Below the pieces are notes generated by a model that worked only from the letters and a program-made list of their open reading frames with translations, did not search any database and was not told the origin of the DNA. DNA of 64,000 nt from Longimicrobiales bacterium (GTDB lineage: Bacteria; Gemmatimonadota; Gemmatimonadetes; Longimicrobiales; Gaopeijiaceae): contig OX638356.1 in assembly GCA_951813395.1 (NCBI GenBank), forward strand, positions 248,001 to 312,000. The letters run 5' to 3'. The translations under genes and the position numbers were made by a program. Positions 1-64,000 of the stretch are shown here, in pieces. The first letter of the stretch is position 1; every line of letters starts with the position of its first letter.

Positions 1-101
1 AAGCGTCGGTACAGGATCATGTCGAAGAGGAGCGCGTGCAGCTCGTCTCGCGTGAAGCCATCGACCATCCTTGTCGTGGCTGTCCCCGTCCCTTGCGCCA
101 T
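1..101 (-). CDS. 2-oxoacid dehydrogenase E1 alpha-like protein, N-terminal fragment
   Basis: Only the first 33 codons are in the window; the gene runs off the left edge. The reading frame opens with ATG at 101 (a second in-frame ATG at 68) and carries the short motif FTRDELHALLFDMILYRR. This resembles the first helix of pyruvate or branched-chain dehydrogenase E1 alpha subunits, which typically read L-x-x-M-x-x-x-R-x-F/R. It starts 5 bases after the lipA stop on the same strand, so the two are probably cotranscribed. The context fits, because LipA makes the lipoyl group used by the E2 partner of this enzyme. The call rests on about 20 residues and the neighbour, so it is tentative. Confidence 0.42.
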   Translation of the reverse strand, partial: MAQGTGTATTRMVDGFTRDELHALLFDMILYRR

Positions 102-106
102 TCGCC

Positions 107-1192
107 TCAGCCCCCCGTACCCACGGCCCGGCTCGTACGGAGCTGGATCAATGTCTCGGCGGGCGCCGGAATATCGGCTTCCATGACGTCGCGGATGCTG
201 CCCGGGCCCCCTGCTTCGACCTCGCGCGCCTGTTCCTTGGCGTGATAGCTCGAGCGCACGAGCGGCCCGGACTCGACGTGGCGGAAACCGTATTCGCCCT
301 CGCCGATCCGCTTCCAGTCGCGGAATTCCTCGGGCGTGACCCAGCGGGCCACCGGGATGTGCTGGCGAGATGGTCTCAGATACTGTCCGAGCGTCAGGAT
401 ATCGACCGCGGCCTCGCGCAGGTCCGTCATGGCCTGGCGGATTTCGGCCTCCTGTTCGCCCATGCCCAGGATGATGCCCGTCTTGGTCAGCATCGAGGCG
501 TCGATCCGCTTCGCGAGCCCGAGGTAGGAGATCGAGCGCCAGTAGCGGCCGCCGGGGCGCACCTCCGGATGCAGGCGCTCGACCGTTTCGAGATTGTGCC
601 CCAGAATCGCGGGGCGCGCATCCATCACGGCCCGGAGCGCCGCCTCGTCACCCTTGAAGTCGGGGATCAGCACCTCGACCGAGCAGTCCGGCAGCCTGGT
701 CCGCACCTCGCGGATCGTCGCTGCGTAGATGCTCGCCCCGCCATCCGCGAGCTCGTCCCGGTTGACCGATGTGATGACGACATGGTCCAGGTCCATCGCG
801 GCAACCGTGTCGGCGACGCGGCGGGGTTCGTCCAGGTCCAGTTCGGTGGGCATCCCGTGCGCGACCGCGCAGTATTTGCACGCCCGCGTGCAGACATCGC
901 CCAGGATCATGAACGTCGCCGTCCCCGCCTCCCAGCACTCTCCGATGTTCGGGCAGCCCGCTTCCTCGCAGACCGTGTGCAGAGACTGGCTGCGCATGAG
1001 CTGCTTGAGGCGCAGGTAGTTCGGCCCGCCGGGCGAGCGCACCTTCAGCCACGACGGCTTGCGCGACGTGATCGGGATCGTGTCGATCCCGCAGTGGGCC
1101 GGGATCCGGGACGTGCCTTTCGGCTTGACCGTCCCGGAGTCCTTCCCCGTAGGCGCGTACCCGCCCCGTGCGTCTGCCTCCAACCAGGACAC
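107..1192 (-). CDS. lipA: Lipoyl synthase (radical SAM)
   Basis: LipA inserts two sulfur atoms into octanoyl groups on E2 and H proteins to make lipoyl cofactor in the cytoplasm. The 361-residue product has both diagnostic cysteine sets: C75-x4-C80-x5-C86 for the auxiliary cluster and C101-x3-C105-x2-C108 (CTRACKYC) for the radical-SAM cluster. Near the C-terminus lies the RSSYHA segment, which holds the serine that ligates the auxiliary cluster. The first 45 residues are longer than usual; most homologues begin near the RKPSWLKV stretch at residue 45. A later start is therefore possible, although no better start codon is obvious. It sits directly upstream of an E1 alpha-like gene on the same strand. 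Confidence 0.95.
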   Translation of the reverse strand: MSWLEADARGGYAPTGKDSGTVKPKGTSRIPAHCGIDTIPITSRKPSWLKVRSPGGPNYLRLKQLMRSQSLHTVCEEAGCPNIGECWEAGTATFMILGDVCTRACKYCAVAHGMPTELDLDEPRRVADTVAAMDLDHVVITSVNRDELADGGASIYAATIREVRTRLPDCSVEVLIPDFKGDEAALRAVMDARPAILGHNLETVERLHPEVRPGGRYWRSISYLGLAKRIDASMLTKTGIILGMGEQEAEIRQAMTDLREAAVDILTLGQYLRPSRQHIPVARWVTPEEFRDWKRIGEGEYGFRHVESGPLVRSSYHAKEQAREVEAGGPGSIRDVMEADIPAPAETLIQLRTSRAVGTGG

Positions 1193-1358
1193 CTGTCAGT
1201 CTATCTCCAATGGTCGATTTCGGGCCGGTCGCCGTTCTGCGAGCCCGCCGGCGCAACCCGCGCCTTCGCGGGCGCAGGGCCGTGAATCATAAGAAAGTCG
1301 CACTTTTCGCACCATGTACGGGGCTCGGCGACGCACACCGGCCGCCCCGCGCGCCCGC

Positions 1359-2504
1359 CTACCGAAGCAGATATGCCACGCCCAGCCCCAGATAGGTGCC
1401 GACGGCATAGCCGAACAGGCCCACCACCACCCCGGGGAGCACGAGGTGCCTCCACTCCCGGGATATGGCGACCGCCAGCGCGCTGGACGGACCGCCGACG
1501 GCGGCCTGGGACGCGACCGAAATGGTCCCGACGTCGAGGCGCAGGAGCTTCCCGCCACCGAAGACGACGACACCGTGGACGGCAACGACGATCAGCGTGA
1601 AGAAGAACACCTCGGAACCCACCGCGACAATCTCCGAGACCCGGGACAGAATGCCGATCAGCACAAAGAAGAAATGGAGACCGACAGACCCGAGCTGCAT
1701 CGCGCCGCGGGCATCCCGGCAGAGCGGAGAATGCCCAAGCGCCAGGGCCATGGTGGTCAGCCAGAGGATCCCCGGGATCCCCGGAACCGCCTGACCGAGC
1801 CACTCCGCGACGAAAACGAGGATGATGCCGGCGGCGACGAGGTTCGCGAGGCTCAGGGCGGACGTTCCCTCGCGGACGAAATAGGGGTGGTGCCGGCGGT
1901 CGTCCGAGGCCGCACCCGCGGCGTCCCCTTCCTCGGCTTCGTGATCGTCCTCCGCGACCGGAGCGTAGAAGCGGCCGATCCACACCGGCAGCATGAGCGT
2001 CGCCGCCAGCCACAGCGCGGTCATGACGGCGTCCGCCGCGGTCAGTCCCGCGAACAGCGTGCCGGTCAATCCGACCTCGCGGCCCACCGACAGGAAGTTC
2101 ACCGAGCCACCCGAATAGGTGCCGGTCAGCGCTCCGGCGATCCGCCAGGTGTCGTCGCCGAACTGCGGCCCGTAGATCGCGGCGGCCACCAGCGCTCCCA
2201 CCACGGTCCCGGTCACCGCCACCGCAAACGCGCCCGTCATTCGCGGGCCGGCCTTCGCCAGGTCGCGCAGGTCGACCGACAGAAGCAGCCAGGCGATGGA
2301 CACCGACGTGACCGGCCCGAGCACGACGTCGTAGACCACCGAGCTGGCGGGCACGAGGCCGGTGTTGGACAGGATCGCGCCGAAGATGATCGCCAGCATC
2401 GACGCGCCCACCTTCCCCAGGGGGGGAAAGCGGTAGTCCAGCCAGAAGGCGAGTGCAGTGGCCGCTGCCATGACGGTGGCAAGCGCCAGGGGTGACTGGA
2501 TCAT
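1359..2504 (-). CDS. DUF819 family integral membrane protein
   Basis: The 381-residue product is almost entirely hydrophobic, with roughly ten membrane segments. A short N-terminal tail is followed by helices from residue 5, and a charged acidic loop lies around residues 185-200. The segment TGTYSGGSVNF near residue 130 matches the conserved glycine/serine motif of DUF819 (YjcL-like) membrane proteins. The family has no assigned transport activity that I can name with confidence. It is followed 11 bases upstream by the zinc-ribbon gene on the same strand, so it may be the last gene of a run that starts with the M14 peptidase. No terminator was recognised behind it. Confidence 0.8.
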   Translation of the reverse strand: MIQSPLALATVMAAATALAFWLDYRFPPLGKVGASMLAIIFGAILSNTGLVPASSVVYDVVLGPVTSVSIAWLLLSVDLRDLAKAGPRMTGAFAVAVTGTVVGALVAAAIYGPQFGDDTWRIAGALTGTYSGGSVNFLSVGREVGLTGTLFAGLTAADAVMTALWLAATLMLPVWIGRFYAPVAEDDHEAEEGDAAGAASDDRRHHPYFVREGTSALSLANLVAAGIILVFVAEWLGQAVPGIPGILWLTTMALALGHSPLCRDARGAMQLGSVGLHFFFVLIGILSRVSEIVAVGSEVFFFTLIVVAVHGVVVFGGGKLLRLDVGTISVASQAAVGGPSSALAVAISREWRHLVLPGVVVGLFGYAVGTYLGLGVAYLLR

Positions 2505-2515
2505 CGCCGGCGCCC

Positions 2516-3337
2516 CTACCCGGAACCCGCGAGGAATGCCATCGCGTCGGCCCGCAGCTGCGGCAGCAGGCTGGCGTGACCGGTCGCTCCGGTGCCGTAC
2601 TCCTCCAGTCCGGCCGCGATCTCGTCTTCATAGACATCGACCAGGGTCTGATAGTAGGCCGTCGCCCGTTCGTTGTCGTCCATCAGCAGTGCGGCCTCGG
2701 CGGCCGCGGCGAGGCAGAGCAGATGCGTAGGCCGGAACGCGAGCCCCGCCTCGGCGACGGCGAGCGCCGACGGGCCGTCTTCCGCCACCGCGTGGAGCAG
2801 GGAGAGGTGGAAGCGGTCGTCCAGGCTCAGGGCCTCGATGAGGTCATAGGAGGCGATGGCCATGGGAAGAAAGAGGTTCGCCTCGGCCTGTTCGCCGGCT
2901 TCGACCGCGCCCATGACCCGCCGGAAGAGGCGGTCCGCCGCCTGGCGGGGCGTCATGGAGTTCAGGTCGATCGCCGAGGTGGGCCCGAGCGCACCGGCCG
3001 GCGCCGTCGGAGGTGGAGACAGGGTGATTTCGCGCCCATCGTCGCGCACAACCAACACAAGGATCACGATCAGCGCAAGGCCCCCGGTGGCTGCCCAGGG
3101 AATCCAGGCCTTGCGTGGCCCGGCACCTGTCCCCGCGGCAGCCTGCGGCCTCACAGCACGTCTTCCCAGAGGCACTCCGCACTGCGTGCAAAAGCGGTTT
3201 CCGGGCTCAGAGCCGGCTCCGCAGTCAGGGCACGGCGGGCCCCGCAGCGCACCGCCGCACTGCGAGCAGAAATTGGCTCCTGCTGAAGTCTCCCGGTAGT
3301 TGCAGTTCGGGCACGCAACGCTCCCCGGCTCGCTCAT
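2516..3337 (-). CDS. Zinc-ribbon membrane protein with a helical C-terminal domain
   Basis: The product is 273 residues from the ATG at 3337, whose bases overlap the TGA of the M14 peptidase gene in an ATGA junction. Residues 9-55 hold repeated CxxC pairs (CPNC, CSQC, CPDC, CTQC), typical of double-zinc-ribbon domains. One membrane helix follows near residue 85. After a Pro-rich linker comes an Ala/Leu-rich helical domain of about 130 residues that could be TPR-like. The zinc ribbons would face the cytoplasm and the helical domain the periplasm. I do not recognise a named family. The start is fixed by the overlap; the open frame continues 86 codons further upstream but that part is buried in the peptidase gene. 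Confidence 0.7.
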   Translation of the reverse strand: MSEPGSVACPNCNYRETSAGANFCSQCGGALRGPPCPDCGAGSEPGNRFCTQCGVPLGRRAVRPQAAAGTGAGPRKAWIPWAATGGLALIVILVLVVRDDGREITLSPPPTAPAGALGPTSAIDLNSMTPRQAADRLFRRVMGAVEAGEQAEANLFLPMAIASYDLIEALSLDDRFHLSLLHAVAEDGPSALAVAEAGLAFRPTHLLCLAAAAEAALLMDDNERATAYYQTLVDVYEDEIAAGLEEYGTGATGHASLLPQLRADAMAFLAGSG

Positions 3338-5679
3338 CCGACGAGCCTCCCTCCGGCGATGGCGTTGAAGAGCAGTGACCAGGTCACGATGCTCTGCCCC
3401 CGGTAGTTCGGCTGGAATCCGAAGAGGATCACTTCTCCCTGGCCGACACGCGCCCGCAGGAGCGCCGCCTGCCCGGCCAGCCTTTCGGGGCCGAGGATCC
3501 ACCCGGCGATCACGGGATCGTCCTGCCGGTAGGTTCCCAGCACGTCCACCCGCTCGTCCTGGACCGTGAATGCCCGACTGCTGCGCCAATACCACGCGGC
3601 GGTCGAGCCGTCGTATCCGGACGACACCGGGTCCCGCTCCAGGTCCACCTGCACGATCGAGCCGGGTACGTAGAAGTCCGTATTGGACAAGCCCTCCACG
3701 GGATTGCCCACGTCCAGCCCGAAGAGCCCGATCGCGAATTCGGCCGCTTCCTCCATCACCACCAGGCGCCCGCCCGACTCCACGAACTCGCGAACGGCGG
3801 CCCGGCCCTCCTCGCCGATGCCGCCCGTGTACTGCTCCGGAAGCGATCCGGGCAGGCGCCCCCGACTGATCGAGCGGTCCGACTGGCTCTGGAAGATCAG
3901 CACGTCGTAGTCGTCACCCAGCGACCCCACCCGGACGCGCGCGTCGTGCAGCGAGTCGTAGACCATTTCGTGCCGGTCGAACATCCACCGCGTCCACCCG
4001 GCGATCATCGGCTCCTGGTGCCCCTTGTAGAGCGCGATGCGGGGAGCGCCGGCGCCCGCCAGCGTTTCCGGCAGCTCGTAGGCCACGCCGTGCACCGGGA
4101 TCGGGTCGCTCAGCGCGGCATCGGGCTCGTCAGCGAGCGACACCGCCTCGATCCCCATCAACAGCGGCAGCGTGTGCGCGGTCACGTCGTAGGGTCGCTT
4201 CGGCGGGCCGCCGGGGTATTCGCGCATGTCGGGGTATTCCTGCTCGGTGAGCAGCGTCTGCGCAAAGGCCGCGTACGGTTGCCGCATCAGCACGACGTGC
4301 GACCCGGCGGGGTACGTTGCGCCCCCGGCCGTGAAGTCCGACTCGGCGCGCCGCACTTCCACATCGCCCATTGTCAGAATGCGGAGCACGCTCTCGACCC
4401 CGATCTCGTTCGGCTGCCCGGCGGGGATCACCCAGGCGGCGGGCCACTCATCCCAGCCGGCAACGGCCCGCTGTCCCACCCGGTAGAAGTTCTCCAGCCA
4501 GAAGCGGCGGTTCTTCGCGGCGTTGACCAGGAGCGCAACCGCGCCCGAGAACTGGTACTCGACGATGTCGGGCAGCCCCCACTCCCCGCCCTCCCAGGGC
4601 CACGGGAAGTTCCATGCCGCCCGGCCCGCATCGTATTCGCGCCCGCCCTGGATCACCTCGCGCGGCACGTTCACGGTGGTGGCCAGGCGTGCGGACGCGG
4701 TCTCGCTGAGGATTCGAGCCCCTCCGTGGTAGTGCATGTAGGCGCGCCCGGGGTGAAACCCATCATAGATGGCGTTGATGACGACGCCCTTCTTCCCCTG
4801 GGAAGTCAGTTCCGCGGCCATGTACGCACCGAGCTGGTTCACCGCGGAGATCAGGCCGGGATCCACGTTGGGCTCCATCGGGTCGATGTACGGCGGGAAG
4901 AAGATCCGGGCGCCGCTGCCGCCCATCTGGTGGATGTCGTGCACGATCTGCGGGTGCCAGTCGTTCTGGGCCCGGACGGTGTGCTGCGTTTCGTTCTGGT
5001 AGAAGGTGTACCAGTCGCGGTTGTTGTCGTGACCGGTGTAGAAGTGGTAGAGCCAGGGCGGAGCCTGCCCTTCGAACTCGGTGCCCGCGTGCTCGTTGTA
5101 GAAGTCGTTGACCCATTGGGTGCCGTCGGGATTGAGCGACGGGATCTGCAGGAGGATCACGTTGTCGAGGATCTCGCCGACTCGCTCGTCGGCCGAGGAC
5201 GCCAGATAGTGGGCCAGTCTGCCGGCCGACTGGGCGCTGCCGACCTCGGTGGAATGGATCGCGTGGGTGATCATCACCACGGTGCGGCCCTCGTCCAGCA
5301 GGCGCTCGAGTTCGTCGTCGCCATCAATGGTGCGGGGGTCGGCGAGACTGCGCTGGACCCGGTGCAGCTCGGTCAGCCGCGCGTGATTCGCCGGGCTCGT
5401 GATCGTCAGCATGACAAACGGCCGTCCCCGCGTGGTGGGGCCGAGCGTGTCCACGACGACGCGGTCGCTCGCCTGCGCGAGGACTTCATAGTACGACGTG
5501 AGGTCGTCCCAGTTGGCGAGTCTGCCTTCGGTACCAATGTCGAAGCCGAAATGCTCGGCCGGCGTCGGAACCTGGGCCGTCAGCGTCGCCGGCCGGGCTG
5601 CGAGAAGGAAGACGGTGGCAAGAACCGCGGATCGGACACCGCGCCGGACCGACGACGGGATCATGGGTGATGGGCGCAT
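3334..5679 (-). CDS. Secreted M14-family zinc carboxypeptidase-like protein
   Basis: The 781-residue product begins with a signal peptide (residues 1-36, ending near LTAQ) and is therefore exported. The peptidase domain follows, with the M14 zinc-binding pair H142-x-x-E145 in HAIHSTEVG, the segment SLNPDGTQW, and the later histidine region HDIHQMGG. The second half (about residues 430-781) is an accessory region rich in beta structure, common in large M14 proteins of Gemmatimonadota and relatives. Its substrate cannot be read from sequence. Translation is coupled to the downstream zinc-ribbon gene by a 4-base overlap. The start gives a clean signal peptide and an upstream purine-rich tract. 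Confidence 0.85.
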   Translation of the reverse strand: MRPSPMIPSSVRRGVRSAVLATVFLLAARPATLTAQVPTPAEHFGFDIGTEGRLANWDDLTSYYEVLAQASDRVVVDTLGPTTRGRPFVMLTITSPANHARLTELHRVQRSLADPRTIDGDDELERLLDEGRTVVMITHAIHSTEVGSAQSAGRLAHYLASSADERVGEILDNVILLQIPSLNPDGTQWVNDFYNEHAGTEFEGQAPPWLYHFYTGHDNNRDWYTFYQNETQHTVRAQNDWHPQIVHDIHQMGGSGARIFFPPYIDPMEPNVDPGLISAVNQLGAYMAAELTSQGKKGVVINAIYDGFHPGRAYMHYHGGARILSETASARLATTVNVPREVIQGGREYDAGRAAWNFPWPWEGGEWGLPDIVEYQFSGAVALLVNAAKNRRFWLENFYRVGQRAVAGWDEWPAAWVIPAGQPNEIGVESVLRILTMGDVEVRRAESDFTAGGATYPAGSHVVLMRQPYAAFAQTLLTEQEYPDMREYPGGPPKRPYDVTAHTLPLLMGIEAVSLADEPDAALSDPIPVHGVAYELPETLAGAGAPRIALYKGHQEPMIAGWTRWMFDRHEMVYDSLHDARVRVGSLGDDYDVLIFQSQSDRSISRGRLPGSLPEQYTGGIGEEGRAAVREFVESGGRLVVMEEAAEFAIGLFGLDVGNPVEGLSNTDFYVPGSIVQVDLERDPVSSGYDGSTAAWYWRSSRAFTVQDERVDVLGTYRQDDPVIAGWILGPERLAGQAALLRARVGQGEVILFGFQPNYRGQSIVTWSLLFNAIAGGRLVG

Positions 5680-5737
5680 GCGAAACTCCTGGTATCGTTG
5701 TGGTTGACCGTCCTCCGAGGACGGCCCTGTTCCTCGG

Positions 5738-6496
5738 CTACAGTCCCGTAGGCGAGTCTACGAAACGGCCCTCGATTCCGAAACGTTGCTCCAGGAGGCG
5801 GGCGAGGGCCTTCACCCCCCAGGTCTCGGTCGCGTAGTGGCCGCCGAGAAGAACCGAGACCCCGAGCTCGGCGGCGTCGATGGCATGATGGTGCTGAGCC
5901 TCTCCCGTGACCAGCAGGTCCAGCCCTGCGGCAGCCGCCTCGGGCAACGCCGACGCACCCGCACCGGTGAGCACGGCCGCCGTCCTCACGTGTTCGGATC
6001 CTCCCGGGAGGATCTGTGCCCGGCTGCCCGTCGCCTCCTCAAGACTGTGTGCCAGGGCCCCCAGCGGAGCATCGACCAACCCCTGCCACCCCACCGCCGC
6101 ACCCCGATAGTCGCCGAACGGCTTCAGGCTCCCGAGCCCCAGTTTCCGGGCCAGTACCGCCGAGTTTCCTACCTCGGCGTGGGCGTCCAGCGGCAGATGG
6201 GCGCTGTAGAGGGCCGTGTTCGTCTCGATCAGGGCCTTCACCCGGCCGAAGCGGGGTCCGGTCAGCGGCTGCAGGCCGCTCCAGAACAATCCGTGATGAA
6301 CAATGAGAAGGTCGGCCCAGTCCTTTGCCGCATCGATTACCGCCTGGCTGGCGTCGACCGCCGCGGCCACCGTTCGTATCGGCCCGGACCCCTCGACCTG
6401 AACGCCGTTCAGCGCGTTCGGATAGTCGGGAAAACGTGAGATCGCAAGGTAGTCGTCAAGGAATCCGGCGACCTCCGCCAGAGCAACGCAAGGCAT
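5738..6496 (-). CDS. Nif3-like dinuclear metal centre protein
   Basis: The 252-residue product matches the Nif3/YbgI (DUF34) family, cytoplasmic proteins that form toroidal hexamers with a two-metal site and whose role is debated (GTP cyclohydrolase I type 2 has been proposed). Visible family signatures are NALNGVQVEG near residue 28, the metal-binding VHHGLFW near residue 66, the SAHLPLDAH motif near residue 98, and the C-terminal GHYATET motif near residue 220. The length matches the short bacterial form. It lies alone between the M14 gene and bactofilin on the same strand, 22 bases downstream of the bactofilin stop. Confidence 0.9.
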   Translation of the reverse strand: MPCVALAEVAGFLDDYLAISRFPDYPNALNGVQVEGSGPIRTVAAAVDASQAVIDAAKDWADLLIVHHGLFWSGLQPLTGPRFGRVKALIETNTALYSAHLPLDAHAEVGNSAVLARKLGLGSLKPFGDYRGAAVGWQGLVDAPLGALAHSLEEATGSRAQILPGGSEHVRTAAVLTGAGASALPEAAAAGLDLLVTGEAQHHHAIDAAELGVSVLLGGHYATETWGVKALARLLEQRFGIEGRFVDSPTGL

Positions 6497-6518
6497 GACC
6501 GACGGTTCCGCCTGGCTG

Positions 6519-6983
6519 TCAGACCTTCACCTTGCCGCCGACGCCCAGCACCTTCCCGGCCTGCCCGGCCCTGTGGGCCTTGGCCTGGTCGCCGCCCGGG
6601 GCTCCGGGATCGATCGCTACCCCTGCGTCCTTTCGGCCGACGTTGATCGTGCCGTTCACGACCCCGCCTTCGTCGAGCTGCAGGCGCGCGGCACTGATTT
6701 CGCCGTCGATATGGCAGGTCGCCTGCAGTTCCAGACGGGATTCCACGACCACCGAACCCTTCACGGCGCCCGCGATCACCGCGTCCTGCGTGTGGATGTC
6801 GCCGTTGACCCGTCCCCCTTTGCCGATTACGACCGCCTTGTGTGCGCGGACGGAACCTTCGATGTGCCCTTCGATTCGGACGGTGTCGGTCGTGTCACAG
6901 TCGCCGACAACGCGCAATCCAGGCCCGATGATGGAGATGACCTTTTCGGGCGATGACGCTTGGGTGGGTCCTTTTCGGGCCAT
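6519..6983 (-). CDS. Bactofilin family cytoskeletal protein
   Basis: Bactofilins polymerise without nucleotides on the inner face of the membrane and help localise cell-wall enzymes. From the ATG at 6983 the product has 154 residues. A core beta-helix of repeated Gly/Val/Ile turns (GHIEGSVRAHKAVVIGKGG, then VNGDIHTQDAVIAG) runs from about residue 20 to 115, followed by a Lys/Gly-rich tail. The frame stays open for 79 more codons upstream, but that part lies inside the M23 peptidase gene and does not look like a bactofilin. It is downstream of an M23 peptidase gene, the usual bactofilin partner arrangement, which supports a role in local wall remodelling. Confidence 0.9.
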   Translation of the reverse strand: MARKGPTQASSPEKVISIIGPGLRVVGDCDTTDTVRIEGHIEGSVRAHKAVVIGKGGRVNGDIHTQDAVIAGAVKGSVVVESRLELQATCHIDGEISAARLQLDEGGVVNGTINVGRKDAGVAIDPGAPGGDQAKAHRAGQAGKVLGVGGKVKV

Positions 6984-7039
6984 GGCTTCCAACCGTGTTC
7001 CTTCCTTGGGTACGGGTGATCTTCCTGAGAACCGCGCCA

Positions 7040-7801
7040 CTATGGTGGTGTCACCATTGACAATGGATCGATTGGGCTCCCGTTTCTCAATATCTCGAAA
7101 TGAAGATGGGGCGCGGTAGACCGGCCCGTCGAACCCGACAAGGCGATCACCTCTCCCTGCCGAACCTGCCGGCCCCGTTCCGCGACCAGGTAGGAGGCAT
7201 GGCCGTACCTGGTGCGCCACCCATCGCCGTGGTCGATGAGAACGAAGAGACCGTAGACCGGATCGTTCGCCGCGTCAACAACAACGCCTCCGCCCGCCGC
7301 TCTGACGTACGAGCCGCTCGCTACCGCGATGTCGATTCCGGGATGGTCGCTGGCCCCGCCATCGGACCGCGTGACGAATCCCTGCGTCGTAAGCGGCCAG
7401 GCGGTCGGTTCGGTCCCGGCCCCGTCGCCCAATCCACCGGCGTTGCCGCCCGCCGACCCACGATTCGTCAGCCAGAGGGCGGAATCGCGAGGGCTCGAGA
7501 TGCCGATCAGCTGGCGATAGTTGTCCTGTCGCGCCTCGAAGGCCGCCATTCGGCTGGCCAGGGAATCCATTCGTTGGTGCCGGGCCATCAGCGAGTCGTT
7601 CTGTTGTTGCAGCACGGCGGTTCTCGCCGCACGGCTGGCAATGGCCGACCAGCTTGCCGCCATCGCCGCGATCAGGACTCCCAGCGCCACCGCCGCAGAC
7701 TTGATCAACACCAGACGGCGCCGGGACAGCGTGATGGTGCGCGGTTCCTCCACGTCGCCGCGCACCACGATGATCGATATGCCGCCGTCGTTGACGTCCA
7801 C
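7040..7801 (-). CDS. M23 family peptidoglycan endopeptidase (membrane-anchored)
   Basis: The 253-residue product has a cytoplasmic N-terminus, one membrane helix around residues 33-52, a coiled-coil-prone stretch (residues 60-95) and a C-terminal M23 lysostaphin-type domain. The zinc ligands are visible as HPGID near residue 165 and HLHFE near residue 233. It would cleave peptide cross-links in the periplasm or regulate such enzymes. It precedes bactofilin on the same strand, an arrangement known to couple the bactofilin scaffold to an M23 enzyme. About 110 bases separate it from parB upstream, enough for its own promoter. Confidence 0.9.
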   Translation of the reverse strand: MDVNDGGISIIVVRGDVEEPRTITLSRRRLVLIKSAAVALGVLIAAMAASWSAIASRAARTAVLQQQNDSLMARHQRMDSLASRMAAFEARQDNYRQLIGISSPRDSALWLTNRGSAGGNAGGLGDGAGTEPTAWPLTTQGFVTRSDGGASDHPGIDIAVASGSYVRAAGGGVVVDAANDPVYGLFVLIDHGDGWRTRYGHASYLVAERGRQVRQGEVIALSGSTGRSTAPHLHFEILRNGSPIDPLSMVTPP

Positions 7802-7910
7802 TTTGCTCCCGATTCCGCTTCCGGTTCGCTGTAACGGGCCCCGGTGGCGTCACGCCACGCACCCACGGGCCACGATGCGGCCGCCCTGTAAGTTGTCAGG
7901 CCAACGCGTT

Positions 7911-8819
7911 TCAGCCAACTATCTCGGCCGCTTCCTTGCCGGTCATCGCGGCAAACACCCTCTCCAACTCTCGGGCTCCACGAAATGATACGCGGATGGC
8001 CCCGTTGCCGTGGCCCCGCCACTGGATGCCCACGCGTGCGTCCAGGTGATCGCTGAGCGCCTCCTCCAGCGCGCCGATCGCGGGATCCCGTTCCTTCGCC
8101 CCTTCCGGGGGCTTCCGGGTTTCGGGCCGAGCGTCCGCGCCCAATTCGCGAACCCGGCGTTCCGTCTCGCGTACCGACCACGATTCGGCGACCGCTTGCC
8201 GCGCAAGATCCGCGGCCCGCACCGCGTCGTCCACCCCCAGGATTGCCCTTCCGTGCCCCATGGACAAAGCCCCTTCCTCAAGCAATCGCCGCACGGATGC
8301 GGGAAGGGTGAGCAGGCGCAGCACGTTGGCCACGGTGGATCGGCTCTTGCCTACGGCTTCGGCGACTTCGCGCTGTCCGTACCCGAACGTATCCCGAAGT
8401 ATCCCGTAGGCCTTCGCTTCCTCCAGCGGCCCAAGGTCCTCGCGCTGTATGTTCTCGACGAGCGCGAGGACGAGCAGCGTACGATCGTCAACCTCGCGGA
8501 CCTGTGCCGGGATCTCGGTCCATCCCAACAGCTTGACGGCTCGAAGTCTGCGCTCGCCCGCCACCAGCTGGTAGGTTCGGCCGGAGGGCGACCGCCGCAC
8601 AAGCACCGGCTGCAGCAGCCCATTGACCCGGATGGAGGCCGCGAGTTCGCTCAGCTCCGCCGTGCGGAACTTCCGCCGCGGCTGGAACGGGTTGGCGGCT
8701 ACGGCACGGACCGGAACCCTGGTCGGCGCATCCGGTTCGGATCCCGCCGGCGCGGGGTCCTGCATGTAGTCGCCAAGCAGGGCGCCGAGCCCTCTTCCAA
8801 GTCGGTCGCCTGGGTTCAT
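7911..8819 (-). CDS. parB: Chromosome partitioning protein ParB (CTPase, parS-binding)
   Basis: ParB binds parS, spreads as a CTP-dependent clamp and directs origin segregation with ParA. The 302-residue product starts with the typical MNPGDRLGRGLGALLG segment, which resembles the ParA-interacting N-terminus. It then has the ParB/Srx CTP-binding motif GERRLRA at residues 88-94 and the helix-turn-helix region around residues 130-165 (GYGQREVAEAVGKSRSTVANVLR). The C-terminal dimerisation domain follows. Its ATG overlaps the parA stop (ATGA at 8816-8819), so the pair is translationally coupled. Two parS sites lie just upstream of parA. Confidence 0.97.
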   Translation of the reverse strand: MNPGDRLGRGLGALLGDYMQDPAPAGSEPDAPTRVPVRAVAANPFQPRRKFRTAELSELAASIRVNGLLQPVLVRRSPSGRTYQLVAGERRLRAVKLLGWTEIPAQVREVDDRTLLVLALVENIQREDLGPLEEAKAYGILRDTFGYGQREVAEAVGKSRSTVANVLRLLTLPASVRRLLEEGALSMGHGRAILGVDDAVRAADLARQAVAESWSVRETERRVRELGADARPETRKPPEGAKERDPAIGALEEALSDHLDARVGIQWRGHGNGAIRVSFRGARELERVFAAMTGKEAAEIVG

Positions 8820-9613
8820 GATACCTGGCTCCTGTGTTTGTGGGCGAACTGCGTTCGGCGCCGAATCTCCCTGGCAAGCGACGCATATCGGCGTGCCCCG
8901 ACCGAGGAGGGTTCGTAGTCCGTCACCGGCTGTCCGAATCCCGGCGCTTCGGCAATGCTGACGTTTCGCGTGATTACCGTGTCAAAGACCTTCTCGCCGA
9001 AGTAGCGCTTCGCCTCGGTTGCGACCTGCCGCGAAAGACTGAGGCGCTGGTCGTACATGGTGAGGAGTACGCCTTCTACCTCGAGGCCCGGATTGAGGCC
9101 TCTCTGTACGAGACCGATCGTATTCAGCAGTTGGGTAAGCCCTTCGAGCGCGTAGAACTCGCACTGAATCGGTATCAGGACCGAATCGGCCGCCGCGAGG
9201 GTATTCAGGGTCAGCAGGCCCAGCGACGGCGGGCAGTCGATGAAAATGAAGTCGTAGTCTGCCGTGAGCGGCGCGATCGTCTCGCGAAGGATCCTCTCCC
9301 GGTCCTGAACGCCGACCAGCTCGACTTCGGCCCCCACGAGATCGCTGTTCGCCGGGATCACGTCGAGGTTTGCGCGCCCCTTGGATCGAAAAACGGCACG
9401 AAACGCGGGAAGACCCCTGACCAGCACGTCGTAGACGGTGGGTATGTTGTTGCGTTGGATGATGCCCAGGCCGCTGGACGCGTTTCCTTGAGGGTCCATG
9501 TCCACGAGCAGTACCCTGGCACCGTCGCGAGCAAGGCTGGCGCCGAGGTTTACCGCGGTCGTGGTCTTGCCAACGCCACCCTTCTGGTTGGCGAGAGCGA
9601 TGATTCGGTTCAA
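8816..9613 (-). CDS. parA: Chromosome partitioning ATPase ParA (Soj)
   Basis: ParA is the nucleoid-bound ATPase that moves ParB-parS complexes. With a TTG start at 9613 the protein has 265 residues, the usual Soj length, and begins close to the deviant Walker A motif KGGVGKTT at residues 11-18. The segment FIDCPPSLG (Walker B region) follows near residue 120. The frame remains open to an ATG at 9748, but that extension reads through both parS palindromes and gives the odd repeats FHVEH, so I regard it as non-coding. The exact start is uncertain; other TTG codons lie upstream. The gene is coupled to parB by a 4-base overlap. Confidence 0.93.
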   Translation of the reverse strand: MNRIIALANQKGGVGKTTTAVNLGASLARDGARVLLVDMDPQGNASSGLGIIQRNNIPTVYDVLVRGLPAFRAVFRSKGRANLDVIPANSDLVGAEVELVGVQDRERILRETIAPLTADYDFIFIDCPPSLGLLTLNTLAAADSVLIPIQCEFYALEGLTQLLNTIGLVQRGLNPGLEVEGVLLTMYDQRLSLSRQVATEAKRYFGEKVFDTVITRNVSIAEAPGFGQPVTDYEPSSVGARRYASLAREIRRRTQFAHKHRSQVS

Positions 9614-9686
9614 GGACGCGAGTTTCTTCCCGGGGGTTTTTCCCGATAAGGACAAAGCGCATCGACTCCGAAATCTAACCCCCCGG

Positions 9687-9702
9687 TGTTCCACGTGGAA
9701 CA
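9687..9702. other. parS centromere site 1
   Basis: The 16-base palindrome TGTTCCACGTGGAACA is perfect and matches the widespread chromosomal parS consensus (TGTTNCACGTGNAACA). It lies between mnmG and parA, where parS sites are commonly found close to oriC, and is the expected loading site for ParB. Confidence 0.95.
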
Positions 9703-9731
9703 AGGTCTCATCATCGTGCCAACCTGCCGAG

Positions 9732-9747
9732 TGTTCCACGTGGAACA
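9732..9747. other. parS centromere site 2
   Basis: This is a second identical copy of TGTTCCACGTGGAACA, 45 bases from the first. The two sites would nucleate ParB close to the parAB promoter, so ParB could also repress its own operon from here. Confidence 0.95.
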
Positions 9748-9766
9748 CACGCCTCGGCCCGAAGGT

Positions 9767-11698
9767 TCAAGCAGCAGGCGCAGAATCCGTCGGGTCCGCG
9801 GGCGCCTCGGACTGCTTGCCCGGCACCGGGCGCCGGTTCCCCATCCTGCGGATCTCCATCACGAGGTTTTGCAGGTCGGCTGGTGAGACACCGGGGATTC
9901 TGCCTGCCTGGGCCAAACTCCGGGGACGTATCTTCTCGAGCTTCTGCCGCGCCTCGATCGACAGCGTCGCGAAGCTGGTGAACGGGGTGTCTTCCGGGAT
10001 GGCAAACTCCGCCTGCGTCCGCAGCTTTGCCGCCCGTTCAAGCTCTCGGCGTACGTACCCCTCGTACTTGGTATCGATCTCGACGGTGGCCAGGACGTCA
10101 GGGTCGAAGCTCGGTGCGGCGGCACCGGCCGCCCGCAGGAGGGCCTCCGCGGTCACGCGTGGCCGGCGAAGTATGTCCATGGCCCGCCGCGGACGGTCGA
10201 TTGGATCGCTTCCCGCCTGTTCCAGCGTCGGATTCACCCTCTCCGGCTGCATCGCTTCGCTACGGAACCATGCCATGGCGCGGGACTCGTCGCGCAGACG
10301 CTTCTCCAGCGCGGACTCCTGTTCTCCCGTCAGCAACCCGATCGACCGGGCAAGGGTCCCGAGTCGGCCCGGCCCGTTGTCCTGGCGTAGCAACAGGCGA
10401 AACTCGGCCCTCGACGTGAAGAGCCGATACGGCTCATCCACGCCCTTCGTGACCAGGTCGTCGATCAGGACGCCGATGTACCCCTGGTCCCGTTCGACCA
10501 CGAACGGATCCCTGTCCAGCACTGCGAGGGCGGCGTTGGCGCCCGCGACAAGCCCCTGCCCGGCGGCCTCCTCGTAGCCCGTCGTTCCGTTGATCTGACC
10601 GGCAAAGTACAGTCCCGGAATACAACGCACCTCCAGGGTGTGCCGCAGTTGATACGGGGGGAAATAGTCGTACTCGATCGCGTACCCGGGCTTGGTCATC
10701 CTCGCTTCTTCAAGGCCCGGAATCGACCGGAGAAAGGCGAGCTGAACCTCTGGCGGGAGGGAAGTCGAGAGCCCGTTGACGTAGACTTCGGTCGTATCCA
10801 GCCCTTCCGGCTCCAGGAAGATCTGGTGACGCGCCACGTTCGGGAACCGCACCACCTTGTCTTCGATGGAGGGGCAATACCGGGGACCCCGCCCCGACAT
10901 CTCACCGCCGTAAAGTGCGCTCCGACTTAGGTTTGCGGTGACAATCCTCTTCAGCTCCGCTCCGCACCAGGTGATCCAGCACGGCCGCTGACCAGGCAGG
11001 GGTTCGCGGCTGTAGGAGCAGAACCGGAAGGGGCTGTCCTCTCCGTCCTGCCGCTCGCAGCGCGAAAAGTCCACCGAGCGCCCGTCAACCCGCGGCGGCG
11101 TTCCCGTCTTGAAGCGCGCCACCTCGAGTCCACGCTCCTCGAGCGCTTCGGCGAAATCGACCGAAGGGCCTTCCCCGGCCCTTCCCGCCCCATGCGCGGT
11201 GCTCCCGCCGACATGGATCCGCCCGCGCAGAAACGTCCCGGCCGTGACGACCACCGCCGAGCCCTCGAAGACGATGCCCCCGCGCGTGACGACACCCTGC
11301 ACACGACCATCGTCCACCAGCAGCCCCGTGACCATCTCCTGGAAGAGATCGAGGTCGTCGAGGCCGTCGAGAATGCGCCGAACCGCCACGGGATATCGCG
11401 CACGGTCGCATTGGGCTCGTGGTCCCCAGACCGCCGGACCCTTGGAGCGGTTTAGCATACGAAAGTGTATACGCGTTGCATCCGTGGCCCGCGCCATCAC
11501 GCCGCCCAGGGCGCCGACCTCCCGGGCCACCGTCCCCTTTGCGACTCCGCCGATCGCCGGATTGCAGCTCATCTGTGCGATTCGGGTCAGGTCCGGAGTC
11601 ACGAGGACCGTCTTCGCGCCCAGCCGCGCCGCGGCGGCCGCGGCTTCGGTCCCCGCGTGGCCCCCACCGACCACGATCACGTCATAGCGAAGCTGCAC
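9767..11698 (-). CDS. mnmG: tRNA uridine 5-carboxymethylaminomethyl modification enzyme MnmG (GidA)
   Basis: MnmG is the FAD and NADH-using half of the MnmE-MnmG complex that modifies wobble uridine 34 of several tRNAs. The 643-residue product has the N-terminal FAD-binding motif [11 protein letters not shown] at residues 11-21. It also has the conserved [11 protein letters not shown] segment near residue 47, the catalytic-cysteine region [13 protein letters not shown] near residue 270, and the [14 protein letters not shown] motif near residue 370. Length and motifs are normal. It starts with GTG 3 bases after the mnmE stop, and the two genes form the 3' part of the rpmH-mnmG run. Confidence 0.97.
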
Positions 11699-11701
11699 GG
11701 C

Positions 11702-13072
11702 TCACTTTCCTATGCAGAAGTCCCTGAACACCCGGTCGAGCACGTCATCCGGCGCGATCGCCCCGAGGATCTCCTCGAGCGCGCTCTCGGCGGACTTGAG
11801 GTGGGCCGATGCAACCTCCGGCGGAATCTCCGCCGAAAGCGCTTCGGCGAAGGCCTCCACTTCGGCCCGCGCCACCCGCAACAGCCCGGCCTGCCGTCGA
11901 TTGGTGACAACCGGCACCTCGTCCCGGTTTTCCACGATACCCTGGAACACCAGCCCGCGCAGCATGCTCCTCAACTCGGCGAGCCCCTCACCCGACTCCA
12001 CCGAGACCACCACCTCCCCGTCGCATGGTGCCTCCCCCGGTCCGGCAAGGTCCCACTTCGTCCTCACCGCGATCACCGGCGACCCGAGCGACGCCAGGAA
12101 CTCCTCTTCCCGCTTTCCCGCAGCACGCCCCGCCTCCCTGCAGTGCAGGACCACGTCGGCCCCGGCCAGGTAGCGGCGAGCCACTTCGATGCCCAATCGC
12201 TCGACCGTGTCGGCGTCGCCGCGCAAACCGGCCGTGTCGACCAGCCGGAACGGAAACCCGTCGACCTCCACCACGGCCTCGATCGCGTCGCGCGTCGTGC
12301 CCGCCACATCCGTGACAATCGCGCGCTCCTGTCCAACCAGGGCGTTGAACAGACTGGACTTGCCGGAATTGGGCCGTCCCGCCAGCACGGTCACCGCCCC
12401 CTCCCTCAGCAACTCGCCGGACGGGGCCGTCGCCAGGATCACGCCCATGTCGCGCGCCACGCCGGCAGCCCGTTCGGCGATGTCGCCCAAAGGTGTCGGC
12501 GCGTCGTCCTCCTCGGGGAAATCGATGTGCTGGACCAGGAGCGCGGCAAGCCCGACCACATCCTCGCGCAGGGCGGCGACCCTCGCGCCGAGCCCCCGTT
12601 CCAGCTGGTGCAGGGCCACGGTCCGGCCCTTCTCGGAGCGCGCCGCCACCAGATCCGCGACCGCCTCCGCCTGGGTGAGGTCGAGCTTCCCGTTGAGGTA
12701 CGCGCGCTCGGTGAATTCCCCGGGCCTCGCCAGACGGGCGCCCAGCGCGATGCAAGCGGCGACCACGTTGCCCGGAATCGAGTGGCCACCGTGCGTGGAT
12801 ATCTCCACCATGTCCTCGCCGGTGTAGCTCGCCGGGGCCCGATACACGGTCACCAGAGCCTGATCGAGGACCTCGCCGGAGCCCGGACGGCGCAGGGTAC
12901 GGAGATGGCCGGCTCGTTCCGCCCAGGCGCCGGTGGTGATGCCGGCGTCCCCGGTCAGTTCAGCTGCGATCCCCCGAGCGGCGCTTCCCGTAAGGCGCAC
13001 CAGCGCGATGGCACCGAACCCCGGGGCCGTCGCCTGGGCCACGATCGTGTCGAGCAGCACGCCGGAGTCCAC
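11702..13072 (-). CDS. mnmE: tRNA modification GTPase MnmE (TrmE)
   Basis: MnmE works with MnmG on tRNA wobble uridine, using folate as C1 donor and a K-dependent GTPase cycle. The 456-residue product has the N-terminal folate-binding domain, a helical domain with the GTPase inserted (P-loop GRPNSGKSS near residue 230, DTAGLR switch II near residue 278), and the essential C-terminal CIGK motif ending the protein. It starts with GTG. Its stop is 3 bases before mnmG, and it follows yidC by 21 bases, consistent with one transcript. Confidence 0.97.
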   Translation of the reverse strand: MDSGVLLDTIVAQATAPGFGAIALVRLTGSAARGIAAELTGDAGITTGAWAERAGHLRTLRRPGSGEVLDQALVTVYRAPASYTGEDMVEISTHGGHSIPGNVVAACIALGARLARPGEFTERAYLNGKLDLTQAEAVADLVAARSEKGRTVALHQLERGLGARVAALREDVVGLAALLVQHIDFPEEDDAPTPLGDIAERAAGVARDMGVILATAPSGELLREGAVTVLAGRPNSGKSSLFNALVGQERAIVTDVAGTTRDAIEAVVEVDGFPFRLVDTAGLRGDADTVERLGIEVARRYLAGADVVLHCREAGRAAGKREEEFLASLGSPVIAVRTKWDLAGPGEAPCDGEVVVSVESGEGLAELRSMLRGLVFQGIVENRDEVPVVTNRRQAGLLRVARAEVEAFAEALSAEIPPEVASAHLKSAESALEEILGAIAPDDVLDRVFRDFCIGK

Positions 13073-13093
13073 GGGAGCACCACGAGCGAGCGG

Positions 13094-14767
13094 TCAGCGT
13101 CCGCGCTTCGCCGAGCCCGCCGCCTGCATCTTCCTTCTCTCCTTGGCGATCAGGATCTGCTGCGGAATCGTCGCAAGGTTGACTGTCACGTAGTAGAGGT
13201 TGAGCCCGGACGCCCACCGCCAGAAGAGCACGGTCATGAAGACCGGCATGATGTACATCATCATCTTCATCTGCTGGTTCGCCATTCCCTGAGCCGGACT
13301 GGTCTTGTACATGATGAACTGCAGCAGGAACATGCTGGCACCGAGCGTGAGCGGCAGGATATAGAAGGGATCCGCAGCCGACAGGTCCGGAAGCCACATG
13401 AACGACTCGCCCCGGAGTTCGATCGTGGTCCGGAAGACCAGAAACAGCGCGATCAGCATGGGCATGGGAATGAGCATCGGCACACACCCCGCGAACGGGT
13501 TGACTCCATGCTCCTTGTACAGCTTCATCGTCTCCTGCTGCATCCGCTGCGGATCGTTGGGGTACTTCTTCTTGATCTCCTGAGCCAGCGGCTGGACGCT
13601 CATCATGTTGACCTGCGCGAGCATCGCCTTGCGCTGCAGGGGCCACAGAAGAACGCGCATCAGCACCCCGATCGTGATCAGCACCCAGCCGTATCCCAGC
13701 AGCAGGTTCTCGTGCAGGACCCTCACCATCCACAGGATCACCGCGACCAGGGGCCGGATGATCGGGCGGAAAACGCGCCATCCGTACGGGTTGACCTCCT
13801 CGAGGTCGTCCCCGATCGCGACCAGCCGTTCGCGCTCGATCGGGCCCAGATACGCGCGGTAGGAATAGCTGCCGTCGTCACCGACCGGGCTGGCGGCCTG
13901 CACGCTGGCCCGGCCCTCCACCGGCAACGGTTCCGCCCACATGGCGGTGAGGTAGCCCCCGGAAGTTCCATCCCCCGGCAGAATCACCTGTACGAAGTAC
14001 TTGCTCTTGACCGCCGCCCATCGGAGCGGGCCCTCAACCACCTCGGGCTCGTCGACGCGGGACAGCAGGCGCGACCTTGTGCCGTCTTCCGCGTGGTTCC
14101 CGAGGTACGCCATCGCCCTCCAGTCCTCGGATTCCTGAAGCTCGTTGATCGCCAGCCCCGGCCCGAGATCCACGAAAAGCGCGGACCGCTCCACCGCCGG
14201 CAATTCGCCGTCAACCTGCACCAGGTACGAATCCGGTGTGAACGTGTAGCGGATTTCGCTGAAGAACCGGCCCTCGGGGTAGTCGTAACGGAATGTGAGG
14301 GTCCGAGGTCCGCTCCCCTCGCCCAGCCGAATCCCGTCCGCCGGGCTGACCGTGTAGGGGTACCGGTCCAGGGCGACCGAATCCGCGCCTCCGCCATACA
14401 GCCACGTCGCACCGAGGACGCCTTCCACCCCGTCGGGAACCAGCTCCACCGGGCCCTCACGCTGGAAGGATTCGTAGTCCGGAAGCCGGACCGAGCGTAC
14501 ACGGGCGCCGCGGCTCGAAAACGTCAGGTGGAACAGGGGCGTCTCTACGGTGACCAGCTGCTCCGGATCGTCGTCCCGAGGGGCCTCGAAAGGCTGGTCG
14601 ACGCCAACTTCGTCACGTACATCGGCCTCTCCCGCCTGCGGTCGGGCCGCTTCGCCGGCGGGCTCGGGGATCGGATCCGGGGTGACCGGCGGAAAGAGAA
14701 GGTTGGTGACTACGAACACGGCGAGCATCAGGAACATCGCCAGCAGGAACCTCAATCCGGTCTTCAT
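13094..14767 (-). CDS. yidC: Membrane protein insertase YidC (Gram-negative type)
   Basis: YidC inserts and folds inner-membrane proteins, alone or with SecYEG. The 557-residue protein has an N-terminal membrane helix (residues 5-24), a large periplasmic beta domain (about 60-330) and the conserved five-helix core (about 345-540). The core contains the segments QRKAMLAQVNMM and NPFAGCVPMLIPMP. The large periplasmic domain indicates a diderm envelope. The short basic tail ends SAKRGR. Its start overlaps the yidD stop (ATGA at 14764-14767). Confidence 0.96.
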   Translation of the reverse strand: MKTGLRFLLAMFLMLAVFVVTNLLFPPVTPDPIPEPAGEAARPQAGEADVRDEVGVDQPFEAPRDDDPEQLVTVETPLFHLTFSSRGARVRSVRLPDYESFQREGPVELVPDGVEGVLGATWLYGGGADSVALDRYPYTVSPADGIRLGEGSGPRTLTFRYDYPEGRFFSEIRYTFTPDSYLVQVDGELPAVERSALFVDLGPGLAINELQESEDWRAMAYLGNHAEDGTRSRLLSRVDEPEVVEGPLRWAAVKSKYFVQVILPGDGTSGGYLTAMWAEPLPVEGRASVQAASPVGDDGSYSYRAYLGPIERERLVAIGDDLEEVNPYGWRVFRPIIRPLVAVILWMVRVLHENLLLGYGWVLITIGVLMRVLLWPLQRKAMLAQVNMMSVQPLAQEIKKKYPNDPQRMQQETMKLYKEHGVNPFAGCVPMLIPMPMLIALFLVFRTTIELRGESFMWLPDLSAADPFYILPLTLGASMFLLQFIMYKTSPAQGMANQQMKMMMYIMPVFMTVLFWRWASGLNLYYVTVNLATIPQQILIAKERRKMQAAGSAKRGR

Positions 14768-15039
14768 CGTTCCCCCACCTCCACACCGGGGACAGGATCA
14801 AACCCCTGCCCGCCCCACGGGTGACACCTGGCCAGACGCCTGACGCCGAGCCATCCGCCCCGCCAGGGTCCGTAGGCTTCGATCGCCACGCGGGCGTATT
14901 CCGAGCAGGTCGGCAGGTACCGGCACGGAGAGGTCCTGAATGCCGCAACCGTCCCCTGGTATCCCTGGATCGCCAGGATCATGACGCGCGCGACAAGGCT
15001 GTTTCGCCCGGCCCCGCGCTGCCGGTGGGCTTCTACCAT
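14764..15039 (-). CDS. yidD: Membrane protein insertion efficiency factor YidD
   Basis: YidD is a small membrane-associated protein that assists YidC-dependent insertion. The 91-residue product carries the family signature SPCRYLPTCSEYA around residues 37-49 and the CHPWGGQGFDPVP segment near residue 72. It overlaps rnpA by 7 bases upstream and yidC by 4 bases downstream, the standard gene order in this region. Confidence 0.95.
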   Translation of the reverse strand: MVEAHRQRGAGRNSLVARVMILAIQGYQGTVAAFRTSPCRYLPTCSEYARVAIEAYGPWRGGWLGVRRLARCHPWGGQGFDPVPGVEVGER

Positions 15040-15398
15040 TTTCTCTCCACGACGCTCATCAGCTCCTCCTCGAGTTGACGATACGTCGCCTGGTACGCGC
15101 TTGTTCTAACGCGCACCAGCACATCCGCACCGACCCCCTTCGCGCGCAACGCGCCCAGCACGCGCTTGCGCCCGATCTCCCGCACCATGCGCTTGAGGCG
15201 GTTCCGCGCGACGGTCCCTTTTCCCAGCTTGGGGACCACCCACCCGATGCGCGGCCGCGACCGCGAGGGCACCTCGAGGACGTAGACGTCCAGCGTTGGC
15301 GTTCTCGTGCGGATCCCCTTTCGCAGTACGGTCCGGATTTCCCCGCCTCGCCGGACCCGGGCCGCCCTGGGGAGCCGCTGGCCCTCCGGCTCCACCAT
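15033..15398 (-). CDS. rnpA: Ribonuclease P protein component
   Basis: RnpA binds the catalytic RNA of RNase P and helps it process tRNA 5' ends. The 121-residue basic product contains the RNR signature (ARNRLKRMVREI, residues 64-75) and the preceding IGWVVPKLGKG segment. Its start is 6 bases after the rpmH stop, and its 3' end overlaps yidD, as in most bacteria. Confidence 0.95.
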   Translation of the reverse strand: MVEPEGQRLPRAARVRRGGEIRTVLRKGIRTRTPTLDVYVLEVPSRSRPRIGWVVPKLGKGTVARNRLKRMVREIGRKRVLGALRAKGVGADVLVRVRTSAYQATYRQLEEELMSVVERKW

Positions 15399-15404
15399 GC
15401 ACCG

Positions 15405-15563
15405 CTACCTGGGATTCTTGGATCCGATGCGCACCACCAGCGACCGTCGCCCCCGGCGGCGGCGGCGATTGAGGGTCGCCCGGCCCGCCTTCGTGCTCAT
15501 GCGCGCCCGGAAGCCATGCTTGTTCAAGCGCTTGCGGTTGCGGGGCCTGTAAGTCGGTTTCAT
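15405..15563 (-). CDS. rpmH: 50S ribosomal protein L34
   Basis: This small gene encodes a 52-residue highly basic protein beginning [18 protein letters not shown]. It contains the [15 protein letters not shown] core and an arginine run before a short C-terminal [12 protein letters not shown] tail. L34 is normally about 44-50 residues, so the length is near standard with a slightly extended tail. It is the first gene of the minus-strand run through mnmG and is preceded by a candidate promoter at 15649-15678. Confidence 0.96.
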
Positions 15564-15648
15564 CTATCCACTCGCGGTGGTGGTCTCGGTAACGGTCACC
15601 CCACCATCCGGAAGGAGGGAGGCGCGACCAACGACAGGCTAGCCTTTA

Positions 15649-15678
15649 AAGGTATCCGAAGGAATTACCCTCGGTCAA
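15649..15678 (-). promoter_or_regulatory. Candidate sigma-70 promoter for rpmH-rnpA-yidDC
   Basis: Read on the minus strand, a TTGACC -35 element (15678-15673) is followed after 18 bases by TACCTT (15654-15649). It lies about 85 bases ahead of the rpmH start codon, in the gap between rpmH and dnaA. The spacing and the -35 match are good; transcription is inferred. Confidence 0.45.
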
Positions 15679-15755
15679 CAGCGGCAGCGGGCAGAGACCC
15701 CCGGAAGCCGAAAGCGGGCCTCCCTGGACAGGGTTCGGGCCGTGTGGGCCGCTGT

Positions 15756-15784
15756 TTGACTTCGGGTGTGTGTGCCCGTATCGT
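15756..15784 (+). promoter_or_regulatory. Candidate sigma-70 promoter for dnaA
   Basis: A TTGACT -35 element (15756-15761), a 17-base spacer and TATCGT (15779-15784) precede the dnaA start at 15813 by about 28 bases. This predicts a short leader. No clear DnaA box overlaps it. Confidence 0.45.
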
Positions 15785-15812
15785 TGGCGCCCCCGTTGAC
15801 CACCGTGAGGGC

Positions 15813-17198
15813 ATGGAACTAGGCGCAACCGAACTCTGGGACCGCATACTCGGGCAGGCCAGGCACGGCCTTCCCGAGCAGACATTTCGCACGTGGCTCG
15901 CCAGTGCGAAGGCGGTTTCCTGGTCGGACGGTGTCCTGCAGCTCGCGGCGCCCAGCCGCTTCCACGCGGAGTGGCTGGAGGACAAGTACGGAGAGGCGGT
16001 CAGCGAGATTGCAACCACCATCGTCGGGGCCCCGGTTGCCCTCCGCATCTCGACGCACTTCGGGGCCCGGGAGCGTTCGGCTCCCGAGATCTCGGTCGCC
16101 CAGGTCGAAGAACCGGATGCGTCACCACCGTACCAGGAGCCGCCAGCCCCGGAGGCCGTGCCGGCGGCACCGGTACCAGGGCTCAACGTCCGGTACACTT
16201 TCGACCGCTTCATCGTCGGCGAAAACAACCGACTGGCGCAGGCGGCGAGCATGGCCGTCGCCGAGCGTCCGGCCAGAAGCTACAACCCGCTCTTTCTGTA
16301 CGGCGGCACCGGACTCGGGAAGACCCACCTGATGCAGGCCATCGCGAACCGGCTGCTCAGGGCCGGCGGCACGCGCATCTGCTACATCCCGGCCGAGCAG
16401 TTCGTCAACGAGATGGTCTCGGCGATCGGCAGCCATACCACCGACGCCTTCCGGGGGCGCTACCGGTCGTACGACCTGCTGCTGGTGGACGACGTGCAGT
16501 TTCTGCGCGGCAAGGAGCGTACCCAGGAGGAGTTCTTCCACACCTTCAACGTGCTGTACAACGGCGGCCGCCAGATCGTTCTGACCAGCGACCGTCACCC
16601 GAGGGAGCTCGAGGGCCTCGAGGACAGGCTGGTCTCCAGGTTCGAATGGGGGCTGGTGGCCGGCGTGGACCGCCCTGAATACGAGACCCGCGTAGCTATC
16701 CTGCAGCGCAAGGCCGAGGAAGACCAGGTGTCGATCGGGCCGAATGTCCTGGACCTGATCGCGCGGTGCTGCCGGTCGTCGGTTCGAGAACTGGAGGGCG
16801 CGCTCATCAAGCTGCTCGCGGTCGCTTCGCTGACGGGACGCGAGCCCACCCTCGACCTCGCGCGCATCGCGCTCGCCGGAATGGCGGAGCTGCAGGAGCA
16901 CCGCCCGCTCGACCCCGAGAGCATCCGGGACAAGGTGGCCGATGTCTGGGGCGTGACCGGCAAGGCGCTTGCCTCGAAGAGAAGGACGCGCAACCTCGTC
17001 GTCCCGAGACAGGTCGCGATGTTCCTGATGCGCGAGCTGCTGGATCTGCCGCTGACCCGGATCGGGGGCGCCTTCGGCGGCCGTGACCATTCAACGGTCA
17101 TCCATTCGATCCGGAAGGTCGAGTCGCGCCTCGGCGCCGACAGGAGCTTCCAGGCGAAGGTCGACGAGCTTCGGGACACCCTGGCGAAGTCCGCGTGA
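15813..17198 (+). CDS. dnaA: Chromosomal replication initiator protein DnaA
   Basis: DnaA is the AAA+ ATPase that binds DnaA boxes and melts the origin. From the ATG at 15813 (GTGAGG purine tract 6 bases upstream) the product has 461 residues, the family norm. Domain I begins ELWDRILGQARHGLPEQTF, and a Pro/Glu-rich domain II linker spans about residues 85-125. Domain III has Walker A GGTGLGKTH near residue 165 and Walker B LLLVDDVQF near residue 225. Domain IV carries the DNA-binding signature FGGRDHSTVIHSI near residue 425. The frame stays open far upstream, but that part overlaps rnpA and rpmH on the other strand and is rejected. Confidence 0.98.
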   Translation: MELGATELWDRILGQARHGLPEQTFRTWLASAKAVSWSDGVLQLAAPSRFHAEWLEDKYGEAVSEIATTIVGAPVALRISTHFGARERSAPEISVAQVEEPDASPPYQEPPAPEAVPAAPVPGLNVRYTFDRFIVGENNRLAQAASMAVAERPARSYNPLFLYGGTGLGKTHLMQAIANRLLRAGGTRICYIPAEQFVNEMVSAIGSHTTDAFRGRYRSYDLLLVDDVQFLRGKERTQEEFFHTFNVLYNGGRQIVLTSDRHPRELEGLEDRLVSRFEWGLVAGVDRPEYETRVAILQRKAEEDQVSIGPNVLDLIARCCRSSVRELEGALIKLLAVASLTGREPTLDLARIALAGMAELQEHRPLDPESIRDKVADVWGVTGKALASKRRTRNLVVPRQVAMFLMRELLDLPLTRIGGAFGGRDHSTVIHSIRKVESRLGADRSFQAKVDELRDTLAKSA

Positions 17199-17557
17199 CC
17201 TGGACCGGGGTCGCAGGGTCCATCGGCCCCGGCAGTGACACACGCGGGAATCACGTGGAAAACACGGTGGAAAAGGTTGGTGATTTCCCCCTTTTTCCAC
17301 AGCACGGCGATTTCCGGGCGGGACAACCCCCGGTTTCTCCACGGATTTCCACGGGGCCGGTTCTTCCGCCCCTACTCCCCGGAGCCACTTGTCTACAATG
17401 CCTTCGCCCAGACGATTTCCACAGTATCCACCGCCCCTATGATGATGAGTTTATCTATGTTTAATGCCATATTTCACAGACGAGGCCCGGCCCTGTCCGT
17501 GCATTTCTCCTCCTGCGTTCGCTCATCGTTCCTCCTCACGCCCTCTGACAGGCTTCC
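17199..17557. other. Candidate replication origin (oriC) between dnaA and dnaN
   Basis: This 359-base gene-free gap holds a cluster of DnaA-box-like 9-mers. On the plus strand are TTTTCCACA at 17293-17301, ATTTCCACG at 17345-17353, ATTTCCACA at 17415-17423 and GTATCCACC at 17424-17432. On the minus strand are TTTTCCACG at 17254-17262 and TTTTCCACC at 17266-17274. They differ from TTATCCACA by one to three bases. An AT-rich stretch at 17437-17478 (ATGATGATGAG, then TTTATCTATG and TTTAATGCC) could be the unwinding element. The position between dnaA and dnaN, and the parS sites nearby, support the call. Confidence 0.72.
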
Positions 17558-18661
17558 ATGAAATTCACGATCACACGGCAGAACCTTCACAAAGGGCTTG
17601 CCGCGGTCTCGGCGAGCATTCCGGCCAAGACCACGCTGCCCGTGCTCTCGAACGTCCTGGTGGAAGCCGAGGACAACGCCGTCTGGCTGAGCGGCACGGA
17701 CCTGGACGTTTCGATTCGGATGAGGGTTCCCGCGGAAGTGGCGCAGGGCGGAGCGATCACGGCCCCCGGACGCAAGCTCCAGGAGCTGACCCGGGAACTC
17801 CCGGACGAACCCGTGGACATGCAGGCCCGCGGGGACCAGCTCGAAATCGCGTGCGGTTACAGCCGCTTCAAGCTCAACGGTCTGCCCAGCGAGGAGTTCC
17901 CCAACCTGCCCGCGATCGACTTCGAGGAAGGATGGACGGTTTCGGAAGAGTCGTTGCGCCTTCTGATCAAGACCACGTCGTTCGCGGTGTCGACGGAAGA
18001 GAGCCGGCCCATCCTCAACGGCGTGCTGTGGGAGCTCGAGGACACGCAGATGTGCATGGTGGCCACCAACGGCCATCGGTTGGCGAAGATGGTGGTCAAG
18101 TCGGATTCGACGGAAGCCGGCAGCGCCGACCTCATCGTTCCGCCGACTGCGCTCGGGCAGGTGGAGCGGCTGTTCGACCAGGACGGAACCCTCACCGTCG
18201 CCAGAGGCGGCAACCACCTGGCGTTCCGCTCGGACGAGAAGGAGGTCTATACGCGCCTTATCGAGGGCAAGTACCCCAACTACGAACAGGTCATTCCCAA
18301 GGACAACGACAGGATTGCCATGGTCGACCGGCAGGTGCTCGAAGCGGCCCTGCGCCGCATGGCGGTTGTGGCCAGCGACCAGACGCGCCGGGTGAAAATG
18401 TCGTTCCAGTCCGACCGGGTACACCTTGACGTGATGACGCCCGATCTGGGCGAGGCGCACGACGAACTGGAGCTGGACTACGAGGGTGACGGACTGGAAA
18501 TCGGCTTCAACGCAAACTACCTGCTGGAGGTTCTGCGGAACATGCCGCCCGGCGAAGTCAGACTCGCCTTCAAGAGCGCGGAGCGTGCGGCTACCGTGAT
18601 GCCCGCCAGCGACGACCTGGACTACCTGTGTCTGGTCATGCCGTTGCGACTGGTCGACTGA
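17558..18661 (+). CDS. dnaN: DNA polymerase III sliding clamp (beta subunit)
   Basis: DnaN forms the ring-shaped dimer that tethers DNA polymerase III to DNA. The 367-residue product begins MKFTITRQNLHKGLAAV and includes the segments KTTLPVLSNVL, SGTDLDVSI and SEEFPNLP. It ends YLCLVMPLRLVD, matching the usual clamp C-terminus (MPMRL). The length is normal for the three-domain clamp. It follows dnaA and the oriC candidate on the same strand. Confidence 0.98.
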   Translation: MKFTITRQNLHKGLAAVSASIPAKTTLPVLSNVLVEAEDNAVWLSGTDLDVSIRMRVPAEVAQGGAITAPGRKLQELTRELPDEPVDMQARGDQLEIACGYSRFKLNGLPSEEFPNLPAIDFEEGWTVSEESLRLLIKTTSFAVSTEESRPILNGVLWELEDTQMCMVATNGHRLAKMVVKSDSTEAGSADLIVPPTALGQVERLFDQDGTLTVARGGNHLAFRSDEKEVYTRLIEGKYPNYEQVIPKDNDRIAMVDRQVLEAALRRMAVVASDQTRRVKMSFQSDRVHLDVMTPDLGEAHDELELDYEGDGLEIGFNANYLLEVLRNMPPGEVRLAFKSAERAATVMPASDDLDYLCLVMPLRLVD

Positions 18662-18744
18662 CCCGCGGTCGTGGACGCCTGGTCACGTTGCAAGACGCGG
18701 GCCGGACCACGCGCAGCCCCCGCGCAGAGGGCTCGGGACCGTCG

Positions 18745-19287
18745 CTAGAGAAGTTCCCGTGCGTCGAAGACGGAGCGAAAGTCGTAGCCGGCGGCCGCCA
18801 GGCGTTCGGTGCCGCCCTCCTGACGATCGACGAGGGCGAGCACTCCAAGAACGATCGCCCCATGGGCCGCCACCACCTCGAGCGCGCGGAGCAGGCTTCC
18901 TCCGGTCGTAACCGAGTCCTCGACCACGACCACGCGCGCCCCGGGGGGAAGGCCCCCCTCGATCTGGCGGCCGGTCCCGTGCCCCTTGGCCTCCTTGCGG
19001 ACGGTGAACGCGTCCAGCACGGCGCCGGAACGGGTCGCGCAGTGTGCGATCGCGTAGGCGACAGGATCGGCGCCCAGCGTCATGCCGCCCACGAACTCGG
19101 GGGCCCAGCCGGCCTCCTGGATGGCCCGATAGCAGACTTCACCGACCAGGATCTGGCCGCTTCCGGTCATCGTCGTAAGGCGGGCATCGATGTAGTACCG
19201 CGAACGATGGCCGCTGGCCAGGGTAAAATCACCTGTCCTCACACTGCGCTCGCGGAGTAGATTGCGGAGATGGGAGATGGCAGACAT
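18745..19287 (-). CDS. pyrE: Orotate phosphoribosyltransferase
   Basis: PyrE joins orotate to PRPP to make OMP in pyrimidine synthesis. From the ATG at 19287 the product has 180 residues and begins MSAISHLRNLLRERSVRTGDF. The family segment TLASGHRSRYYIDARL follows, and the PRPP-binding motif VVVVEDSVTTGGS lies near residue 119. The length fits the short bacterial form. The frame is open 57 codons further upstream, but homology begins at this ATG. The start lies head-to-head against the start of the next gene, the two ATGs sharing one CATG. It converges with dnaN without an obvious terminator. Confidence 0.93.
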   Translation of the reverse strand: MSAISHLRNLLRERSVRTGDFTLASGHRSRYYIDARLTTMTGSGQILVGEVCYRAIQEAGWAPEFVGGMTLGADPVAYAIAHCATRSGAVLDAFTVRKEAKGHGTGRQIEGGLPPGARVVVVEDSVTTGGSLLRALEVVAAHGAIVLGVLALVDRQEGGTERLAAAGYDFRSVFDARELL

Positions 19288-20356
19288 GGCGAACAAAAGA
19301 TACACTGACAGGATCCGCAATGGAAGTCGGACCCGGTGCCGTCCTGTATTCATAACTCTAGGTCTGACCATGTTTTGCGGGACTTTGGGGGGTTGCGACG
19401 GTACCGTCCCCGGCAACGGGTTGCTCCGTTTCGGGTCGGAGGGCGAGGTGCGCATCACGGTCGAGGTGCCGCTCCAGGGGGATATCGGCTGGCTTCAGCA
19501 GGTGGTCACCTGGAGCTCCGATGGGGCCTGGAAGCTGTTCGAGCAGATCGGCTATCGCGGCGCGACCGGTGACGAGAACCTGACCCGCAACCCCGGTTTG
19601 CCGGTCCACTACGCGGCCCAGTACCCGAGCCTGATACAGCTCCTCAACGACGGCGGCGCCAAGGTATTCGGGGTGGATTCCATCCTGGAGCCGACCCTGG
19701 AGCCGGATTGCGGGGTTGGAAAGACCAGGGTGACGCTCCAGATCTATGACTCGCGGCGCGAAGAGCGGAGGGAATGGACCCGATGCGCCGGCGACGCAAG
19801 CACGCTTCGGAACGTGAAAACCGAGGGAGCCGGGCCGGACACGGGTGCGAGCCGGGTCATTCAGGCGGCAATCAAGATCAGGGACTGGACGGTGGGCCAG
19901 GACTTCCTGTCGGTGTATTGGGGGAGCCTGCCTTACGGGACGCTGGACAAGGGCACCGAGACGGGGGCCGGTGTCGATAGCCTGATATGGTTCCGCTCTC
20001 CCGACGAATCCGATGGGATCGAGACGCGGGACCGCTTCCTGGCCTTCTGGGATTCGCATACGGCGGGTTCCGGCCAGGCTCCGCCTGAGGTCGACTGGGC
20101 CTCGGAAATGGTTCTTGTCGGCGCGGTGGGGGTGCGCGAGGAGGTGGGAGACTCGGTCGAGGTGCGGCGTCTCCTGCTGATCGGCAACGACGAGCGGGTC
20201 ACCGGGACCAGGATCGAGATCGTCGAGAGGAATCCGGGTGACTTCTGTGCGCCGGCAAGGCGGATCGTGCGGCCGTATCACATCGTCGTCGCACCGAAGA
20301 CCCCGGAGCCGTTCTATTCCGAGGTGCGCTCCGAGCGCGTACCCTGCGGCACGTAG
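19286..20356 (+). CDS. Putative lipoprotein of unknown function
   Basis: The 356-residue product (start ATG 19286, GGGAG tract 9 bases upstream) has a basic N-terminus, a hydrophobic stretch and a lipobox-like TLGGC at residues 32-36, suggesting lipid anchoring. Other in-frame ATGs at 19262 and 19277 would only lengthen the tail. Residues 45-130 contain a segment (VQVP-like VEVPLQGDIGW, then AAQYPSLIQLLNDG) that faintly recalls periplasmic sugar-binding proteins, but I cannot name a family. It ends 24 bases before the histidine kinase gene, so it may be a periplasmic partner of that sensor. The start is unusual because it coincides with the divergent pyrE start. Confidence 0.6.
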   Translation: MANKRYTDRIRNGSRTRCRPVFITLGLTMFCGTLGGCDGTVPGNGLLRFGSEGEVRITVEVPLQGDIGWLQQVVTWSSDGAWKLFEQIGYRGATGDENLTRNPGLPVHYAAQYPSLIQLLNDGGAKVFGVDSILEPTLEPDCGVGKTRVTLQIYDSRREERREWTRCAGDASTLRNVKTEGAGPDTGASRVIQAAIKIRDWTVGQDFLSVYWGSLPYGTLDKGTETGAGVDSLIWFRSPDESDGIETRDRFLAFWDSHTAGSGQAPPEVDWASEMVLVGAVGVREEVGDSVEVRRLLLIGNDERVTGTRIEIVERNPGDFCAPARRIVRPYHIVVAPKTPEPFYSEVRSERVPCGT

Positions 20357-20380
20357 CTTGGCTAGCCGGAGCCCCGGACC

Positions 20381-21871
20381 ATGACTCTGCGAAACCGGTT
20401 CACCGCCTTCTTCGTGGCGTTTGCGGTGCTGATCAGCGCGCTGGGCGGCGTGCTGACCTGGAACGCCGCGCGCCAGGCGCTCGAGGAGCAGCTCGACCGC
20501 GAACTGCTGTCCGCCGGCGCACTGGCGAGGGAGTCGCTTTTTCGTGCGGATGAAGTGCTACTTTTGCTGGAGGAGGGGCAGGTTCCGCCGTCCGTGTGGT
20601 TCGATTATCAGAACGCGCTGAGGCAAATGGTCGCCTCCGGGGTGGTGGACCGCGCGGACATCTTCCGGTGGCGTCCCGGTGACTTCGAGGTGAGAGCCCT
20701 GGTGACGCCCGACCCGCCCGACTCCATCGCGATCCTGCAACGCCTGAGCTGGATCGAACCGTACGTCGTCTCGGGAATGGTGCAGGAGGCGTTCGAGACG
20801 GGAGTGGCGACGACACCCACCTTCTCACTGGACAGACGCGACTACCGGCACGGAATCGTGCGCCTGAATTCGGCTGAGACGTTCCTGATACTGCGAATTC
20901 CCGAGGATCACCTTGAACCGTTGCGCGCGCTGGCGTGGACGATCGTCGCCCTGTCGCTGGCCGCGGCCGCGCTGGGCGCGCTCATCGGCTGGAGACTCGC
21001 GACGGGAATCGTGTCGCGGCTCGAGGTGCTCAGCAGGGGTGCCCTGCGCATTCAGCGCGGAATGATGGACCGGCCCTTCGACCTCGACGGGGAAGACGAG
21101 GTGGGGCGGCTTGCCCGTGCGATGGAGCGCATGAGGACCGGGATTCAGCGCAGGGACGAGCAGCTGCGCCTGATGCTCTCGCGCGTCGCACACGAGATCC
21201 GGAACCCCCTGGCGGGCCTCGAGCTGTTCGCGGCGGCGGCGCAGGACACGGACGACCGGGAGGAGCGGCATCGGATTCTCGGGCGGGTGCGGAGGGAAGT
21301 CGTGGGACTCAACAGCATCATCAACGAGTTCCTCGGTTTCGCGCGTCCGGGGCGCACGGAGCTCGAGCTGCACGACGTCCGCGATCCCGTTGGCGATGCG
21401 GTCTCCCTGGCCGAGGCGGAGGTCAGGGCAAAGGGCGGCGAACTGCACTTCGAATTCCCCGCCCAGCCACTTCTCGCGAACGCCGATCCGCGTCAGGTCA
21501 AACGTCTGGTCCTGAACCTGCTCCGCAACGCGGCCCACGCGGGGGAGACGATCTGGGTGGAGGGCGCCATGGTCAACGGCGAGGTGCGAATCGCGGTGCG
21601 GGACGACGGCCCCGGTGTCCCACAGGAAATCAGGGAGCGCATCTTCGAGCCCTTTGTGGGCGACAAGGCGCAGGGAGCCGGACTCGGGTTGGCCATCGTC
21701 AAGGAAATGGCGGAAGCGAACCACGGGCGGGTGGAGCTGGTGGGGCGGGACGGGGGGAACGAACGAATTGGGGGTGGTGCCGAGTTCCACGTATACTTCA
21801 GTGGCCCCGAGGACCTCCCGACCGAGGGAGTGCGACGGCAGGCGGAGCAGGAGGAGGGCGTGGCGAAATGA
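20381..21871 (+). CDS. Membrane sensor histidine kinase
   Basis: The 496-residue kinase has a first membrane helix at residues 7-28, a periplasmic sensor region of about 145 residues, and a second helix near 187-207. A HAMP linker, a HisKA dimerisation helix with H271 in VAHEIRNPLAGLE, and a C-terminal HATPase domain follow. The ATPase domain shows LVLNLLRNAAHA (N box), DDGPGVP (G1) and GAGLGLAIVKEM (G2). It should autophosphorylate and pass phosphate to the regulator encoded next, whose ATG overlaps its stop (ATGA at 21868-21871). The sensor region has no recognised ligand fold. Confidence 0.93.
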   Translation: MTLRNRFTAFFVAFAVLISALGGVLTWNAARQALEEQLDRELLSAGALARESLFRADEVLLLLEEGQVPPSVWFDYQNALRQMVASGVVDRADIFRWRPGDFEVRALVTPDPPDSIAILQRLSWIEPYVVSGMVQEAFETGVATTPTFSLDRRDYRHGIVRLNSAETFLILRIPEDHLEPLRALAWTIVALSLAAAALGALIGWRLATGIVSRLEVLSRGALRIQRGMMDRPFDLDGEDEVGRLARAMERMRTGIQRRDEQLRLMLSRVAHEIRNPLAGLELFAAAAQDTDDREERHRILGRVRREVVGLNSIINEFLGFARPGRTELELHDVRDPVGDAVSLAEAEVRAKGGELHFEFPAQPLLANADPRQVKRLVLNLLRNAAHAGETIWVEGAMVNGEVRIAVRDDGPGVPQEIRERIFEPFVGDKAQGAGLGLAIVKEMAEANHGRVELVGRDGGNERIGGGAEFHVYFSGPEDLPTEGVRRQAEQEEGVAK

Positions 21872-23277
21872 GCGGCCACAGGCAGGTGTTGATCATTGAC
21901 GATCACGACGCCATTCGCGAAGGGCTGGAGCTGCTCATGCGCCGGCGCGGACACAAGACGTTCTCCGCAGGCGGCAGGGACGAAGGTCTGCGGATCCTGG
22001 AGGAGGCGGGTGCCGACCTTGTCATCACGGACCTGAAGATGGCCAGGGCGGACGACGGAATCAGGGTCCTGAAGGAAGTCAGGCGCAGCGCGCCGAACAC
22101 CGACGTCCTGGTCATTACGGCGCACGGCACGGTCGAGCGCGCGGTCGAGGCGATGAAGATGGGCGCGTGCGACTTCATCTCGAAGCCGTTTTCGTCGGAG
22201 GAGTTCGGGATCAAGGTGGATCGGATCCTTCGCGAACGCGACGAGCGGTTGCGCCTGCAGCAGGAGAACCTCGCGCTCAGGGTCGAGAACACATACCTGC
22301 GGAGCGAGGCGGGCGACGACAGCACGCCGTACGGCGAGATGGTGGGCAACTCGGAGTCCATCAACCGCGTCAAGCGCTTCGTCGAGCGCGTGGCGCGCTC
22401 CGACTCGACGGTCATGGTGTACGGCGAGTCGGGCACGGGGAAGGAATTGGTCGCGCGCGCGATTCACGCCCGCTCCGCGCGCCACAAGGGTCCGTTCGTG
22501 CGCGTCAACTGCGGAGCCCTGCCCGAAGGCCTGCTCGACTCGGAACTCTTCGGCCACGAGCGCGGCGCCTTCACGGGGGCGGCCAAGCGGAGGCGGGGCC
22601 GCTTCGAGCTGGCGGACGGCGGCACCCTCTTCCTCGACGAGATCTCGACCATCAGTCCCGCGACGCAGGTGCGCCTGCTGCGCGTGCTTCAGGAGCGCGA
22701 GCTGGAGCGGGTGGGCGGCGAAGACACGATCGCGGTCGACGTGCGCATCGTGGCGGCGACCAACACGCCCGCCGAGGATCTCCTGGCGGGCGACGGCTTC
22801 CGCGAAGACCTGTACTACCGCCTCCACGTCGTGCCCGTGACGGTGCCTCCGCTGCGGGACCGCAAGGACGACATCGAGCTCCTCGCCGGCCATTTCATCG
22901 GCAAGCTCAAGGAGAGGACGCGTTCCGGCGTCACGGATATCAGCCAGCCTGCGCTGAGTCGGTTGAAGGAGTACGAGTGGCCGGGGAACGTCCGTGAGCT
23001 GGAAAACGTCATCGAGCGGGCTCTTGTGCTTGCGGACGGCGAACGGTTGGAGGAAGGCGATCTGCCGCTGCTGGCCAACGGCGGGGGTGCCGGTGTGTCG
23101 GTGGTAAGCCTGGGTGAGGAAGGCGTCGACCTCGGCCGAGCCGTGGAGGGCATGGAGGAGAGGCTGATCCGGCAGGCGCTGGCGCGCACGGGGGGCGCCA
23201 AGGCGGAGGCCGCCCGGCTGCTGAGCATTCCGAAGAGCCGGCTGTACTACAAGATCGAGAAATACGGCATCGACTGA
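21868..23277 (+). CDS. NtrC-family sigma-54-dependent response regulator
   Basis: The 469-residue protein has a receiver domain (acidic pocket D11/D12, phosphoacceptor D55 in VITDLKM, conserved K in ISKPF near 106). The AAA+ activator domain carries Walker A GESGTGKE at residues 186-193 and the sigma-54-contacting GAFTGA loop at 233-238. The Fis-type helix-turn-helix at the C-terminus reads GGAKAEAARLLSIPKSRLYYKI. An intact GAFTGA loop means it should activate promoters of the -24/-12 class. It is the cognate partner of the preceding kinase, and its stop overlaps the start of the following secreted-protein gene (TGATG). Confidence 0.94.
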   Translation: MSGHRQVLIIDDHDAIREGLELLMRRRGHKTFSAGGRDEGLRILEEAGADLVITDLKMARADDGIRVLKEVRRSAPNTDVLVITAHGTVERAVEAMKMGACDFISKPFSSEEFGIKVDRILRERDERLRLQQENLALRVENTYLRSEAGDDSTPYGEMVGNSESINRVKRFVERVARSDSTVMVYGESGTGKELVARAIHARSARHKGPFVRVNCGALPEGLLDSELFGHERGAFTGAAKRRRGRFELADGGTLFLDEISTISPATQVRLLRVLQERELERVGGEDTIAVDVRIVAATNTPAEDLLAGDGFREDLYYRLHVVPVTVPPLRDRKDDIELLAGHFIGKLKERTRSGVTDISQPALSRLKEYEWPGNVRELENVIERALVLADGERLEEGDLPLLANGGGAGVSVVSLGEEGVDLGRAVEGMEERLIRQALARTGGAKAEAARLLSIPKSRLYYKIEKYGID

Positions 23278-24188
23278 TGAGGTACCCACGCTGGTCCGCA
23301 CCCCTGTTGATCGGAGTCCTGGTCGCCGCAGGCGCCCCGGCCGGGCTTGCGGCGCAGGGGAACCTGTCCCAGGTCGTCGACGACTGGGAGGGCCGGTACG
23401 AGGTGGCAAGGGACAACTACCAGGCCGCGTACCAGGAGTGGGAATACTACGAGAGCCGCTGGGAACAGCTCATGGAGGAGTTCGGGCGGGCGCAGACCGA
23501 GGAGGACGAGAGGCGAACCACGGACATTCTCGCGCAGCTGCAGGAGCTTTCGCGGGAAAGGGACCGGGCCGAGGGTACCCTGCGGATACGGAAGGAAGAA
23601 TGGCACGATGCCAGCGAGGGCCTGATCAGCGCGCTTGAGGCGCGGATCGAGCTTCAGGTACAGCAGATGGAGCGTTCCCCGGTGGGTTCCAATCCCGATG
23701 TGCTCGCGGTGTACAATCTGTACAGCGACCGTCTGCAGGAAGTCGAGAGTGAAACAGATACGGAACTGGGGCCGCGGCGGGAGCTGGAATTGCCGCCGAT
23801 GCCCGACATGCAGGTCCAGCCGGACGACACCCGGAGTGAGATCGGTTTCAAGATCAGGAGTCTCCGGAACAGGATCGCCGTTCTCGAGGACCTGTCGAGC
23901 GAGCTGGACGGGAAGATCGCGCAACTGGAGAACAGGCAGCGCTGGGAACGGACGCGGGATGACTTCAACGCAGGGCTGCGCGGATTCGACGATGTCGTGG
24001 TGCCGGTAACGCCGCGGTCGGGCACAACGACGGCGGTCGGCGACACGACCGCGGTGGATCTGGAACTGGCGCCCCTGGAGACGCGCATTGCGAGGCTGAC
24101 CGGGCTCCGGGACAGCGTGCTCGAGCGAATTGAACAGCTGGAGGAAAAGGTCGAGGATTTCCAGAGGGAAGCGGAGCGGAGGCCATGA
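23277..24188 (+). CDS. Secreted coiled-coil protein of unknown function
   Basis: The 303-residue product has a signal peptide (residues 1-28, ending near LAAQ) and long charged helical stretches at about residues 30-125 and 190-235 and again near 270-303. These are rich in Glu, Arg, Gln and Leu with heptad-like spacing. A Pro-rich link (LPPMPDMQVQP) separates the helical halves. It therefore looks like a periplasmic coiled-coil spacer or scaffold. I recognise no family. It is translationally coupled to the sigma-54 regulator upstream and to the barrel-like gene downstream (ATGA at 24185-24188), so the five genes from 19286 onward may form one envelope-related operon. Confidence 0.65.
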   Translation: MRYPRWSAPLLIGVLVAAGAPAGLAAQGNLSQVVDDWEGRYEVARDNYQAAYQEWEYYESRWEQLMEEFGRAQTEEDERRTTDILAQLQELSRERDRAEGTLRIRKEEWHDASEGLISALEARIELQVQQMERSPVGSNPDVLAVYNLYSDRLQEVESETDTELGPRRELELPPMPDMQVQPDDTRSEIGFKIRSLRNRIAVLEDLSSELDGKIAQLENRQRWERTRDDFNAGLRGFDDVVVPVTPRSGTTTAVGDTTAVDLELAPLETRIARLTGLRDSVLERIEQLEEKVEDFQREAERRP

Positions 24189-25309
24189 GGACCAGACGAC
24201 TTCTGCCGCTGATTGCCGTCTGTGTCTGTGTCGCCACCCCGGCCGAGGGGACCGGCCAGATTCGTCTTCGGGACTTCGTTATCACGGAGGGGGCCTCGCT
24301 CGAGGGCTACCTGGGCAACTTCTCGGCGATCACGGTCCCGCAGATCGATTCGACCGAAAGGGCTGTGGCCGGCGTCGGGGAGTTCAGGGTCCGCGGCATC
24401 CTGGGGCTCATGGCGCGCGAGACCCAGTCCGTCGACGTGGCGTTCGACGGGGGCATTCGTCAATTTGCGACCGGCGGCTTCCAGTTGCGCAACTACGCGC
24501 CGCGCGAGCACAGCGGAAGCCTGGAAACGACCTATCAGCGGCGGATCCGGAGAGTTGGATCCCTGACGGCGAACGCGGGCGCGCGGTTGCGGAGCATCTC
24601 CGACCGGCCGCCGATGCCGCTATACCTCGCCCCGGGATACGATCGCTACACCGCCGGGATGTCCTACCTGCATCGGGGGATCTTCGACCTCGGCGTCGAG
24701 GGGGAGGTCGCCGACTACGCCGCGCCGAAGGTGCTGCCTGCACTCGACCTGCTGGACCGATCCTCGGTGGTGGTGACCGCAGGGGTCAGAAAGATCTACC
24801 GCAGTCCGGCGGAGCTTGATCGGGACGACTATTGGGGCCTGCGGGCATTCAGCAGCTACAGCTATCACAGCTATCCGCAACAGGGGCAGGGTTCGCCCCG
24901 CATCGACCATGCCGTGGGTGCGGGCGCCACCTTCGAGGGCAGATGGGAGCGGCTGTCGCTCGAGTTCACGCTGGAAGGAACGCGCAGCCGCTCGACGTCG
25001 CGGCGGGTGGAATACAACGCCGCCCGCCTGAACGGCCAGGCCGACTGGATTCTGGGACAGTCCACACAGGTCGGACTGCGGGGCACCCTGGCGCGCAAGC
25101 GCTTCATCCAGCCCGGTCAGGATGCCCTGGTGCCGGGCGAGGAGGCGGACAACGCCTCGATGCTCTACGCTGAACTGACGCGCCACCTGGGGGACAGGGT
25201 GTCCGGCGCGTTCCGCTTCGGGTGGCAGAAGGTGGAGACGAACATCAGCGGGGCCTACTACACGCGCTTCGGCGGCTCATTCTTCCTCCGGGTGAGGCCC
25301 TGGAACTAG
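24185..25309 (+). CDS. Putative outer-membrane beta-barrel protein
   Basis: The 374-residue product has a signal peptide (residues 1-25). After it comes a sequence of alternating polar and hydrophobic strands with many Tyr, Arg and Gly residues, ending in FGGSFFLRVRPWN, a plausible terminal beta strand. This pattern fits an outer-membrane barrel, but no named family is evident. It is coupled by a 4-base overlap to the secreted coiled-coil gene and lies last in the run with a two-component system. Its 3' end overlaps the 3' end of the convergent kbl gene by 33 bases, so the two transcripts would be antisense to each other there. Confidence 0.6.
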   Translation: MRTRRLLPLIAVCVCVATPAEGTGQIRLRDFVITEGASLEGYLGNFSAITVPQIDSTERAVAGVGEFRVRGILGLMARETQSVDVAFDGGIRQFATGGFQLRNYAPREHSGSLETTYQRRIRRVGSLTANAGARLRSISDRPPMPLYLAPGYDRYTAGMSYLHRGIFDLGVEGEVADYAAPKVLPALDLLDRSSVVVTAGVRKIYRSPAELDRDDYWGLRAFSSYSYHSYPQQGQGSPRIDHAVGAGATFEGRWERLSLEFTLEGTRSRSTSRRVEYNAARLNGQADWILGQSTQVGLRGTLARKRFIQPGQDALVPGEEADNASMLYAELTRHLGDRVSGAFRFGWQKVETNISGAYYTRFGGSFFLRVRPWN

Positions 25310-26542
25310 TGTCGTTGCCTGGCGGGCTCCTTCCAGCGCCGCCAGGACGTAGTCGATCCCGGCCTCGGTATGGTCGGCGTTGATCTGGAAGCGAATCGAC
25401 TCGTCGCCGCGCGGGACGACGGGGAATGCGAGACCCGTCGCCAGGACGCCGGCGTCGAAGAGCGCGGCGACCAGCCGGCGGGTCTCGCCGGTGTCGCGCA
25501 CCATGATGGGGACAATGGGGTGATCGCCCGGGATGATCTCGAAGCCCCGCGAGACGAGCCCGGACTCGAACCGCCTGGTGAGGCTGCGCAGGTGCCGCAG
25601 GCGCGTGGCGCCCTCCGGTCCCTGCAGGATCTCGAGCGATTTCCGCGCCGCCGCCGCTTCGCCCGCGGTGATGGGATTCGAGTAGATGTACAGGGGCGAC
25701 GACTCGCGCAGAAAGCGGATCACCGGCGCGCTTGACACGACGTATCCGCCGTTGACGCCAAACGCCTTGCCCAGAGTGCCTACGAGAAGGTCGCAGGGCG
25801 GGCTGCCGGTGTATTCCTCCGTGCCCCTGCCGGTGGCCCCGAACGCGCCCACGCCGTGTGAGTCGTCGACAAGCACCACGACGTTCTCGGGGTAGTCGGG
25901 ATCGTGTCTCGTCGCGATGTCCATGATCTCGTCCACCGGGGCGTGGTCGCCCCGCATCGAGAAGATGCCGTCGGTTACCACGATCGCGCGGCGCGCATCC
26001 CCCTTCGCTTCCTCCAGATGGCGATCCAGCGCGGCCAGATCGAGGTGCGGGTAGATCGCCTTCCCCGCTGGCCGGGACATGCGGATCGCGTTGATGATGC
26101 AGTTGTGATTGAGCTCGTCGGAGAGCAGAAACGTGGTCTTGTCGGTCAGGGACACGAGCGCGCTGACGACCGCCGCGTAGGCAGAGGAGAAGATCATCCC
26201 CTCTTCCCGGCCGTGAAACGCCGCCAGCGCGCGCTCCAGCTCGATGTGCGGGGTGTGGGTTCCGGCGATGAAGCGCACGGCCCCGGGCCCGGCCCCCATT
26301 GCGCGCGCCGTGCCCTCTTCGGCCTCGATGACCTCGGGGTGCAGGCTGAGGCCCAGATACGAGTTGGCGTTCATGCGGATGAACGGCTTGTCGCCCTGCC
26401 CCTCCAGGAGGAACCGGGGCCCGTGGCCGTCCCGCGGCGCGATCACCTCCCGGACCACCACCTCGGCTCCCTTGGCCGTGCCCGCTTCCTCCATCCCGGC
26501 GACGAGGCGTTTCACCACGTCGGTCAGGCGATCCATCGGCAT
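25277..26542 (-). CDS. kbl: 2-amino-3-ketobutyrate CoA ligase (glycine C-acetyltransferase)
   Basis: Kbl cleaves 2-amino-3-oxobutanoate with CoA to glycine and acetyl-CoA, the second step of threonine degradation. The 421-residue product belongs to the alpha-oxoamine synthase group. It shows the segment NSYLGLSLHPEV near residue 60, the PLP-contacting DDSHGVGAFG near residue 227, and the Schiff-base lysine in GTLGKAFGVNGG near residue 262. Close relatives such as BioF and HemA use other acyl-CoAs. The choice of Kbl rests on the adjacent threonine dehydrogenase gene, which ends 9 bases upstream on the same strand. The length is slightly above the usual 395-400 residues. Confidence 0.87.
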   Translation of the reverse strand: MPMDRLTDVVKRLVAGMEEAGTAKGAEVVVREVIAPRDGHGPRFLLEGQGDKPFIRMNANSYLGLSLHPEVIEAEEGTARAMGAGPGAVRFIAGTHTPHIELERALAAFHGREEGMIFSSAYAAVVSALVSLTDKTTFLLSDELNHNCIINAIRMSRPAGKAIYPHLDLAALDRHLEEAKGDARRAIVVTDGIFSMRGDHAPVDEIMDIATRHDPDYPENVVVLVDDSHGVGAFGATGRGTEEYTGSPPCDLLVGTLGKAFGVNGGYVVSSAPVIRFLRESSPLYIYSNPITAGEAAAARKSLEILQGPEGATRLRHLRSLTRRFESGLVSRGFEIIPGDHPIVPIMVRDTGETRRLVAALFDAGVLATGLAFPVVPRGDESIRFQINADHTEAGIDYVLAALEGARQATTLVPGPHPEEE

Positions 26543-26550
26543 CCTGTCGC

Positions 26551-27528
26551 TTACCTCCCGGCGGAGCCCGATCCCTCACGGGCCAGGGCGAGTTGGCTTC
26601 TGAGCCCCCTGAACATGTCCGCCACCATGTCCGGAAGCCCGAATTCGGCGCGCCAGCCCCACTGCTCGAACGCCTCCGAGTCGTCCAGCCGCGCCGGCCA
26701 CGAGTCGGCGATGGCCTGGCGCAACGGGTCCGGATCGTACTCGATTTCGAAATCGGGCAGGTGCACGCGTATCGCGTCCGCGAGTTCGGCCGGGGTGAAG
26801 TGCATGCCCGTGACGTTGAATGCGTTGCGGTGGATCAGCGCCGCCGACGGTGCCTCCATCAGTTCGACGATCGCACGGATTGCGTCGGGCATGTACAGCA
26901 TGTCCATGCGCGTGTCCGGCTTCAGGAAGCAGGTATAGCGGCCCTCGGTCAGCGCGCAGCGAAATATCTCCACCGCGTAGTCCGTGGTTCCGCCGCCCGC
27001 GGGAGCCGTGTAGGACACGAGTCCCGGGAAGCGTAGCCCGCGGGCGTCGACCCCGAAACGGGTGTGGTAGTAGTCGCACAGGAGCTCGCCGGCGACCTTG
27101 GTCACGCCGTACATGGTCGTGGGCCGCTGCAGGGTGGATTGCGGAGCCGGGTCACTCGGGGTCTCCGGACCGAAGACGGCGATCGAACTGGGCGTGAACA
27201 CCCGGCAACCCGTCTCGGCTGCGACCTGCAACACGTTCAGAAGCGCTCCCATGTTGATTCGGTAGGCGCGCGCCGGGTCCTGTTCGGCGGACGCGGAGAG
27301 GACCGCCGCGAGGTGGAAGATCTCGGTGGCTCCGAAATGTCCCACGGCGTCACGCAACGCTTGCCTGTCCAGGGAATCGAGCCTTTCGGCCAGGTCCGCC
27401 CCCGCCCACGCGGCGGGATTGCGGATGTCCGTGGCCAGCACGGCTTCGGGCCCATAGCGAGTCCGGAGGGCAGCGGCCAGCTCAGTCCCGATCTGCCCGG
27501 CGGCTCCGGTTATCAGGATACGCTTCAT
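26551..27528 (-). CDS. L-threonine 3-dehydrogenase, extended SDR type
   Basis: This enzyme oxidises L-threonine to 2-amino-3-ketobutyrate using NAD. From the ATG at 27528 the product has 325 residues and starts MKRILITGAAGQIGTEL, the glycine-rich NAD motif of extended short-chain dehydrogenases. The YxxxK pair (YGVTKVAGELL) lies near residue 138. It is thus the epimerase-like TDH, not the zinc medium-chain Tdh. The following kbl gene completes conversion to glycine and acetyl-CoA. A longer open frame upstream exists but lacks homology and contains a GC-rich repeat. Confidence 0.87.
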   Translation of the reverse strand: MKRILITGAAGQIGTELAAALRTRYGPEAVLATDIRNPAAWAGADLAERLDSLDRQALRDAVGHFGATEIFHLAAVLSASAEQDPARAYRINMGALLNVLQVAAETGCRVFTPSSIAVFGPETPSDPAPQSTLQRPTTMYGVTKVAGELLCDYYHTRFGVDARGLRFPGLVSYTAPAGGGTTDYAVEIFRCALTEGRYTCFLKPDTRMDMLYMPDAIRAIVELMEAPSAALIHRNAFNVTGMHFTPAELADAIRVHLPDFEIEYDPDPLRQAIADSWPARLDDSEAFEQWGWRAEFGLPDMVADMFRGLRSQLALAREGSGSAGR

Positions 27529-27575
27529 GTGAGAGAAATGGCCGGCTTTCCGGAATCTGCGGATGGGCGGTCCGG

Positions 27576-27604
27576 CGATGGACCGGCCGGTCGATGGACC
27601 GGCC
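27576..27604. repeat. Tandem GC-rich repeat ahead of the threonine dehydrogenase gene
   Basis: The 13-mer CGATGGACCGGCC occurs twice with a 16-base period (27576-27588 and 27592-27604), and the join contains the palindrome GACCGGCCGGTC (27581-27592). It lies 48-76 bases upstream of the tdh start, so it could be an operator, but no regulator is indicated. Confidence 0.5.
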
Positions 27605-27654
27605 ATGAAAAAATGCCGGTAAACGCACCGGGGGCAAGGCTGGCGCCTTCGGGC

Positions 27655-28137
27655 TCACCTCCGGCCGGCAGGCGGTCTCCGCCTGCTGGTCCATCGGCGA
27701 AAGCGTTCCCGATCCTGTCTCTGGAACTCTCGATAGGCCTCGCGCTGGTCTTCGGTCAGAATGCCGTCGATCTCGGTCTGGAGAGAGTCCATCTGGCTCC
27801 GAAGGCGCGGCAGCACCGCCTCCATGACCTGTTGGGCGGCCACGCGGGAGCGTTCCATGGCCGCGTCGATCTCCTCCCGCTGCTCGTCCGACAGCTGCAG
27901 GGATCGGGCCATCCGATCGGTGACCTGGATGCGGGCCAACTGGTCGAACCGGGCCGTTCCACGGAGACCTCCCGGACGTCTGGCCAGCTCGGGACGCTGG
28001 TCGCGGACCGGGCGCGCGTCTTCTCCGACGTAGGCCGCGGGACGGCTGTCCATGATCCGAATGACACCAAGGGTCACGGCGGCTCCGGCGAAGAACACTG
28101 CGGCGAGCAGTGCGGCGGCGGTCGCTTTCCTGTTCAT
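27655..28137 (-). CDS. Spy/CpxP-like periplasmic protein
   Basis: The 160-residue product has an N-terminal signal or anchor segment (residues 5-27) and then an all-helical, Arg/Glu/Gln-rich domain. That domain contains RMARSLQLSDEQREEID and, further on, ILTEDQREAYREFQRQ, the paired L-T/S-x-x-Q-type motifs of the Spy/CpxP/heavy-metal resistance group. Such proteins act as periplasmic chaperones or stress sensors. It is the last of three genes (ECF sigma, putative anti-sigma, this one) joined by short overlaps, so it may be the sensor or effector of that sigma system. The start is fixed by the ATGA overlap at 28134-28137. Confidence 0.72.
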   Translation of the reverse strand: MNRKATAAALLAAVFFAGAAVTLGVIRIMDSRPAAYVGEDARPVRDQRPELARRPGGLRGTARFDQLARIQVTDRMARSLQLSDEQREEIDAAMERSRVAAQQVMEAVLPRLRSQMDSLQTEIDGILTEDQREAYREFQRQDRERFRRWTSRRRPPAGRR

Positions 28138-28526
28138 GGGGCGTACTCCTCCACGGCTTCGACGAGCTCTTCCACGGTCGGCGCGTAGCTTCCCTCGATC
28201 CAGGCCGCAACGGACCAGGGGACCATCACCTCGGCCATCGCGACCTCTTCCGCTCCGCCGTCGGCCGGCAGGAGCACCAGGGTCGCGACAGCCGCCGCCG
28301 CAAGGCTGCCAGCGGCTGCGATGACGGGACGGCGCCAACGGGCCAGCGTGCCGGCGAGCGAAACGTGACGCCGCCGGGCGTCGAGCAAAGGCCGGGCTTC
28401 CGCGACGATCCGGGAGACAAGCGCCTCCCAGCGGTTCGGGTCGGTCGCGGGGTCGAGTTCCGCCGCTGCCGAAGGGCCGGTGCCCGCGGATGCCCGGCTT
28501 CTCGCATTGTTCCGGTGGTCGTTCAT
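28134..28526 (-). CDS. Putative anti-sigma factor (single-pass membrane protein)
   Basis: The 130-residue product has a cytoplasmic N-terminal part of about 65 residues, one membrane helix (about residues 68-88) and a short periplasmic C-terminus. It lies 1 base after the stop of the ECF sigma gene and overlaps the following Spy-like gene. This position and topology are those of membrane anti-sigma factors. The HxxxCxxC zinc motif of the common class is absent, so the sigma-binding part would be of another type. The function is inferred from context alone. Confidence 0.58.
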   Translation of the reverse strand: MNDHRNNARSRASAGTGPSAAAELDPATDPNRWEALVSRIVAEARPLLDARRRHVSLAGTLARWRRPVIAAAGSLAAAAVATLVLLPADGGAEEVAMAEVMVPWSVAAWIEGSYAPTVEELVEAVEEYAP

Positions 28527-28527
28527 T

Positions 28528-29106
28528 TCAAAACACTCCCTTGACTGCCCTTGGCCGGAAACCGCTCGAATCCGTGAGCCGTTTCCTCATTGTCTTGCGT
28601 GCCATGTGGAGGTGGACCCGCGACGAGCCGGCCGAGATTCCGAGCTTCGTCGCGATCTCTCCGTGTCGCCAGCCCTCCAGATCATAGAGGACGAGAACCT
28701 TGCGCTGCAGTTCCGTGAGGTGTGTCATGGCCTCGCGGAGCCGGCTCCGCAATTCCGCCCTGGCGGTGTCGACGAAAGGGTCGTGGCCGGACGCCGCGGA
28801 GGTTGCCTTCTCCAACGGAATCGCGGACCGCACGCGGTTGTAGTCGCGGCGATTGTGAGCGGTGTTGCGTACGATGACCATGAGCCATGCGCCGAATCGG
28901 TCGGGGTTGCGGCATGCGTCGATCCGCTGCAACGCCTTTATGAAGGCATCCTGGCACACTCCATCCGCGTCGCTCGGGTTGTCCAGGTTGGCCCGAGCCA
29001 CCGCGTGTGCGGTTCTCAGGTGCCGCCGGACCAACTGATCGAACGCGCTCCTGTCGCCGCGGCGAACGCGCTCGACAAGGATCCCGTCTGTCTCCCCACT
29101 GTCCAT
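28528..29106 (-). CDS. ECF-family RNA polymerase sigma factor
   Basis: The 192-residue product has region 2 with DAFIKALQRIDACRNPDRFGAW near residue 55 and region 4 with LTELQRKVLVLYDLEGWRHGEIA near residue 132. This is followed by the helix-turn-helix ISAGSSRVHLHMARKTMRKRL. Region 3 is missing, as in all ECF sigmas. It should redirect RNA polymerase to a small stress regulon under control of the membrane protein encoded immediately downstream. The three-gene cassette is self-contained; its signal is probably an envelope one because the last gene is Spy/CpxP-like. Confidence 0.92.
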   Translation of the reverse strand: MDSGETDGILVERVRRGDRSAFDQLVRRHLRTAHAVARANLDNPSDADGVCQDAFIKALQRIDACRNPDRFGAWLMVIVRNTAHNRRDYNRVRSAIPLEKATSAASGHDPFVDTARAELRSRLREAMTHLTELQRKVLVLYDLEGWRHGEIATKLGISAGSSRVHLHMARKTMRKRLTDSSGFRPRAVKGVF

Positions 29107-29181
29107 GGATGTCGGGATGGCTGGAGTTGAATCGGACGAAGCATGCCTTCGCTTCTGCGGACAGCCAAACCGCGAGCTTTG

Positions 29182-29526
29182 TTACGAAGCGGTCTCGGCT
29201 GGGCCCGGCCCGACCTTGGGTGTCCATCGTCCGCGGTCCCGACGCTCGTACTTCTCCATGACCCGCTCGAAGGCCTCGTCCAGGTCGATTCCCTGCTGGT
29301 TCGCCAGCGAGACCAGCACGAAGAGGACGTCCGCGATCTCCAGCTCGAGTTCCGCCGCCGGCTCGTCGGCGCGCTTGGGCTTCGAGCCGAAGCGATGGTT
29401 GATTTCGCGCGACAGCTCGCCGACCTCTTCAACAAGCCGGGCGAGGATTGCGAGCGGTGGCCAGTATCCCTCCTCGAATCGGCCGATCCATTCGTCCACC
29501 CGATCCTGGGCCTCGCGGAAATCCAC
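29182..29526 (-). CDS. MazG-like nucleotide pyrophosphohydrolase
   Basis: The 114-residue all-helical product has the MazG-type metal motif: VEEVGELSREIN near residue 30 (E-x-x-E) and ELEIADVLFVLVSLANQ near residue 60 (E-x-x-D). Such enzymes hydrolyse NTPs or dNTPs to monophosphates and clean the nucleotide pool. The GTG start at 29526 has a strong GGAGG tract 9 bases upstream and lies just beyond the stop of the dehydrogenase gene, with which it is probably cotranscribed. The length matches small single-domain MazG proteins. Confidence 0.86.
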   Translation of the reverse strand: MDFREAQDRVDEWIGRFEEGYWPPLAILARLVEEVGELSREINHRFGSKPKRADEPAAELELEIADVLFVLVSLANQQGIDLDEAFERVMEKYERRDRGRWTPKVGPGPAETAS

Positions 29527-29531
29527 CGCGG

Positions 29532-30596
29532 TCAGCCCTCCGAACCTGGCGGCATCGAGCCGTCGGACTGCAGCCGCGGGTCCAGGACGAGCTTGCCGAA
29601 GACGTCTCCCGCCTCGAGCAGCTCGTGTGCCCGCCGCGCCTCGGAAAGGGGCAGCACCGCGTGGATGGGCGGAGTCGCCACCCGGCGAAAGACCAGTTCC
29701 ATCGCTTCCTGGAACTCCTCGGGCGTACCCATGGTGGAGCCGAGGATCGAAAGCTGGCGCCAGAAGAGGAGCCGGATATCGATCTTTCCGCCGGGACCGG
29801 TTGTCGCTCCAAAGGACACCAGGCGACCCCCGACTGCCAGGCTCCTGACAAGTTGGGGCCAGATTGCCTCGCCGACCGAGTCGAGGCACACATTGATCCC
29901 CCGTTTGCCGGTGGCCCTGAAGATCTCCTTGCTCCAATCGGTAGTGGTCCGGTCAAAGACGTGGTGCGCCCCCAGGGCGCGGATGCGCCGGGCGCGTTCC
30001 TCGGAAGACGTGACCGCGTAGACCTCCGCGCCGAGGTGCCTGGCGAACTGCACCGCCATGGAGGACACACCACCGCTCGCACCGGTGATCAGCACCCTGT
30101 GGTGCTTGCGAACACCGCCTCGCGACGTGAGCCCGCGCCAGGCGGTCACCCCCGCCAGGGCCGCAGCCGCGGCGGTGGCCGACGACACGTGGTCGGGGAT
30201 CTCCACGACGTTCATTGCGGGAACGACGGCGTACTCCGCAAAGCCGCCCTGCGTATGCTCCCCGATGATCTGGAAGGGTTCCGCACCGCTCCCGAGGCCG
30301 GGAGCGAGCCGATACCAATCGTATTCGAGCGAAGGGTTGACGACCACGCGTTTGCCGAGGAGCGTCCCGATGGTGCCGGGACCGGTCTTGTCGACGACGC
30401 CTGCGATGTCCGCACCGCCGATGTGAGGCATGGGGATCTCGATCGGAAGGCCGCGGCGCATCCACAGATCCAGGTGGTTCATGGAAGAGGCTTCCACCCG
30501 GATCCTGACTTCGCCCGGGCGGGGCCGGGGAATGTCCATATCCTCGACGGTGACGACCTCGGGGCCGCCGTTCTCGTGAAACAGTGCAGCCAGCAC
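29532..30596 (-). CDS. Zinc-containing-type alcohol dehydrogenase / quinone oxidoreductase
   Basis: The 354-residue product is a medium-chain dehydrogenase/reductase. The N-terminal GroES-like domain includes RPRPGEVRIRVEASSMNHLD and PMPHIGGADIAGVV. The NADP-binding domain includes LITGASGGVSSMAVQFA near residue 165. The usual catalytic-zinc cysteine in the first motif is replaced (SSMNHLD), so it looks like the zinc-free quinone oxidoreductase branch. GTG at 30596 is chosen because GGAGG lies 8 bases upstream and homology starts there. The substrate cannot be stated. Confidence 0.85.
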   Translation of the reverse strand: MLAALFHENGGPEVVTVEDMDIPRPRPGEVRIRVEASSMNHLDLWMRRGLPIEIPMPHIGGADIAGVVDKTGPGTIGTLLGKRVVVNPSLEYDWYRLAPGLGSGAEPFQIIGEHTQGGFAEYAVVPAMNVVEIPDHVSSATAAAAALAGVTAWRGLTSRGGVRKHHRVLITGASGGVSSMAVQFARHLGAEVYAVTSSEERARRIRALGAHHVFDRTTTDWSKEIFRATGKRGINVCLDSVGEAIWPQLVRSLAVGGRLVSFGATTGPGGKIDIRLLFWRQLSILGSTMGTPEEFQEAMELVFRRVATPPIHAVLPLSEARRAHELLEAGDVFGKLVLDPRLQSDGSMPPGSEG

Positions 30597-30703
30597 CTTT
30601 GGGACCTCCGCTCGCGCAATCTCTGGGACACAACACTGGTTGCCACTAACATAAGGGCAAGAAGTCCCGGGTGGCGGGACAACAGGAACAACGGGGTCAG
30701 CAC

Positions 30704-31063
30704 GTGAAAGAGCCGGCAACGGGCCCGGGAGAAGGTGAGGACGACCGCACCCTTGGGGGCTATTTCGACGTCCATAGCCGCCCGCCCGCGTTCGAGGCGG
30801 TCGACGGTCAGCCGTACACCGTCTCCATCGAGACCGAACGGACCGGCGACCTGAAGGCCCCGGTGGCGGGGTACCTCGTCTTTCCGCGCTGGGCCGAGAC
30901 CGGACTGGGGATCGTGGGACATGTGGAGAGTCCGCTGCTGTGGCGGGGCCCCACGCAGGGTGCGGTTGTCGATGCCGCCCGTGCCGCGACGCTGAACGAG
31001 GTACAGCGGTTGCTGAACGAGGCCGTGGTGGCCAGCGCCGAGAGCGACGGGGGACGGGGGTGA
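30704..31063 (+). CDS. Small acidic protein of unknown function, coupled to queE
   Basis: The 119-residue acidic product (GTG start at 30704; another GTG at 30671 would add 11 residues) has no signal peptide or membrane helix. It reads as a compact alpha/beta protein with the segments GGYFDVHSRPPAFEAVDG and WAETGLGIVGHVESPLL, ending in a helix. I recognise no family. Its TGA overlaps the queE start (TGATG at 31061-31065), so it is made from the same message as the 7-deazaguanine enzyme. A role near queuosine-type metabolism is only a guess from position. Confidence 0.62.
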   Translation: MKEPATGPGEGEDDRTLGGYFDVHSRPPAFEAVDGQPYTVSIETERTGDLKAPVAGYLVFPRWAETGLGIVGHVESPLLWRGPTQGAVVDAARAATLNEVQRLLNEAVVASAESDGGRG

Positions 31064-31728
31064 TGCCGCAGTCCGTGCGCGTGACGGAGATCTTCCACTC
31101 GATCCAGGGAGAGTCCACCTGGGCGGGCCTGCCATGCACCTTCGTTCGTCTGACCGGCTGCCCGTTGCGCTGCGTGTGGTGCGATACCGCGTACGCCTTC
31201 CACGGGGGCACGCGCATGTCGATCGCAGGGGTGGTGGAGACCGTGGCCGCAAAGCGGTGCCGGCTGGTCGAGATCACCGGCGGAGAGCCGCTGGTCCAGC
31301 CGGGCGCGGCGACCCTGGCCGCGCGTCTCCTGGACGACGGATACACGGTTCTGGTCGAGACCTCGGGCGCGGTCGACGTGAGCGTTCTGGACGACCGCGT
31401 CCACACGATCATGGACCTCAAGTGCCCCGGTTCGGGCGAAGCCGACCGCAACCTCTGGGCCAACCTCGACCACCTGTCGGAACGGGACGAGGTCAAGTTC
31501 GTGGTGTCCGGGCGGGACGACTTCGAGTGGGCCGCGGACGTGATCCGGCGACACGGACTGGACGAGCGCGTGCGCGCCGGCACGCTCGGGGCGCTCCTGG
31601 TCTCGCCGGTCTGGGGACTGGAGGAGACGGAGGAACTCGCTGCTTCGATCCTGGCGAGCCGGCTTCCGGTCCGGTTTCAGACCCAGCTCCACAAGCACAT
31701 CTGGGGACCCGAGCGCGCCGGCGTATAG
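31063..31728 (+). CDS. queE: 7-carboxy-7-deazaguanine synthase (radical SAM)
   Basis: QueE converts 6-carboxytetrahydropterin to 7-carboxy-7-deazaguanine, the ring-contraction step of queuosine and deazapurine synthesis. The 221-residue product has the radical-SAM triad C33-x3-C37-x2-C40 (CPLRCVWC) preceded by IFHSIQGESTWAG. It also has the TGGEPL segment for SAM binding near residue 70 and a C-terminal QLHKHIWGPERAGV. The other pathway genes (queC, queD, folE-type) are not in this window. A small unknown gene overlaps it upstream. Confidence 0.92.
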   Translation: MPQSVRVTEIFHSIQGESTWAGLPCTFVRLTGCPLRCVWCDTAYAFHGGTRMSIAGVVETVAAKRCRLVEITGGEPLVQPGAATLAARLLDDGYTVLVETSGAVDVSVLDDRVHTIMDLKCPGSGEADRNLWANLDHLSERDEVKFVVSGRDDFEWAADVIRRHGLDERVRAGTLGALLVSPVWGLEETEELAASILASRLPVRFQTQLHKHIWGPERAGV

Positions 31729-31763
31729 GCCGGGCGACAGGCGGTCGAGCGACGAGACCCGGC

Positions 31764-32378
31764 GTGCGACTCTCGCAGCTTCCGGATGTGCTGGCCGACC
31801 GATTCGGAGCCCTGGATTCGGCGCTTCCGGATCGGCACCGCAGGAACGCGGCGGTCGCGGTCGTCCTGCGTTCGCCATCGGAGGTTGCGGACCCCCGGGT
31901 CGACCGTTGCGAGGTGCTGGCGATCAAGAGGGCGCACTCCTCTCGCGATCCGTGGTCGGGGCAGATGGCGCTGCCGGGAGGGAGTCTGGACGAGACCGAC
32001 TCGGGGCTGGTCGCCGCCGCCGTGCGGGAGACCCGTGAAGAGACGGGCCTTCGCCTGGACCGGGACGGCCATCCGCTGGGACGGATCGAGCCGATGCGGC
32101 CGCTGGGGGTGCGATTGCCGGTGATCACGATCTGGCCCTTCGTGTTCCGGTCCGGTCCTGCCGCGAAAGCCCGGGTCGCCAGCCGCGAGGTGGCCTCGGT
32201 CCACTGGTTCCCGGTCCACGCCCTGGTCGACGGGGCGAACCGCGGTTCGTACGCGTACCACGATCCGGACCTGGGGGTGAGGGAGTTCCCGTGCATTCGC
32301 CTGGAAGGCCGGGTGATCTGGGGGCTGACCTACCGGATCCTTACAGGGTTCCTGGAGGTACTTCGGCAGCCCGAATGA
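31764..32378 (+). CDS. NUDIX hydrolase, CoA pyrophosphatase-like
   Basis: The 204-residue product contains a complete Nudix box, GSLDETDSGLVAAAVRET followed by REETGL, with upstream ALPGG. It also has the preceding RAHSSRDPWSGQMALPGG segment that recalls the CoA diphosphatase (NudL) subgroup. It would hydrolyse a nucleoside diphosphate linked to another moiety, perhaps CoA. GTG at 31764 is the first reasonable start after queE; the frame is open much further upstream but there it only shadows queE. It converges with the TolB-like gene. Confidence 0.83.
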   Translation: MRLSQLPDVLADRFGALDSALPDRHRRNAAVAVVLRSPSEVADPRVDRCEVLAIKRAHSSRDPWSGQMALPGGSLDETDSGLVAAAVRETREETGLRLDRDGHPLGRIEPMRPLGVRLPVITIWPFVFRSGPAAKARVASREVASVHWFPVHALVDGANRGSYAYHDPDLGVREFPCIRLEGRVIWGLTYRILTGFLEVLRQPE

Positions 32379-32387
32379 GCGGGCGCG

Positions 32388-33467
32388 TCATTTTTCTTGC
32401 TGAAGGTCTCGCCATTCCACCAGGAACAGGTTCGTATTGCCTTCGTGCGACATGTTGCGGTTGGAGCCGAATACAAGCCTGGTGCCGTCGGGGTGGAACA
32501 CGGGGAACCCGTCGAAGCCCTCCGACCATGTGATCCGCTCCAGGCCGGTTCCGTCCACATTGATCAGGTAGAGTTCAAAGTCGCGGCCCGTCGGATCGTC
32601 CATGTTCGACGAGAAGATGATCTGCTCTCCGGAGGGGTGCCAGTAGGGAGCGAAGTTGGCCGCGCCGTTGTCGGTCAGCTGCCTGATGTTCGAGCCGTCC
32701 GCGTCCGCGATGTAGATGTCCAGTGCCGAGGGGCGGATGAGGCCCTCGGCGAGCAATGACAGGTAGTCTTCGCGGTCCTCGGCGGTCTCCGGGTAGTGGG
32801 CGCGCCATACGATCTTCGTGCCGTCCGGGCTGTAGAATGCGCCGCCGTCGTAGCCGAGCCGGTCGGTGACGCGCGTAACGTCCGAGCCGTCGGGGCGCAT
32901 GGAGTAGAGATCCAGGTCGCCATCGCGAATCGAGGTGAAGATGATCCGGTCGCCGGTCGGCGAGAATGTGGCCTCGGCGTCGTAGCCGAATTCACTCGTC
33001 AACTGCCGGAAATTCGATCCGTCCAGGTCCGTCGCGAAGATATCGAAGCTCGGGTACACCGCCCATACGTATCCGCGCGAGAAATCAGGCGGGGTGGGGC
33101 AGGCGCGGTTGAAATGATGCGTCGAGGAGTAGAGGATCCGGTCGCCGCCGGGGTAGAAGTATGCGCAGGTGGTGCGGCCGTCACCCGTGCTGACGAGCTT
33201 CTGCTCGCCACTTGCCGGATCGAGTGTGTAGATCTGGTCGCACCCCTCTCCGGGCGTGGGGGTCGACTGGTAGACCAGGCTGGAACCGTCGAACGACCAG
33301 TAGGCCTCGGCGTTCTCGCCCGCGAAAGTGAGCTGCTGCATCTCGCCGAAGCGGTTCTCGCCTGACCGGACAAGTTCCGGCGTCTCGGCGTGTTCCTGGC
33401 CCCTCGCCCAGGCGGGTGCTGCGATGGCCGGAATAGCCAACAGGATGGTGGCTCGAAGTCTATTCAT
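32388..33467 (-). CDS. Secreted TolB/PD40 beta-propeller protein
   Basis: The 359-residue product has a signal peptide (residues 1-23) and then about six repeats of the PD40/TolB pattern, in which an F-S-P-D/T-G-x-x-I/L-x-F/Y-x-S core recurs. Visible copies are FSPTGDRIIFTS, YSPDGTKIVWRA, WHPSGEQIIFSS and FHPDGTRLVFGS. It should fold as a periplasmic beta-propeller that binds another protein or a peptide. TolB proper is unlikely because tol-pal genes are absent. It is the last gene of an overlapping minus-strand run (ATGA overlap with the preceding gene at 33464-33467). Confidence 0.84.
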   Translation of the reverse strand: MNRLRATILLAIPAIAAPAWARGQEHAETPELVRSGENRFGEMQQLTFAGENAEAYWSFDGSSLVYQSTPTPGEGCDQIYTLDPASGEQKLVSTGDGRTTCAYFYPGGDRILYSSTHHFNRACPTPPDFSRGYVWAVYPSFDIFATDLDGSNFRQLTSEFGYDAEATFSPTGDRIIFTSIRDGDLDLYSMRPDGSDVTRVTDRLGYDGGAFYSPDGTKIVWRAHYPETAEDREDYLSLLAEGLIRPSALDIYIADADGSNIRQLTDNGAANFAPYWHPSGEQIIFSSNMDDPTGRDFELYLINVDGTGLERITWSEGFDGFPVFHPDGTRLVFGSNRNMSHEGNTNLFLVEWRDLQQEK

Positions 33468-34645
33468 TCAACGTGCTCGGTGTTCGGGTCGGGTTGTGGG
33501 AAGCGCTCAAACCTAGCACGAATCTCGCGCTCGGCCAGTTCGCGGATGTAGGGGGCCGCGGGAACGACTTCGTCGGGTGTGCCAACGCCGGGGGCGACGT
33601 CTCCGCGCGCCTGCATCTGCGCCACGATGGCCAGCGAGAACCCGGTGGTCCTGGCCATGGCGGTGATCCCCGTTGCCGGGTCGAAGCGGTCGATGACTTC
33701 ATAGCGGATCCGGCACGTTGCCGCGTCCTTCTCTCCCGTCACCTCGACGCGCGCGACGACGAGGTCGTCCCCGTCCTCGTTCCTCAGGAAGGGTGTCACC
33801 TGCTGGATGAAGAACTTGCGGGGATTGACCGTCGCTCCGTTGTAGTCGACGTCCCGGTCGCTCAGGAGTCCCAGTTCACGAATGGCGCGCATCAGCCGGG
33901 CGTGGCCCGGGTAGCGCAGCGTCTTGTACTCGAAGCTCCTGATGCGGTTCTCGTACCTTGCGGGCATCGTCGACGTCCCGCCGCCGGTGTGGAAGGCCTC
34001 GAGGCGGCCGATGGGGGCCCCGAACTCCACGGTCTCCAGCTCCGACAGCGCATCCACGCGGATCCGCTTCCCGTCCCTCAGGATTTCGGCCGGCGTTACG
34101 TAGTAGTCGAACATGCCTTCGAGCGCGTACACGATCTGGTAATTGAGCGGCGGGCGGGGACGGCGGGGCAGTCCGCCCACCCACAGCCGTACCGAGTGGA
34201 CCGCGTCGAACCGCTCGATACCGGCCTGCGCCAGGATATTGACCATGCCCGGGGCCAGCCCGATATCGGGCGCGACCGACACGCCCCTTTTCCGGGCCGC
34301 CGCGTCCAGCGCGCGCTGCCGGGTAACGATCGCGGTGTTGCCGCCGAGGTCCGTGAAGTGGGCGCCGACCTCGACCGCCATCCGCGCCATGTCGTAGTTG
34401 AAATGATACGGAAGCGCGCACAACACGCCGTCGACGCCCTTCATTGCGCGCCTGATGCCCTCGGACGAGGAGGCAGCGTCCAGGCGCAGCGTTGACAGGC
34501 GTCCGCCCAGGTGCGGCCGGAGCGCCGGGTGCGGCGCGTCCGTACGCCGATCGGCGACGACGACCTCCTCGACCGAGTCCTGCCGCAGGAGGTCGAAGGC
34601 GGCTGCGGATCCCTGGGCGCCGCCGCCCAGCACGAGGAATCTCAT
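33464..34645 (-). CDS. Saccharopine dehydrogenase-like oxidoreductase
   Basis: The 393-residue product begins [20 protein letters not shown], a Rossmann NAD(P) motif. It then has the saccharopine-dehydrogenase-type segment [11 protein letters not shown] near residue 98 and the [17 protein letters not shown] stretch near residue 125. Members act on saccharopine, lysine or carboxynorspermidine; the exact substrate is unclear. It overlaps the gyrA-like gene (4 bases) and the TolB-like gene (4 bases), so it is embedded in one transcript. A lysine 6-dehydrogenase-type activity is one possibility. Confidence 0.82.
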
Positions 34646-37125
34646 GCGGGTCCCATGAGGTCGAACTGCGACTCCTGCGCGGGTTCGTCGCCGTTGAGCC
34701 GAGTGACTTCCACGATTCTGTCCCCGGCTCCGGGCGACGCGATGCGCTCTGCCGGCGCGGTGCGTTGCTTGATTGGCAGCGAGCCCACGGCCGCGGCGGT
34801 CGCGACGCCGCTGGCCGACAGCAGGACGATCCGGTCGTCGTCCAGCCCCTCCAGCGCGCCGACGACCCCCTGGGCGCAGTCCTGGGTGGCCATCACCGAG
34901 ATGCCCAGACCGCTCCGCTTCCGGATCGGAAAATCGGCAAGGGACGTCCGCTTTCCGGCGCCCCGTTCGGTGACGACGAGGATGGGCGCCTCGCGCGTGG
35001 CGGCGATGAACGCGACGACTTCGTCTTCGCCCCGCAGGCCGATGCCCTTCACGCCCAGGGCCACGCGGCCCACGACCGGGACCTCCCGTTCAGGGAAGCG
35101 CAGCGCGCGCCCCTGCCGGGTGACGAGGAGGAACTCCGTGTCCCCCGACGTCTCGTGCACGCCCAGGACCGTGTCGTCCATCCGGAGCCGCATCGCGATG
35201 ATACCGCCGGGCTTCGGGTTCGAGTACTCGCCGAGACGCGTCCTCTTGGCCAGCCCGGCGCGGGTGACGAACGCCAGGTAGCGGTCCTCCGTGAGGTCGT
35301 CGACCGGGCGGATCGCGACGATCGGATCGCGGCGGTCGATCCCGAGCAGTGCCCAGATCGACTTGCCCCGCGCCGCGCGGGACCCCTCGGGGACCTCTTC
35401 GACCCGCAGGAAGTACACCTTCCCCTTGCTGGTGAAGGCAAGCAGCCAGCCCTGGGTCCGCGCGACGACCACGGTCTCCAGGTAGTCGCCGCGGTAGCGC
35501 TCCATCGCGGCCAGCGCGAGCCCCGCGGCGGTGCGCCGCCGGTACAGGTGCATCGGGATCCTCTTGAGATACCCCTGGTGCGAAGTGGTTACGACCACAT
35601 CCTCGTCCGCGACGCTCGACTTCACATAGGCGAAGTCGGCCTTGTCCTGCCCCTCCAGAATCACCGTGCGGCGGTCGTCGGCATAGCGCTCGACAACCTC
35701 GTCCAGCTCCCTGAGCATGACCGTGAGTTGAAGCGACTCGCTCGCGAGGAGCCCGCGCAGCTCTTCGATCGCGGCTCGCAGGTCCGCCTCGCGGGCCCGC
35801 AGTTGATCGCCCTCCAGCGCGGTCAGCCTGGCGAGCCGCATCCGCAGAATGGCGTCCGCCTGGATGTCGCTCAGGCCGAAACGTTCCTGCAACCGGGCCG
35901 CCGCCTGGGCGCGGTCGGTCGAGCGCCTGATCACGGCGATCACCTCGTCGATGTGGGCCAGCGCCAGGCGGAGGCCCTGGATGATGTGAAGGTCCGCCTC
36001 GGCCTTGTCGAGGTCGAACCGCGACCTGCGGCGGATCACGTCCAGGCGATGGTCGCGAAAGCGTTCCAGCAACTCCTTGAGGGTGAATTCCTCGGGCTGC
36101 TTGCCGCCGTCAAGGGCCAGGAGAATCGCGCCAAACGTGTGTTGGAGCGCGGTCTTCTTGAAGAGCAGCGCCATGATCCCGCTGACATCGGAGCCGCGCT
36201 TCAGTTCGATCACGAGGCGGATGCCCTCGCGGTCCGACTCGTCACGCAGGTCGGCCACATCGGGCAGCATGCCCTTGCGGGACAGGCCGGCGATCTGCGC
36301 GATGATCCGGGACTTCGACACCGCATACGGCAGCTCCGTCACCACGAGCTGCCTGCGTCCCCCCCGCACGGCTTCGGTCACCATGCGGGCCCGCATCATC
36401 ATCCGGCCCCGCCCGTTCTCGTACATGCGACGAATGCCGGCGCGCCCGACGATGTAGCCGCCCGTCGGGAAGTCGGGTCCGGGCAGCTGCTCCATCAGGT
36501 CGGCCGTGTCGCAGTCCGGGTCGGCCACGAGGGTGCGCAGCGCGGCGGCCACCTCACCCAGGTTGTGCGGCGGCACGTTCGTGCTCATGCCCACCGCGAT
36601 CCCCGAGCAGCCGTTGACGAGCAGGTTCGGGACCGCGGACGGCAGCACCGCCGGCTCCTTGAGACGGTCGTCGAAGTTGTTCTCCCAGTCGACGGTGTCC
36701 TTCTCGATCTCGGCGAGCAGTTCGGTGGCGACCTTTGCGAGACGCACTTCCGTGTAACGGTACGCAGCCGCCCGGTCACCATCGATCGATCCGAAGTTGC
36801 CCTGCCCGTCGACGAGCGGGTAACGCAGCGAGAACTCCTGCACCATGCGGACGAGCGCGTCGTAGACGGCCGCGTCTCCGTGCGGGTGGTACTTCCCCAG
36901 CACCTCCCCCACCACGGTGGCGCTCTTCTTGTAGTCGCGGTCCGGACGCAGGCCGAGCCCGTGCATGGCCACGAGAATCCGCCGGTGCACCGGCTTGAGG
37001 CCGTCCCTCACGTCGGGAAGCGCACGCCGCACGATTACGCTCATCGAGTAGTCGAGGAAGGCGTGCTGCATCTCCTCCTCGATGCGCCGCTCCAGGACGC
37101 GGTCACGCACGCGGGCTACGCTCAT
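34642..37125 (-). CDS. DNA gyrase / topoisomerase IV subunit A
   Basis: The 827-residue product is a type IIA topoisomerase A subunit: winged-helix and tower domains, catalytic tyrosine Y124 in AAYRYTEVR, and a C-terminal beta-pinwheel from about residue 500. The subunit B gene is not in the window. The region where GyrA proteins carry the Q-R/K-R-G-G-R/K-G box reads [17 protein letters not shown], so the canonical GyrA box is missing. The protein may relax or decatenate like ParC rather than supercoil. Alanine (A85) occupies the position of E. coli GyrA Ser83, with the acidic D89 kept. It is translated with the next gene through a 4-base overlap. Confidence 0.93.
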
Positions 37126-37159
37126 GCGGCCTCCTGTCCCTGCTCCCTGAGGTTCCTGC

Positions 37160-38020
37160 TCACTGCCGTCCCGCTATGTACCCCCGCTCCAGCACATCCA
37201 CCGCGTCGCCCACGGCGATCCGGCCAGGTCCCCGGTGCACCACGTTCACGCCGAAGTAGACGTGGGACTCGATGCGGCGGTAGTACGCGAGCGTCCTGAG
37301 CGGCTCCGAGGCCGGGTCGCGGTCGCCCGAGTCCTGGTCGATCGTCGTGACCTTGCACCGCGCGCAGAGCTTCACGCCCTCGAAGGCCAGCTCACCGATG
37401 GCGAAGCGATGCCAGCGATCCTCATCGTGCGGAGAGTCGCCGGTCACGACGATGTTGGGCCGGAACCGCTCGACCGGGATCGGCCGGCCCACTCGCCGGG
37501 CCAACTCGTCAACGGAGCTTTCGCTGACGAGCAGTACCGGAAAGCCGTCGGCGAAGCCCACCTGGTGTCCCGCCGCGTACTCGGGGTCCGTGGCGCGAGC
37601 GTCCCGGTTCCGCATGAAGACCAGCCGGAAGTCGCCACCCAGGACGGAGCACAGCCAGGCGTCGGCCTCCGGGCCGACCGTGCGGGCGTCCGCGCCGGAG
37701 TTGTGGATGCGCACGCGGACCGTGCCACCGCCCGGATCAACGGGCAGGGTCAGGGTGCCCACGCCGGGGGCTGCGAGCGCCAGTGCGCCGTTCTCGAGCC
37801 GGGGACGAATGGTCGCCAGCAGGGGAGTGCTGCGCTGGCTGACGAACTCGCCGTCGGGCGTAATGATCATCCAGCGGCGATCGAAGCGCGGACCCAGTTC
37901 GTCGAGGTCCATGGCCTCGAGATCGATTCCCCGGGTGCCCTTGACCGGATAGACCCGGAGGCGCGTGACGCGTAGCGGACCGGGGACGGTTCGGGTCGGT
38001 TCCGGAGGCGTGGCAGTCAA
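37160..38020 (-). CDS. MOSC domain-containing protein
   Basis: The 286-residue product has an N-terminal MOSC beta-barrel domain ([18 protein letters not shown] near residue 18) and a C-terminal MOSC domain. The C-terminal domain contains [18 protein letters not shown], then [18 protein letters not shown] with the conserved cysteine pair. MOSC proteins handle sulfur or the molybdenum cofactor, and relatives include mARC-type N-hydroxylamine reductases such as YcbX. No ferredoxin domain is fused here. The TTG start at 38020 overlaps the preceding stop (TTGA) and is the only start codon ahead of the conserved region; the initiation signal is weak. Confidence 0.84.
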
Positions 38021-38433
38021 GTCGGCACCGCGTCGAGGTTGCGGCTGACGATCGTCAGCGGAAGCGTGGCCTGATGACGTCCGTTGACCAGAACGTGGAA
38101 GGTGTGGACCCCGGCTTCCTGAAAAACGATGCCGTCGAGGTTGATCACGTGCGGAACCCGAATCCCCGTCTGGAGACTCGCCGGGCTGGGCGCCACCTTG
38201 AGTTCGCCGCTGAGCGAGACGATTTCCTTGCCGGACGGCGAGGCAAGCTTGATGGTGAGCTGGTGGGTTCCGGCATCGTTGGCACCGCCGAGGAAACGCA
38301 GAACGAGGGAAAGCCGGCCGTGCCGAGCCGGAAAGCGTGCCACGCTGATCTGATCGAAGACGCCGAGCAGGTTCAGCTTCCCCGACCCGTCGATCGTAGC
38401 CGCGTCGGCGATGAGTACGAGGTCTACGTCCAC
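38017..38433 (-). CDS. DUF6941 family protein
   Basis: The 138-residue product opens with VDVDLVLIADAATIDGSG, the hallmark of DUF6941-like proteins. It continues as a beta-sandwich-like sequence (LNLLGVFDQISVARFPARHGRLSLVLRF) ending near PLTIVSRN. There is no signal peptide. The GTG start at 38433 has a GGAAGGAG tract 6 bases upstream and overlaps the CPBP protease stop by 10 bases. The family has no known activity that I can state. Confidence 0.74.
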   Translation of the reverse strand: MDVDLVLIADAATIDGSGKLNLLGVFDQISVARFPARHGRLSLVLRFLGGANDAGTHQLTIKLASPSGKEIVSLSGELKVAPSPASLQTGIRVPHVINLDGIVFQEAGVHTFHVLVNGRHQATLPLTIVSRNLDAVPT

Positions 38434-39209
38434 GAAGCTCCTTCCCCGGCCGCGCCGGCGCGCGCCTCTCCCAAGAGCGACCTGGCCAGCACCAGGCCGA
38501 ACAGCAGGTCCAGGGCCGCATGCGCGAGAACCGCCGGCCACACGCTGCCGGTCCACGCCACTCCGACGGCCATCAAGGCGCCGATCACCGTGGTCCGCAC
38601 GATCCCGAGCCGGCCCTGATACGCATGAAGGAAGCCAAAAACACCCGCGGCAGGCAAGGCACCGGCCAGGTACGAGCCGGTCCAGGGTAGCAGAAACGCT
38701 GGAAGAAAGGCCCGAAAGACGATCTCTTCCGAAAATCCGGCAGCGAGGGAGAGCACCGCAAAGGCCCCCTTTTCGCGTCTCGTTTCCGGCATGATTGCCC
38801 GGACCATTTCGGTTTCGTGCCAGCCGAACCTGCGCGAGAGCGTCCGGAATCCATAGGCCACCAGGACGCCTGCCGCGGTGAGGAGAATGGCCGGACCCAG
38901 GAGCCCGGCAATCTCCGATGGCCATGCGAGCAGGCGCGATGCGGCCGGATGTTGTAGCCGCGCGAGCGCCCAGACGGCCAACAGGCCGGCGACCGCAAGC
39001 AGCACCGTGGAACCCATGTAGACCGCCACGCGCTCGGCGCGAATCTCCTCGCCGGAAGGGGGCTCCCGGGTCACGGCGAGCATCGGAATCGCGACGAGCC
39101 ACGCGGCAGCCAGCAGGGACGGGATTGCGCCTCCCAGCCCCGAGGCCGTGAAGAACGCCGCGAGCGCCACGGTACCACCCACGCCCGCCACCGCGTAGCC
39201 GGCTCTCAC
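38424..39209 (-). CDS. CPBP-family intramembrane metalloprotease
   Basis: The 261-residue product has about seven to eight membrane helices and the three CPBP/Abi motifs: EE-x-x-x-R in GFSEEIVFRAFL near residue 152, the F-x-x-x-H helix in VFGFLHAYQG near residue 187, and H-x-x-x-D/N in LAHAALDLLFG near residue 233. Family members are prenyl-endopeptidase-like proteases of the membrane, often involved in processing or immunity functions. Its start overlaps the PLP decarboxylase stop (39206-39209), and its stop overlaps the DUF6941 gene. Confidence 0.86.
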   Translation of the reverse strand: MRAGYAVAGVGGTVALAAFFTASGLGGAIPSLLAAAWLVAIPMLAVTREPPSGEEIRAERVAVYMGSTVLLAVAGLLAVWALARLQHPAASRLLAWPSEIAGLLGPAILLTAAGVLVAYGFRTLSRRFGWHETEMVRAIMPETRREKGAFAVLSLAAGFSEEIVFRAFLPAFLLPWTGSYLAGALPAAGVFGFLHAYQGRLGIVRTTVIGALMAVGVAWTGSVWPAVLAHAALDLLFGLVLARSLLGEARAGAAGEGASWT

Positions 39210-40669
39210 ACGGTCAGCTCCCGCCCCGTCCGCAGGATTCCGTCGATTGCGAGATCGACGTCGGCGGCGGTTGTGCGCGTATTCAGAATGCAGAACCGCA
39301 ACGAAAACCGTCGTCCCAGGCGGGTCGAAGAGAGCATGGCGTTGCCCGACTGCACGATTCGGTCCTGAATCTCCCTGTTCAGCTCGTCAAGGCGATTCGG
39401 GGCCGCGGCCGCACCTCCCACGTAGCGAAAGCAGACGACGCCGAGACTCTGCGGCGACAGGAGTTCCAGCTCGGCTTCGGTCCGGATCCGGGCTTCGGTC
39501 CGCTTGGCCAGTTCGATCGCGCGTGCGATCTCCCTGCGATGCGCACCGAGGCCGTAGCGCTGCACAGAGAGCCAGACGCGCAGCGCGCGAAACGTCCGAG
39601 TGAGCTGCAGGCCTCGGTCGCAGAAATTCACGTGTTCCGGTCCCCAGTCGGCGTCCTGCAGGTATTCGGGCAGCATCCGGAAGGCCGCTTCCAGCCGTTT
39701 TACGTCCCGCACCATGAGGCAGCCGGTCTCGTAGGGCTGAAAGAACCACTTGTGCGGATCCAGGCTGACGCTGTCGCCCAGCTCGAGCCCCGAGAGCAGA
39801 GGCCTGGTCTCCGGATCCAGCACCGCAAAGCCGCCATAGGCCGCGTCGATGTGATGCCAAAGGCCTTCTTCGTCGGCGACGTGTGCGATTTCGGCCAGCG
39901 GGTCGATGGCCCCGGTATTGGTGGTGCCCGCGTTCGCGACCACGCAAAACGGTGTGAGGCCGTCCTCCCGGTCCCGGCGGACGGCGTCGCGCAGGCCCGC
40001 GGGCACGATCCGGAAGGCGGTGTCGACGGGCAGGTGGCGGATTCTGGTGCCGTCGATCCCGGCGATGCGGGCGGCGCGGACGGCGGAGGCGTGCGTTTGC
40101 GCGGAGACGTACACCGTGCCGGAGGGCGGATTGCCGGCGGCCTCCCTCGCGGCGACGAGAGCAATCAGGTTGGCCGCCGACCCGCCGCTGGTGAACAGGC
40201 CCCCGGCGCCCCGGGGATACCCGAGCCATTCACGGAACCAGTCCGTAACGGTGACTTCGATCTGGGACGGGCCGGAGGACTCCAGCCACGTGCCCTGAAA
40301 CACGTTGAAGCCGTTGATCAGAAAACTCGCGAGGACGGAGGCCCAGGACGGGCTGGAGGGAATGAAGGCGAGGAAACGGGGGTGGTCGATCCGACCGGCG
40401 AGGGGCATCACGTCTTGCAGTATGGTCTCGAGGAGCGGTTCCAGGGGCTGGCCGGATTCCGGCGGCGGGCCGTGAAGCAAGGGCTCGGTAACGTCCCGGG
40501 AGGCCCCCCGCCAGGCCGGACCCTCCCCGAGATTGGCCCAGCGGTCCACGATCGCGTCGACGACCCGATAACCGGAACGCCGCATCTCCTCCGGGTCCTC
40601 CAGGAGTGAGCGGCCGGGTTGGTCGGTGTCGGCCGCCTCCGCGGCAGCTCCCGTCGTCTCTGTTGTCAT
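39206..40669 (-). CDS. PLP-dependent group II (aromatic-type) amino acid decarboxylase
   Basis: The 487-residue product has the pyridoxal-phosphate lysine in SLDPHKWFFQPYETG near residue 303, the substrate-domain segment HHIDAAYGGFAVLDPETR near residue 275 and SGGSAANLIALVAARE near residue 160. Length and motifs fit aromatic-L-amino-acid decarboxylases and related tyrosine/glutamate enzymes, which turn an amino acid into an amine and CO2. The precise substrate cannot be read from these motifs. It is the first gene of a seven-gene overlapping run on the minus strand. Confidence 0.9.
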   Translation of the reverse strand: MTTETTGAAAEAADTDQPGRSLLEDPEEMRRSGYRVVDAIVDRWANLGEGPAWRGASRDVTEPLLHGPPPESGQPLEPLLETILQDVMPLAGRIDHPRFLAFIPSSPSWASVLASFLINGFNVFQGTWLESSGPSQIEVTVTDWFREWLGYPRGAGGLFTSGGSAANLIALVAAREAAGNPPSGTVYVSAQTHASAVRAARIAGIDGTRIRHLPVDTAFRIVPAGLRDAVRRDREDGLTPFCVVANAGTTNTGAIDPLAEIAHVADEEGLWHHIDAAYGGFAVLDPETRPLLSGLELGDSVSLDPHKWFFQPYETGCLMVRDVKRLEAAFRMLPEYLQDADWGPEHVNFCDRGLQLTRTFRALRVWLSVQRYGLGAHRREIARAIELAKRTEARIRTEAELELLSPQSLGVVCFRYVGGAAAAPNRLDELNREIQDRIVQSGNAMLSSTRLGRRFSLRFCILNTRTTAADVDLAIDGILRTGRELTV

Positions 40670-40729
40670 CCGTTGACGCCTTGGCTTGAGGGGTTAGTGT
40701 AGTGTCGTATCGCAGAATGGAGGACGACA

Positions 40730-41050
40730 GTGACTACATCGGCACCGCCCAAAGCAACATATCGCGTAATTGACGCGTACGATCATCCCCACGGAGGCCG
40801 TATTCTGCGGCTCCGGCTCGGGAAGGGCGAGGCCCTGCGCGTCAAGGAGCTGAAGAGCTGCGTCCTGACGGCCACGGCGCCGGACGGAAGCGAGGAGCGT
40901 ATTTCCGTGGACGGCTTTGCGCTCTTTGGCGGAAGACCGTCGGACTCCCGGCTGGCCAGAACAGGACGCGTGGACGTCCATGTGACAGACGAAGTCGCCG
41001 GGCTCGTGGAAGTCGGGTGGACGCTGGCGGGGCCGGCCGCCGGCGGATAG
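40730..41050 (+). CDS. Conserved hypothetical protein
   Basis: The 106-residue soluble product starts with GTG (preceded by GGAGG at 40719-40723) and has an N-terminal polar tail. A compact alpha/beta core follows, including YRVIDAYDHPHGGRILRLRLGKGE and a C-terminal VHVTDEVAGLVEVGWTL. No signal peptide, membrane helix or named domain is seen. It lies between two divergent minus-strand runs and faces the PLP decarboxylase gene head to head across 60 bases. A function cannot be given. Confidence 0.62.
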   Translation: MTTSAPPKATYRVIDAYDHPHGGRILRLRLGKGEALRVKELKSCVLTATAPDGSEERISVDGFALFGGRPSDSRLARTGRVDVHVTDEVAGLVEVGWTLAGPAAGG

Positions 41051-41052
41051 CG

Positions 41053-41748
41053 TTAGCGCGATCCCGTACCGCCCCGGGCCCCGGGCGGATCCCGTTCGAA
41101 CGCTCTCCGGAACCACGCCACGTAGGCCTCCTGGGCGTCGGGGTCGGCTGCGAGCCAGTCCCTTCTGGCCTCGACAAAGGCATTGGGGCGCGCGGTCAGG
41201 ATGAATGCGTCGAGGTAGCCGTTTTCGTTCGAGTACATCAGTTCGTCGAGGATGCCGTTGGGCGGGGCGTCGAAGATCGACCGCTGGTACAGCCAGCTGT
41301 CCGATACGCGGGCCAGGATCGCCTTCTCCAGTTCGAAATCGCCTGCGCCGACCGCCTCGGGCAGCCATCGGTCCAGGCGGCTCTGCGCGGCCATCAGGTG
41401 GAGATGCGCATAGATCGTGTATGGTCCGGAGATGCCCGGTCTCGCCTGCGCGCTCACGTTCGCGGTATCGCCCCGTTCGTTCACTTCCAGCCGCTCCCAC
41501 GGGTAAACGGGTCCCTCCTGCCCATTGGTGTAGATCATGAACGAGGGGTCGAGCGTGATGCTGTCCATCTGCTCCCGCAGCCACGCGTCCACCTCCTCCA
41601 TGCGCTCCTTGGTGGGCGCGAGCCGTTCCCCGGAAAGAATGACGAGGCGCCGCGGTTCGGGGAGCTCGAACTGGGCCGTACCACAGGCAGGCATTGCGAG
41701 GACGGCAATTGCGACAAGCGCGCGGCGAACGTTCGGGAATCTTTGCAT
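41053..41748 (-). CDS. Putative lipoprotein of unknown function
   Basis: The 231-residue product begins MQRFPNVRRALVAIAVLAMPACG, a short basic start, hydrophobic run and lipobox ending MPAC, so lipid attachment at residue 22 is likely. The remainder is a mixed helical and strand domain (LDRWLPEAVGAGDFELEKAIL, then NENGYLDAFILTARPNAF) without a recognised family. Its stop lies only 2 bases past the end of the opposite-strand hypothetical gene. It is on the same strand as the phenylacetyl-CoA epoxidase genes but 53 bases downstream of the last of them. Confidence 0.62.
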   Translation of the reverse strand: MQRFPNVRRALVAIAVLAMPACGTAQFELPEPRRLVILSGERLAPTKERMEEVDAWLREQMDSITLDPSFMIYTNGQEGPVYPWERLEVNERGDTANVSAQARPGISGPYTIYAHLHLMAAQSRLDRWLPEAVGAGDFELEKAILARVSDSWLYQRSIFDAPPNGILDELMYSNENGYLDAFILTARPNAFVEARRDWLAADPDAQEAYVAWFRRAFERDPPGARGGTGSR

Positions 41749-41801
41749 CGTAGTGGCGCCGTGGCGGGTGCGGGTGCGGAAAGGGCCTCTGACCACTTTA
41801 C

Positions 41802-42017
41802 TCAACCCGCCTCGGGGGGGCCATGTTCCGTCTTCTCCGGAGCGGCTTCTCGCCAGCGAAGGAATTCGAAGGGACTGCGGCAGTCGGCGCACCAGCAGGT
41901 GGTGAGCGAAGCATGGCTCCCGAAAAGGGACATCAGCTCCGTCCGTTCGCCGCTGCAGAACGGGCACGGCGGCGCGTTGCCGGGGTCGGGGACGAGGCCG
42001 GCGGGGTCGGCGTCCAC
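41802..42017 (-). CDS. Stand-alone zinc ribbon matching the C-terminal domain of PaaD
   Basis: The 71-residue product has two CxxC pairs in PPCPFCSGERTELMSLFGSH and CWCADCRSPFEF. This is the same layout as the C-terminal zinc ribbon of PaaD/PaaJ, where CPxC-TE-S-FGS is followed by CxxC-x-PF. The DUF59 half of PaaD is encoded separately at 43018-43488, so this ORF looks like the missing half of a split PaaD. The GTG start at 42017 follows a GGAG tract 9 bases upstream and lies 6 bases after the paaC stop. Its partner would be the PaaAC complex or its iron-sulfur assembly. Confidence 0.72.
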   Translation of the reverse strand: MDADPAGLVPDPGNAPPCPFCSGERTELMSLFGSHASLTTCWCADCRSPFEFLRWREAAPEKTEHGPPEAG

Positions 42018-42023
42018 GCTCGC

Positions 42024-42779
42024 CTACTCCACGAAGAGGTCGCGGTTCCGATCTCCCCGCGCCCGCTCCACGGCCTCCTCGGCAGGGGCCCCGGGGCCTC
42101 TGCGGCGCTCCGGATCCCATCCGTCGCGCGCCGGCTCGACGGTACCCAGGTCGATCCCGACGGTGGCGAGCGTGCCCTGCAGCAGTTGCGCGCACCGGTC
42201 CCGCACCCGGTCCTCCGGCCAGACGTGCCCGTCGGCGACCAGCGTGTCGTGGGCATCGTCGCCGGGGAGGAGCCACGCGAGGGTCGTCGGCAGCATCGAC
42301 CGGGCGGAATCCCGCAGGCGTGCCGCGCCCTCTCCCTCCGCAGCCGCGAGACGGCTGAACCACGCCGTGCCGAACCGGCGGTGATACTCCTCTTCCGCAA
42401 GCATCTTGGGCACGCGCGAGCGCGCCAGCGCGAACTTCCCGTTTGCGAAGCTCTCGAGCGCGACCGAGAGCGCGCCGTCGACCACCACCACCGCCGACAC
42501 GAAGTGGGCCCAGTCGGCGAACGGATGGTCCAGGGCCGGCGCCGAGTAGTAGCGGGCCGCGGGGCGCTCGTGCTCGACCTCGAAGGGGTCGAACCCGAGG
42601 CGCTTGAGCATGGCATAGAGAAGCCGGGCGTGGCCCCACTCGTCCTGTGACATCGACGAGGCGGCGATTCCCGTCTCGATCGAGGGACTGCCCAGCAGCC
42701 AGTCGCTGTAACGGATTCCGAGCAGGCGCTTGGTGTCCGCGAGGCTCAGAATATGGCGGGCGAGCGGCGCGGGAGTCAT
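42024..42779 (-). CDS. paaC: 1,2-phenylacetyl-CoA epoxidase subunit PaaC
   Basis: PaaC is the structural, diiron-like partner of PaaA in phenylacetyl-CoA epoxidase. The 251-residue all-helical product has the family segments SLADTKRLLGIRYSDWLLGSPSIE near residue 14 and MSQDEWGHARLLYAML near residue 47. The motif LAEEEYHRRFGTAWF appears near residue 130. The ATG at 42779 overlaps the paaB stop (ATGA at 42776-42779), while the frame further upstream only shadows the promoter-proximal genes. The length agrees with PaaC. Confidence 0.9.
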   Translation of the reverse strand: MTPAPLARHILSLADTKRLLGIRYSDWLLGSPSIETGIAASSMSQDEWGHARLLYAMLKRLGFDPFEVEHERPAARYYSAPALDHPFADWAHFVSAVVVVDGALSVALESFANGKFALARSRVPKMLAEEEYHRRFGTAWFSRLAAAEGEGAARLRDSARSMLPTTLAWLLPGDDAHDTLVADGHVWPEDRVRDRCAQLLQGTLATVGIDLGTVEPARDGWDPERRRGPGAPAEEAVERARGDRNRDLFVE

Positions 42780-43021
42780 GGTCCGTCGGCTTCTTCCGGC
42801 ACATTCTTCGCCCACGGTCCCTCCACGCGGTTGACAGGAATGACCGCCCCGCGGGGGACCACGCACATCTCGAACCAGCTCTCTTCGTCGTAGGTCTTCC
42901 AGGCGTAGACCCGCGCCAGCTCGTCGCCCGGCGCGTCGATGTACCCGATGTGACGCAGCGGCTCGCCCCGGCGCTTGCGCGCGAAGACCTCGTAGACCCC
43001 CTCGCCCAGCCCCGTGCTCAT
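42776..43021 (-). CDS. paaB: 1,2-phenylacetyl-CoA epoxidase subunit PaaB
   Basis: The 81-residue product is a small ferredoxin-fold-like protein with the PaaB segments VYEVFARKRRGEPLRHIGYIDA and VYAWKTYDEESWFEMCVVPR. PaaB is a small subunit of the epoxidase complex thought to help bridge PaaAC units. The ATG at 43021 overlaps the stop of the upstream DUF59 gene, and the stop overlaps paaC, so translation is coupled throughout. Confidence 0.88.
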   Translation of the reverse strand: MSTGLGEGVYEVFARKRRGEPLRHIGYIDAPGDELARVYAWKTYDEESWFEMCVVPRGAVIPVNRVEGPWAKNVPEEADGP

Positions 43022-43488
43022 GCGCCCACCCCGAAGCTTCGCAGCTTCCGCCTGCCTTCCTCGGTCATCCTGGCCGTGGTCCACGGGGGATCCCACACCT
43101 CGTTGATCTCGACCGTGTCCACCCAGGGTTCCATGCCGATCCGGTCGCGCACGTCCTGCTTGATGAAGTCCATGCAGGGGCAGGCCGTGGCCGTGAACGT
43201 GAGGTCAACGCGCGCCGTCCCACGGTCGAAACCGACGCCGTACACGAGCCCCAGTTCCAGCAGCGACACCGGGAGCTCCGGATCCAGAACCTCCCCGAGC
43301 GCGGCCCGGAGCGCGGCTTCCCTGTCGGCTGGAACCCCGGTCAACGGGGCAGACCACCGGTCGCGGCCACCCGAGGCGTGCACGGCAGGGGCGGGGTGGC
43401 CGGCGAGGATGGTGGCCAGCGAGCGCCGCAGCCGGACCGGCGTCCGGCCCGTCCGGCCAGGCACCACCGGCCGTGTCAATTCAGCCAC
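43018..43488 (-). CDS. PaaD-like DUF59 (MIP18) protein lacking its zinc ribbon
   Basis: The 156-residue product (GTG 43488; other starts TTG 43479 or GTG codons at 43467 and 43464 are possible) contains a DUF59 domain. It shows EVLDPELPVSLLELGLVY, a TATACPCMDF loop with a cysteine pair, and a WDPPW segment. PaaD proteins join this domain to a C-terminal zinc ribbon and help iron-sulfur or diiron maturation of the epoxidase. Here the protein stops after the DUF59 part; the ribbon appears as a separate gene at 41802-42017. It lies between paaA and paaB, the usual general neighbourhood for PaaD. Confidence 0.78.
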   Translation of the reverse strand: MAELTRPVVPGRTGRTPVRLRRSLATILAGHPAPAVHASGGRDRWSAPLTGVPADREAALRAALGEVLDPELPVSLLELGLVYGVGFDRGTARVDLTFTATACPCMDFIKQDVRDRIGMEPWVDTVEINEVWDPPWTTARMTEEGRRKLRSFGVGA

Positions 43489-44414
43489 GACGCCACCGAC
43501 CCGCGCGACCTCCGCACCGAGTCCACGTAGATCTCGTTCATCGGGCCGCGTCCCTTCCAGCGCTCGAACACGGCTTGCCAGGTGATCTCGCCGTCGTCGA
43601 AAAGCCAGCGCTTGGCGTCGGGATCGTACTCGCACGGGAAGGGGTATTCCAGCACGTACTCGTCGGCCTCCTCGTCGTAGTGGGCCGGCACCGACAGCCC
43701 CAGCCCTTCGCACAGCGGGACTGTCGACGACATCCACACCTGCCGGAGTTCGTCGTTCGTAAGGCCCTTGAGCTTGTAGTCCAGCTGCCCGCTGTGGTGC
43801 TTGAGGTCGTCAGGCAGGCCGAACCATTCGATCGTCATCGGGAACATCCAGTCGACACAGCGCTGCAACAGCTCGGTCGCGGCCCCCCCGGCGCGTGCCA
43901 GCCGGCGCATCCACACCTCGCCATGGCGAAGATGGAAGGTCTCCTCCATGTCCACCTTTACAAGCGCCCGCTTCAGGGGGCCGTAGGAGGTGTTGCGGTG
44001 CACGTCGCCGAGCAGGCAAATGCCGGCCCGGTCGAAGAAGCCGTTCGCCACCACCAGTTCGGCCCAGTTGTCGAGCGGCTGGTCGAAGCCGTAGGGATGC
44101 TTGAATTCGTGCGGCTCGCGTCCGTAGACCAGGTGCTCCTTCGAGACCCCGAGGTCCTCGAGCAGCCGGTATGCGATGTTGGCGTGGGCCAGTTCGTCCT
44201 GGATGATCGCGTGCGCGCTCACCTGGGTGTTGGTGGACGGCGCGTGCCGGGCGGCGAACCAGTAGGCCGGGGCACTCATGAGCTCCGTGTCCGCCTGGAC
44301 GGTCAGCTGCACGATGAGCGCCCTCCTGTAGCCGGGCGTCATCTCCTCGGGTGACTCGAGGATGTACCCGCCGCGGATCTTCTTCTTCAGTTCGTCTTCC
44401 GTGTATGATGCCAT
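43476..44414 (-). CDS. paaA: 1,2-phenylacetyl-CoA epoxidase catalytic subunit PaaA
   Basis: PaaA carries the diiron site that epoxidises the phenyl ring of phenylacetyl-CoA. The 312-residue product starts MASYTEDELKKKIRGGY and has iron-ligand segments HAIIQDELAHANIAY near residue 69 and VDMEETFHLRHGEVWM near residue 156, each with E-x-x-H spacing. The segment KLKGLTNDELRQVWM follows near residue 216. The length is that of PaaA. The gene is flanked by two DUF59 proteins, and the reductase gene paaE is not found here. Confidence 0.93.
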   Translation of the reverse strand: MASYTEDELKKKIRGGYILESPEEMTPGYRRALIVQLTVQADTELMSAPAYWFAARHAPSTNTQVSAHAIIQDELAHANIAYRLLEDLGVSKEHLVYGREPHEFKHPYGFDQPLDNWAELVVANGFFDRAGICLLGDVHRNTSYGPLKRALVKVDMEETFHLRHGEVWMRRLARAGGAATELLQRCVDWMFPMTIEWFGLPDDLKHHSGQLDYKLKGLTNDELRQVWMSSTVPLCEGLGLSVPAHYDEEADEYVLEYPFPCEYDPDAKRWLFDDGEITWQAVFERWKGRGPMNEIYVDSVRRSRGSVASWLN

Positions 44415-44416
44415 GT

Positions 44417-44719
44417 CTAGATTCCCAGGGCGGAGCGGATGAGGGGGCTGATGCGCTCCGGAGTCCACGGCGGGTCGAAGGTGAGCTCCACCTCGGAGTC
44501 CTCCACCCCATCCACGCCGGCCACGGCTTCGCGGGCCTCTTCGAGTATCTGGCCGGCCGCCGGACACATCGGCGTCGTCAGGGAGATTGTGACCCTGGCG
44601 TTGCTGCCCTCGATCTCGATGTCGTATACCAGCCCGAGCACCACAAGATCCAGATTGAGCTCCGGGTCCTTGACTGTCTTGAGAGCGTTGCGGACGGCTT
44701 TTTCGGTAACTGCGGACAC
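44417..44719 (-). CDS. DUF59 / SufT-like iron-sulfur assembly protein
   Basis: The 100-residue product is a single DUF59 (MIP18) domain: NALKTVKDPELNLDLVVLGLVY, a TTPMCPAAGQI loop with one cysteine, and FDPPWTPERIS. It is a second DUF59 gene, placed directly before paaA, and may serve cofactor loading of the diiron enzyme. The GTG start at 44719 has GGAGG 9 bases upstream and heads the run; a longer frame from 44752 is open but adds a poorly conserved, charged segment. Confidence 0.85.
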   Translation of the reverse strand: MSAVTEKAVRNALKTVKDPELNLDLVVLGLVYDIEIEGSNARVTISLTTPMCPAAGQILEEAREAVAGVDGVEDSEVELTFDPPWTPERISPLIRSALGI

Positions 44720-44811
44720 GCTTTGCGACCTCCGGGTTTCTGGACCGCGCAACCCTCGACCGGGACACCGCGGGCTTCGCTAATCTAGTCCCATGTCGGT
44801 ACATTTGCCTC

Positions 44812-45891
44812 ATGCGAGTTGCCATCAACACCGGTGGGGGCGATGCGCCGGGGCTGAACGCGGTTGTACGCGCCGCTGTACTCGCCGCGGAACGGCGGGG
44901 GTGGGATGTGGTCGGCATTCGCCGCGGCTACGACGGACTCTTCATGGACGACGGCGTCGTCTCGCTCACCACCGGTTCGGTCAGGGGGATCACCCACCTT
45001 GGCGGGACGATCCTTGGAGCGACGAACCGCGGCAACCCGTTTTCGTTCCCGGTCAGGCAGGCAGACGGCGGCATCCGGATGGTGGATCGATCCGACGAGG
45101 TCGTCAGCAGGATGCAGGAGCTGAAGATCGACTGCCTGATCGCGGTGGGCGGAGACGGGTCGCTGGGGATCGCCAGCGAACTGGCGAACAAGGGCCTCAA
45201 GGTGATCGGCGTGCCAAAGACGATCGACAACGATCTGCCGGGCACAACCTTCACCTTCGGGTTTCATACCGCGGTGCAGACCGCCACCGATGCGATCGAC
45301 AAGCTTCATTCGACGGCCCAGGCCCACCAGAGGGTGATGGTGGTGGAGCTGATGGGCCGGCACGTGGGGTGGATCGCGCTGTTTGCGGGTTTTGCGGCGA
45401 CTGCCGACGTCATTCTGATCCCTGAAATCCCCTACGACCTGACCAGGGTGGCCGCGAAGATCGAGGCGCGCTGGAGGGAGGGCTCGGAATTCGCGATCAT
45501 CGTGGTCGCGGAGGGGGCGATGCCGAAGGGGGGCGAGGCCTCCTACCTCGAAGAGGTCGGGAAGGGGGGGCGGCGCCGTCTCGGGGGGGTCGGGAAGCGG
45601 ATCTCCCGCCGTCTGGAGGAGCTCACCGGACACGAGACCCGAAGCCTGGTGCTCGGCCACCTCCAGCGTGGCGGCCGGCCGATCGCGTTCGACCGCATCC
45701 TCTCGCTTCTCTTCGGGACCGCCGCGATCAGGCTCGCCGAACAGGGACGGTTCGGGTGCATGGTGGCGCTGGATGCGCCGACGGTCACCGCGGTTCCCCT
45801 GGCCGATGCGGCCCGGGCCACCAAGTCGGTACCCGTCGACGGCGACATGGTCATGGCGGCCAGGGCGATGGGGATTTCGTTCGGGGACTAG
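44812..45891 (+). CDS. pfkA: 6-phosphofructokinase, group III type
   Basis: This enzyme phosphorylates fructose 6-phosphate to fructose 1,6-bisphosphate. The 359-residue product has the phosphate loop NTGGGDAPGLNAV at residues 6-18, the GGDGS motif at 113-117, and PKTIDND at 135-141. Position G116 (equivalent to E. coli G104) is typical of ATP-dependent enzymes, while K136 (equivalent to G124) occurs in pyrophosphate enzymes and some ATP ones. The pair G/K is known from ATP-dependent group III kinases, so ATP use is more likely than pyrophosphate. It is transcribed divergently from the DUF59-paaA run across about 90 bases. Confidence 0.92.
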   Translation: MRVAINTGGGDAPGLNAVVRAAVLAAERRGWDVVGIRRGYDGLFMDDGVVSLTTGSVRGITHLGGTILGATNRGNPFSFPVRQADGGIRMVDRSDEVVSRMQELKIDCLIAVGGDGSLGIASELANKGLKVIGVPKTIDNDLPGTTFTFGFHTAVQTATDAIDKLHSTAQAHQRVMVVELMGRHVGWIALFAGFAATADVILIPEIPYDLTRVAAKIEARWREGSEFAIIVVAEGAMPKGGEASYLEEVGKGGRRRLGGVGKRISRRLEELTGHETRSLVLGHLQRGGRPIAFDRILSLLFGTAAIRLAEQGRFGCMVALDAPTVTAVPLADAARATKSVPVDGDMVMAARAMGISFGD

Positions 45892-45939
45892 CCCGGTCAC
45901 GCTCCGCGCGCAGCGGCCGCGGACCCACTGGCCTCGGGA

Positions 45940-48714
45940 CTACTGGAAGCTCGTGGCGGGCCTTCCCGTGTAGCGCCGCCAATCCTCCGCCCTCAGCGAC
46001 ACGAGGTTGGCGAAGAGCCGGTACGCGCCTGGCACGCCCGCGGGGAACTGGCGGAAGAAGGCGACTCCGGTGTAGACATAGAGCCCTTCGCCCACCTCCG
46101 CCACGAGCAGCCCTCCCCGCTTCGGGTCCTCACCCGGGTCGGCCATCTCCATGACGGGCGTGTAGCGCTCGTCCCACTCGCCCAGGAAGTAGAGCCCCCG
46201 TTCCTGCACCCATCCCTCGAAGTCGGCGGGCCCGATCGCGTTCGGCGCCGTGAAGACGGGGGATTCAGGCGCCAGGACCGTCACGGACGCCGTCTCATCC
46301 GTGACCCGGTCGTGCGGCCTGCTTATCGCGACCGGGTAGGGCGTGAATCCGCCCGCGGGGAACTCGTACCTGTTGTACTGCACGATCACCGTGCCGCCCG
46401 CACGCGCGAAGTCCAGGACGGCCTCGTTGGCGGCGGCGAGATCGGGCCGCGTTTCGTAGGCGCGCACCCCGAGCACCAGAGCGTCGAAGCGGGAGAAGTC
46501 GCCCCGGCTCAGTTCGGCCTCGCCGAGTTCCTCCACCGCCATCCCGATCTGCCTGAGCGCGTCGGCCCCGCCGTCCCCCGACCCCATGATATAGCCAACA
46601 CGCAGGTCGGTATCGGCGGCCACCGGGAAGACCGAGATCCGGACCGCCGCGTCCCGTGCAAGCACGCCGCGCGGAATGTGCGGGTAGTCGACAATGTCGG
46701 ATGTCGTGACAAAATCATTACCGTTTTTGTCCTGTCCCGACTCTGCCCCAACTCTGACAGCCCCCTCACCCTCGCTCGCGATCGCATGTAGGACAAAATC
46801 CCCGGCCAATGTGTCGGTCGTCGGTGTAACTGCGAACGTGAACGACCCGCTGGCGCCGTCCGGTTCCAGCGAAAACGATGCCTCGGCCGGCGCGACCCCC
46901 CAGCCCTCCGGCGCCTCCAGCCGCACCGTGCCCGAGCGGGCCGTGGCCGAGGTATTGGTGAGCACGACCCCGACTTCACGCGCACCGGCTGTGCCCCCGG
47001 GCCAAATCATGGAAGGGGGTTTCACGGCCACGTCCAGGGCGGGCATGACCAGCACGCGCTCCCGGTACTCGCCGATGGCGCCGTCGACGCCCACGTAAAA
47101 CCCGTCGCGCTCGACCCCCACGGTTGCGGTGGCCCGGGACAGCGCCATGGCCACACGGGCCCGCACCGGTGCCCGTGCGAAGGGCCGTGCCCACAACTCC
47201 GCGTCGTCCGGCCAGCTGTACATCCCGCCGGTGCGCTCGTCCCGCAGGTAGTAGGGCGCCGAAATCGCCGCGTCCGGCGGTACCGCGACCCGCCAGCTCC
47301 AGCGGCCGACCTCTCCCGGCCCGAGCCGCCCATCCACGGGTGTCTCCGCCACCGGTGGCCTGAAGAACGGCGAGCGCGAGGGACCGACCGTCGACTCGTC
47401 GGTGGGAGACGCGTGCCAGCTCGAAGGCAACAGCAACTCGGGCGCCACGTCGGACAACTCAAGACCCCCGCCGTTCCAGACGTTTACGTCCACGACGACC
47501 GACTCGCCCGGCGTCAGCAGATCGCGCCCCACCCGCACCTCGGTCACGACCCCGGCCGCGGCGAGCAGGGCTTCCGTAACCTGCACCAGCCGCCCCTCCA
47601 GGGCGCGCCGCCCTTCGCCCCCGGGTGCCTCGCCGATCAGGCCGCGAAGAATCGCACCGGCTTCGGCCAGGCCCGCCACGGCTCCGTCCGGCCGAATCGC
47701 CGAAAGACCGTCGGCCGCGTCGGCCAGCGCGCCACGATACCGCTCCAGCCGCCGCTCGGTATCCGCGGGCCATCCCGCAGGCAGCGGTGTGCCCAGTTGC
47801 CCGATGAGCGTGGTGTCCACGCCCGCGAAGATGCCGTCGTCCTCCAGCCCCTCCTCCAACGATGCCACCAGACGCAGCGCACTGGCCCGTGCGCCCATTG
47901 ACTGGCCCGACCCCATGTCCTGGGATTGATGGCGGCTGCGGCTTTCCATTGCGAGCTGGAAGTGCGACCGCCCCAGCACGGGGTCGAACTCACCCGTCGG
48001 GACGCGGATCGTCGCGTCACGGGGGGAGAACCGCGCGGACCGGTACAGCTTGGTGGGCTGCCAGGGGGTGACGCCCCGCGCGGCGAGCTCGGGAAAGCGA
48101 TCCGGGTCGCCGGCCGCCGAAAAGGCCTCGTGGGCCGCCACGCCCGCGATCTGGTGCTGCCCGTGGCCGTCGCGGGGCGTCCCCGAGAAGACCGACACGA
48201 TCACGTGCGGCCGGAACTTCCGCACCACGAACACCACGTCGCGCAGCACCTCTTCGAGCGGCCAGAAGCGCAGCGCCTCGTCGATGTTCTTCGAGTACCC
48301 GAAGTCGAAGGCGCGGGTGAAGTACTGCCCGCCGCCGTCCAGGGCGCGGGCGGCAAGCAGCTCGCCCGTCCGGATCACGCCGAGACCCTCGTGCAGCCGG
48401 TGCCCGATCAGGTTCTGACCGCCTTCGCCGCGGCTGAGCGACAGGTAGGCCGTCTCGGCTCCCATGCCGCGCGCGAGGGTGGCGAGCAGGCTGGTGTCTT
48501 CGTCGTCGGGGTGGGCGGCGATCATCAGCACGCGCTTCACGCCGTCGAGCTGGCGCAGGCGCAACGCGGTGCCCACCAGGCCATTGTCCTGCCCGGCGAC
48601 TACCTGCGCCGTGAGATGGGCGGGGCCGTGCGGTCCGGGCGCCGGTGCCGCCGCCGCGAGTGCGAGCAGCGCGGTGGCGGTCGGCGTCGCCAGTGTCATC
48701 TTGCCAGGTTTCAT
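45940..48714 (-). CDS. Secreted PIG-L/LmbE-type deacetylase with C-terminal extension
   Basis: The 924-residue product starts at the ATG at 48714 (giving a signal peptide MKPGKMTLATPTATALLALA; ATG 48699 is an alternative). The PIG-L zinc motif AHPDDE is at residues 67-72, followed by SLSRGEGGQNLIG. The metal-binding histidine region GTPRDGHGQHQ is near residue 160. These enzymes remove N-acyl groups from sugars or related compounds. The long C-terminal part (about residues 380-924) holds beta-rich domains and a region resembling a glutamine amidotransferase-like fold (VRAYETRPDLAAANEAVLDFARAG). Being exported is unusual for the smaller bacterial family members. Confidence 0.86.
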   Translation of the reverse strand: MKPGKMTLATPTATALLALAAAAPAPGPHGPAHLTAQVVAGQDNGLVGTALRLRQLDGVKRVLMIAAHPDDEDTSLLATLARGMGAETAYLSLSRGEGGQNLIGHRLHEGLGVIRTGELLAARALDGGGQYFTRAFDFGYSKNIDEALRFWPLEEVLRDVVFVVRKFRPHVIVSVFSGTPRDGHGQHQIAGVAAHEAFSAAGDPDRFPELAARGVTPWQPTKLYRSARFSPRDATIRVPTGEFDPVLGRSHFQLAMESRSRHQSQDMGSGQSMGARASALRLVASLEEGLEDDGIFAGVDTTLIGQLGTPLPAGWPADTERRLERYRGALADAADGLSAIRPDGAVAGLAEAGAILRGLIGEAPGGEGRRALEGRLVQVTEALLAAAGVVTEVRVGRDLLTPGESVVVDVNVWNGGGLELSDVAPELLLPSSWHASPTDESTVGPSRSPFFRPPVAETPVDGRLGPGEVGRWSWRVAVPPDAAISAPYYLRDERTGGMYSWPDDAELWARPFARAPVRARVAMALSRATATVGVERDGFYVGVDGAIGEYRERVLVMPALDVAVKPPSMIWPGGTAGAREVGVVLTNTSATARSGTVRLEAPEGWGVAPAEASFSLEPDGASGSFTFAVTPTTDTLAGDFVLHAIASEGEGAVRVGAESGQDKNGNDFVTTSDIVDYPHIPRGVLARDAAVRISVFPVAADTDLRVGYIMGSGDGGADALRQIGMAVEELGEAELSRGDFSRFDALVLGVRAYETRPDLAAANEAVLDFARAGGTVIVQYNRYEFPAGGFTPYPVAISRPHDRVTDETASVTVLAPESPVFTAPNAIGPADFEGWVQERGLYFLGEWDERYTPVMEMADPGEDPKRGGLLVAEVGEGLYVYTGVAFFRQFPAGVPGAYRLFANLVSLRAEDWRRYTGRPATSFQ

Positions 48715-48736
48715 CCCGGGAAGGTAACTATCCTCG

Positions 48737-49273
48737 ATGGACATCGCCGCCACGCTGCGCAGTTACGACGGGAAGCGCGTCGCGCCGTTTCGGGCGGTGG
48801 CGGAAGCGCTCTCCCAGCGGGCGGGTCGCGGCCGGGACGCCGTCGACCACCTTCTCGAACTCGCCGCTGCGGACGAGACAGCACTCCAGGTGGGCGCGAC
48901 CTGGGTCCTCAAGTACCTTGCCGAGCGTGGCGCGGCGCCTGGCGGTCGGCAGACCCCGGCCCTGTTGCGGCTCCTGCAGCGCCCTCTCGCACCCCACGCC
49001 CTCCTTCACGTGCTGCAGACCCTGCCGCACATGGAGCTCTCCGCCGACCTCCCGGCCAGAGAGGAACGCGCCTTCCACCGCGCGCTGCTACGCCTGATCG
49101 GGTCCGACCGCGTCTTCGTGCGAGCCTGGGCGTACAACGGCCTGGGCCTCCTGGCGGCCCGGAATCCGGCGTTGCGGGATGAGGTCCAGGCCCTTTTCAG
49201 CCGCGCGGAGAAAACCGAGACCGCCGCGGTGAAGGTGCGCATACGGCACGCGCGGGCGGCGATTCGGCGTTAG
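48737..49273 (+). CDS. Helical-repeat-like hypothetical protein
   Basis: The 178-residue product is helical and rich in Ala, Leu and Arg, with HEAT-like pairs such as VDHLLELAAADETALQVGATWVL, TPALLRLLQRPLAPHALLHVL and DRVFVRAWAYNGLGLLAA. It has no signal peptide. It starts 22 bases from the divergent PIG-L gene, so both promoters must overlap their 5' ends. I do not recognise a family. A protein- or nucleic-acid-binding scaffold is possible but not shown. Confidence 0.62.
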   Translation: MDIAATLRSYDGKRVAPFRAVAEALSQRAGRGRDAVDHLLELAAADETALQVGATWVLKYLAERGAAPGGRQTPALLRLLQRPLAPHALLHVLQTLPHMELSADLPAREERAFHRALLRLIGSDRVFVRAWAYNGLGLLAARNPALRDEVQALFSRAEKTETAAVKVRIRHARAAIRR

Positions 49274-49447
49274 GGGGTCACCCTACTCGAAGGGTACGAG
49301 CGTTCCGCTTGGGGACGGCGGTGCGCTCATGCTGATGGTCAGGGCATCAACGCAAAGGCATTTTCCTGTGCGGAGCCGGAGTCCCGACACCGACGGACGA
49401 CGGACCTCCGGGACCGGACAGCGGCTGCTCCGAGCCGGCCCAGGCAA

Positions 49448-50266
49448 CTAACGCACCCTCATCACCACGCCGGCGCCCACGTACATGTCCTCGGCGGCAT
49501 CGTTCAGCCCCACCCCGACGCGGAGGTCCCACTGCAGGTCGTCGTTCGCGAGCCAGGTGAGCCCGCTGTTGAGGTAGTGCTCGCCGCTCCCGCCTTCCGG
49601 CCCTGCCGGCACGAAGGCGTACCACTCGGCGTAGACGCCGCTGCGCCGGCCCGTCGCGATGCCCCACGACAGCGACTGGGCCCACTCGCTGTAGTCCCCG
49701 TTGTCGTCCGCAACCGCAGCGTTCACCTGCGTGCTGCCGGCCAGGGAAAGCGTCTCGTTCAGGTCCCAGCTGTATAGAAAGTTGACACCCGGAAGCGTCC
49801 GTCCCGTCGAAAAGACGGAGCTGCCGGTGGGCACCGTCATCTGCGGCAGGATCGCGGTCGCGGGGAGGAAGCCGCGCTGCCCGGAGAGGGCGAGCTTGGC
49901 ACCCAGGTAAAGGTCTTCCAGCCCTGATGTGGCTACGCCGCTGGCGGACGCGTTGTCAACCTGCGTCACCAAGGTGGTTCCCACCCGAAGCTCCAGTCGC
50001 TCGGTGAGCACCCCCACACGGAGCAGGGGTTCTCCATAGGTGTGGACCCGGGTGGTGGTCCTTCCGTCGGTGTCGGACCCGAGAGTAAGCCCGAGTTCGA
50101 GCTGGAAACCGCCGAGTCCCACGGTACTGGTCGCCTCGGTGAAGTCGGGGCGGTCCGCGACGAGCGCCTGGGCCTGGGCGGCGTCGGCGGCGGTGAGCGG
50201 GGACAGGCCCGCCAGAACGAACAGGGCACGGCCGTGCCGAGGCCAAATGTAAACCAGACATGACAT
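49448..50266 (-). CDS. Outer-membrane transporter of the phenol-MetA-pathway (PF13557-like) type
   Basis: The 272-residue product has a signal peptide (about residues 1-33) and the opening RPDFTEATSTVGLGGFQLE seen in the MetA-pathway outer-membrane family. A series of amphipathic strands follows, ending GVGLNDAAEDMYVGAGVVMRVR. It should form a barrel in the outer membrane. It starts only 17 bases after the nucleoside ABC permease stop, so it may be the outer-membrane channel of that importer. A 9-base direct repeat overlaps its start region. The family substrate is not certain; phenolic degradation has been suggested for others. Confidence 0.72.
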   Translation of the reverse strand: MSCLVYIWPRHGRALFVLAGLSPLTAADAAQAQALVADRPDFTEATSTVGLGGFQLELGLTLGSDTDGRTTTRVHTYGEPLLRVGVLTERLELRVGTTLVTQVDNASASGVATSGLEDLYLGAKLALSGQRGFLPATAILPQMTVPTGSSVFSTGRTLPGVNFLYSWDLNETLSLAGSTQVNAAVADDNGDYSEWAQSLSWGIATGRRSGVYAEWYAFVPAGPEGGSGEHYLNSGLTWLANDDLQWDLRVGVGLNDAAEDMYVGAGVVMRVR

Positions 50267-50278
50267 TTTATGTAAACC
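50247..50278. repeat. Direct repeat ATGTAAACC at the porin start
   Basis: ATGTAAACC occurs at 50247-50255 and 50270-50278, separated by 14 bases, in an AT-rich island between the permease stop and the porin start codon. The arrangement is direct rather than inverted. It could be a regulator site, or the sequence may be chance. The half-site resembles the biotin-operator half but lacks its inverted partner. Confidence 0.45.
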
Positions 50279-50283
50279 GCGCT

Positions 50284-51234
50284 TTACTTTTTCGGATTTG
50301 TGGAGATACGGCGCCAGCGTGGCCAGGGCAACGCAAGCCCCTCGGGCGCCCGCGATCTGCCGAACCATCCGGCCAGCGCCGCCAGGCTCAGAACATAGGG
50401 CAAGGCCAGGAAGAGCGGGTATGGCAGGTCCGCGTCGAGGGCCTGCAGCGTGAACTGCAGCGCCTCGGCCCCGCCGAAGAACAGGGCCGCCGCGAACACT
50501 CCCCAGGGTCGCCACCGCCCCAGCACCACGACCGCGATCGCGATGAATCCCTTTCCCGCCGACATGTTCTCCGCAAACGTGCCCGTGTGCACCAGGCTCA
50601 GGTGCGCGCCCGCCAGTCCGGCCATCAGCCCCCCGAAAACGGTCGCGAGCATGCGGGTGCGCACCACCGGGACGCCCGCCGCGTGCGCGGCCTCCGGCGA
50701 CTCTCCGGCCGCACGCAGCGCCAGACCCCAGCGGGTGCGGAAGAGGAACCATCCGAGGAGCGGCACCATGGCGTAGGCCAGGTACGCCGTGATCGCCTGA
50801 TCGAAGAAGGCCGGCCCGAGCAGCGGAATGCGCGACAGGACGGGCACCTCCCACGCCGGCACCGTCTGCAGCTCCAGCGCCAGCCCGGTCGCGCCGAAGC
50901 GGCTCTGGAACACCGCCCCCGTGAAGCCCAGGCTGCCGATGGTGACGGCGGTTCCGGTGATGATCTGGTCGGTGCCCAGGCGCACCGCAAAGCCGGCAAA
51001 GACCAGCGCGGCAAGTCCGCCGGCGAGCGCGCCCGTCGCCAGTCCCGCATGGGGGCCGACCGTCAGAGCGCCGAGCGCCCCACCCAGCGCTCCCCAGATT
51101 ACCGATCCCTCCAGCCCGATATTGATCACGCCCGATCGTTCCGAAACCGTCTCGCCGAGGGCCGCCAGCGCGAGCGGTACCGCCAGTCCGACGGCGGCGA
51201 CAAGGAAGGATGAGAGGGCGGCGAGATCAGTCAC
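50284..51234 (-). CDS. BMP-type nucleoside ABC transporter permease 2
   Basis: The 316-residue product has 8-9 membrane helices and the motif LALAALGETVSERSGVINIGLEG at residues 20-42, diagnostic of the second permease in BmpA-type (purine nucleoside) importers. The segments GTDQIITGTAVTIGSLGF and GALALRAAGESPEAAHAAGV-like WGLALRAAGESPEAA are typical. GTG at 51234 overlaps the stop of the first permease by several bases. It should pair with that permease to form the channel. Confidence 0.88.
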   Translation of the reverse strand: MTDLAALSSFLVAAVGLAVPLALAALGETVSERSGVINIGLEGSVIWGALGGALGALTVGPHAGLATGALAGGLAALVFAGFAVRLGTDQIITGTAVTIGSLGFTGAVFQSRFGATGLALELQTVPAWEVPVLSRIPLLGPAFFDQAITAYLAYAMVPLLGWFLFRTRWGLALRAAGESPEAAHAAGVPVVRTRMLATVFGGLMAGLAGAHLSLVHTGTFAENMSAGKGFIAIAVVVLGRWRPWGVFAAALFFGGAEALQFTLQALDADLPYPLFLALPYVLSLAALAGWFGRSRAPEGLALPWPRWRRISTNPKK

Positions 51235-52285
51235 GGGAGTGAGTCGTCCATTGCACGATTCGGTCGGCGGTGAGCACGGCCAGGATGACCAGCGCCTCGA
51301 TCCCCCGGACCCAGACTTCCGGCACGCCGGCCTCACGCTGCATGGCCCCGCCCCCGGCACTCAGCGCACCGAATACGATGGCCGTGACCACGACCGCGAG
51401 CGGGTGAAGCCGCGCAAGGAGCGCCACCGCGATCGCCGTGTAGCCCCAGCCCGGCGAGAGCCCCTCGTACATGCGGTGCGTCACGCCCGCGATCTGGATC
51501 CAGCCGGCCAGCCCCGCGATCGCACCCGACACGAGGAACGACAGCCATATGACGGGGGCCACGCTGAATCTGCCGCTCACCTCCGCGGCCTTGACCGAGG
51601 CGCCGGCCGCGCGAAGCCGGAAGCCGCCCGGCGTGCGGGTCAGGTACAGCCAGAGACCCACCGCGATCACGACGCCGAACAGAAAACCGAGATGGAGCCG
51701 CGTGTCGGGGAGCAGGGCGGGGAGATGGGCGGCCGCGGGGATCTCGTCGGTCTGATTGAACACGCCCCGCGACTCGCGCAGGGGCCCCTGCACGAGGAAC
51801 TGGGCGAGGAACAGGGCGACGAAGTTCATAAGCAGGGTGGTGATCACCTCTCCCACGCCCATCCCGGTCTTCATCGCCGCCGGGATGGATGCCCACAGGG
51901 CACCGGCGGCCGCGGCGGCGAGGAGGGTGACCGGGAGGACAAGGACGGCGCCCGCGCCGGGGAGCACGAGCGCGACGGCGACGCCGGCCAGCGCGCCCGC
52001 GTGAAGTTGCCCCTCGGCGCCGATGTTCCAGACGCGGGCGCGGAAGGCGAACGCGACCGCCAGGCCGGTGAGCAGCAGGGGGGTGGCCCGGACCAGCGTG
52101 AACGAGACGAAGCGGTCCCAGGTGCCGAAAGCGCCCCGCGCGAGGGCGGCGAACGCCTCGCCGGGTGAATGGCCGCCCAGGGCGAGGAGCGCCGCCGCGA
52201 CGGCCATGGTGGCGACGACGGCGGCCGTGGCCGTAATGGTGGCCAGGAACTCGGGGCGCAGCCGGGCGCGGGTGCGGGGGGTCAC
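51227..52285 (-). CDS. BMP-type nucleoside ABC transporter permease 1
   Basis: The 352-residue product has about ten membrane helices and the motif FRARVWNIGAEGQLHAGAL near residue 80, plus WASIPAAMKTGMGVGEVITTLLMNF near residue 130. Both mark the first permease of BmpA-type importers. The EAA-like cytoplasmic loop GFRLRAAGASVKAAEVSG contacts the ATPase. It is coupled to the ATPase gene by a 4-base overlap (52282-52285). Confidence 0.88.
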   Translation of the reverse strand: MTPRTRARLRPEFLATITATAAVVATMAVAAALLALGGHSPGEAFAALARGAFGTWDRFVSFTLVRATPLLLTGLAVAFAFRARVWNIGAEGQLHAGALAGVAVALVLPGAGAVLVLPVTLLAAAAAGALWASIPAAMKTGMGVGEVITTLLMNFVALFLAQFLVQGPLRESRGVFNQTDEIPAAAHLPALLPDTRLHLGFLFGVVIAVGLWLYLTRTPGGFRLRAAGASVKAAEVSGRFSVAPVIWLSFLVSGAIAGLAGWIQIAGVTHRMYEGLSPGWGYTAIAVALLARLHPLAVVVTAIVFGALSAGGGAMQREAGVPEVWVRGIEALVILAVLTADRIVQWTTHSRD

Positions 52286-53844
52286 GGAGTGCCGTCCCCC
52301 GCGCTGAGCATCAGTGCCCCGATTGCCGCGGCGTTATGGTCGTCCCGCTCCACAGGAATCAGACGGCCGCGGACCATGACCGCGATCCGGTCCGCGAGTT
52401 CCAGGACTTCGTCGAGGTCGGCCGAGATCAGCACAACACCCGGCGGGCGGTTGCCCGTGCGCGCAAGCTGGACGATCCGTTCCCGCACCGCCCTCGTCGC
52501 TTTCACGTCCAGCCCGCGCGTGGGCGATTCGGCCACCAGGAGCTCACCGGCGCGCAGGAACTCCCTTCCCGTGACCACCTTCTGCTGATTCCCGCCCGAC
52601 AGTGTGCCGGCGCTGGTGTCCGGCGAGCGGGCCAGCACATCCAGCTCGTCCACGAGCGCAGCCGAGGTCTCCCCGATTCGGGCCCAATCCAGCCACGGAC
52701 CCCGGCGGTACGCTGGCTTCTCGTGAAGAGCAAGGGCCACATTCTCGGTGATTGTGAATTCCTTCACAAGCCCTTCCTCGCCCCGATCCTGCGGGATCCA
52801 CCCGACCTCGTCCGGAAGAGTAGCGGCTCCGGTGTCGGGCTTGAGCGTGCCAGCGAGAACGGCCGCCAGTGCGCGCTGCCCGTTGCCGTCCACGCCGGCG
52901 ATGCCGAAGATCTCGCCTCGGTGCACGGTCATGCTGACATCGCTGAGCGCGGGGGCCTCACCGGCGCCGATCGTCACGTCGGCGAGGATCGCCACGGGGG
53001 TGGAATCGGGCTCCCCGCTGGGCTGCGCACCGCCTCCATCCGCGGTCTGCCCACCCGGCCGCCCACGCTCGCCCTCTCCGCCACCCATCGACCCCACGCC
53101 AGAAACACTCGGCGCTGCCACCGCCCGCCCCACCATGGCCTCCGCAAGCTCGCCGGCCGACAACCCCGCTGCTTCCTCGGTCAGCACGTGCCGCCCCCGC
53201 CTGAGCACGGTGACCCGATCCGCCACCGCGAGCACCTCGTCCAGCTTGTGCGCCACCAGCACGATCGCCGTCCCCGCGGCCGCCACCTCACGGAGCACGG
53301 CGAAAAGACCGTCGACCTCCTGCGGGGCCAGCACGGCGGTGGGCTCGTCGAGCAGGAGCACGCGCGTCTCGCTCATCAGCGCCTTCAGGATCTCCACCCG
53401 CTGGCGCTCGCCGACGCCCAGCGCGGCCACCGGCGCGTCCAGCTCCGCGTCCAGTTTCAGCTCGCTGGCGTGCGCCTCGACCTGGCTGCGATAGCCGGGT
53501 GCGATCATGCCCCGCCGCGTCCACGCCTCCCCGTTGAAGAGGGCGACGTTCTCGAATCCGGTGAACCGGGGCACGAGCGAGAAGTGCTGGTGCACCATCG
53601 CCACCCCCAGGACCCGGGCGTCGCGCGCGCTCCGCAACTCAACGCGCTGCCCCCCGATCTCGACCCGGCCCGCATCCGGGGCCAGAAGCCCGCCGAGAAT
53701 GTTCGCGAGGGTCGTCTTGCCGGCGCCGTTCTCGCCGAGGAGGCCGTGGATCTCACCGGGCGCGAGTTCGAAGTCGACTTTGTCCAGGGCCGTGACGGGC
53801 CCGAAGCGCCTGGTGATGCTGTCGAGTCGCGCGGCGACGGTCAC
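52282..53844 (-). CDS. BMP-type nucleoside ABC transporter dual ATPase
   Basis: The 520-residue product contains two ABC cassettes. The first has Walker A GENGAGKTT near residue 37 and Walker B LLLDEPTAVL near residue 165. The second has the degenerate Walker A GVDGNGQRA near residue 310 and signature LSGGNQQKVV near residue 410, followed by VAESPTRGLDV. Asymmetry between the cassettes is normal for this family (sugar/nucleoside type). A Gly/Ser-rich linker joins the halves. It supplies energy for the permease pair encoded downstream. Confidence 0.92.
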   Translation of the reverse strand: MTVAARLDSITRRFGPVTALDKVDFELAPGEIHGLLGENGAGKTTLANILGGLLAPDAGRVEIGGQRVELRSARDARVLGVAMVHQHFSLVPRFTGFENVALFNGEAWTRRGMIAPGYRSQVEAHASELKLDAELDAPVAALGVGERQRVEILKALMSETRVLLLDEPTAVLAPQEVDGLFAVLREVAAAGTAIVLVAHKLDEVLAVADRVTVLRRGRHVLTEEAAGLSAGELAEAMVGRAVAAPSVSGVGSMGGGEGERGRPGGQTADGGGAQPSGEPDSTPVAILADVTIGAGEAPALSDVSMTVHRGEIFGIAGVDGNGQRALAAVLAGTLKPDTGAATLPDEVGWIPQDRGEEGLVKEFTITENVALALHEKPAYRRGPWLDWARIGETSAALVDELDVLARSPDTSAGTLSGGNQQKVVTGREFLRAGELLVAESPTRGLDVKATRAVRERIVQLARTGNRPPGVVLISADLDEVLELADRIAVMVRGRLIPVERDDHNAAAIGALMLSAGDGTP

Positions 53845-53865
53845 GTGCGGGGCCTTTCCCCCGGG

Positions 53866-54951
53866 TTACGACGGGAGCGGGTCTCCCTGCACGCCGGGAT
53901 CCTCCGGGCCCGCGCCGCCCTCCCCCTCCACGAACTCGATCCGCGGTACCTGCAGCGTCCCCGCGACGATCTCCGCCCGAGCCCTGTCGATGGCGGCCAG
54001 CACATCGTCCGGAATCACCCCCTCCCGGGCCGGATTGAGCACGAAATCCACCGCGCCCGCCGCGATCCCCGAATACAGAACCTCGTCGGACAGGGTCCCC
54101 GCCCCCCACGCTCTCGCCGCCCTCAGGAACATGGCCGGAATGTGGATCACCGCGCTCCCCACGATCACGTCGGGCGCCACGTCGTTCTGGTTGCGGTTCA
54201 TCCCGAACGCCCACGCCTCGCGTCCCCCCTCGCGGGCTTCGCGCACCGCCTGGAAGAAGCCGAAGCTGGCGGCGTCCACGTTGTGGATCAGGACATCGGC
54301 GCCCTGGCGCAACTGCGCGGCGGCGGCCTCCTTGGCCGCGGAAACGTCGTCCCAGTTGCCGATGAAGGTCTCGAGCACCGTCGCGTCCGGGTTCACCGCC
54401 CTCACGCCGGCCTCGAACGCGACAAACGTGCCCTTCGCCGAGGGGATCTCGACGCCGCCCACCATGCCGAGCACGCCGGCGCGGCTCACAGCGGCCGCGG
54501 CCATCCCGGCCAGGTAGGTCGCCTCGTTCAGGTGGAAAATGAGCGGCACCACGTTGGCCGACGGGCGCGATCCCGACGAGATCACGAACGTCACATCCGG
54601 ATACTGTTCAGCGGCCCGGCTGGCAGCGTCCTGGTATTCGAACCCGTGCCCGAAGATCAGCCCGTAGCCGGCCTCGGCGTAGGATATGAAGGCCTCGTCG
54701 AACTCGGCGGGGGTCCGCGTCTGCTGGTGGGAAATGCGGAACCCCAGCGAGTCGCCGATCCATCGCAGGCCCTCGTAGGCGCCGGCGTGCCAGCCGGCGT
54801 CGCTGACGGGTCCCGAAGTGAGCAGGGCGACCGAGCGTGTGGCGGTGACGCTCGCCGCGTCAGGCGCGCCCGCGTCCGACGAGTCGCCGCCGCAGGCCTG
54901 TAGCGCCGAAAGCGCGACGAACAGGAGGGCGGTGGTGGGGTACAGCTTCAT
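53866..54951 (-). CDS. bmpA: BMP-family nucleoside-binding lipoprotein
   Basis: The 361-residue product has a short signal ending in the lipobox LQAC (C20) and then the BMP fold. Segments SDAGWHAGAYEGLRW, FGHGFEYQDAASRAAEQYPDV and VFVISSG-like VTFVISSGSRP, followed by AGMAAAAVSRAG, are characteristic. It is the substrate-capturing component of the importer whose ATPase and permeases follow on the same strand. It likely binds purine nucleosides, as in related systems. The next gene upstream, an NSS symporter, is divergent across 141 bases. Confidence 0.9.
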   Translation of the reverse strand: MKLYPTTALLFVALSALQACGGDSSDAGAPDAASVTATRSVALLTSGPVSDAGWHAGAYEGLRWIGDSLGFRISHQQTRTPAEFDEAFISYAEAGYGLIFGHGFEYQDAASRAAEQYPDVTFVISSGSRPSANVVPLIFHLNEATYLAGMAAAAVSRAGVLGMVGGVEIPSAKGTFVAFEAGVRAVNPDATVLETFIGNWDDVSAAKEAAAAQLRQGADVLIHNVDAASFGFFQAVREAREGGREAWAFGMNRNQNDVAPDVIVGSAVIHIPAMFLRAARAWGAGTLSDEVLYSGIAAGAVDFVLNPAREGVIPDDVLAAIDRARAEIVAGTLQVPRIEFVEGEGGAGPEDPGVQGDPLPS

Positions 54952-55047
54952 GTCGGTCTCGCGGGTCCGGGGTCGATCGCGGGCCGAAAAAACCGTGGTC
55001 TGGTGGCCCGTCGTGGACAGACGGTAAGATAATAGGCGGTTTCCCTC

Positions 55048-55063
55048 ACGGGATGTTTCCCGT
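55048..55063. promoter_or_regulatory. Inverted repeat ahead of the NSS symporter gene
   Basis: ACGGGA-TGTT-TCCCGT is a perfect 6-base inverted repeat located 30 bases upstream of the symporter ATG and within the divergent intergenic region with bmpA. It could be an operator or a leader hairpin. A plausible -10 (TAAGAT) lies just before it. Confidence 0.4.
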
Positions 55064-55092
55064 TACTGCCCACCCCCCAATCGGAAAGCCTC

Positions 55093-56517
55093 ATGAGCCA
55101 ACCCCGCGACCATTGGAGTTCCAACACAGGCCTCGTGCTTGCCGCCACCGGCAGCGCGATCGGCCTCGGCAACCTCTGGAAGTTCCCCTTCATCACCTGG
55201 GAGAACAACGGGGGAGCGTTCGTCCTCGTCTACCTGATCTGCATCGCGGCGGTCGGCCTGCCGATCATGATGGCCGAGCTGCTGATCGGGCGACGGAGCC
55301 AGAAGAGCGCGGTTGGGGCGCTGAAGGATGCCGTCGCGTCCAAGTGGCCCGCCGGCCGCAAGCTCGGAGCGTTGGCCGGAGGATGGGGCGTGCTGGCGGG
55401 CTTCATCCTGCTCAGCTACTACACGGTCATCGCGGGGTGGTCGCTCTACTACTTCACCAAGTCGCTATCATGGACTTTTGGCGGCTACCCTGTGGGAATG
55501 TTGCCGGGGGACCTCTTCAACGGGCAGGCGCTCAACACCGGCCTGCAGTTGCTGCTGTCGCTCGGGTTCAGCCTCGGGACGATCGCCGTGGTCTATTTCG
55601 GCGTGAGCAAAGGGATCGAGAAGATCGCCCGTATCTTCCTGCCGATCCTGTTCGGCATCCTGCTGCTGATGCTCGTCAGCGCGCTTGGCATGAGCGGTTC
55701 CGCCGAGGCCCTGGGCTTCATCTTCCGCCCCAACTTCAGCGAACTGGGGATGGAGGGGATCCTGGAGGCGCTCGGTCACTCCTTCTTCACGCTTTCGCTC
55801 GGCATGGGGGCCATGATCACCTATGGCTCCTACATCTCCCGCAAACACTCGGTCGTAAAGGCGTCGGGGGCGATCGTGGCGCTGGACACCATCATCGCAC
55901 TGGTCGCCACCGTGATCATGTTCTCGGTCATCTTCTCGGTGGCGGGGATGCGCGAAGAGATCAGCGGGTCCACGGTCGGAATGCTCTTCATCTCGCTGCC
56001 CGAGCTGTTCTACACCGAGGTACCCTTCGGCGTCGTGCTCGGGCCGCTCTTCTACGTGCTCGTCGCCCTGGCCGCGCTGACCTCAACGATCTCCCTGCTG
56101 GAGGTGGTGTCCGCGTACCTGATTGACGAGCGTGGGCTGACTCGGCATAAGGCGACCATCGGTGCCGGAGCTGCGATCTTCGTGTTCACCACCTTTGCGG
56201 TCCTGTCGATTCCCGGACTTCTGGGAGTCTCCGCCGAAGGCCTCCTGTCCACCATGGAGATCTTCGACGGCAAGATCGGCTGGTTCGCGACCGCCGACCA
56301 CTTCGTTTCCAACTGGATGCTCCCGACCGGCGGCTTCTTCATCACGCTGGCGGCGGGGTGGTTCATGACCCGTGAGGCGACGAAGAGCGAGCTGATGGAC
56401 GGCACTGAACCGCGTTGGTTCAAGTACGGCGCGTGGCGCTTCTTCATCCGCTGGGTGGCACCGATCGCCGTTGCGGCGATCATCGTCTTCGTGATCCGCG
56501 GGGTGGACTTCAGTTGA
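55093..56517 (+). CDS. Sodium-dependent NSS-family symporter
   Basis: The 474-residue product has about eleven to twelve membrane helices and the NSS first-helix motif ATGSAIGLGNLWKFPF at residues 16-31, which binds sodium and substrate. Members take up amino acids or related compounds with sodium. The substrate is not determinable here. A GGAAAG tract 6 bases upstream supports the ATG at 55093. Its stop overlaps the TTG start of the dehydratase gene. No large extracellular loop is present, as expected for the bacterial forms. Confidence 0.9.
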   Translation: MSQPRDHWSSNTGLVLAATGSAIGLGNLWKFPFITWENNGGAFVLVYLICIAAVGLPIMMAELLIGRRSQKSAVGALKDAVASKWPAGRKLGALAGGWGVLAGFILLSYYTVIAGWSLYYFTKSLSWTFGGYPVGMLPGDLFNGQALNTGLQLLLSLGFSLGTIAVVYFGVSKGIEKIARIFLPILFGILLLMLVSALGMSGSAEALGFIFRPNFSELGMEGILEALGHSFFTLSLGMGAMITYGSYISRKHSVVKASGAIVALDTIIALVATVIMFSVIFSVAGMREEISGSTVGMLFISLPELFYTEVPFGVVLGPLFYVLVALAALTSTISLLEVVSAYLIDERGLTRHKATIGAGAAIFVFTTFAVLSIPGLLGVSAEGLLSTMEIFDGKIGWFATADHFVSNWMLPTGGFFITLAAGWFMTREATKSELMDGTEPRWFKYGAWRFFIRWVAPIAVAAIIVFVIRGVDFS

Positions 56518-58610
56518 CGGGACAGCAGGTCCGCAAACGCCCGCCGGAGATCTCCTTCGGCGGGCGTGTCCTCTTCCTGGTGGACAATGCCGACCTGATC
56601 CGGCGGCAGCTCCACGAGGGCCTCGACCTCGACCTCACGCCCGAGCTCAAGGCCCGGCTCCGCCACCAGATCAGCACCGACGAGATCACCCCCGCCTACA
56701 TCTGCTTTTTCTACGACGAGACCCTGGGCGAATTCCCGTACCTGGGGCTGGAGGCCGCGAGCGGAAGCGGCGCCACCGAGGCCCCGATCGAACGCGGAAG
56801 CGTCAAGGACGCCGGATTCATCTGCTCGGTCGCCGGCAAGCGCCGCGGCAAGGGATCCAGCCGCGAGCAGAGCCCCTACGCCGAGCTGATGGCCGGGATC
56901 AAGGTCGTCGTCAGCGAGAGCATCGAGCGCATCTACAACGAGAACTGCCAGAACCTGGGCATCCTCACCACGACCGACTTCGGCCTCATCGAGCGCATCC
57001 GCTCCGGCGAGCCGATCCCGCTCACCGAGTTCACGGCCGGCACCGACGAGATCACCCGGCAGATCATCGAGTACGGCGGCCTGTTCGAGTTCAACATGGC
57101 GAGGCTGGGCGGCCAGGTGACGCTCCCGGCACCGCGCGCGCTCGGCGACCCTCCCGCAGGCGACGCGGCCTCGCGCCCCATGACCCTCGGCGAGAAGATC
57201 TTCGCCAGCAAATGGGTCGTTGACGCGGCCTCCGACCAGGTCGGCACCACACACGCCGAACCCGGCGAGGCGGGCTTCTTCCGCGCCGACGTCCGCTTCT
57301 CCCACGAGTACGTGACCCCGATGGCGGCCATCTTCTTCGAGCAGAAGCTGGGCGCCGACGCGAAGGTTCTCGATCCCGACTCGATCCTCTTCTTCCGCGA
57401 CCACCTGACCTTCCTGCACAAGGTGATGAGCCAGGAGCGGATCGAGCAGGGCCTGCTCGAAGTCGCCAACCAGCTCGAGGTCAAGCAGCGCGAGTTCTCG
57501 GAAAAACAGGGCATCCGCCTCTACGGCGAGCAGCAGGGCCACGTCATGGGCTCCGAGGCAATCTGCCACTCCAAGATCCTCGAGGACTACGCCGAGCCGG
57601 GCATGCTCGTGATCGGCACGGATTCCCACACGCCCCACGCGGGTGCGGTCGGCGCCCTGGCCTTCGGGGTCGGCACCACGGCGATCTTCAATTCGTGGAT
57701 CACGAAGGACGTGCGCGCGCGCATTCCGCCGTCGTTCAAGGTGGTGGTGGGCGGCACGCTCCCCGCCAACGCGACCGCCAAGGACCTCATGCTCGAGATC
57801 CTGCGCCACCCCTACGTGCGCGACGGCCACGCGATAGGCCAGATCATCGAGTATGCGGGCCCGGTCGTGGAAGGGCTGTCTGTGGACGAAAGAGCGACCA
57901 TGACCAACATGGCCGCCGAAGTGGGCGCGTTCACGGGTCTGGTTGCGGCCGACGAGAGGACGGTCGAGTTCCTCGTGCGGGAGCGCGGCATGCCCGTGGC
58001 CCGTGCGCGAGCGCTGGTCGAAGGTGTGCACAGCGACCCCGGCGCCGAATACGTCAAGGTCATCGAGATCGACGCCTCGCGCCTGCGCCCCATGGTCGCG
58101 CTGCCCGGCGATCCCGGAAACGGCCTCTACATCGACGAGCTCGCCGACGCCGTCCCCATCGAGATCGCGTACGCCGGATCGTGCACGGCCGGCAAGAAGG
58201 AAGACATGGACATGTACGCGCGTGTCTTCCGCGAGGCCCGCGACCGGTGGGGCCTCGGCGTCCACCCCGGCGTGAAGTGCTACATCCAGTGCGGCTCGAC
58301 CGACGTCCGGGAATACGCGCGCGAGCAGGGGTACCTGGACCTGTTCCACGAGATCGGCGCCGAGTTCATCGAGCCGGGATGCGGCGCGTGCATCGCGGCA
58401 GGGCCGGGCGTCACCCGCTCGGCCGAGCAGGTGTCGGTGTCGTCCCAGAACCGCAACTTCCCGGGCCGCTCGGGACCGGGCCAGCTGTACCTGGTGTCGC
58501 CCTACTCGGTGGCCGCGTCGGCGGTGGCTGGCAGGGTGGCGGCGTGGGAGCCCGGAGCGCGGGTGGAAAGGGTGGAAGCGGGGACGCCGAGGGTGCCGGT
58601 GCTGGCGTAG
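56514..58610 (+). CDS. Fused swivel-first aconitase-family hydro-lyase (LeuD-LeuC order)
   Basis: The 698-residue product (TTG start at 56514 overlapping the symporter stop) joins two normally separate parts in reversed order. An N-terminal swivel domain contains STDEITPAY near residue 54 and KGSSREQSP at 113-121 as in LeuD. It is followed from about residue 220 by the large iron-sulfur domain. The latter has GTDSHTPHAGAVGAL, and cluster cysteines C557 (GSCTAGKK) and C623/C626 (GCGAC). It should hydrate or dehydrate a malate- or citrate-type acid; whether isopropylmalate, homoaconitate or another is open. Confidence 0.85.
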   Translation: MTGQQVRKRPPEISFGGRVLFLVDNADLIRRQLHEGLDLDLTPELKARLRHQISTDEITPAYICFFYDETLGEFPYLGLEAASGSGATEAPIERGSVKDAGFICSVAGKRRGKGSSREQSPYAELMAGIKVVVSESIERIYNENCQNLGILTTTDFGLIERIRSGEPIPLTEFTAGTDEITRQIIEYGGLFEFNMARLGGQVTLPAPRALGDPPAGDAASRPMTLGEKIFASKWVVDAASDQVGTTHAEPGEAGFFRADVRFSHEYVTPMAAIFFEQKLGADAKVLDPDSILFFRDHLTFLHKVMSQERIEQGLLEVANQLEVKQREFSEKQGIRLYGEQQGHVMGSEAICHSKILEDYAEPGMLVIGTDSHTPHAGAVGALAFGVGTTAIFNSWITKDVRARIPPSFKVVVGGTLPANATAKDLMLEILRHPYVRDGHAIGQIIEYAGPVVEGLSVDERATMTNMAAEVGAFTGLVAADERTVEFLVRERGMPVARARALVEGVHSDPGAEYVKVIEIDASRLRPMVALPGDPGNGLYIDELADAVPIEIAYAGSCTAGKKEDMDMYARVFREARDRWGLGVHPGVKCYIQCGSTDVREYAREQGYLDLFHEIGAEFIEPGCGACIAAGPGVTRSAEQVSVSSQNRNFPGRSGPGQLYLVSPYSVAASAVAGRVAAWEPGARVERVEAGTPRVPVLA

Positions 58611-58644
58611 GGGGGCAACAGCTCGTCGGCTGCCGTTCCGTCGC

Positions 58645-58716
58645 TGTCGCCGTGCGGCGACATTCGGCTCTTGGCGTCGTTCGCCGACATTGTTGATTTG
58701 TCGCCGCTCGCCTACA
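58645..58716. promoter_or_regulatory. Three-copy operator array upstream of hipB
   Basis: Three 18-base elements recur with an exact 27-base period: 58645-58662 (TGTCGCCGTGCGGCGACA, a perfect 7+4+7 palindrome), 58672-58689 and 58699-58716 (imperfect). Each is followed by TT, giving CATT at 27-base steps. The last ends 44 bases before the hipB start, so they are good candidates for HipB operators. Confidence 0.6.
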
Positions 58717-58760
58717 TTAGCTGACGCAGGCGAGCATACCCATCGGGCCGAGGATCACCC

Positions 58761-59057
58761 TTGAGAGTCAACACGCCAGTCGACTTCGGCCTCTTGATCC
58801 GCCAGGCGAGAAAAGCGCGGGGCATGACCCAGCAGCAACTGGCGCGGTCGGCCGCGGTCGGCCGCCAGTGGATCGTGGAGATCGAGGCAGGAAAGCGGCG
58901 AGCCGAGCTTGGCAAGGTAATGCAGACCCTGGCCGCGCTGGACCTGACGCTGTCGATACGCGGGGAGGGGATACCAGAGACGCGCAAATCCGAAGTTCCG
59001 ATTGAAGCCATTGATCTCCAGGCAGTTCTGGATGCTCACCGGCGCACATCGCGGTGA
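58761..59057 (+). CDS. hipB: HipB-like antitoxin (XRE helix-turn-helix)
   Basis: The 98-residue product contains an XRE-type DNA-binding domain with RGMTQQQLARSAAVGRQWIVEIEAGKRR around residues 20-47 and a short helical C-terminal tail. Start is TTG at 58761 with a GAGGAT tract nearby. HipB binds operators upstream of its own operon and holds HipA inactive. Its stop overlaps the hipA GTG start (GTGA), and three palindromic operator-like elements precede it. The neighbouring hipA is interrupted, so HipB may be an orphan regulator in this genome. Confidence 0.82.
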   Translation: MRVNTPVDFGLLIRQARKARGMTQQQLARSAAVGRQWIVEIEAGKRRAELGKVMQTLAALDLTLSIRGEGIPETRKSEVPIEAIDLQAVLDAHRRTSR

Positions 59058-60370
59058 ACGAGTACCTGATCGCATTGGCAGGTGGCCGCAAGGTCGGAAA
59101 GATCGGGCGGGACGCCAGAGGGCGGCTCAGCTTCGAATACGACGATGCATGGAGCCTGGAAGACGCGGCGTTTCCGCTTTCCCTCTCGATGCCGCTGACT
59201 GTCCGCGACCACGGTCATGACAGAATCGAACCATGGCTCTGGGGGCTCCTCCCGGACAACGAGAACGTCCTGGCACGCTGGGCTCGGCAGTTCCAGGTGT
59301 CGGCACGTAGTGCTTTCTCACTGCTGAAAGCCACCGGGGAAGATTGTCCGGGCGCCGTGCAATTCGTGAGGCCGGATCGCGTTACCGAACTGCTGGCCTC
59401 CCGGACCGTTGGGGTGTCCGCGTCCGACGCGGTGCCGGAGTCCCGCGAAGTCGCCTGGCTGACCACCGCCGAGGTCGAGGCGCGGCTGCGCACCCTGCGG
59501 CACGACAACAGTGCTTGGCGCCTGGCGGAGGATGTGGGACAATTCAGCCTCGCCGGGGCACAGTCGAAGACTGCCCTTCTGCTGGAGGACGGTCGCTGGG
59601 GCGTTCCTCATGGCGCGACACCTACGACCCACATCCTCAAGCCACCGATTCCCGGCTTCGCAGGACACTGCGAGAACGAGCACCTCTGTCTGCAGCTTGC
59701 GGACGCCCTGGGTATTCCCGCCGCATATTCCCGCGTGAACAGTTTCGGGCAGGAGGCTGCGATCGTCGTCGAGCGGTACGATCGGATCGCCGTGGCGGGA
59801 CGATTGGTACGGTTGCATCAGGAAGACCTCTGCTAGGCCCTGGCGCGGAGCCCATTGAACAAGTACGAGAGCGATGGCGGGCCGGGTTGCCGGGACATCG
59901 CGAGCGCCATTCAGTCCTATAGCACCCGTCCGGGCAAAGATGTTCGCACCTTCGTAGAGGCGATCGCGCTGAACTGGGTCATCGGCGGCACCGACGCTCA
60001 CGCCAGAAACTTTTCACTATTGATCGGCACCGGCGGAAACGCCAGGCTCGCCCCGCTCTACGACCTGGCCAGCGCCATGCCCTATCCCGGCCAATACGCA
60101 CCCAGGCTCAAGCTGGCCATGAAGATCGGCGGTGAGTCGCGGCTCGGATACATCCAGGTGAGGCACTGGGAGCGGTTCGCTGCCCAGGTGGGGCTGCCGC
60201 CGGATGAGGTGCTCGGGATCTGCAAGTCCGTGGCCGCCGAGACGCCTGACCGTTTTGCCGATGTCGTGGCGGCCGCCCGGTCGGAAGGACTGGATCACCC
60301 GATCGTCGAAGGACTCAAGGAGAACATCGCGAGTCACGCGAGCGCATGCCTGGACAGGCTTCAACGGTGA
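59054..60370 (+). pseudogene. hipA: HipA-type serine/threonine kinase toxin interrupted by an amber codon
   Basis: The reading frame encodes a complete HipA if codon 261 (TAG at 59834-59836) is read through; the total would be 438 residues, matching the about 440-residue E. coli HipA. At this point related HipA proteins read HQEDLCQAL, so a CAG-to-TAG change is likely. Upstream residues include the P-loop-like SLAGAQSKTALLL (with the Ser autophosphorylation site) and CENEHLCLQLADAL. Downstream the frame continues KYESDGGPG and GGTDAHARNFSLL with catalytic Asp. Without suppression only the first 260 residues are made; a TTG restart at 59855 is possible. The two parts are otherwise undamaged, so the lesion looks recent. 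Confidence 0.86.
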
Positions 60371-60380
60371 AGTGCCGGAA

Positions 60381-60453
60381 TGGTCGCTGCTGGACTCGAA
60401 CCAGCGACCCCTACGATGTGAACGTAGTGCTCTACCGACTGAGCTAAGCGACC
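60381..60453 (-). tRNA. tRNA-Val (anticodon CAC)
   Basis: The minus strand folds into a full cloverleaf of 73 nt: acceptor stem GGTCGCT/AGCGACC, D arm GCTC-AGTCGGTA-GAGC, anticodon stem CTACG/CGTAG with loop TTCACAT (anticodon CAC), and T arm GCTGG-TTCGAGT-CCAGC. The discriminator base is A and CCA is not encoded. It ends 10 bases past the hipA end on the opposite strand and is 5 bases downstream of tRNA-Glu. Confidence 0.95.
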
Positions 60454-60458
60454 TTGAG

Positions 60459-60531
60459 TACCCCCACGGGGAATCGAACCCCGGTCTCCTGGCTGAGAAC
60501 CAGGTATCCTAGTCCACTAGACGATGGGGGC
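60459..60531 (-). tRNA. tRNA-Glu (anticodon CTC)
   Basis: The minus strand gives a 73-nt cloverleaf: acceptor stem GCCCCCA/TGGGGGT, anticodon stem CCTGG/CCAGG with loop TTCTCAG (anticodon CTC), and T arm CGGGG-TTCGATT-CCCCG. The discriminator is A and CCA is not encoded. It is the first of a tandem tRNA pair with tRNA-Val. Confidence 0.95.
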
Positions 60532-60584
60532 GTCCGTGCCCGCGTCCAGCGAGTCGTGCATGACGCCGGAGGCGAGGGGCAGAT

Positions 60585-60613
60585 AACCTAAAGCGAACTG
60601 GCGGACGGCTCAA
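60585..60613 (-). promoter_or_regulatory. Candidate promoter for the tRNA-Glu/tRNA-Val pair
   Basis: On the minus strand, TTGAGC (60613-60608), a 17-base spacer and TAGGTT (60590-60585) precede tRNA-Glu by about 54 bases. The spacing is ideal and the boxes are moderate matches. Confidence 0.42.
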
Positions 60614-60693
60614 GTACGAGAACGCGCGGCATTGTCCAACTTGCGCCACTGAGGTCCACCGTGACCGAGAGTGGCGTCGCGTCTCTGCCGCCA

Positions 60694-61110
60694 TTAGTCC
60701 TCGAACGGATTCAAGAGCGGCACCCCCAGCGCGCGAAAGTCACGGACGTTACGAGTCACCACCGTCAGCCGGTGGACTGCGGCCGTCGCGGCGATCATCG
60801 CATCCTCCAGGATGGTCCGCGACCGACGCCGCTTGACCCGCGCCCATTCCTTAAACGCCGCCGCATCCATGGGCAACACGCCGTAGGAATCGATCACCTG
60901 CTCCAGCCAGGCCTCCAGTTCCTGTGCCTTGACAGGATTCTGTTCACGCACGTTCTCGATTCCGGACTGGATCTCGCCCACGGTGACGGCGGACAGAAAG
61001 AGCTGATCGGACGGTACCCCGGCAATCCATCTCAACACCGACGAGTGCGGCCGCGGTCGGCGGAGCTCCGACACGACGTTGGTGTCCAGCAGGTACACGC
61101 GGCTACTCAA
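60694..61110 (-). CDS. vapC: VapC/FitB-like PIN-domain ribonuclease toxin
   Basis: The 138-residue product has the four PIN acidic positions D9 (YLLDTNVVSE), E46 (TVGEIQSG), D103 (LEDAMIAA) and D124 (NVRDF). Such toxins cut RNA, often tRNA or rRNA. It overlaps the antitoxin gene upstream by 8 bases, the usual type II order with antitoxin first. The length matches the FitB/VapC group. Nothing looks damaged. Confidence 0.9.
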   Translation of the reverse strand: MSSRVYLLDTNVVSELRRPRPHSSVLRWIAGVPSDQLFLSAVTVGEIQSGIENVREQNPVKAQELEAWLEQVIDSYGVLPMDAAAFKEWARVKRRRSRTILEDAMIAATAAVHRLTVVTRNVRDFRALGVPLLNPFED

Positions 61111-61363
61111 GCGGAGGGGGTTCGCGATGGCGGTGTTTTCGACGGGGTGGTGTCAACTCCTCCGTGCGGGCCTCGGGAGCCAACAGGAGTTCCTTGAGGT
61201 CCCGCCGCGCCATTCGCTTCATCCGGCGCCATTCGTCGATCGAAACCAGAACCGCCGCGTCCACCCCGCGCTTTGTGACCAGCTGCGGTCCCTCGGACAC
61301 ACTTGACTCGAGCATTTCGCTGAAGCGCGCCTTGGCCTCCTGCACCTGCCACACTCTGGGCAC
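61103..61363 (-). CDS. vapB: Phd/YefM-family antitoxin
   Basis: The 86-residue product starts with GTG at 61363 and opens VWQVQEAKARFSEMLESSVSEGPQLVTKRGVDAAVLVS, the Phd/YefM DNA-binding fold. A charged C-terminal tail likely wraps the toxin. It overlaps vapC downstream and lies 25 bases from a 24-base palindrome that probably serves as its operator. Pairing Phd/YefM with a PIN toxin is well known. Confidence 0.88.
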   Translation of the reverse strand: MPRVWQVQEAKARFSEMLESSVSEGPQLVTKRGVDAAVLVSIDEWRRMKRMARRDLKELLLAPEARTEELTPPRRKHRHREPPPLE

Positions 61364-61387
61364 ACAGTCCTCCTGCTCTCAGATTAT

Positions 61388-61411
61388 CTGACTAGTTATA
61401 GGGCTAGTCAG
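61388..61411. promoter_or_regulatory. Palindromic operator of the vapBC operon
   Basis: CTGACTAG-N8-CTAGTCAG is a perfect 8+8 inverted repeat. On the minus strand a TATAAC -10-like element lies between the arms, so antitoxin binding would block transcription. It sits 25 bases upstream of the antitoxin start. Confidence 0.68.
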
Positions 61412-61454
61412 AACATCTCGCGAGGTCAAGCCTTCCCGCGCTCGCGCCTGTCAG

Positions 61455-61805
61455 TCAATCCGGAGGCTCCGTTTTCCTTGGGGCGGCCCTCAGCACCGCA
61501 TGCTCCCGCTCGATCTCCCGGTGGAACCGTTTCGGCAGCCTTGCCCAGTCCCGCGCCTCGACAAGAAACGGAATTGTCGACTCCCGGACCGCCTCCTCGA
61601 AGTCGATCAGCCGATCGAGCGGAATCTTCTCAAGGTCCGGCCCGCGCAGCACGAGATCGAGATCGCTGCCGTCGTGGCCCCGGCCGTTCACGCGGCTGCC
61701 GTAGGCCCACACCTCGACACCGGGCAGATGTTCCTGCAGCAACGCCTTCAGGACGCGCCGATGCCTTTGTGTAAGGCGCAGTCGGTCAGTCGGTCTGCCA
61801 GGCAT
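61455..61805 (-). CDS. MNT-type minimal nucleotidyltransferase
   Basis: The 116-residue product from the ATG at 61805 has the Pol-beta-superfamily signature GSRVNGRGHDGSDLDLVL at residues 36-53 (GS, then D48 and D50). Such small proteins are usually antitoxins that AMPylate or otherwise act on a HEPN toxin. No HEPN gene is next to it in this window, so it may be orphaned or its partner lost. The divergent halogenase-like gene lies 37 bases away. The frame is open further upstream, but that part overlaps the halogenase-like gene. Confidence 0.82.
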   Translation of the reverse strand: MPGRPTDRLRLTQRHRRVLKALLQEHLPGVEVWAYGSRVNGRGHDGSDLDLVLRGPDLEKIPLDRLIDFEEAVRESTIPFLVEARDWARLPKRFHREIEREHAVLRAAPRKTEPPD

Positions 61806-61842
61806 CTTCGGCCCTTGTTGCCTCTCCGTTGCGTCGTAGGGA

Positions 61843-63543
61843 ATGCCGGATCCGGATGCCACCCAAGATACGACGGGGAGCGCGGTGCCGTACACCTTCG
61901 TCGCGGATGGCCCGAATCCCGGGCAGGCCGCCTTGCCCGGCCCTGGCGGATCTCTGACTTTGTTGCGAGTGAACCCCAACCCCCAGGTCCTCATCCTCGG
62001 CGGCGGTCCGGCCGGCGCCGCCGCCGCGCGCCTCCTCGCGCAGTGGGGCCTGGAGGCCGTGATCGTCGAGCGATCGCCGGACCCCGACCCGACCGCGCCG
62101 TCTCTGGCCGAATCGCTGCCGCCCAGCACGCGCAAGGTGCTGGCCGCAACGGGGCTGCTGGGGGTGGTGGAGGCGGGCGGATTCCTGGCGAACGGCGGGA
62201 ACACGGCGCTTTGGGGCGGTGAAGGCCGCCGCGACGACTTCGCGGGGGGCGCCGCCGGGTTCCACATCCTGCGGTCGCGGTTCGACAACATCCTGCGTGA
62301 GGCGGCGGTGGAGGCCGGGGCGGAGATCGTACCGGGCGTGGCGAGGTTGCCGGAACCGGGCGCCGACGGGGAGGGGTGGCGGGTCGAGGTCGTGCAGGGC
62401 GGCGGGGAGCGCGTCGAGATGCAACCGGACTGGATACTCGACTGCACCGGCAGGGCGGGGTTGCTGGCCCGCCGCTACCGGATTCCCGAGTCGGAGGCGC
62501 CGACGCTGGCCGTGGTGCGGCGGTACCGCAGCGAGGACGGGTGGGGGAACGTCGAGGCCACCCACGCCCTCGTGGAGAGCTTCGGGCGCGGCTGGGCGTG
62601 GTCGGTGCCCACCTCGGAAGCGGAGCGTCATGTCGCGGTCATGCTGGACCCTCAACTCCAGGCCGTGATGGACGGGGCCGCCGATCTCTCGGCTGCCTTC
62701 GAGGCCGAGATCGCCAACACCGCCCTCATGCACTCCATCACAAACCCCGCCTTGCCCGTCGGCGACGCCTGGGCGGTGACCGCGTCGATGTACACGTCGT
62801 CCCGGTTCGCGCTCGACCGGGCGCTGCTTGTGGGAGACGCGGCCTCGTTCGTCGACCCGATGTCGTCGTACGGAGTGAAGAAGGCGCTGGCCTCGGCGTG
62901 GTTGGCCGCGGTCACGGTCAACACGGCCGTCCGCACGCCCGAACTGGCGGAGGCCGCAGCCGACTTCTACGGCCGCCGGGAGCGCGCAATGTACGGCTCG
63001 CTGCGGGAGGGGCTGGCGACGCAGGTGGCGGGAACGGGGGTGGCGAACAGCGGCGTGGAGCGCACGGTGGATCCGGCGGACGACGCCTTCTGGGACCGGC
63101 GCGCGCGCTGGCTTGCCGACCGGCCCGAGACTGCCACCGACGCGAATTCCGCCGACGGACCGGACGTCGAAGCGCTGCGCGACGACCCCGAAGTCCGGGC
63201 GGCCTTCCACGCACTGCGCCTGGGTTCGGGACGGCTGCGGGTCGGGCGCCGCGATACCGCCGACCGGCCCCTCGTGATCGGCAACCGGATCCGGCTGGCG
63301 CCCGCGCTCGTCACTCCGCGGTTCCCGGACGGTGTGCGCTACTTCCGGGATGTCGACCTGCTTCGCGTCGTCCATCTCGCCACCGGCTCCCCGAACCCCG
63401 GCGCCCTGTACGAGGCGTATTCCGAGTGGGCGGCGCGCGAAGATCTGCCGCCGGTCGACCTGGCCAACTTCATCGGCGTGGTCGCCCTGCTGATCGCGGA
63501 CGGAGTGCTGGTGCCGGGGCGCGGATCCTGGACGACCGGCTGA
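61843..63543 (+). CDS. Flavin-dependent halogenase/reductase-like monooxygenase
   Basis: The 566-residue product has an FAD-binding GGGPAGAAAARLL near residue 53, the LDCTGRAGLLARRY segment near residue 200, and a second FAD motif GDAASFVDPMSSYGVKKAL near residue 330. A WAWSVP stretch near residue 250 resembles the W-x-W-x-I-P halogenase motif. These features place it in the tryptophan-halogenase-like and geranylgeranyl-reductase-like flavoprotein family, though activity cannot be assigned. The first 40 residues look non-conserved; GTG at 61969 is a likely alternative start and would leave room for divergent promoters. Confidence 0.72.
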   Translation: MPDPDATQDTTGSAVPYTFVADGPNPGQAALPGPGGSLTLLRVNPNPQVLILGGGPAGAAAARLLAQWGLEAVIVERSPDPDPTAPSLAESLPPSTRKVLAATGLLGVVEAGGFLANGGNTALWGGEGRRDDFAGGAAGFHILRSRFDNILREAAVEAGAEIVPGVARLPEPGADGEGWRVEVVQGGGERVEMQPDWILDCTGRAGLLARRYRIPESEAPTLAVVRRYRSEDGWGNVEATHALVESFGRGWAWSVPTSEAERHVAVMLDPQLQAVMDGAADLSAAFEAEIANTALMHSITNPALPVGDAWAVTASMYTSSRFALDRALLVGDAASFVDPMSSYGVKKALASAWLAAVTVNTAVRTPELAEAAADFYGRRERAMYGSLREGLATQVAGTGVANSGVERTVDPADDAFWDRRARWLADRPETATDANSADGPDVEALRDDPEVRAAFHALRLGSGRLRVGRRDTADRPLVIGNRIRLAPALVTPRFPDGVRYFRDVDLLRVVHLATGSPNPGALYEAYSEWAAREDLPPVDLANFIGVVALLIADGVLVPGRGSWTTG

Positions 63544-63709
63544 TCCGTGCCACCGGGTGTCGGTGCACCTTCCGCTGTCCCGGTCGGGATTAGGGAGAGC
63601 GGGCGGCCGGGAGCTACTTTGCGCCGTGTCCGCCGCCTCCCTATCGTTGAGGTCGCCCACGGGCATGAGGGTCCGTGCATCACCTTGAAGCGGGAGGGAC
63701 GCGGCAGCG

Positions 63710-64000
63710 ATGAGCCCAGGGAGAGGAAGGACAGGGAGCGGCAGGAACCCGGCTTCGGGACGAATTGGACCCCTCTCGCCTCCAGTGGCGCTGACGCAGT
63801 CGGCGTTGCTCCTTTGCCTGGCTTTCTCCCCCGCCGCCTCCGCCCAGCAGCCCGGCGCCGACACCGCCAGCACCGGCATTCCCGTCACCGACGAAACCCT
63901 CATCGCTTCGTGCGACCGCTGCCACGCCGTCGACGACGACGGCATGATGACGCGGGTCTCGTACATGCGGAAGACCCCGGAGGGCTGGCAGCAGTCGATT
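63710..64000 (+). CDS. Haem c protein resembling quinohemoprotein amine dehydrogenase alpha subunit (N-terminal fragment)
   Basis: The gene begins at ATG 63710 after a GGGAGGGA tract and runs off the right edge; 97 codons are visible. A long basic leader and a hydrophobic stretch (ALLLCLAFSPAASAQQ) form a signal peptide, so the protein is periplasmic. The mature part has a haem c motif CDRCH followed by MTRVSYMRKTPEGWQQSI. This matches the start of the quinohemoprotein amine dehydrogenase alpha subunit, where the CxxCH is followed by R-x-S-x-x-R-x-T-P-E-G-W. Such enzymes oxidise amines and pass electrons to cytochrome c. The rest is unseen. Confidence 0.62.
   Translation, partial: MSPGRGRTGSGRNPASGRIGPLSPPVALTQSALLLCLAFSPAASAQQPGADTASTGIPVTDETLIASCDRCHAVDDDGMMTRVSYMRKTPEGWQQSI

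What the first reader, a model, noticed from the sequence alone, without database searches (positions are those of the whole stretch)
59054..60370. hipA is complete except for one in-frame amber codon
The frame before and after TAG (59834-59836) is continuous and both halves keep conserved HipA features (P-loop-like SLAGAQSK, catalytic GGTDAHARN). The stop falls where HipA proteins usually have Gln (HQEDLCQAL), so one C-to-T change explains it. It may be a fresh loss of toxin activity, a split toxin restarted at TTG 59855, or a suppressible stop. HipB and its operators are intact.
Basis: partly seen in the sequence, partly recalled or inferred. Interest (0 to 1): 0.6.

Follow-up and report, generated by a model that had tools for sequence, protein, structure and literature searches.

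The report
Freshly broken HipA toxin gene
An uncultured environmental bacterium carries a bacterial self-poisoning gene (hipA) that looks normal except for one premature stop codon, and its sister species show the same gene being lost again and again, so this is most likely an ordinary, very recent gene death rather than a new kind of toxin.

Summary
In hipA (59054-60370) one in-frame TAG (59834-59836) interrupts an otherwise open 438-codon frame. All 105 other HipA loci read have Gln there (81 CAG, 24 CAA). At 66 columns conserved in at least 95% of homologues, the window copy departs only at the stop. Both halves still show purifying selection (dN/dS about 0.2), so the lesion is young.

A split toxin is not supported: no relative shares the stop, six relatives have one intact gene, and the stop cuts the kinase core, with the P-loop on one side and the catalytic Asp residues on the other. 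Suppression is not supported: all 47 tRNA genes were typed and none reads UAG, release factor 1 is intact, and 61 of 169 genes end in TAG.

New context: hipBA is an old locus between an aconitase-family gene and tRNA-Val/Glu in this Gemmatimonadota genus. It is intact in six relatives and reduced to different remnants in nine. The window copy is the mildest stage of a repeated loss. Two other genes in the 1.66 Mb surveyed also carry a lone TAG at a Gln position (a multicopper oxidase and a Mu-type transposase). A consensus error cannot be excluded without reads.

The parts
56415..58610 (+). aconitase-family gene (acn) upstream of hipBA; conserved anchor of the locus
   Evidence: ORF; Pfam Aconitase 3e-92; next to hipB in relatives
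58645..58664 (.). operator-like site 1 (TGTCGCCGTGCGGCGACATT)
   Evidence: conserved palindrome upstream of hipB in most orthologues
58672..58691 (.). operator-like site 2 (TGGCGTCGTTCGCCGACATT)
58699..58718 (.). operator-like site 3 (TGTCGCCGCTCGCCTACATT)
58761..59057 (+). hipB antitoxin/repressor gene, intact, 98 aa, TTG start
   Evidence: NCBIfam couple_hipB 74.4 bits over cut-off 71.65; 91% identical in the nearest relative
59054..60370 (+). hipA gene, one frame interrupted by a single TAG; GTG start overlaps the hipB stop by 4 bases (GTGA)
59054..59836 (+). upstream hipA fragment, 260 aa: N-terminal subdomain and P-loop
   Evidence: Couple_hipA 9e-26 and HipA_C positions 1-84
59546..59569 (+). 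P-loop SLAGAQSK (residues 165-172; S165 aligns with E. coli HipA S150)
   Evidence: alignment; conserved columns
59834..59836 (+). in-frame TAG at an otherwise invariant Gln position (residue 261)
59855..60370 (+). downstream hipA fragment if restarted at TTG (171 aa); GGAG only 4 bases upstream of the TTG
   Evidence: HipA_C positions 88-211; spacing read
59984..60010 (+). catalytic motif GGTDAHARN (D314 aligns with E. coli D309)
   Evidence: conserved columns D314, H316, N319
60062..60064 (+). metal-binding Asp codon D337 (aligns with E. coli D332)
   Evidence: conserved
60381..60453 (-). tRNA-Val (CAC), downstream anchor of the locus
   Evidence: same place in relatives
60458..60531 (-). 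tRNA-Glu (CTC), downstream anchor

Best explanation
This is a vertically inherited chromosomal hipBA toxin-antitoxin operon of a Gemmatimonadota genus, whose toxin gene was killed very recently by one nonsense change at a conserved Gln codon. Release factor 1 ends translation after 260 residues. The upstream product keeps the N-terminal subdomain and the ATP P-loop but has no catalytic Asp (D314), Asn (N319) or metal-binding Asp (D337). Any restarted downstream product has those residues but no P-loop. Neither should be a kinase on its own, so HipB is left without an active toxin. Shown: the stop, the conserved Gln, intact selection on both halves, the intact hipB and operator-like sites, and repeated loss of the same locus in the genus. 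Inferred: that the stop is real DNA, that the product is inactive, and that the locus will go on to decay as in the relatives.
For: One stop in 438 codons and no frameshift. Gln at the column in 105/105 other loci and 87/87 aligned homologues; no other departure at 66 near-invariant columns. Window vs nearest orthologue dN/dS 0.21 overall, 0.23 before and 0.19 after the stop; polarised changes on the window branch 24 nonsynonymous: 40 synonymous, against 28: 31 on the sister branch. Nearest orthologue (87% aa, same neighbours) is intact. Same locus decayed in different ways in G001, G002, G006, G007, G010, G011 and G021, with shorter scars in G015 and G020; at least four changes of state on an acn tree. 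No tRNA reading UAG. Release factor 1 intact. TAG ends 61 of 169 genes with orthologues and swaps with TGA/TAA in G009. The other clean TAG lesions found are in genes that look dispensable.
Against: No reads and no second strain were available, so a C-to-T consensus error would look the same. A very young lesion leaves no independent trace of relaxed selection. All three clean nonsense codons found in 1.66 Mb are TAG where relatives have Gln, which a simple equal-rates model makes unlikely (about 0.001 to 0.007), although C-to-T and G-to-A dominate the spectrum on this branch (36 of 64 changes).
Confidence: 0.76

Rival explanations
1. Consensus or sequencing error: the organism has an intact hipA and the assembly reports T for C at 59834.
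For: The gene is otherwise perfect at conserved positions and under selection. No reads can be checked. Two more lone TAGs at Gln positions occur in the same assembly.
Against: Single contig, 97.9% complete. About 280 genes with orthologues show no clean nonsense codon in housekeeping genes, whereas random error should hit any gene. No C5-cytosine methyltransferase was found, which argues against a Dcm-type methylation artefact or deamination hotspot. The sister species are losing the same gene.
Confidence: 0.15
2. Split toxin: two polypeptides, 59054-59836 and one restarted at TTG 59855, assemble into a working kinase.
For: Both halves are open and conserved. A TTG lies 18 bases after the stop. 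G001 keeps an open C-terminal half starting at about residue 267.
Against: No other locus has the stop. G001 has lost hipB and the N-terminal half, so there is no pair. The cut lies inside the kinase core, between P-loop and catalytic loop, unlike HipS/HipT, where HipT lacks only about the first 100 residues (PMC6581861). The TTG has only GGAG at 4 bases upstream. A young stop leaves little time for a selected pair.
Confidence: 0.03
3. Suppressed or recoded amber: UAG is read as Gln at this and a few other places, giving some full-length HipA.
For: Three lone TAGs, all at Gln positions, in 1.66 Mb. Both hipA halves remain under selection.
Against: 47 of 47 tRNA genes typed, none with anticodon CUA; the odd one is a probable tRNA-Sec with UCA. 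Release factor 1 intact. TAG terminates 36% of genes with orthologues, and two stretches recognised from memory as the ends of tuf genes.
Confidence: 0.04

Closest known systems
HipBA type II toxin-antitoxin system of E. coli K-12
   Same: hipB-hipA order, HTH antitoxin, HipA N-terminal and C-terminal domains, P-loop Ser, catalytic Asp and metal Asp aligned; upstream operator-like palindromes
   Different: the toxin frame is cut by TAG at the position of E. coli Gln257; target and activity untested
HipBST tripartite system (split hipA homologues; PMC6581861, PMC8262856)
   Same: HipA-like sequence lies in more than one ORF
   Different: HipT lacks only about 100 N-terminal residues and keeps the whole kinase core; here the cut is at residue 261 within the core and is not conserved in any relative
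Nonsense-inactivated toxin genes of chromosomal toxin-antitoxin loci (pseudogenes)
   Same: antitoxin intact, toxin truncated, locus decaying in relatives
   Different: nothing beyond the very early stage and the clear series of stages in one genus

Membership tests
HipBA toxin-antitoxin system | HipA N-terminal domain plus HipA_C kinase domain | tested here: met
   PF13657 and PF07804 over cut-off on the read-through frame
HipBA toxin-antitoxin system | HTH HipB antitoxin encoded just upstream, overlapping | tested here: met
   TIGR03070 over cut-off; GTGA overlap
HipBA toxin-antitoxin system | P-loop Ser, catalytic Asp, metal-binding Asp in one polypeptide | tested here: not met
   residues are present in the frame but on opposite sides of the TAG; a member by descent, not a working toxin as it stands
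HipBA toxin-antitoxin system | kinase activity on an aminoacyl-tRNA synthetase | not testable with these tools
   needs an assay
HipBST split toxin | separate HipS of about 100 aa and HipT with a complete kinase core | tested here: not met
   cut at residue 261, fragments of 260 and 171-177 aa; definition from PMC6581861
HipBST split toxin | split conserved among relatives | tested here: not met
   0 of 105 other loci have a stop there
Amber suppression or UAG reassignment | tRNA with CUA anticodon | tested here: not met
   47 tRNAs, none
Amber suppression or UAG reassignment | TAG avoided as terminator or release factor 1 missing | tested here: not met
   61 of 169 terminators are TAG; prfA 478 bits
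Recent pseudogene | disabling change in an otherwise conserved frame, intact in relatives | tested here: met
Recent pseudogene | lesion present in the organism's DNA (reads, other strains) | not testable with these tools
   no reads; one genome per species held

The most novel reading that the evidence does not exclude
UAG at Gln positions is read through at a low, useful level in this lineage, so that hipA, a multicopper oxidase and a transposase are dampened rather than dead.
Probability: 0.04. Interest if true: 0.6.

Novelty: new member of a known kind. Interest (0 to 1): 0.2.

Why it matters
On its own it is a routine toxin-gene death. In context it is the first step of a visible series at one chromosomal position: intact hipBA, one amber codon, internal deletions, hipB alone, bare scars, all in one uncultured genus. 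That makes the question of what keeps or discards a chromosomal HipA testable by comparison, and it warns against annotating this locus as either a working toxin or a split toxin.

Tried and rejected
Dcm-type hotspot: with C the site would read CCAGG, the classical 5-methylcytosine hotspot (own knowledge), but no PF00145 methyltransferase was found in the genome, and the nearest relative has TGTCAGG. Shared or conserved stop: rejected. Suppressor tRNA and UAG reassignment: rejected. Plasmid copies: only distant 68-70% partial matches in the rows listed. A DNA pattern for the site in viral contigs found nothing. Survey for other nonsense codons: a first pass was swamped by antisense and start-site artefacts and was refined by codon-position filtering and coding-potential scans checked by Pfam. 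Most candidates were ordinary gene boundaries; a few were uninformative or unchecked. A search with PF07510 was a mistaken accession and is not used.

Full report
Observation. The frame from GTG 59054 to TGA 60368-60370 holds one internal stop, TAG at 59834-59836, residue 261 of 438. The 260-residue upstream part matches the HipA N-terminal domain and HipA_C positions 1-84. The downstream part matches HipA_C positions 88-211. Together they give one 180-bit HipA_C match. hipB overlaps hipA by GTGA and passes the couple_hipB cut-off. The genome search finds the same frame with the same single TAG.

Position of the stop. In 105 of 105 other HipA loci the stop column is Gln, 81 CAG and 24 CAA (some relatives were fetched from two collections and count twice). 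In an alignment of 88 sequences, 66 columns are at least 95% conserved and the window sequence departs at only one, the stop. E. coli HipA aligned by phmmer has Gln at the same place, counted here as residue 257. Ser150, Asp309 and Asp332 of E. coli align with S165, D314 and D337 here. The P-loop therefore lies before the stop, and the catalytic and metal-binding Asp residues after it.

Age. Against the nearest orthologue (87% amino-acid identity, same neighbours, intact), dN/dS is 0.21 overall, 0.23 before and 0.19 after the stop. Polarised by outgroups, the window branch has 24 nonsynonymous and 40 synonymous changes and the sister branch 28 and 31. A gene dead for a sizeable part of that branch should show a clear excess of nonsynonymous changes. 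As a rough inference from these counts, less than about a fifth of the branch can have been neutral.

Genus context. The window lies in a single 4.09 Mb contig of a genus whose relatives are named Gemmatimonadota. hipBA sits between an aconitase-family gene and tRNA-Val/tRNA-Glu. It is intact in G005, G009, G012, G013, G016 and G022. It is decayed in different ways elsewhere: G007 keeps hipB but has a hipA deletion and a frameshift; G011, G006, G010 and G002 have different internal or terminal deletions; G001 keeps only the C-terminal 172 codons behind unrelated sequence; G021 keeps an intact hipB and no hipA. Short scars remain in G015 (hipA 3' end) and G020 (operator and fragments), while G003, G017 and G008 show no clear remnant. 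On an acn tree with many open forks, at least four changes of state are needed. The differing breakpoints suggest more.

Split toxin? HipBST systems carry HipS of about 100 residues and HipT with a whole kinase core (PMC6581861; PMC8262856). Here the cut is through the core, is shared by no relative, and the G001 C-terminal half has no partner or antitoxin. Restart at TTG 59855 has only GGAG four bases upstream. I consider a working split very unlikely.

Suppression? All 47 tRNA genes found were typed. The one ARAGORN could not name has anticodon TCA by eye and is most likely tRNA-Sec. No CUA anticodon was found. Release factor 1 scores above its curated cut-off without internal stops. TAG ends 61 of 169 genes with orthologues in G009, and 25 of those pair with TGA or TAA there.

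Error? Reads are not available. As an indirect test I surveyed 1.66 Mb of the genome. Against G009 (183 genes) and G021 (99 genes), clean mid-gene nonsense codons in true frames were found in hipA, in a multicopper oxidase (G000:C1:421036; same-genus orthologues at 81-96% identity all read CAG) and in a Mu-type transposase (173645). One weaker candidate, a TAG at a Tyr position at 1003877, was not followed. Coding-potential scans recovered all three clean lesions; of the other candidates most resolved into ordinary gene boundaries, one into a probable selenocysteine TGA in an OsmC-like gene, and a few were uninformative. All three TAGs are in genes that look dispensable, which favours real decay over random error. 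That all three replace Gln is a small oddity. Simple models give 0.001 (transition weight 1) to 0.007 (weight 3), and the strong C-to-T/G-to-A bias seen would raise that. With n = 3, chosen after the fact, I do not build on it.

Mechanism. HipB with its three conserved operator-like palindromes should still bind DNA. Translation of hipA, coupled by GTGA, should end at residue 260 by release factor 1. Lacking the catalytic residues, the product should not be a kinase, so the operon is expected to have no toxin. These three statements are inference.

Verdict. A recent, single-codon inactivation of an old chromosomal HipA, ordinary in kind; confidence 0.76, the remainder mostly consensus error.

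Noticed in passing
L188:7728-9431 (-), G000:C1:419728-421431; TAG at 421036: Multicopper oxidase gene with a lone in-frame TAG where 11 same-genus orthologues (81-96% identical) read CAG; the genome holds two uninterrupted paralogues at 52-56%.
   Followed up: partly
L179:4985-6307 (+), G000:C1:173645: Mu-type transposase frame with a lone TAG at a Gln position; multi-copy intact relatives in G021.
   Followed up: partly
L220:8572-9264 (-), G000:C1:600842; tRNA at L152:90-178: OsmC-like gene with an in-frame TGA inside the domain, at what looks like the conserved Cys, in a genome with a probable tRNA-Sec gene: likely a selenoprotein.
   Followed up: partly
L173:789-1082 (G021): Intact hipB, with its upstream sites, kept without any hipA: a solitary antitoxin/repressor.
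   Followed up: no
window 60694-61363 (-): Second toxin-antitoxin pair (PIN toxin, Phd/YefM antitoxin) just beyond the tRNA genes; present near the same site in several relatives, and G016 has what looks like another Phd-like antitoxin between acn and hipB: a toxin-antitoxin hotspot.
   Followed up: partly
hipA orthologues L034 and L035: The N-terminal halves are nearly identical (dS 0.06) while the C-terminal halves differ (dS 0.27), suggesting recombination within hipA between species.
   Followed up: no
L003 (G000:C1:1230560-1231285): A second, distant, uninterrupted HipA_C gene in the same genome.
   Followed up: no
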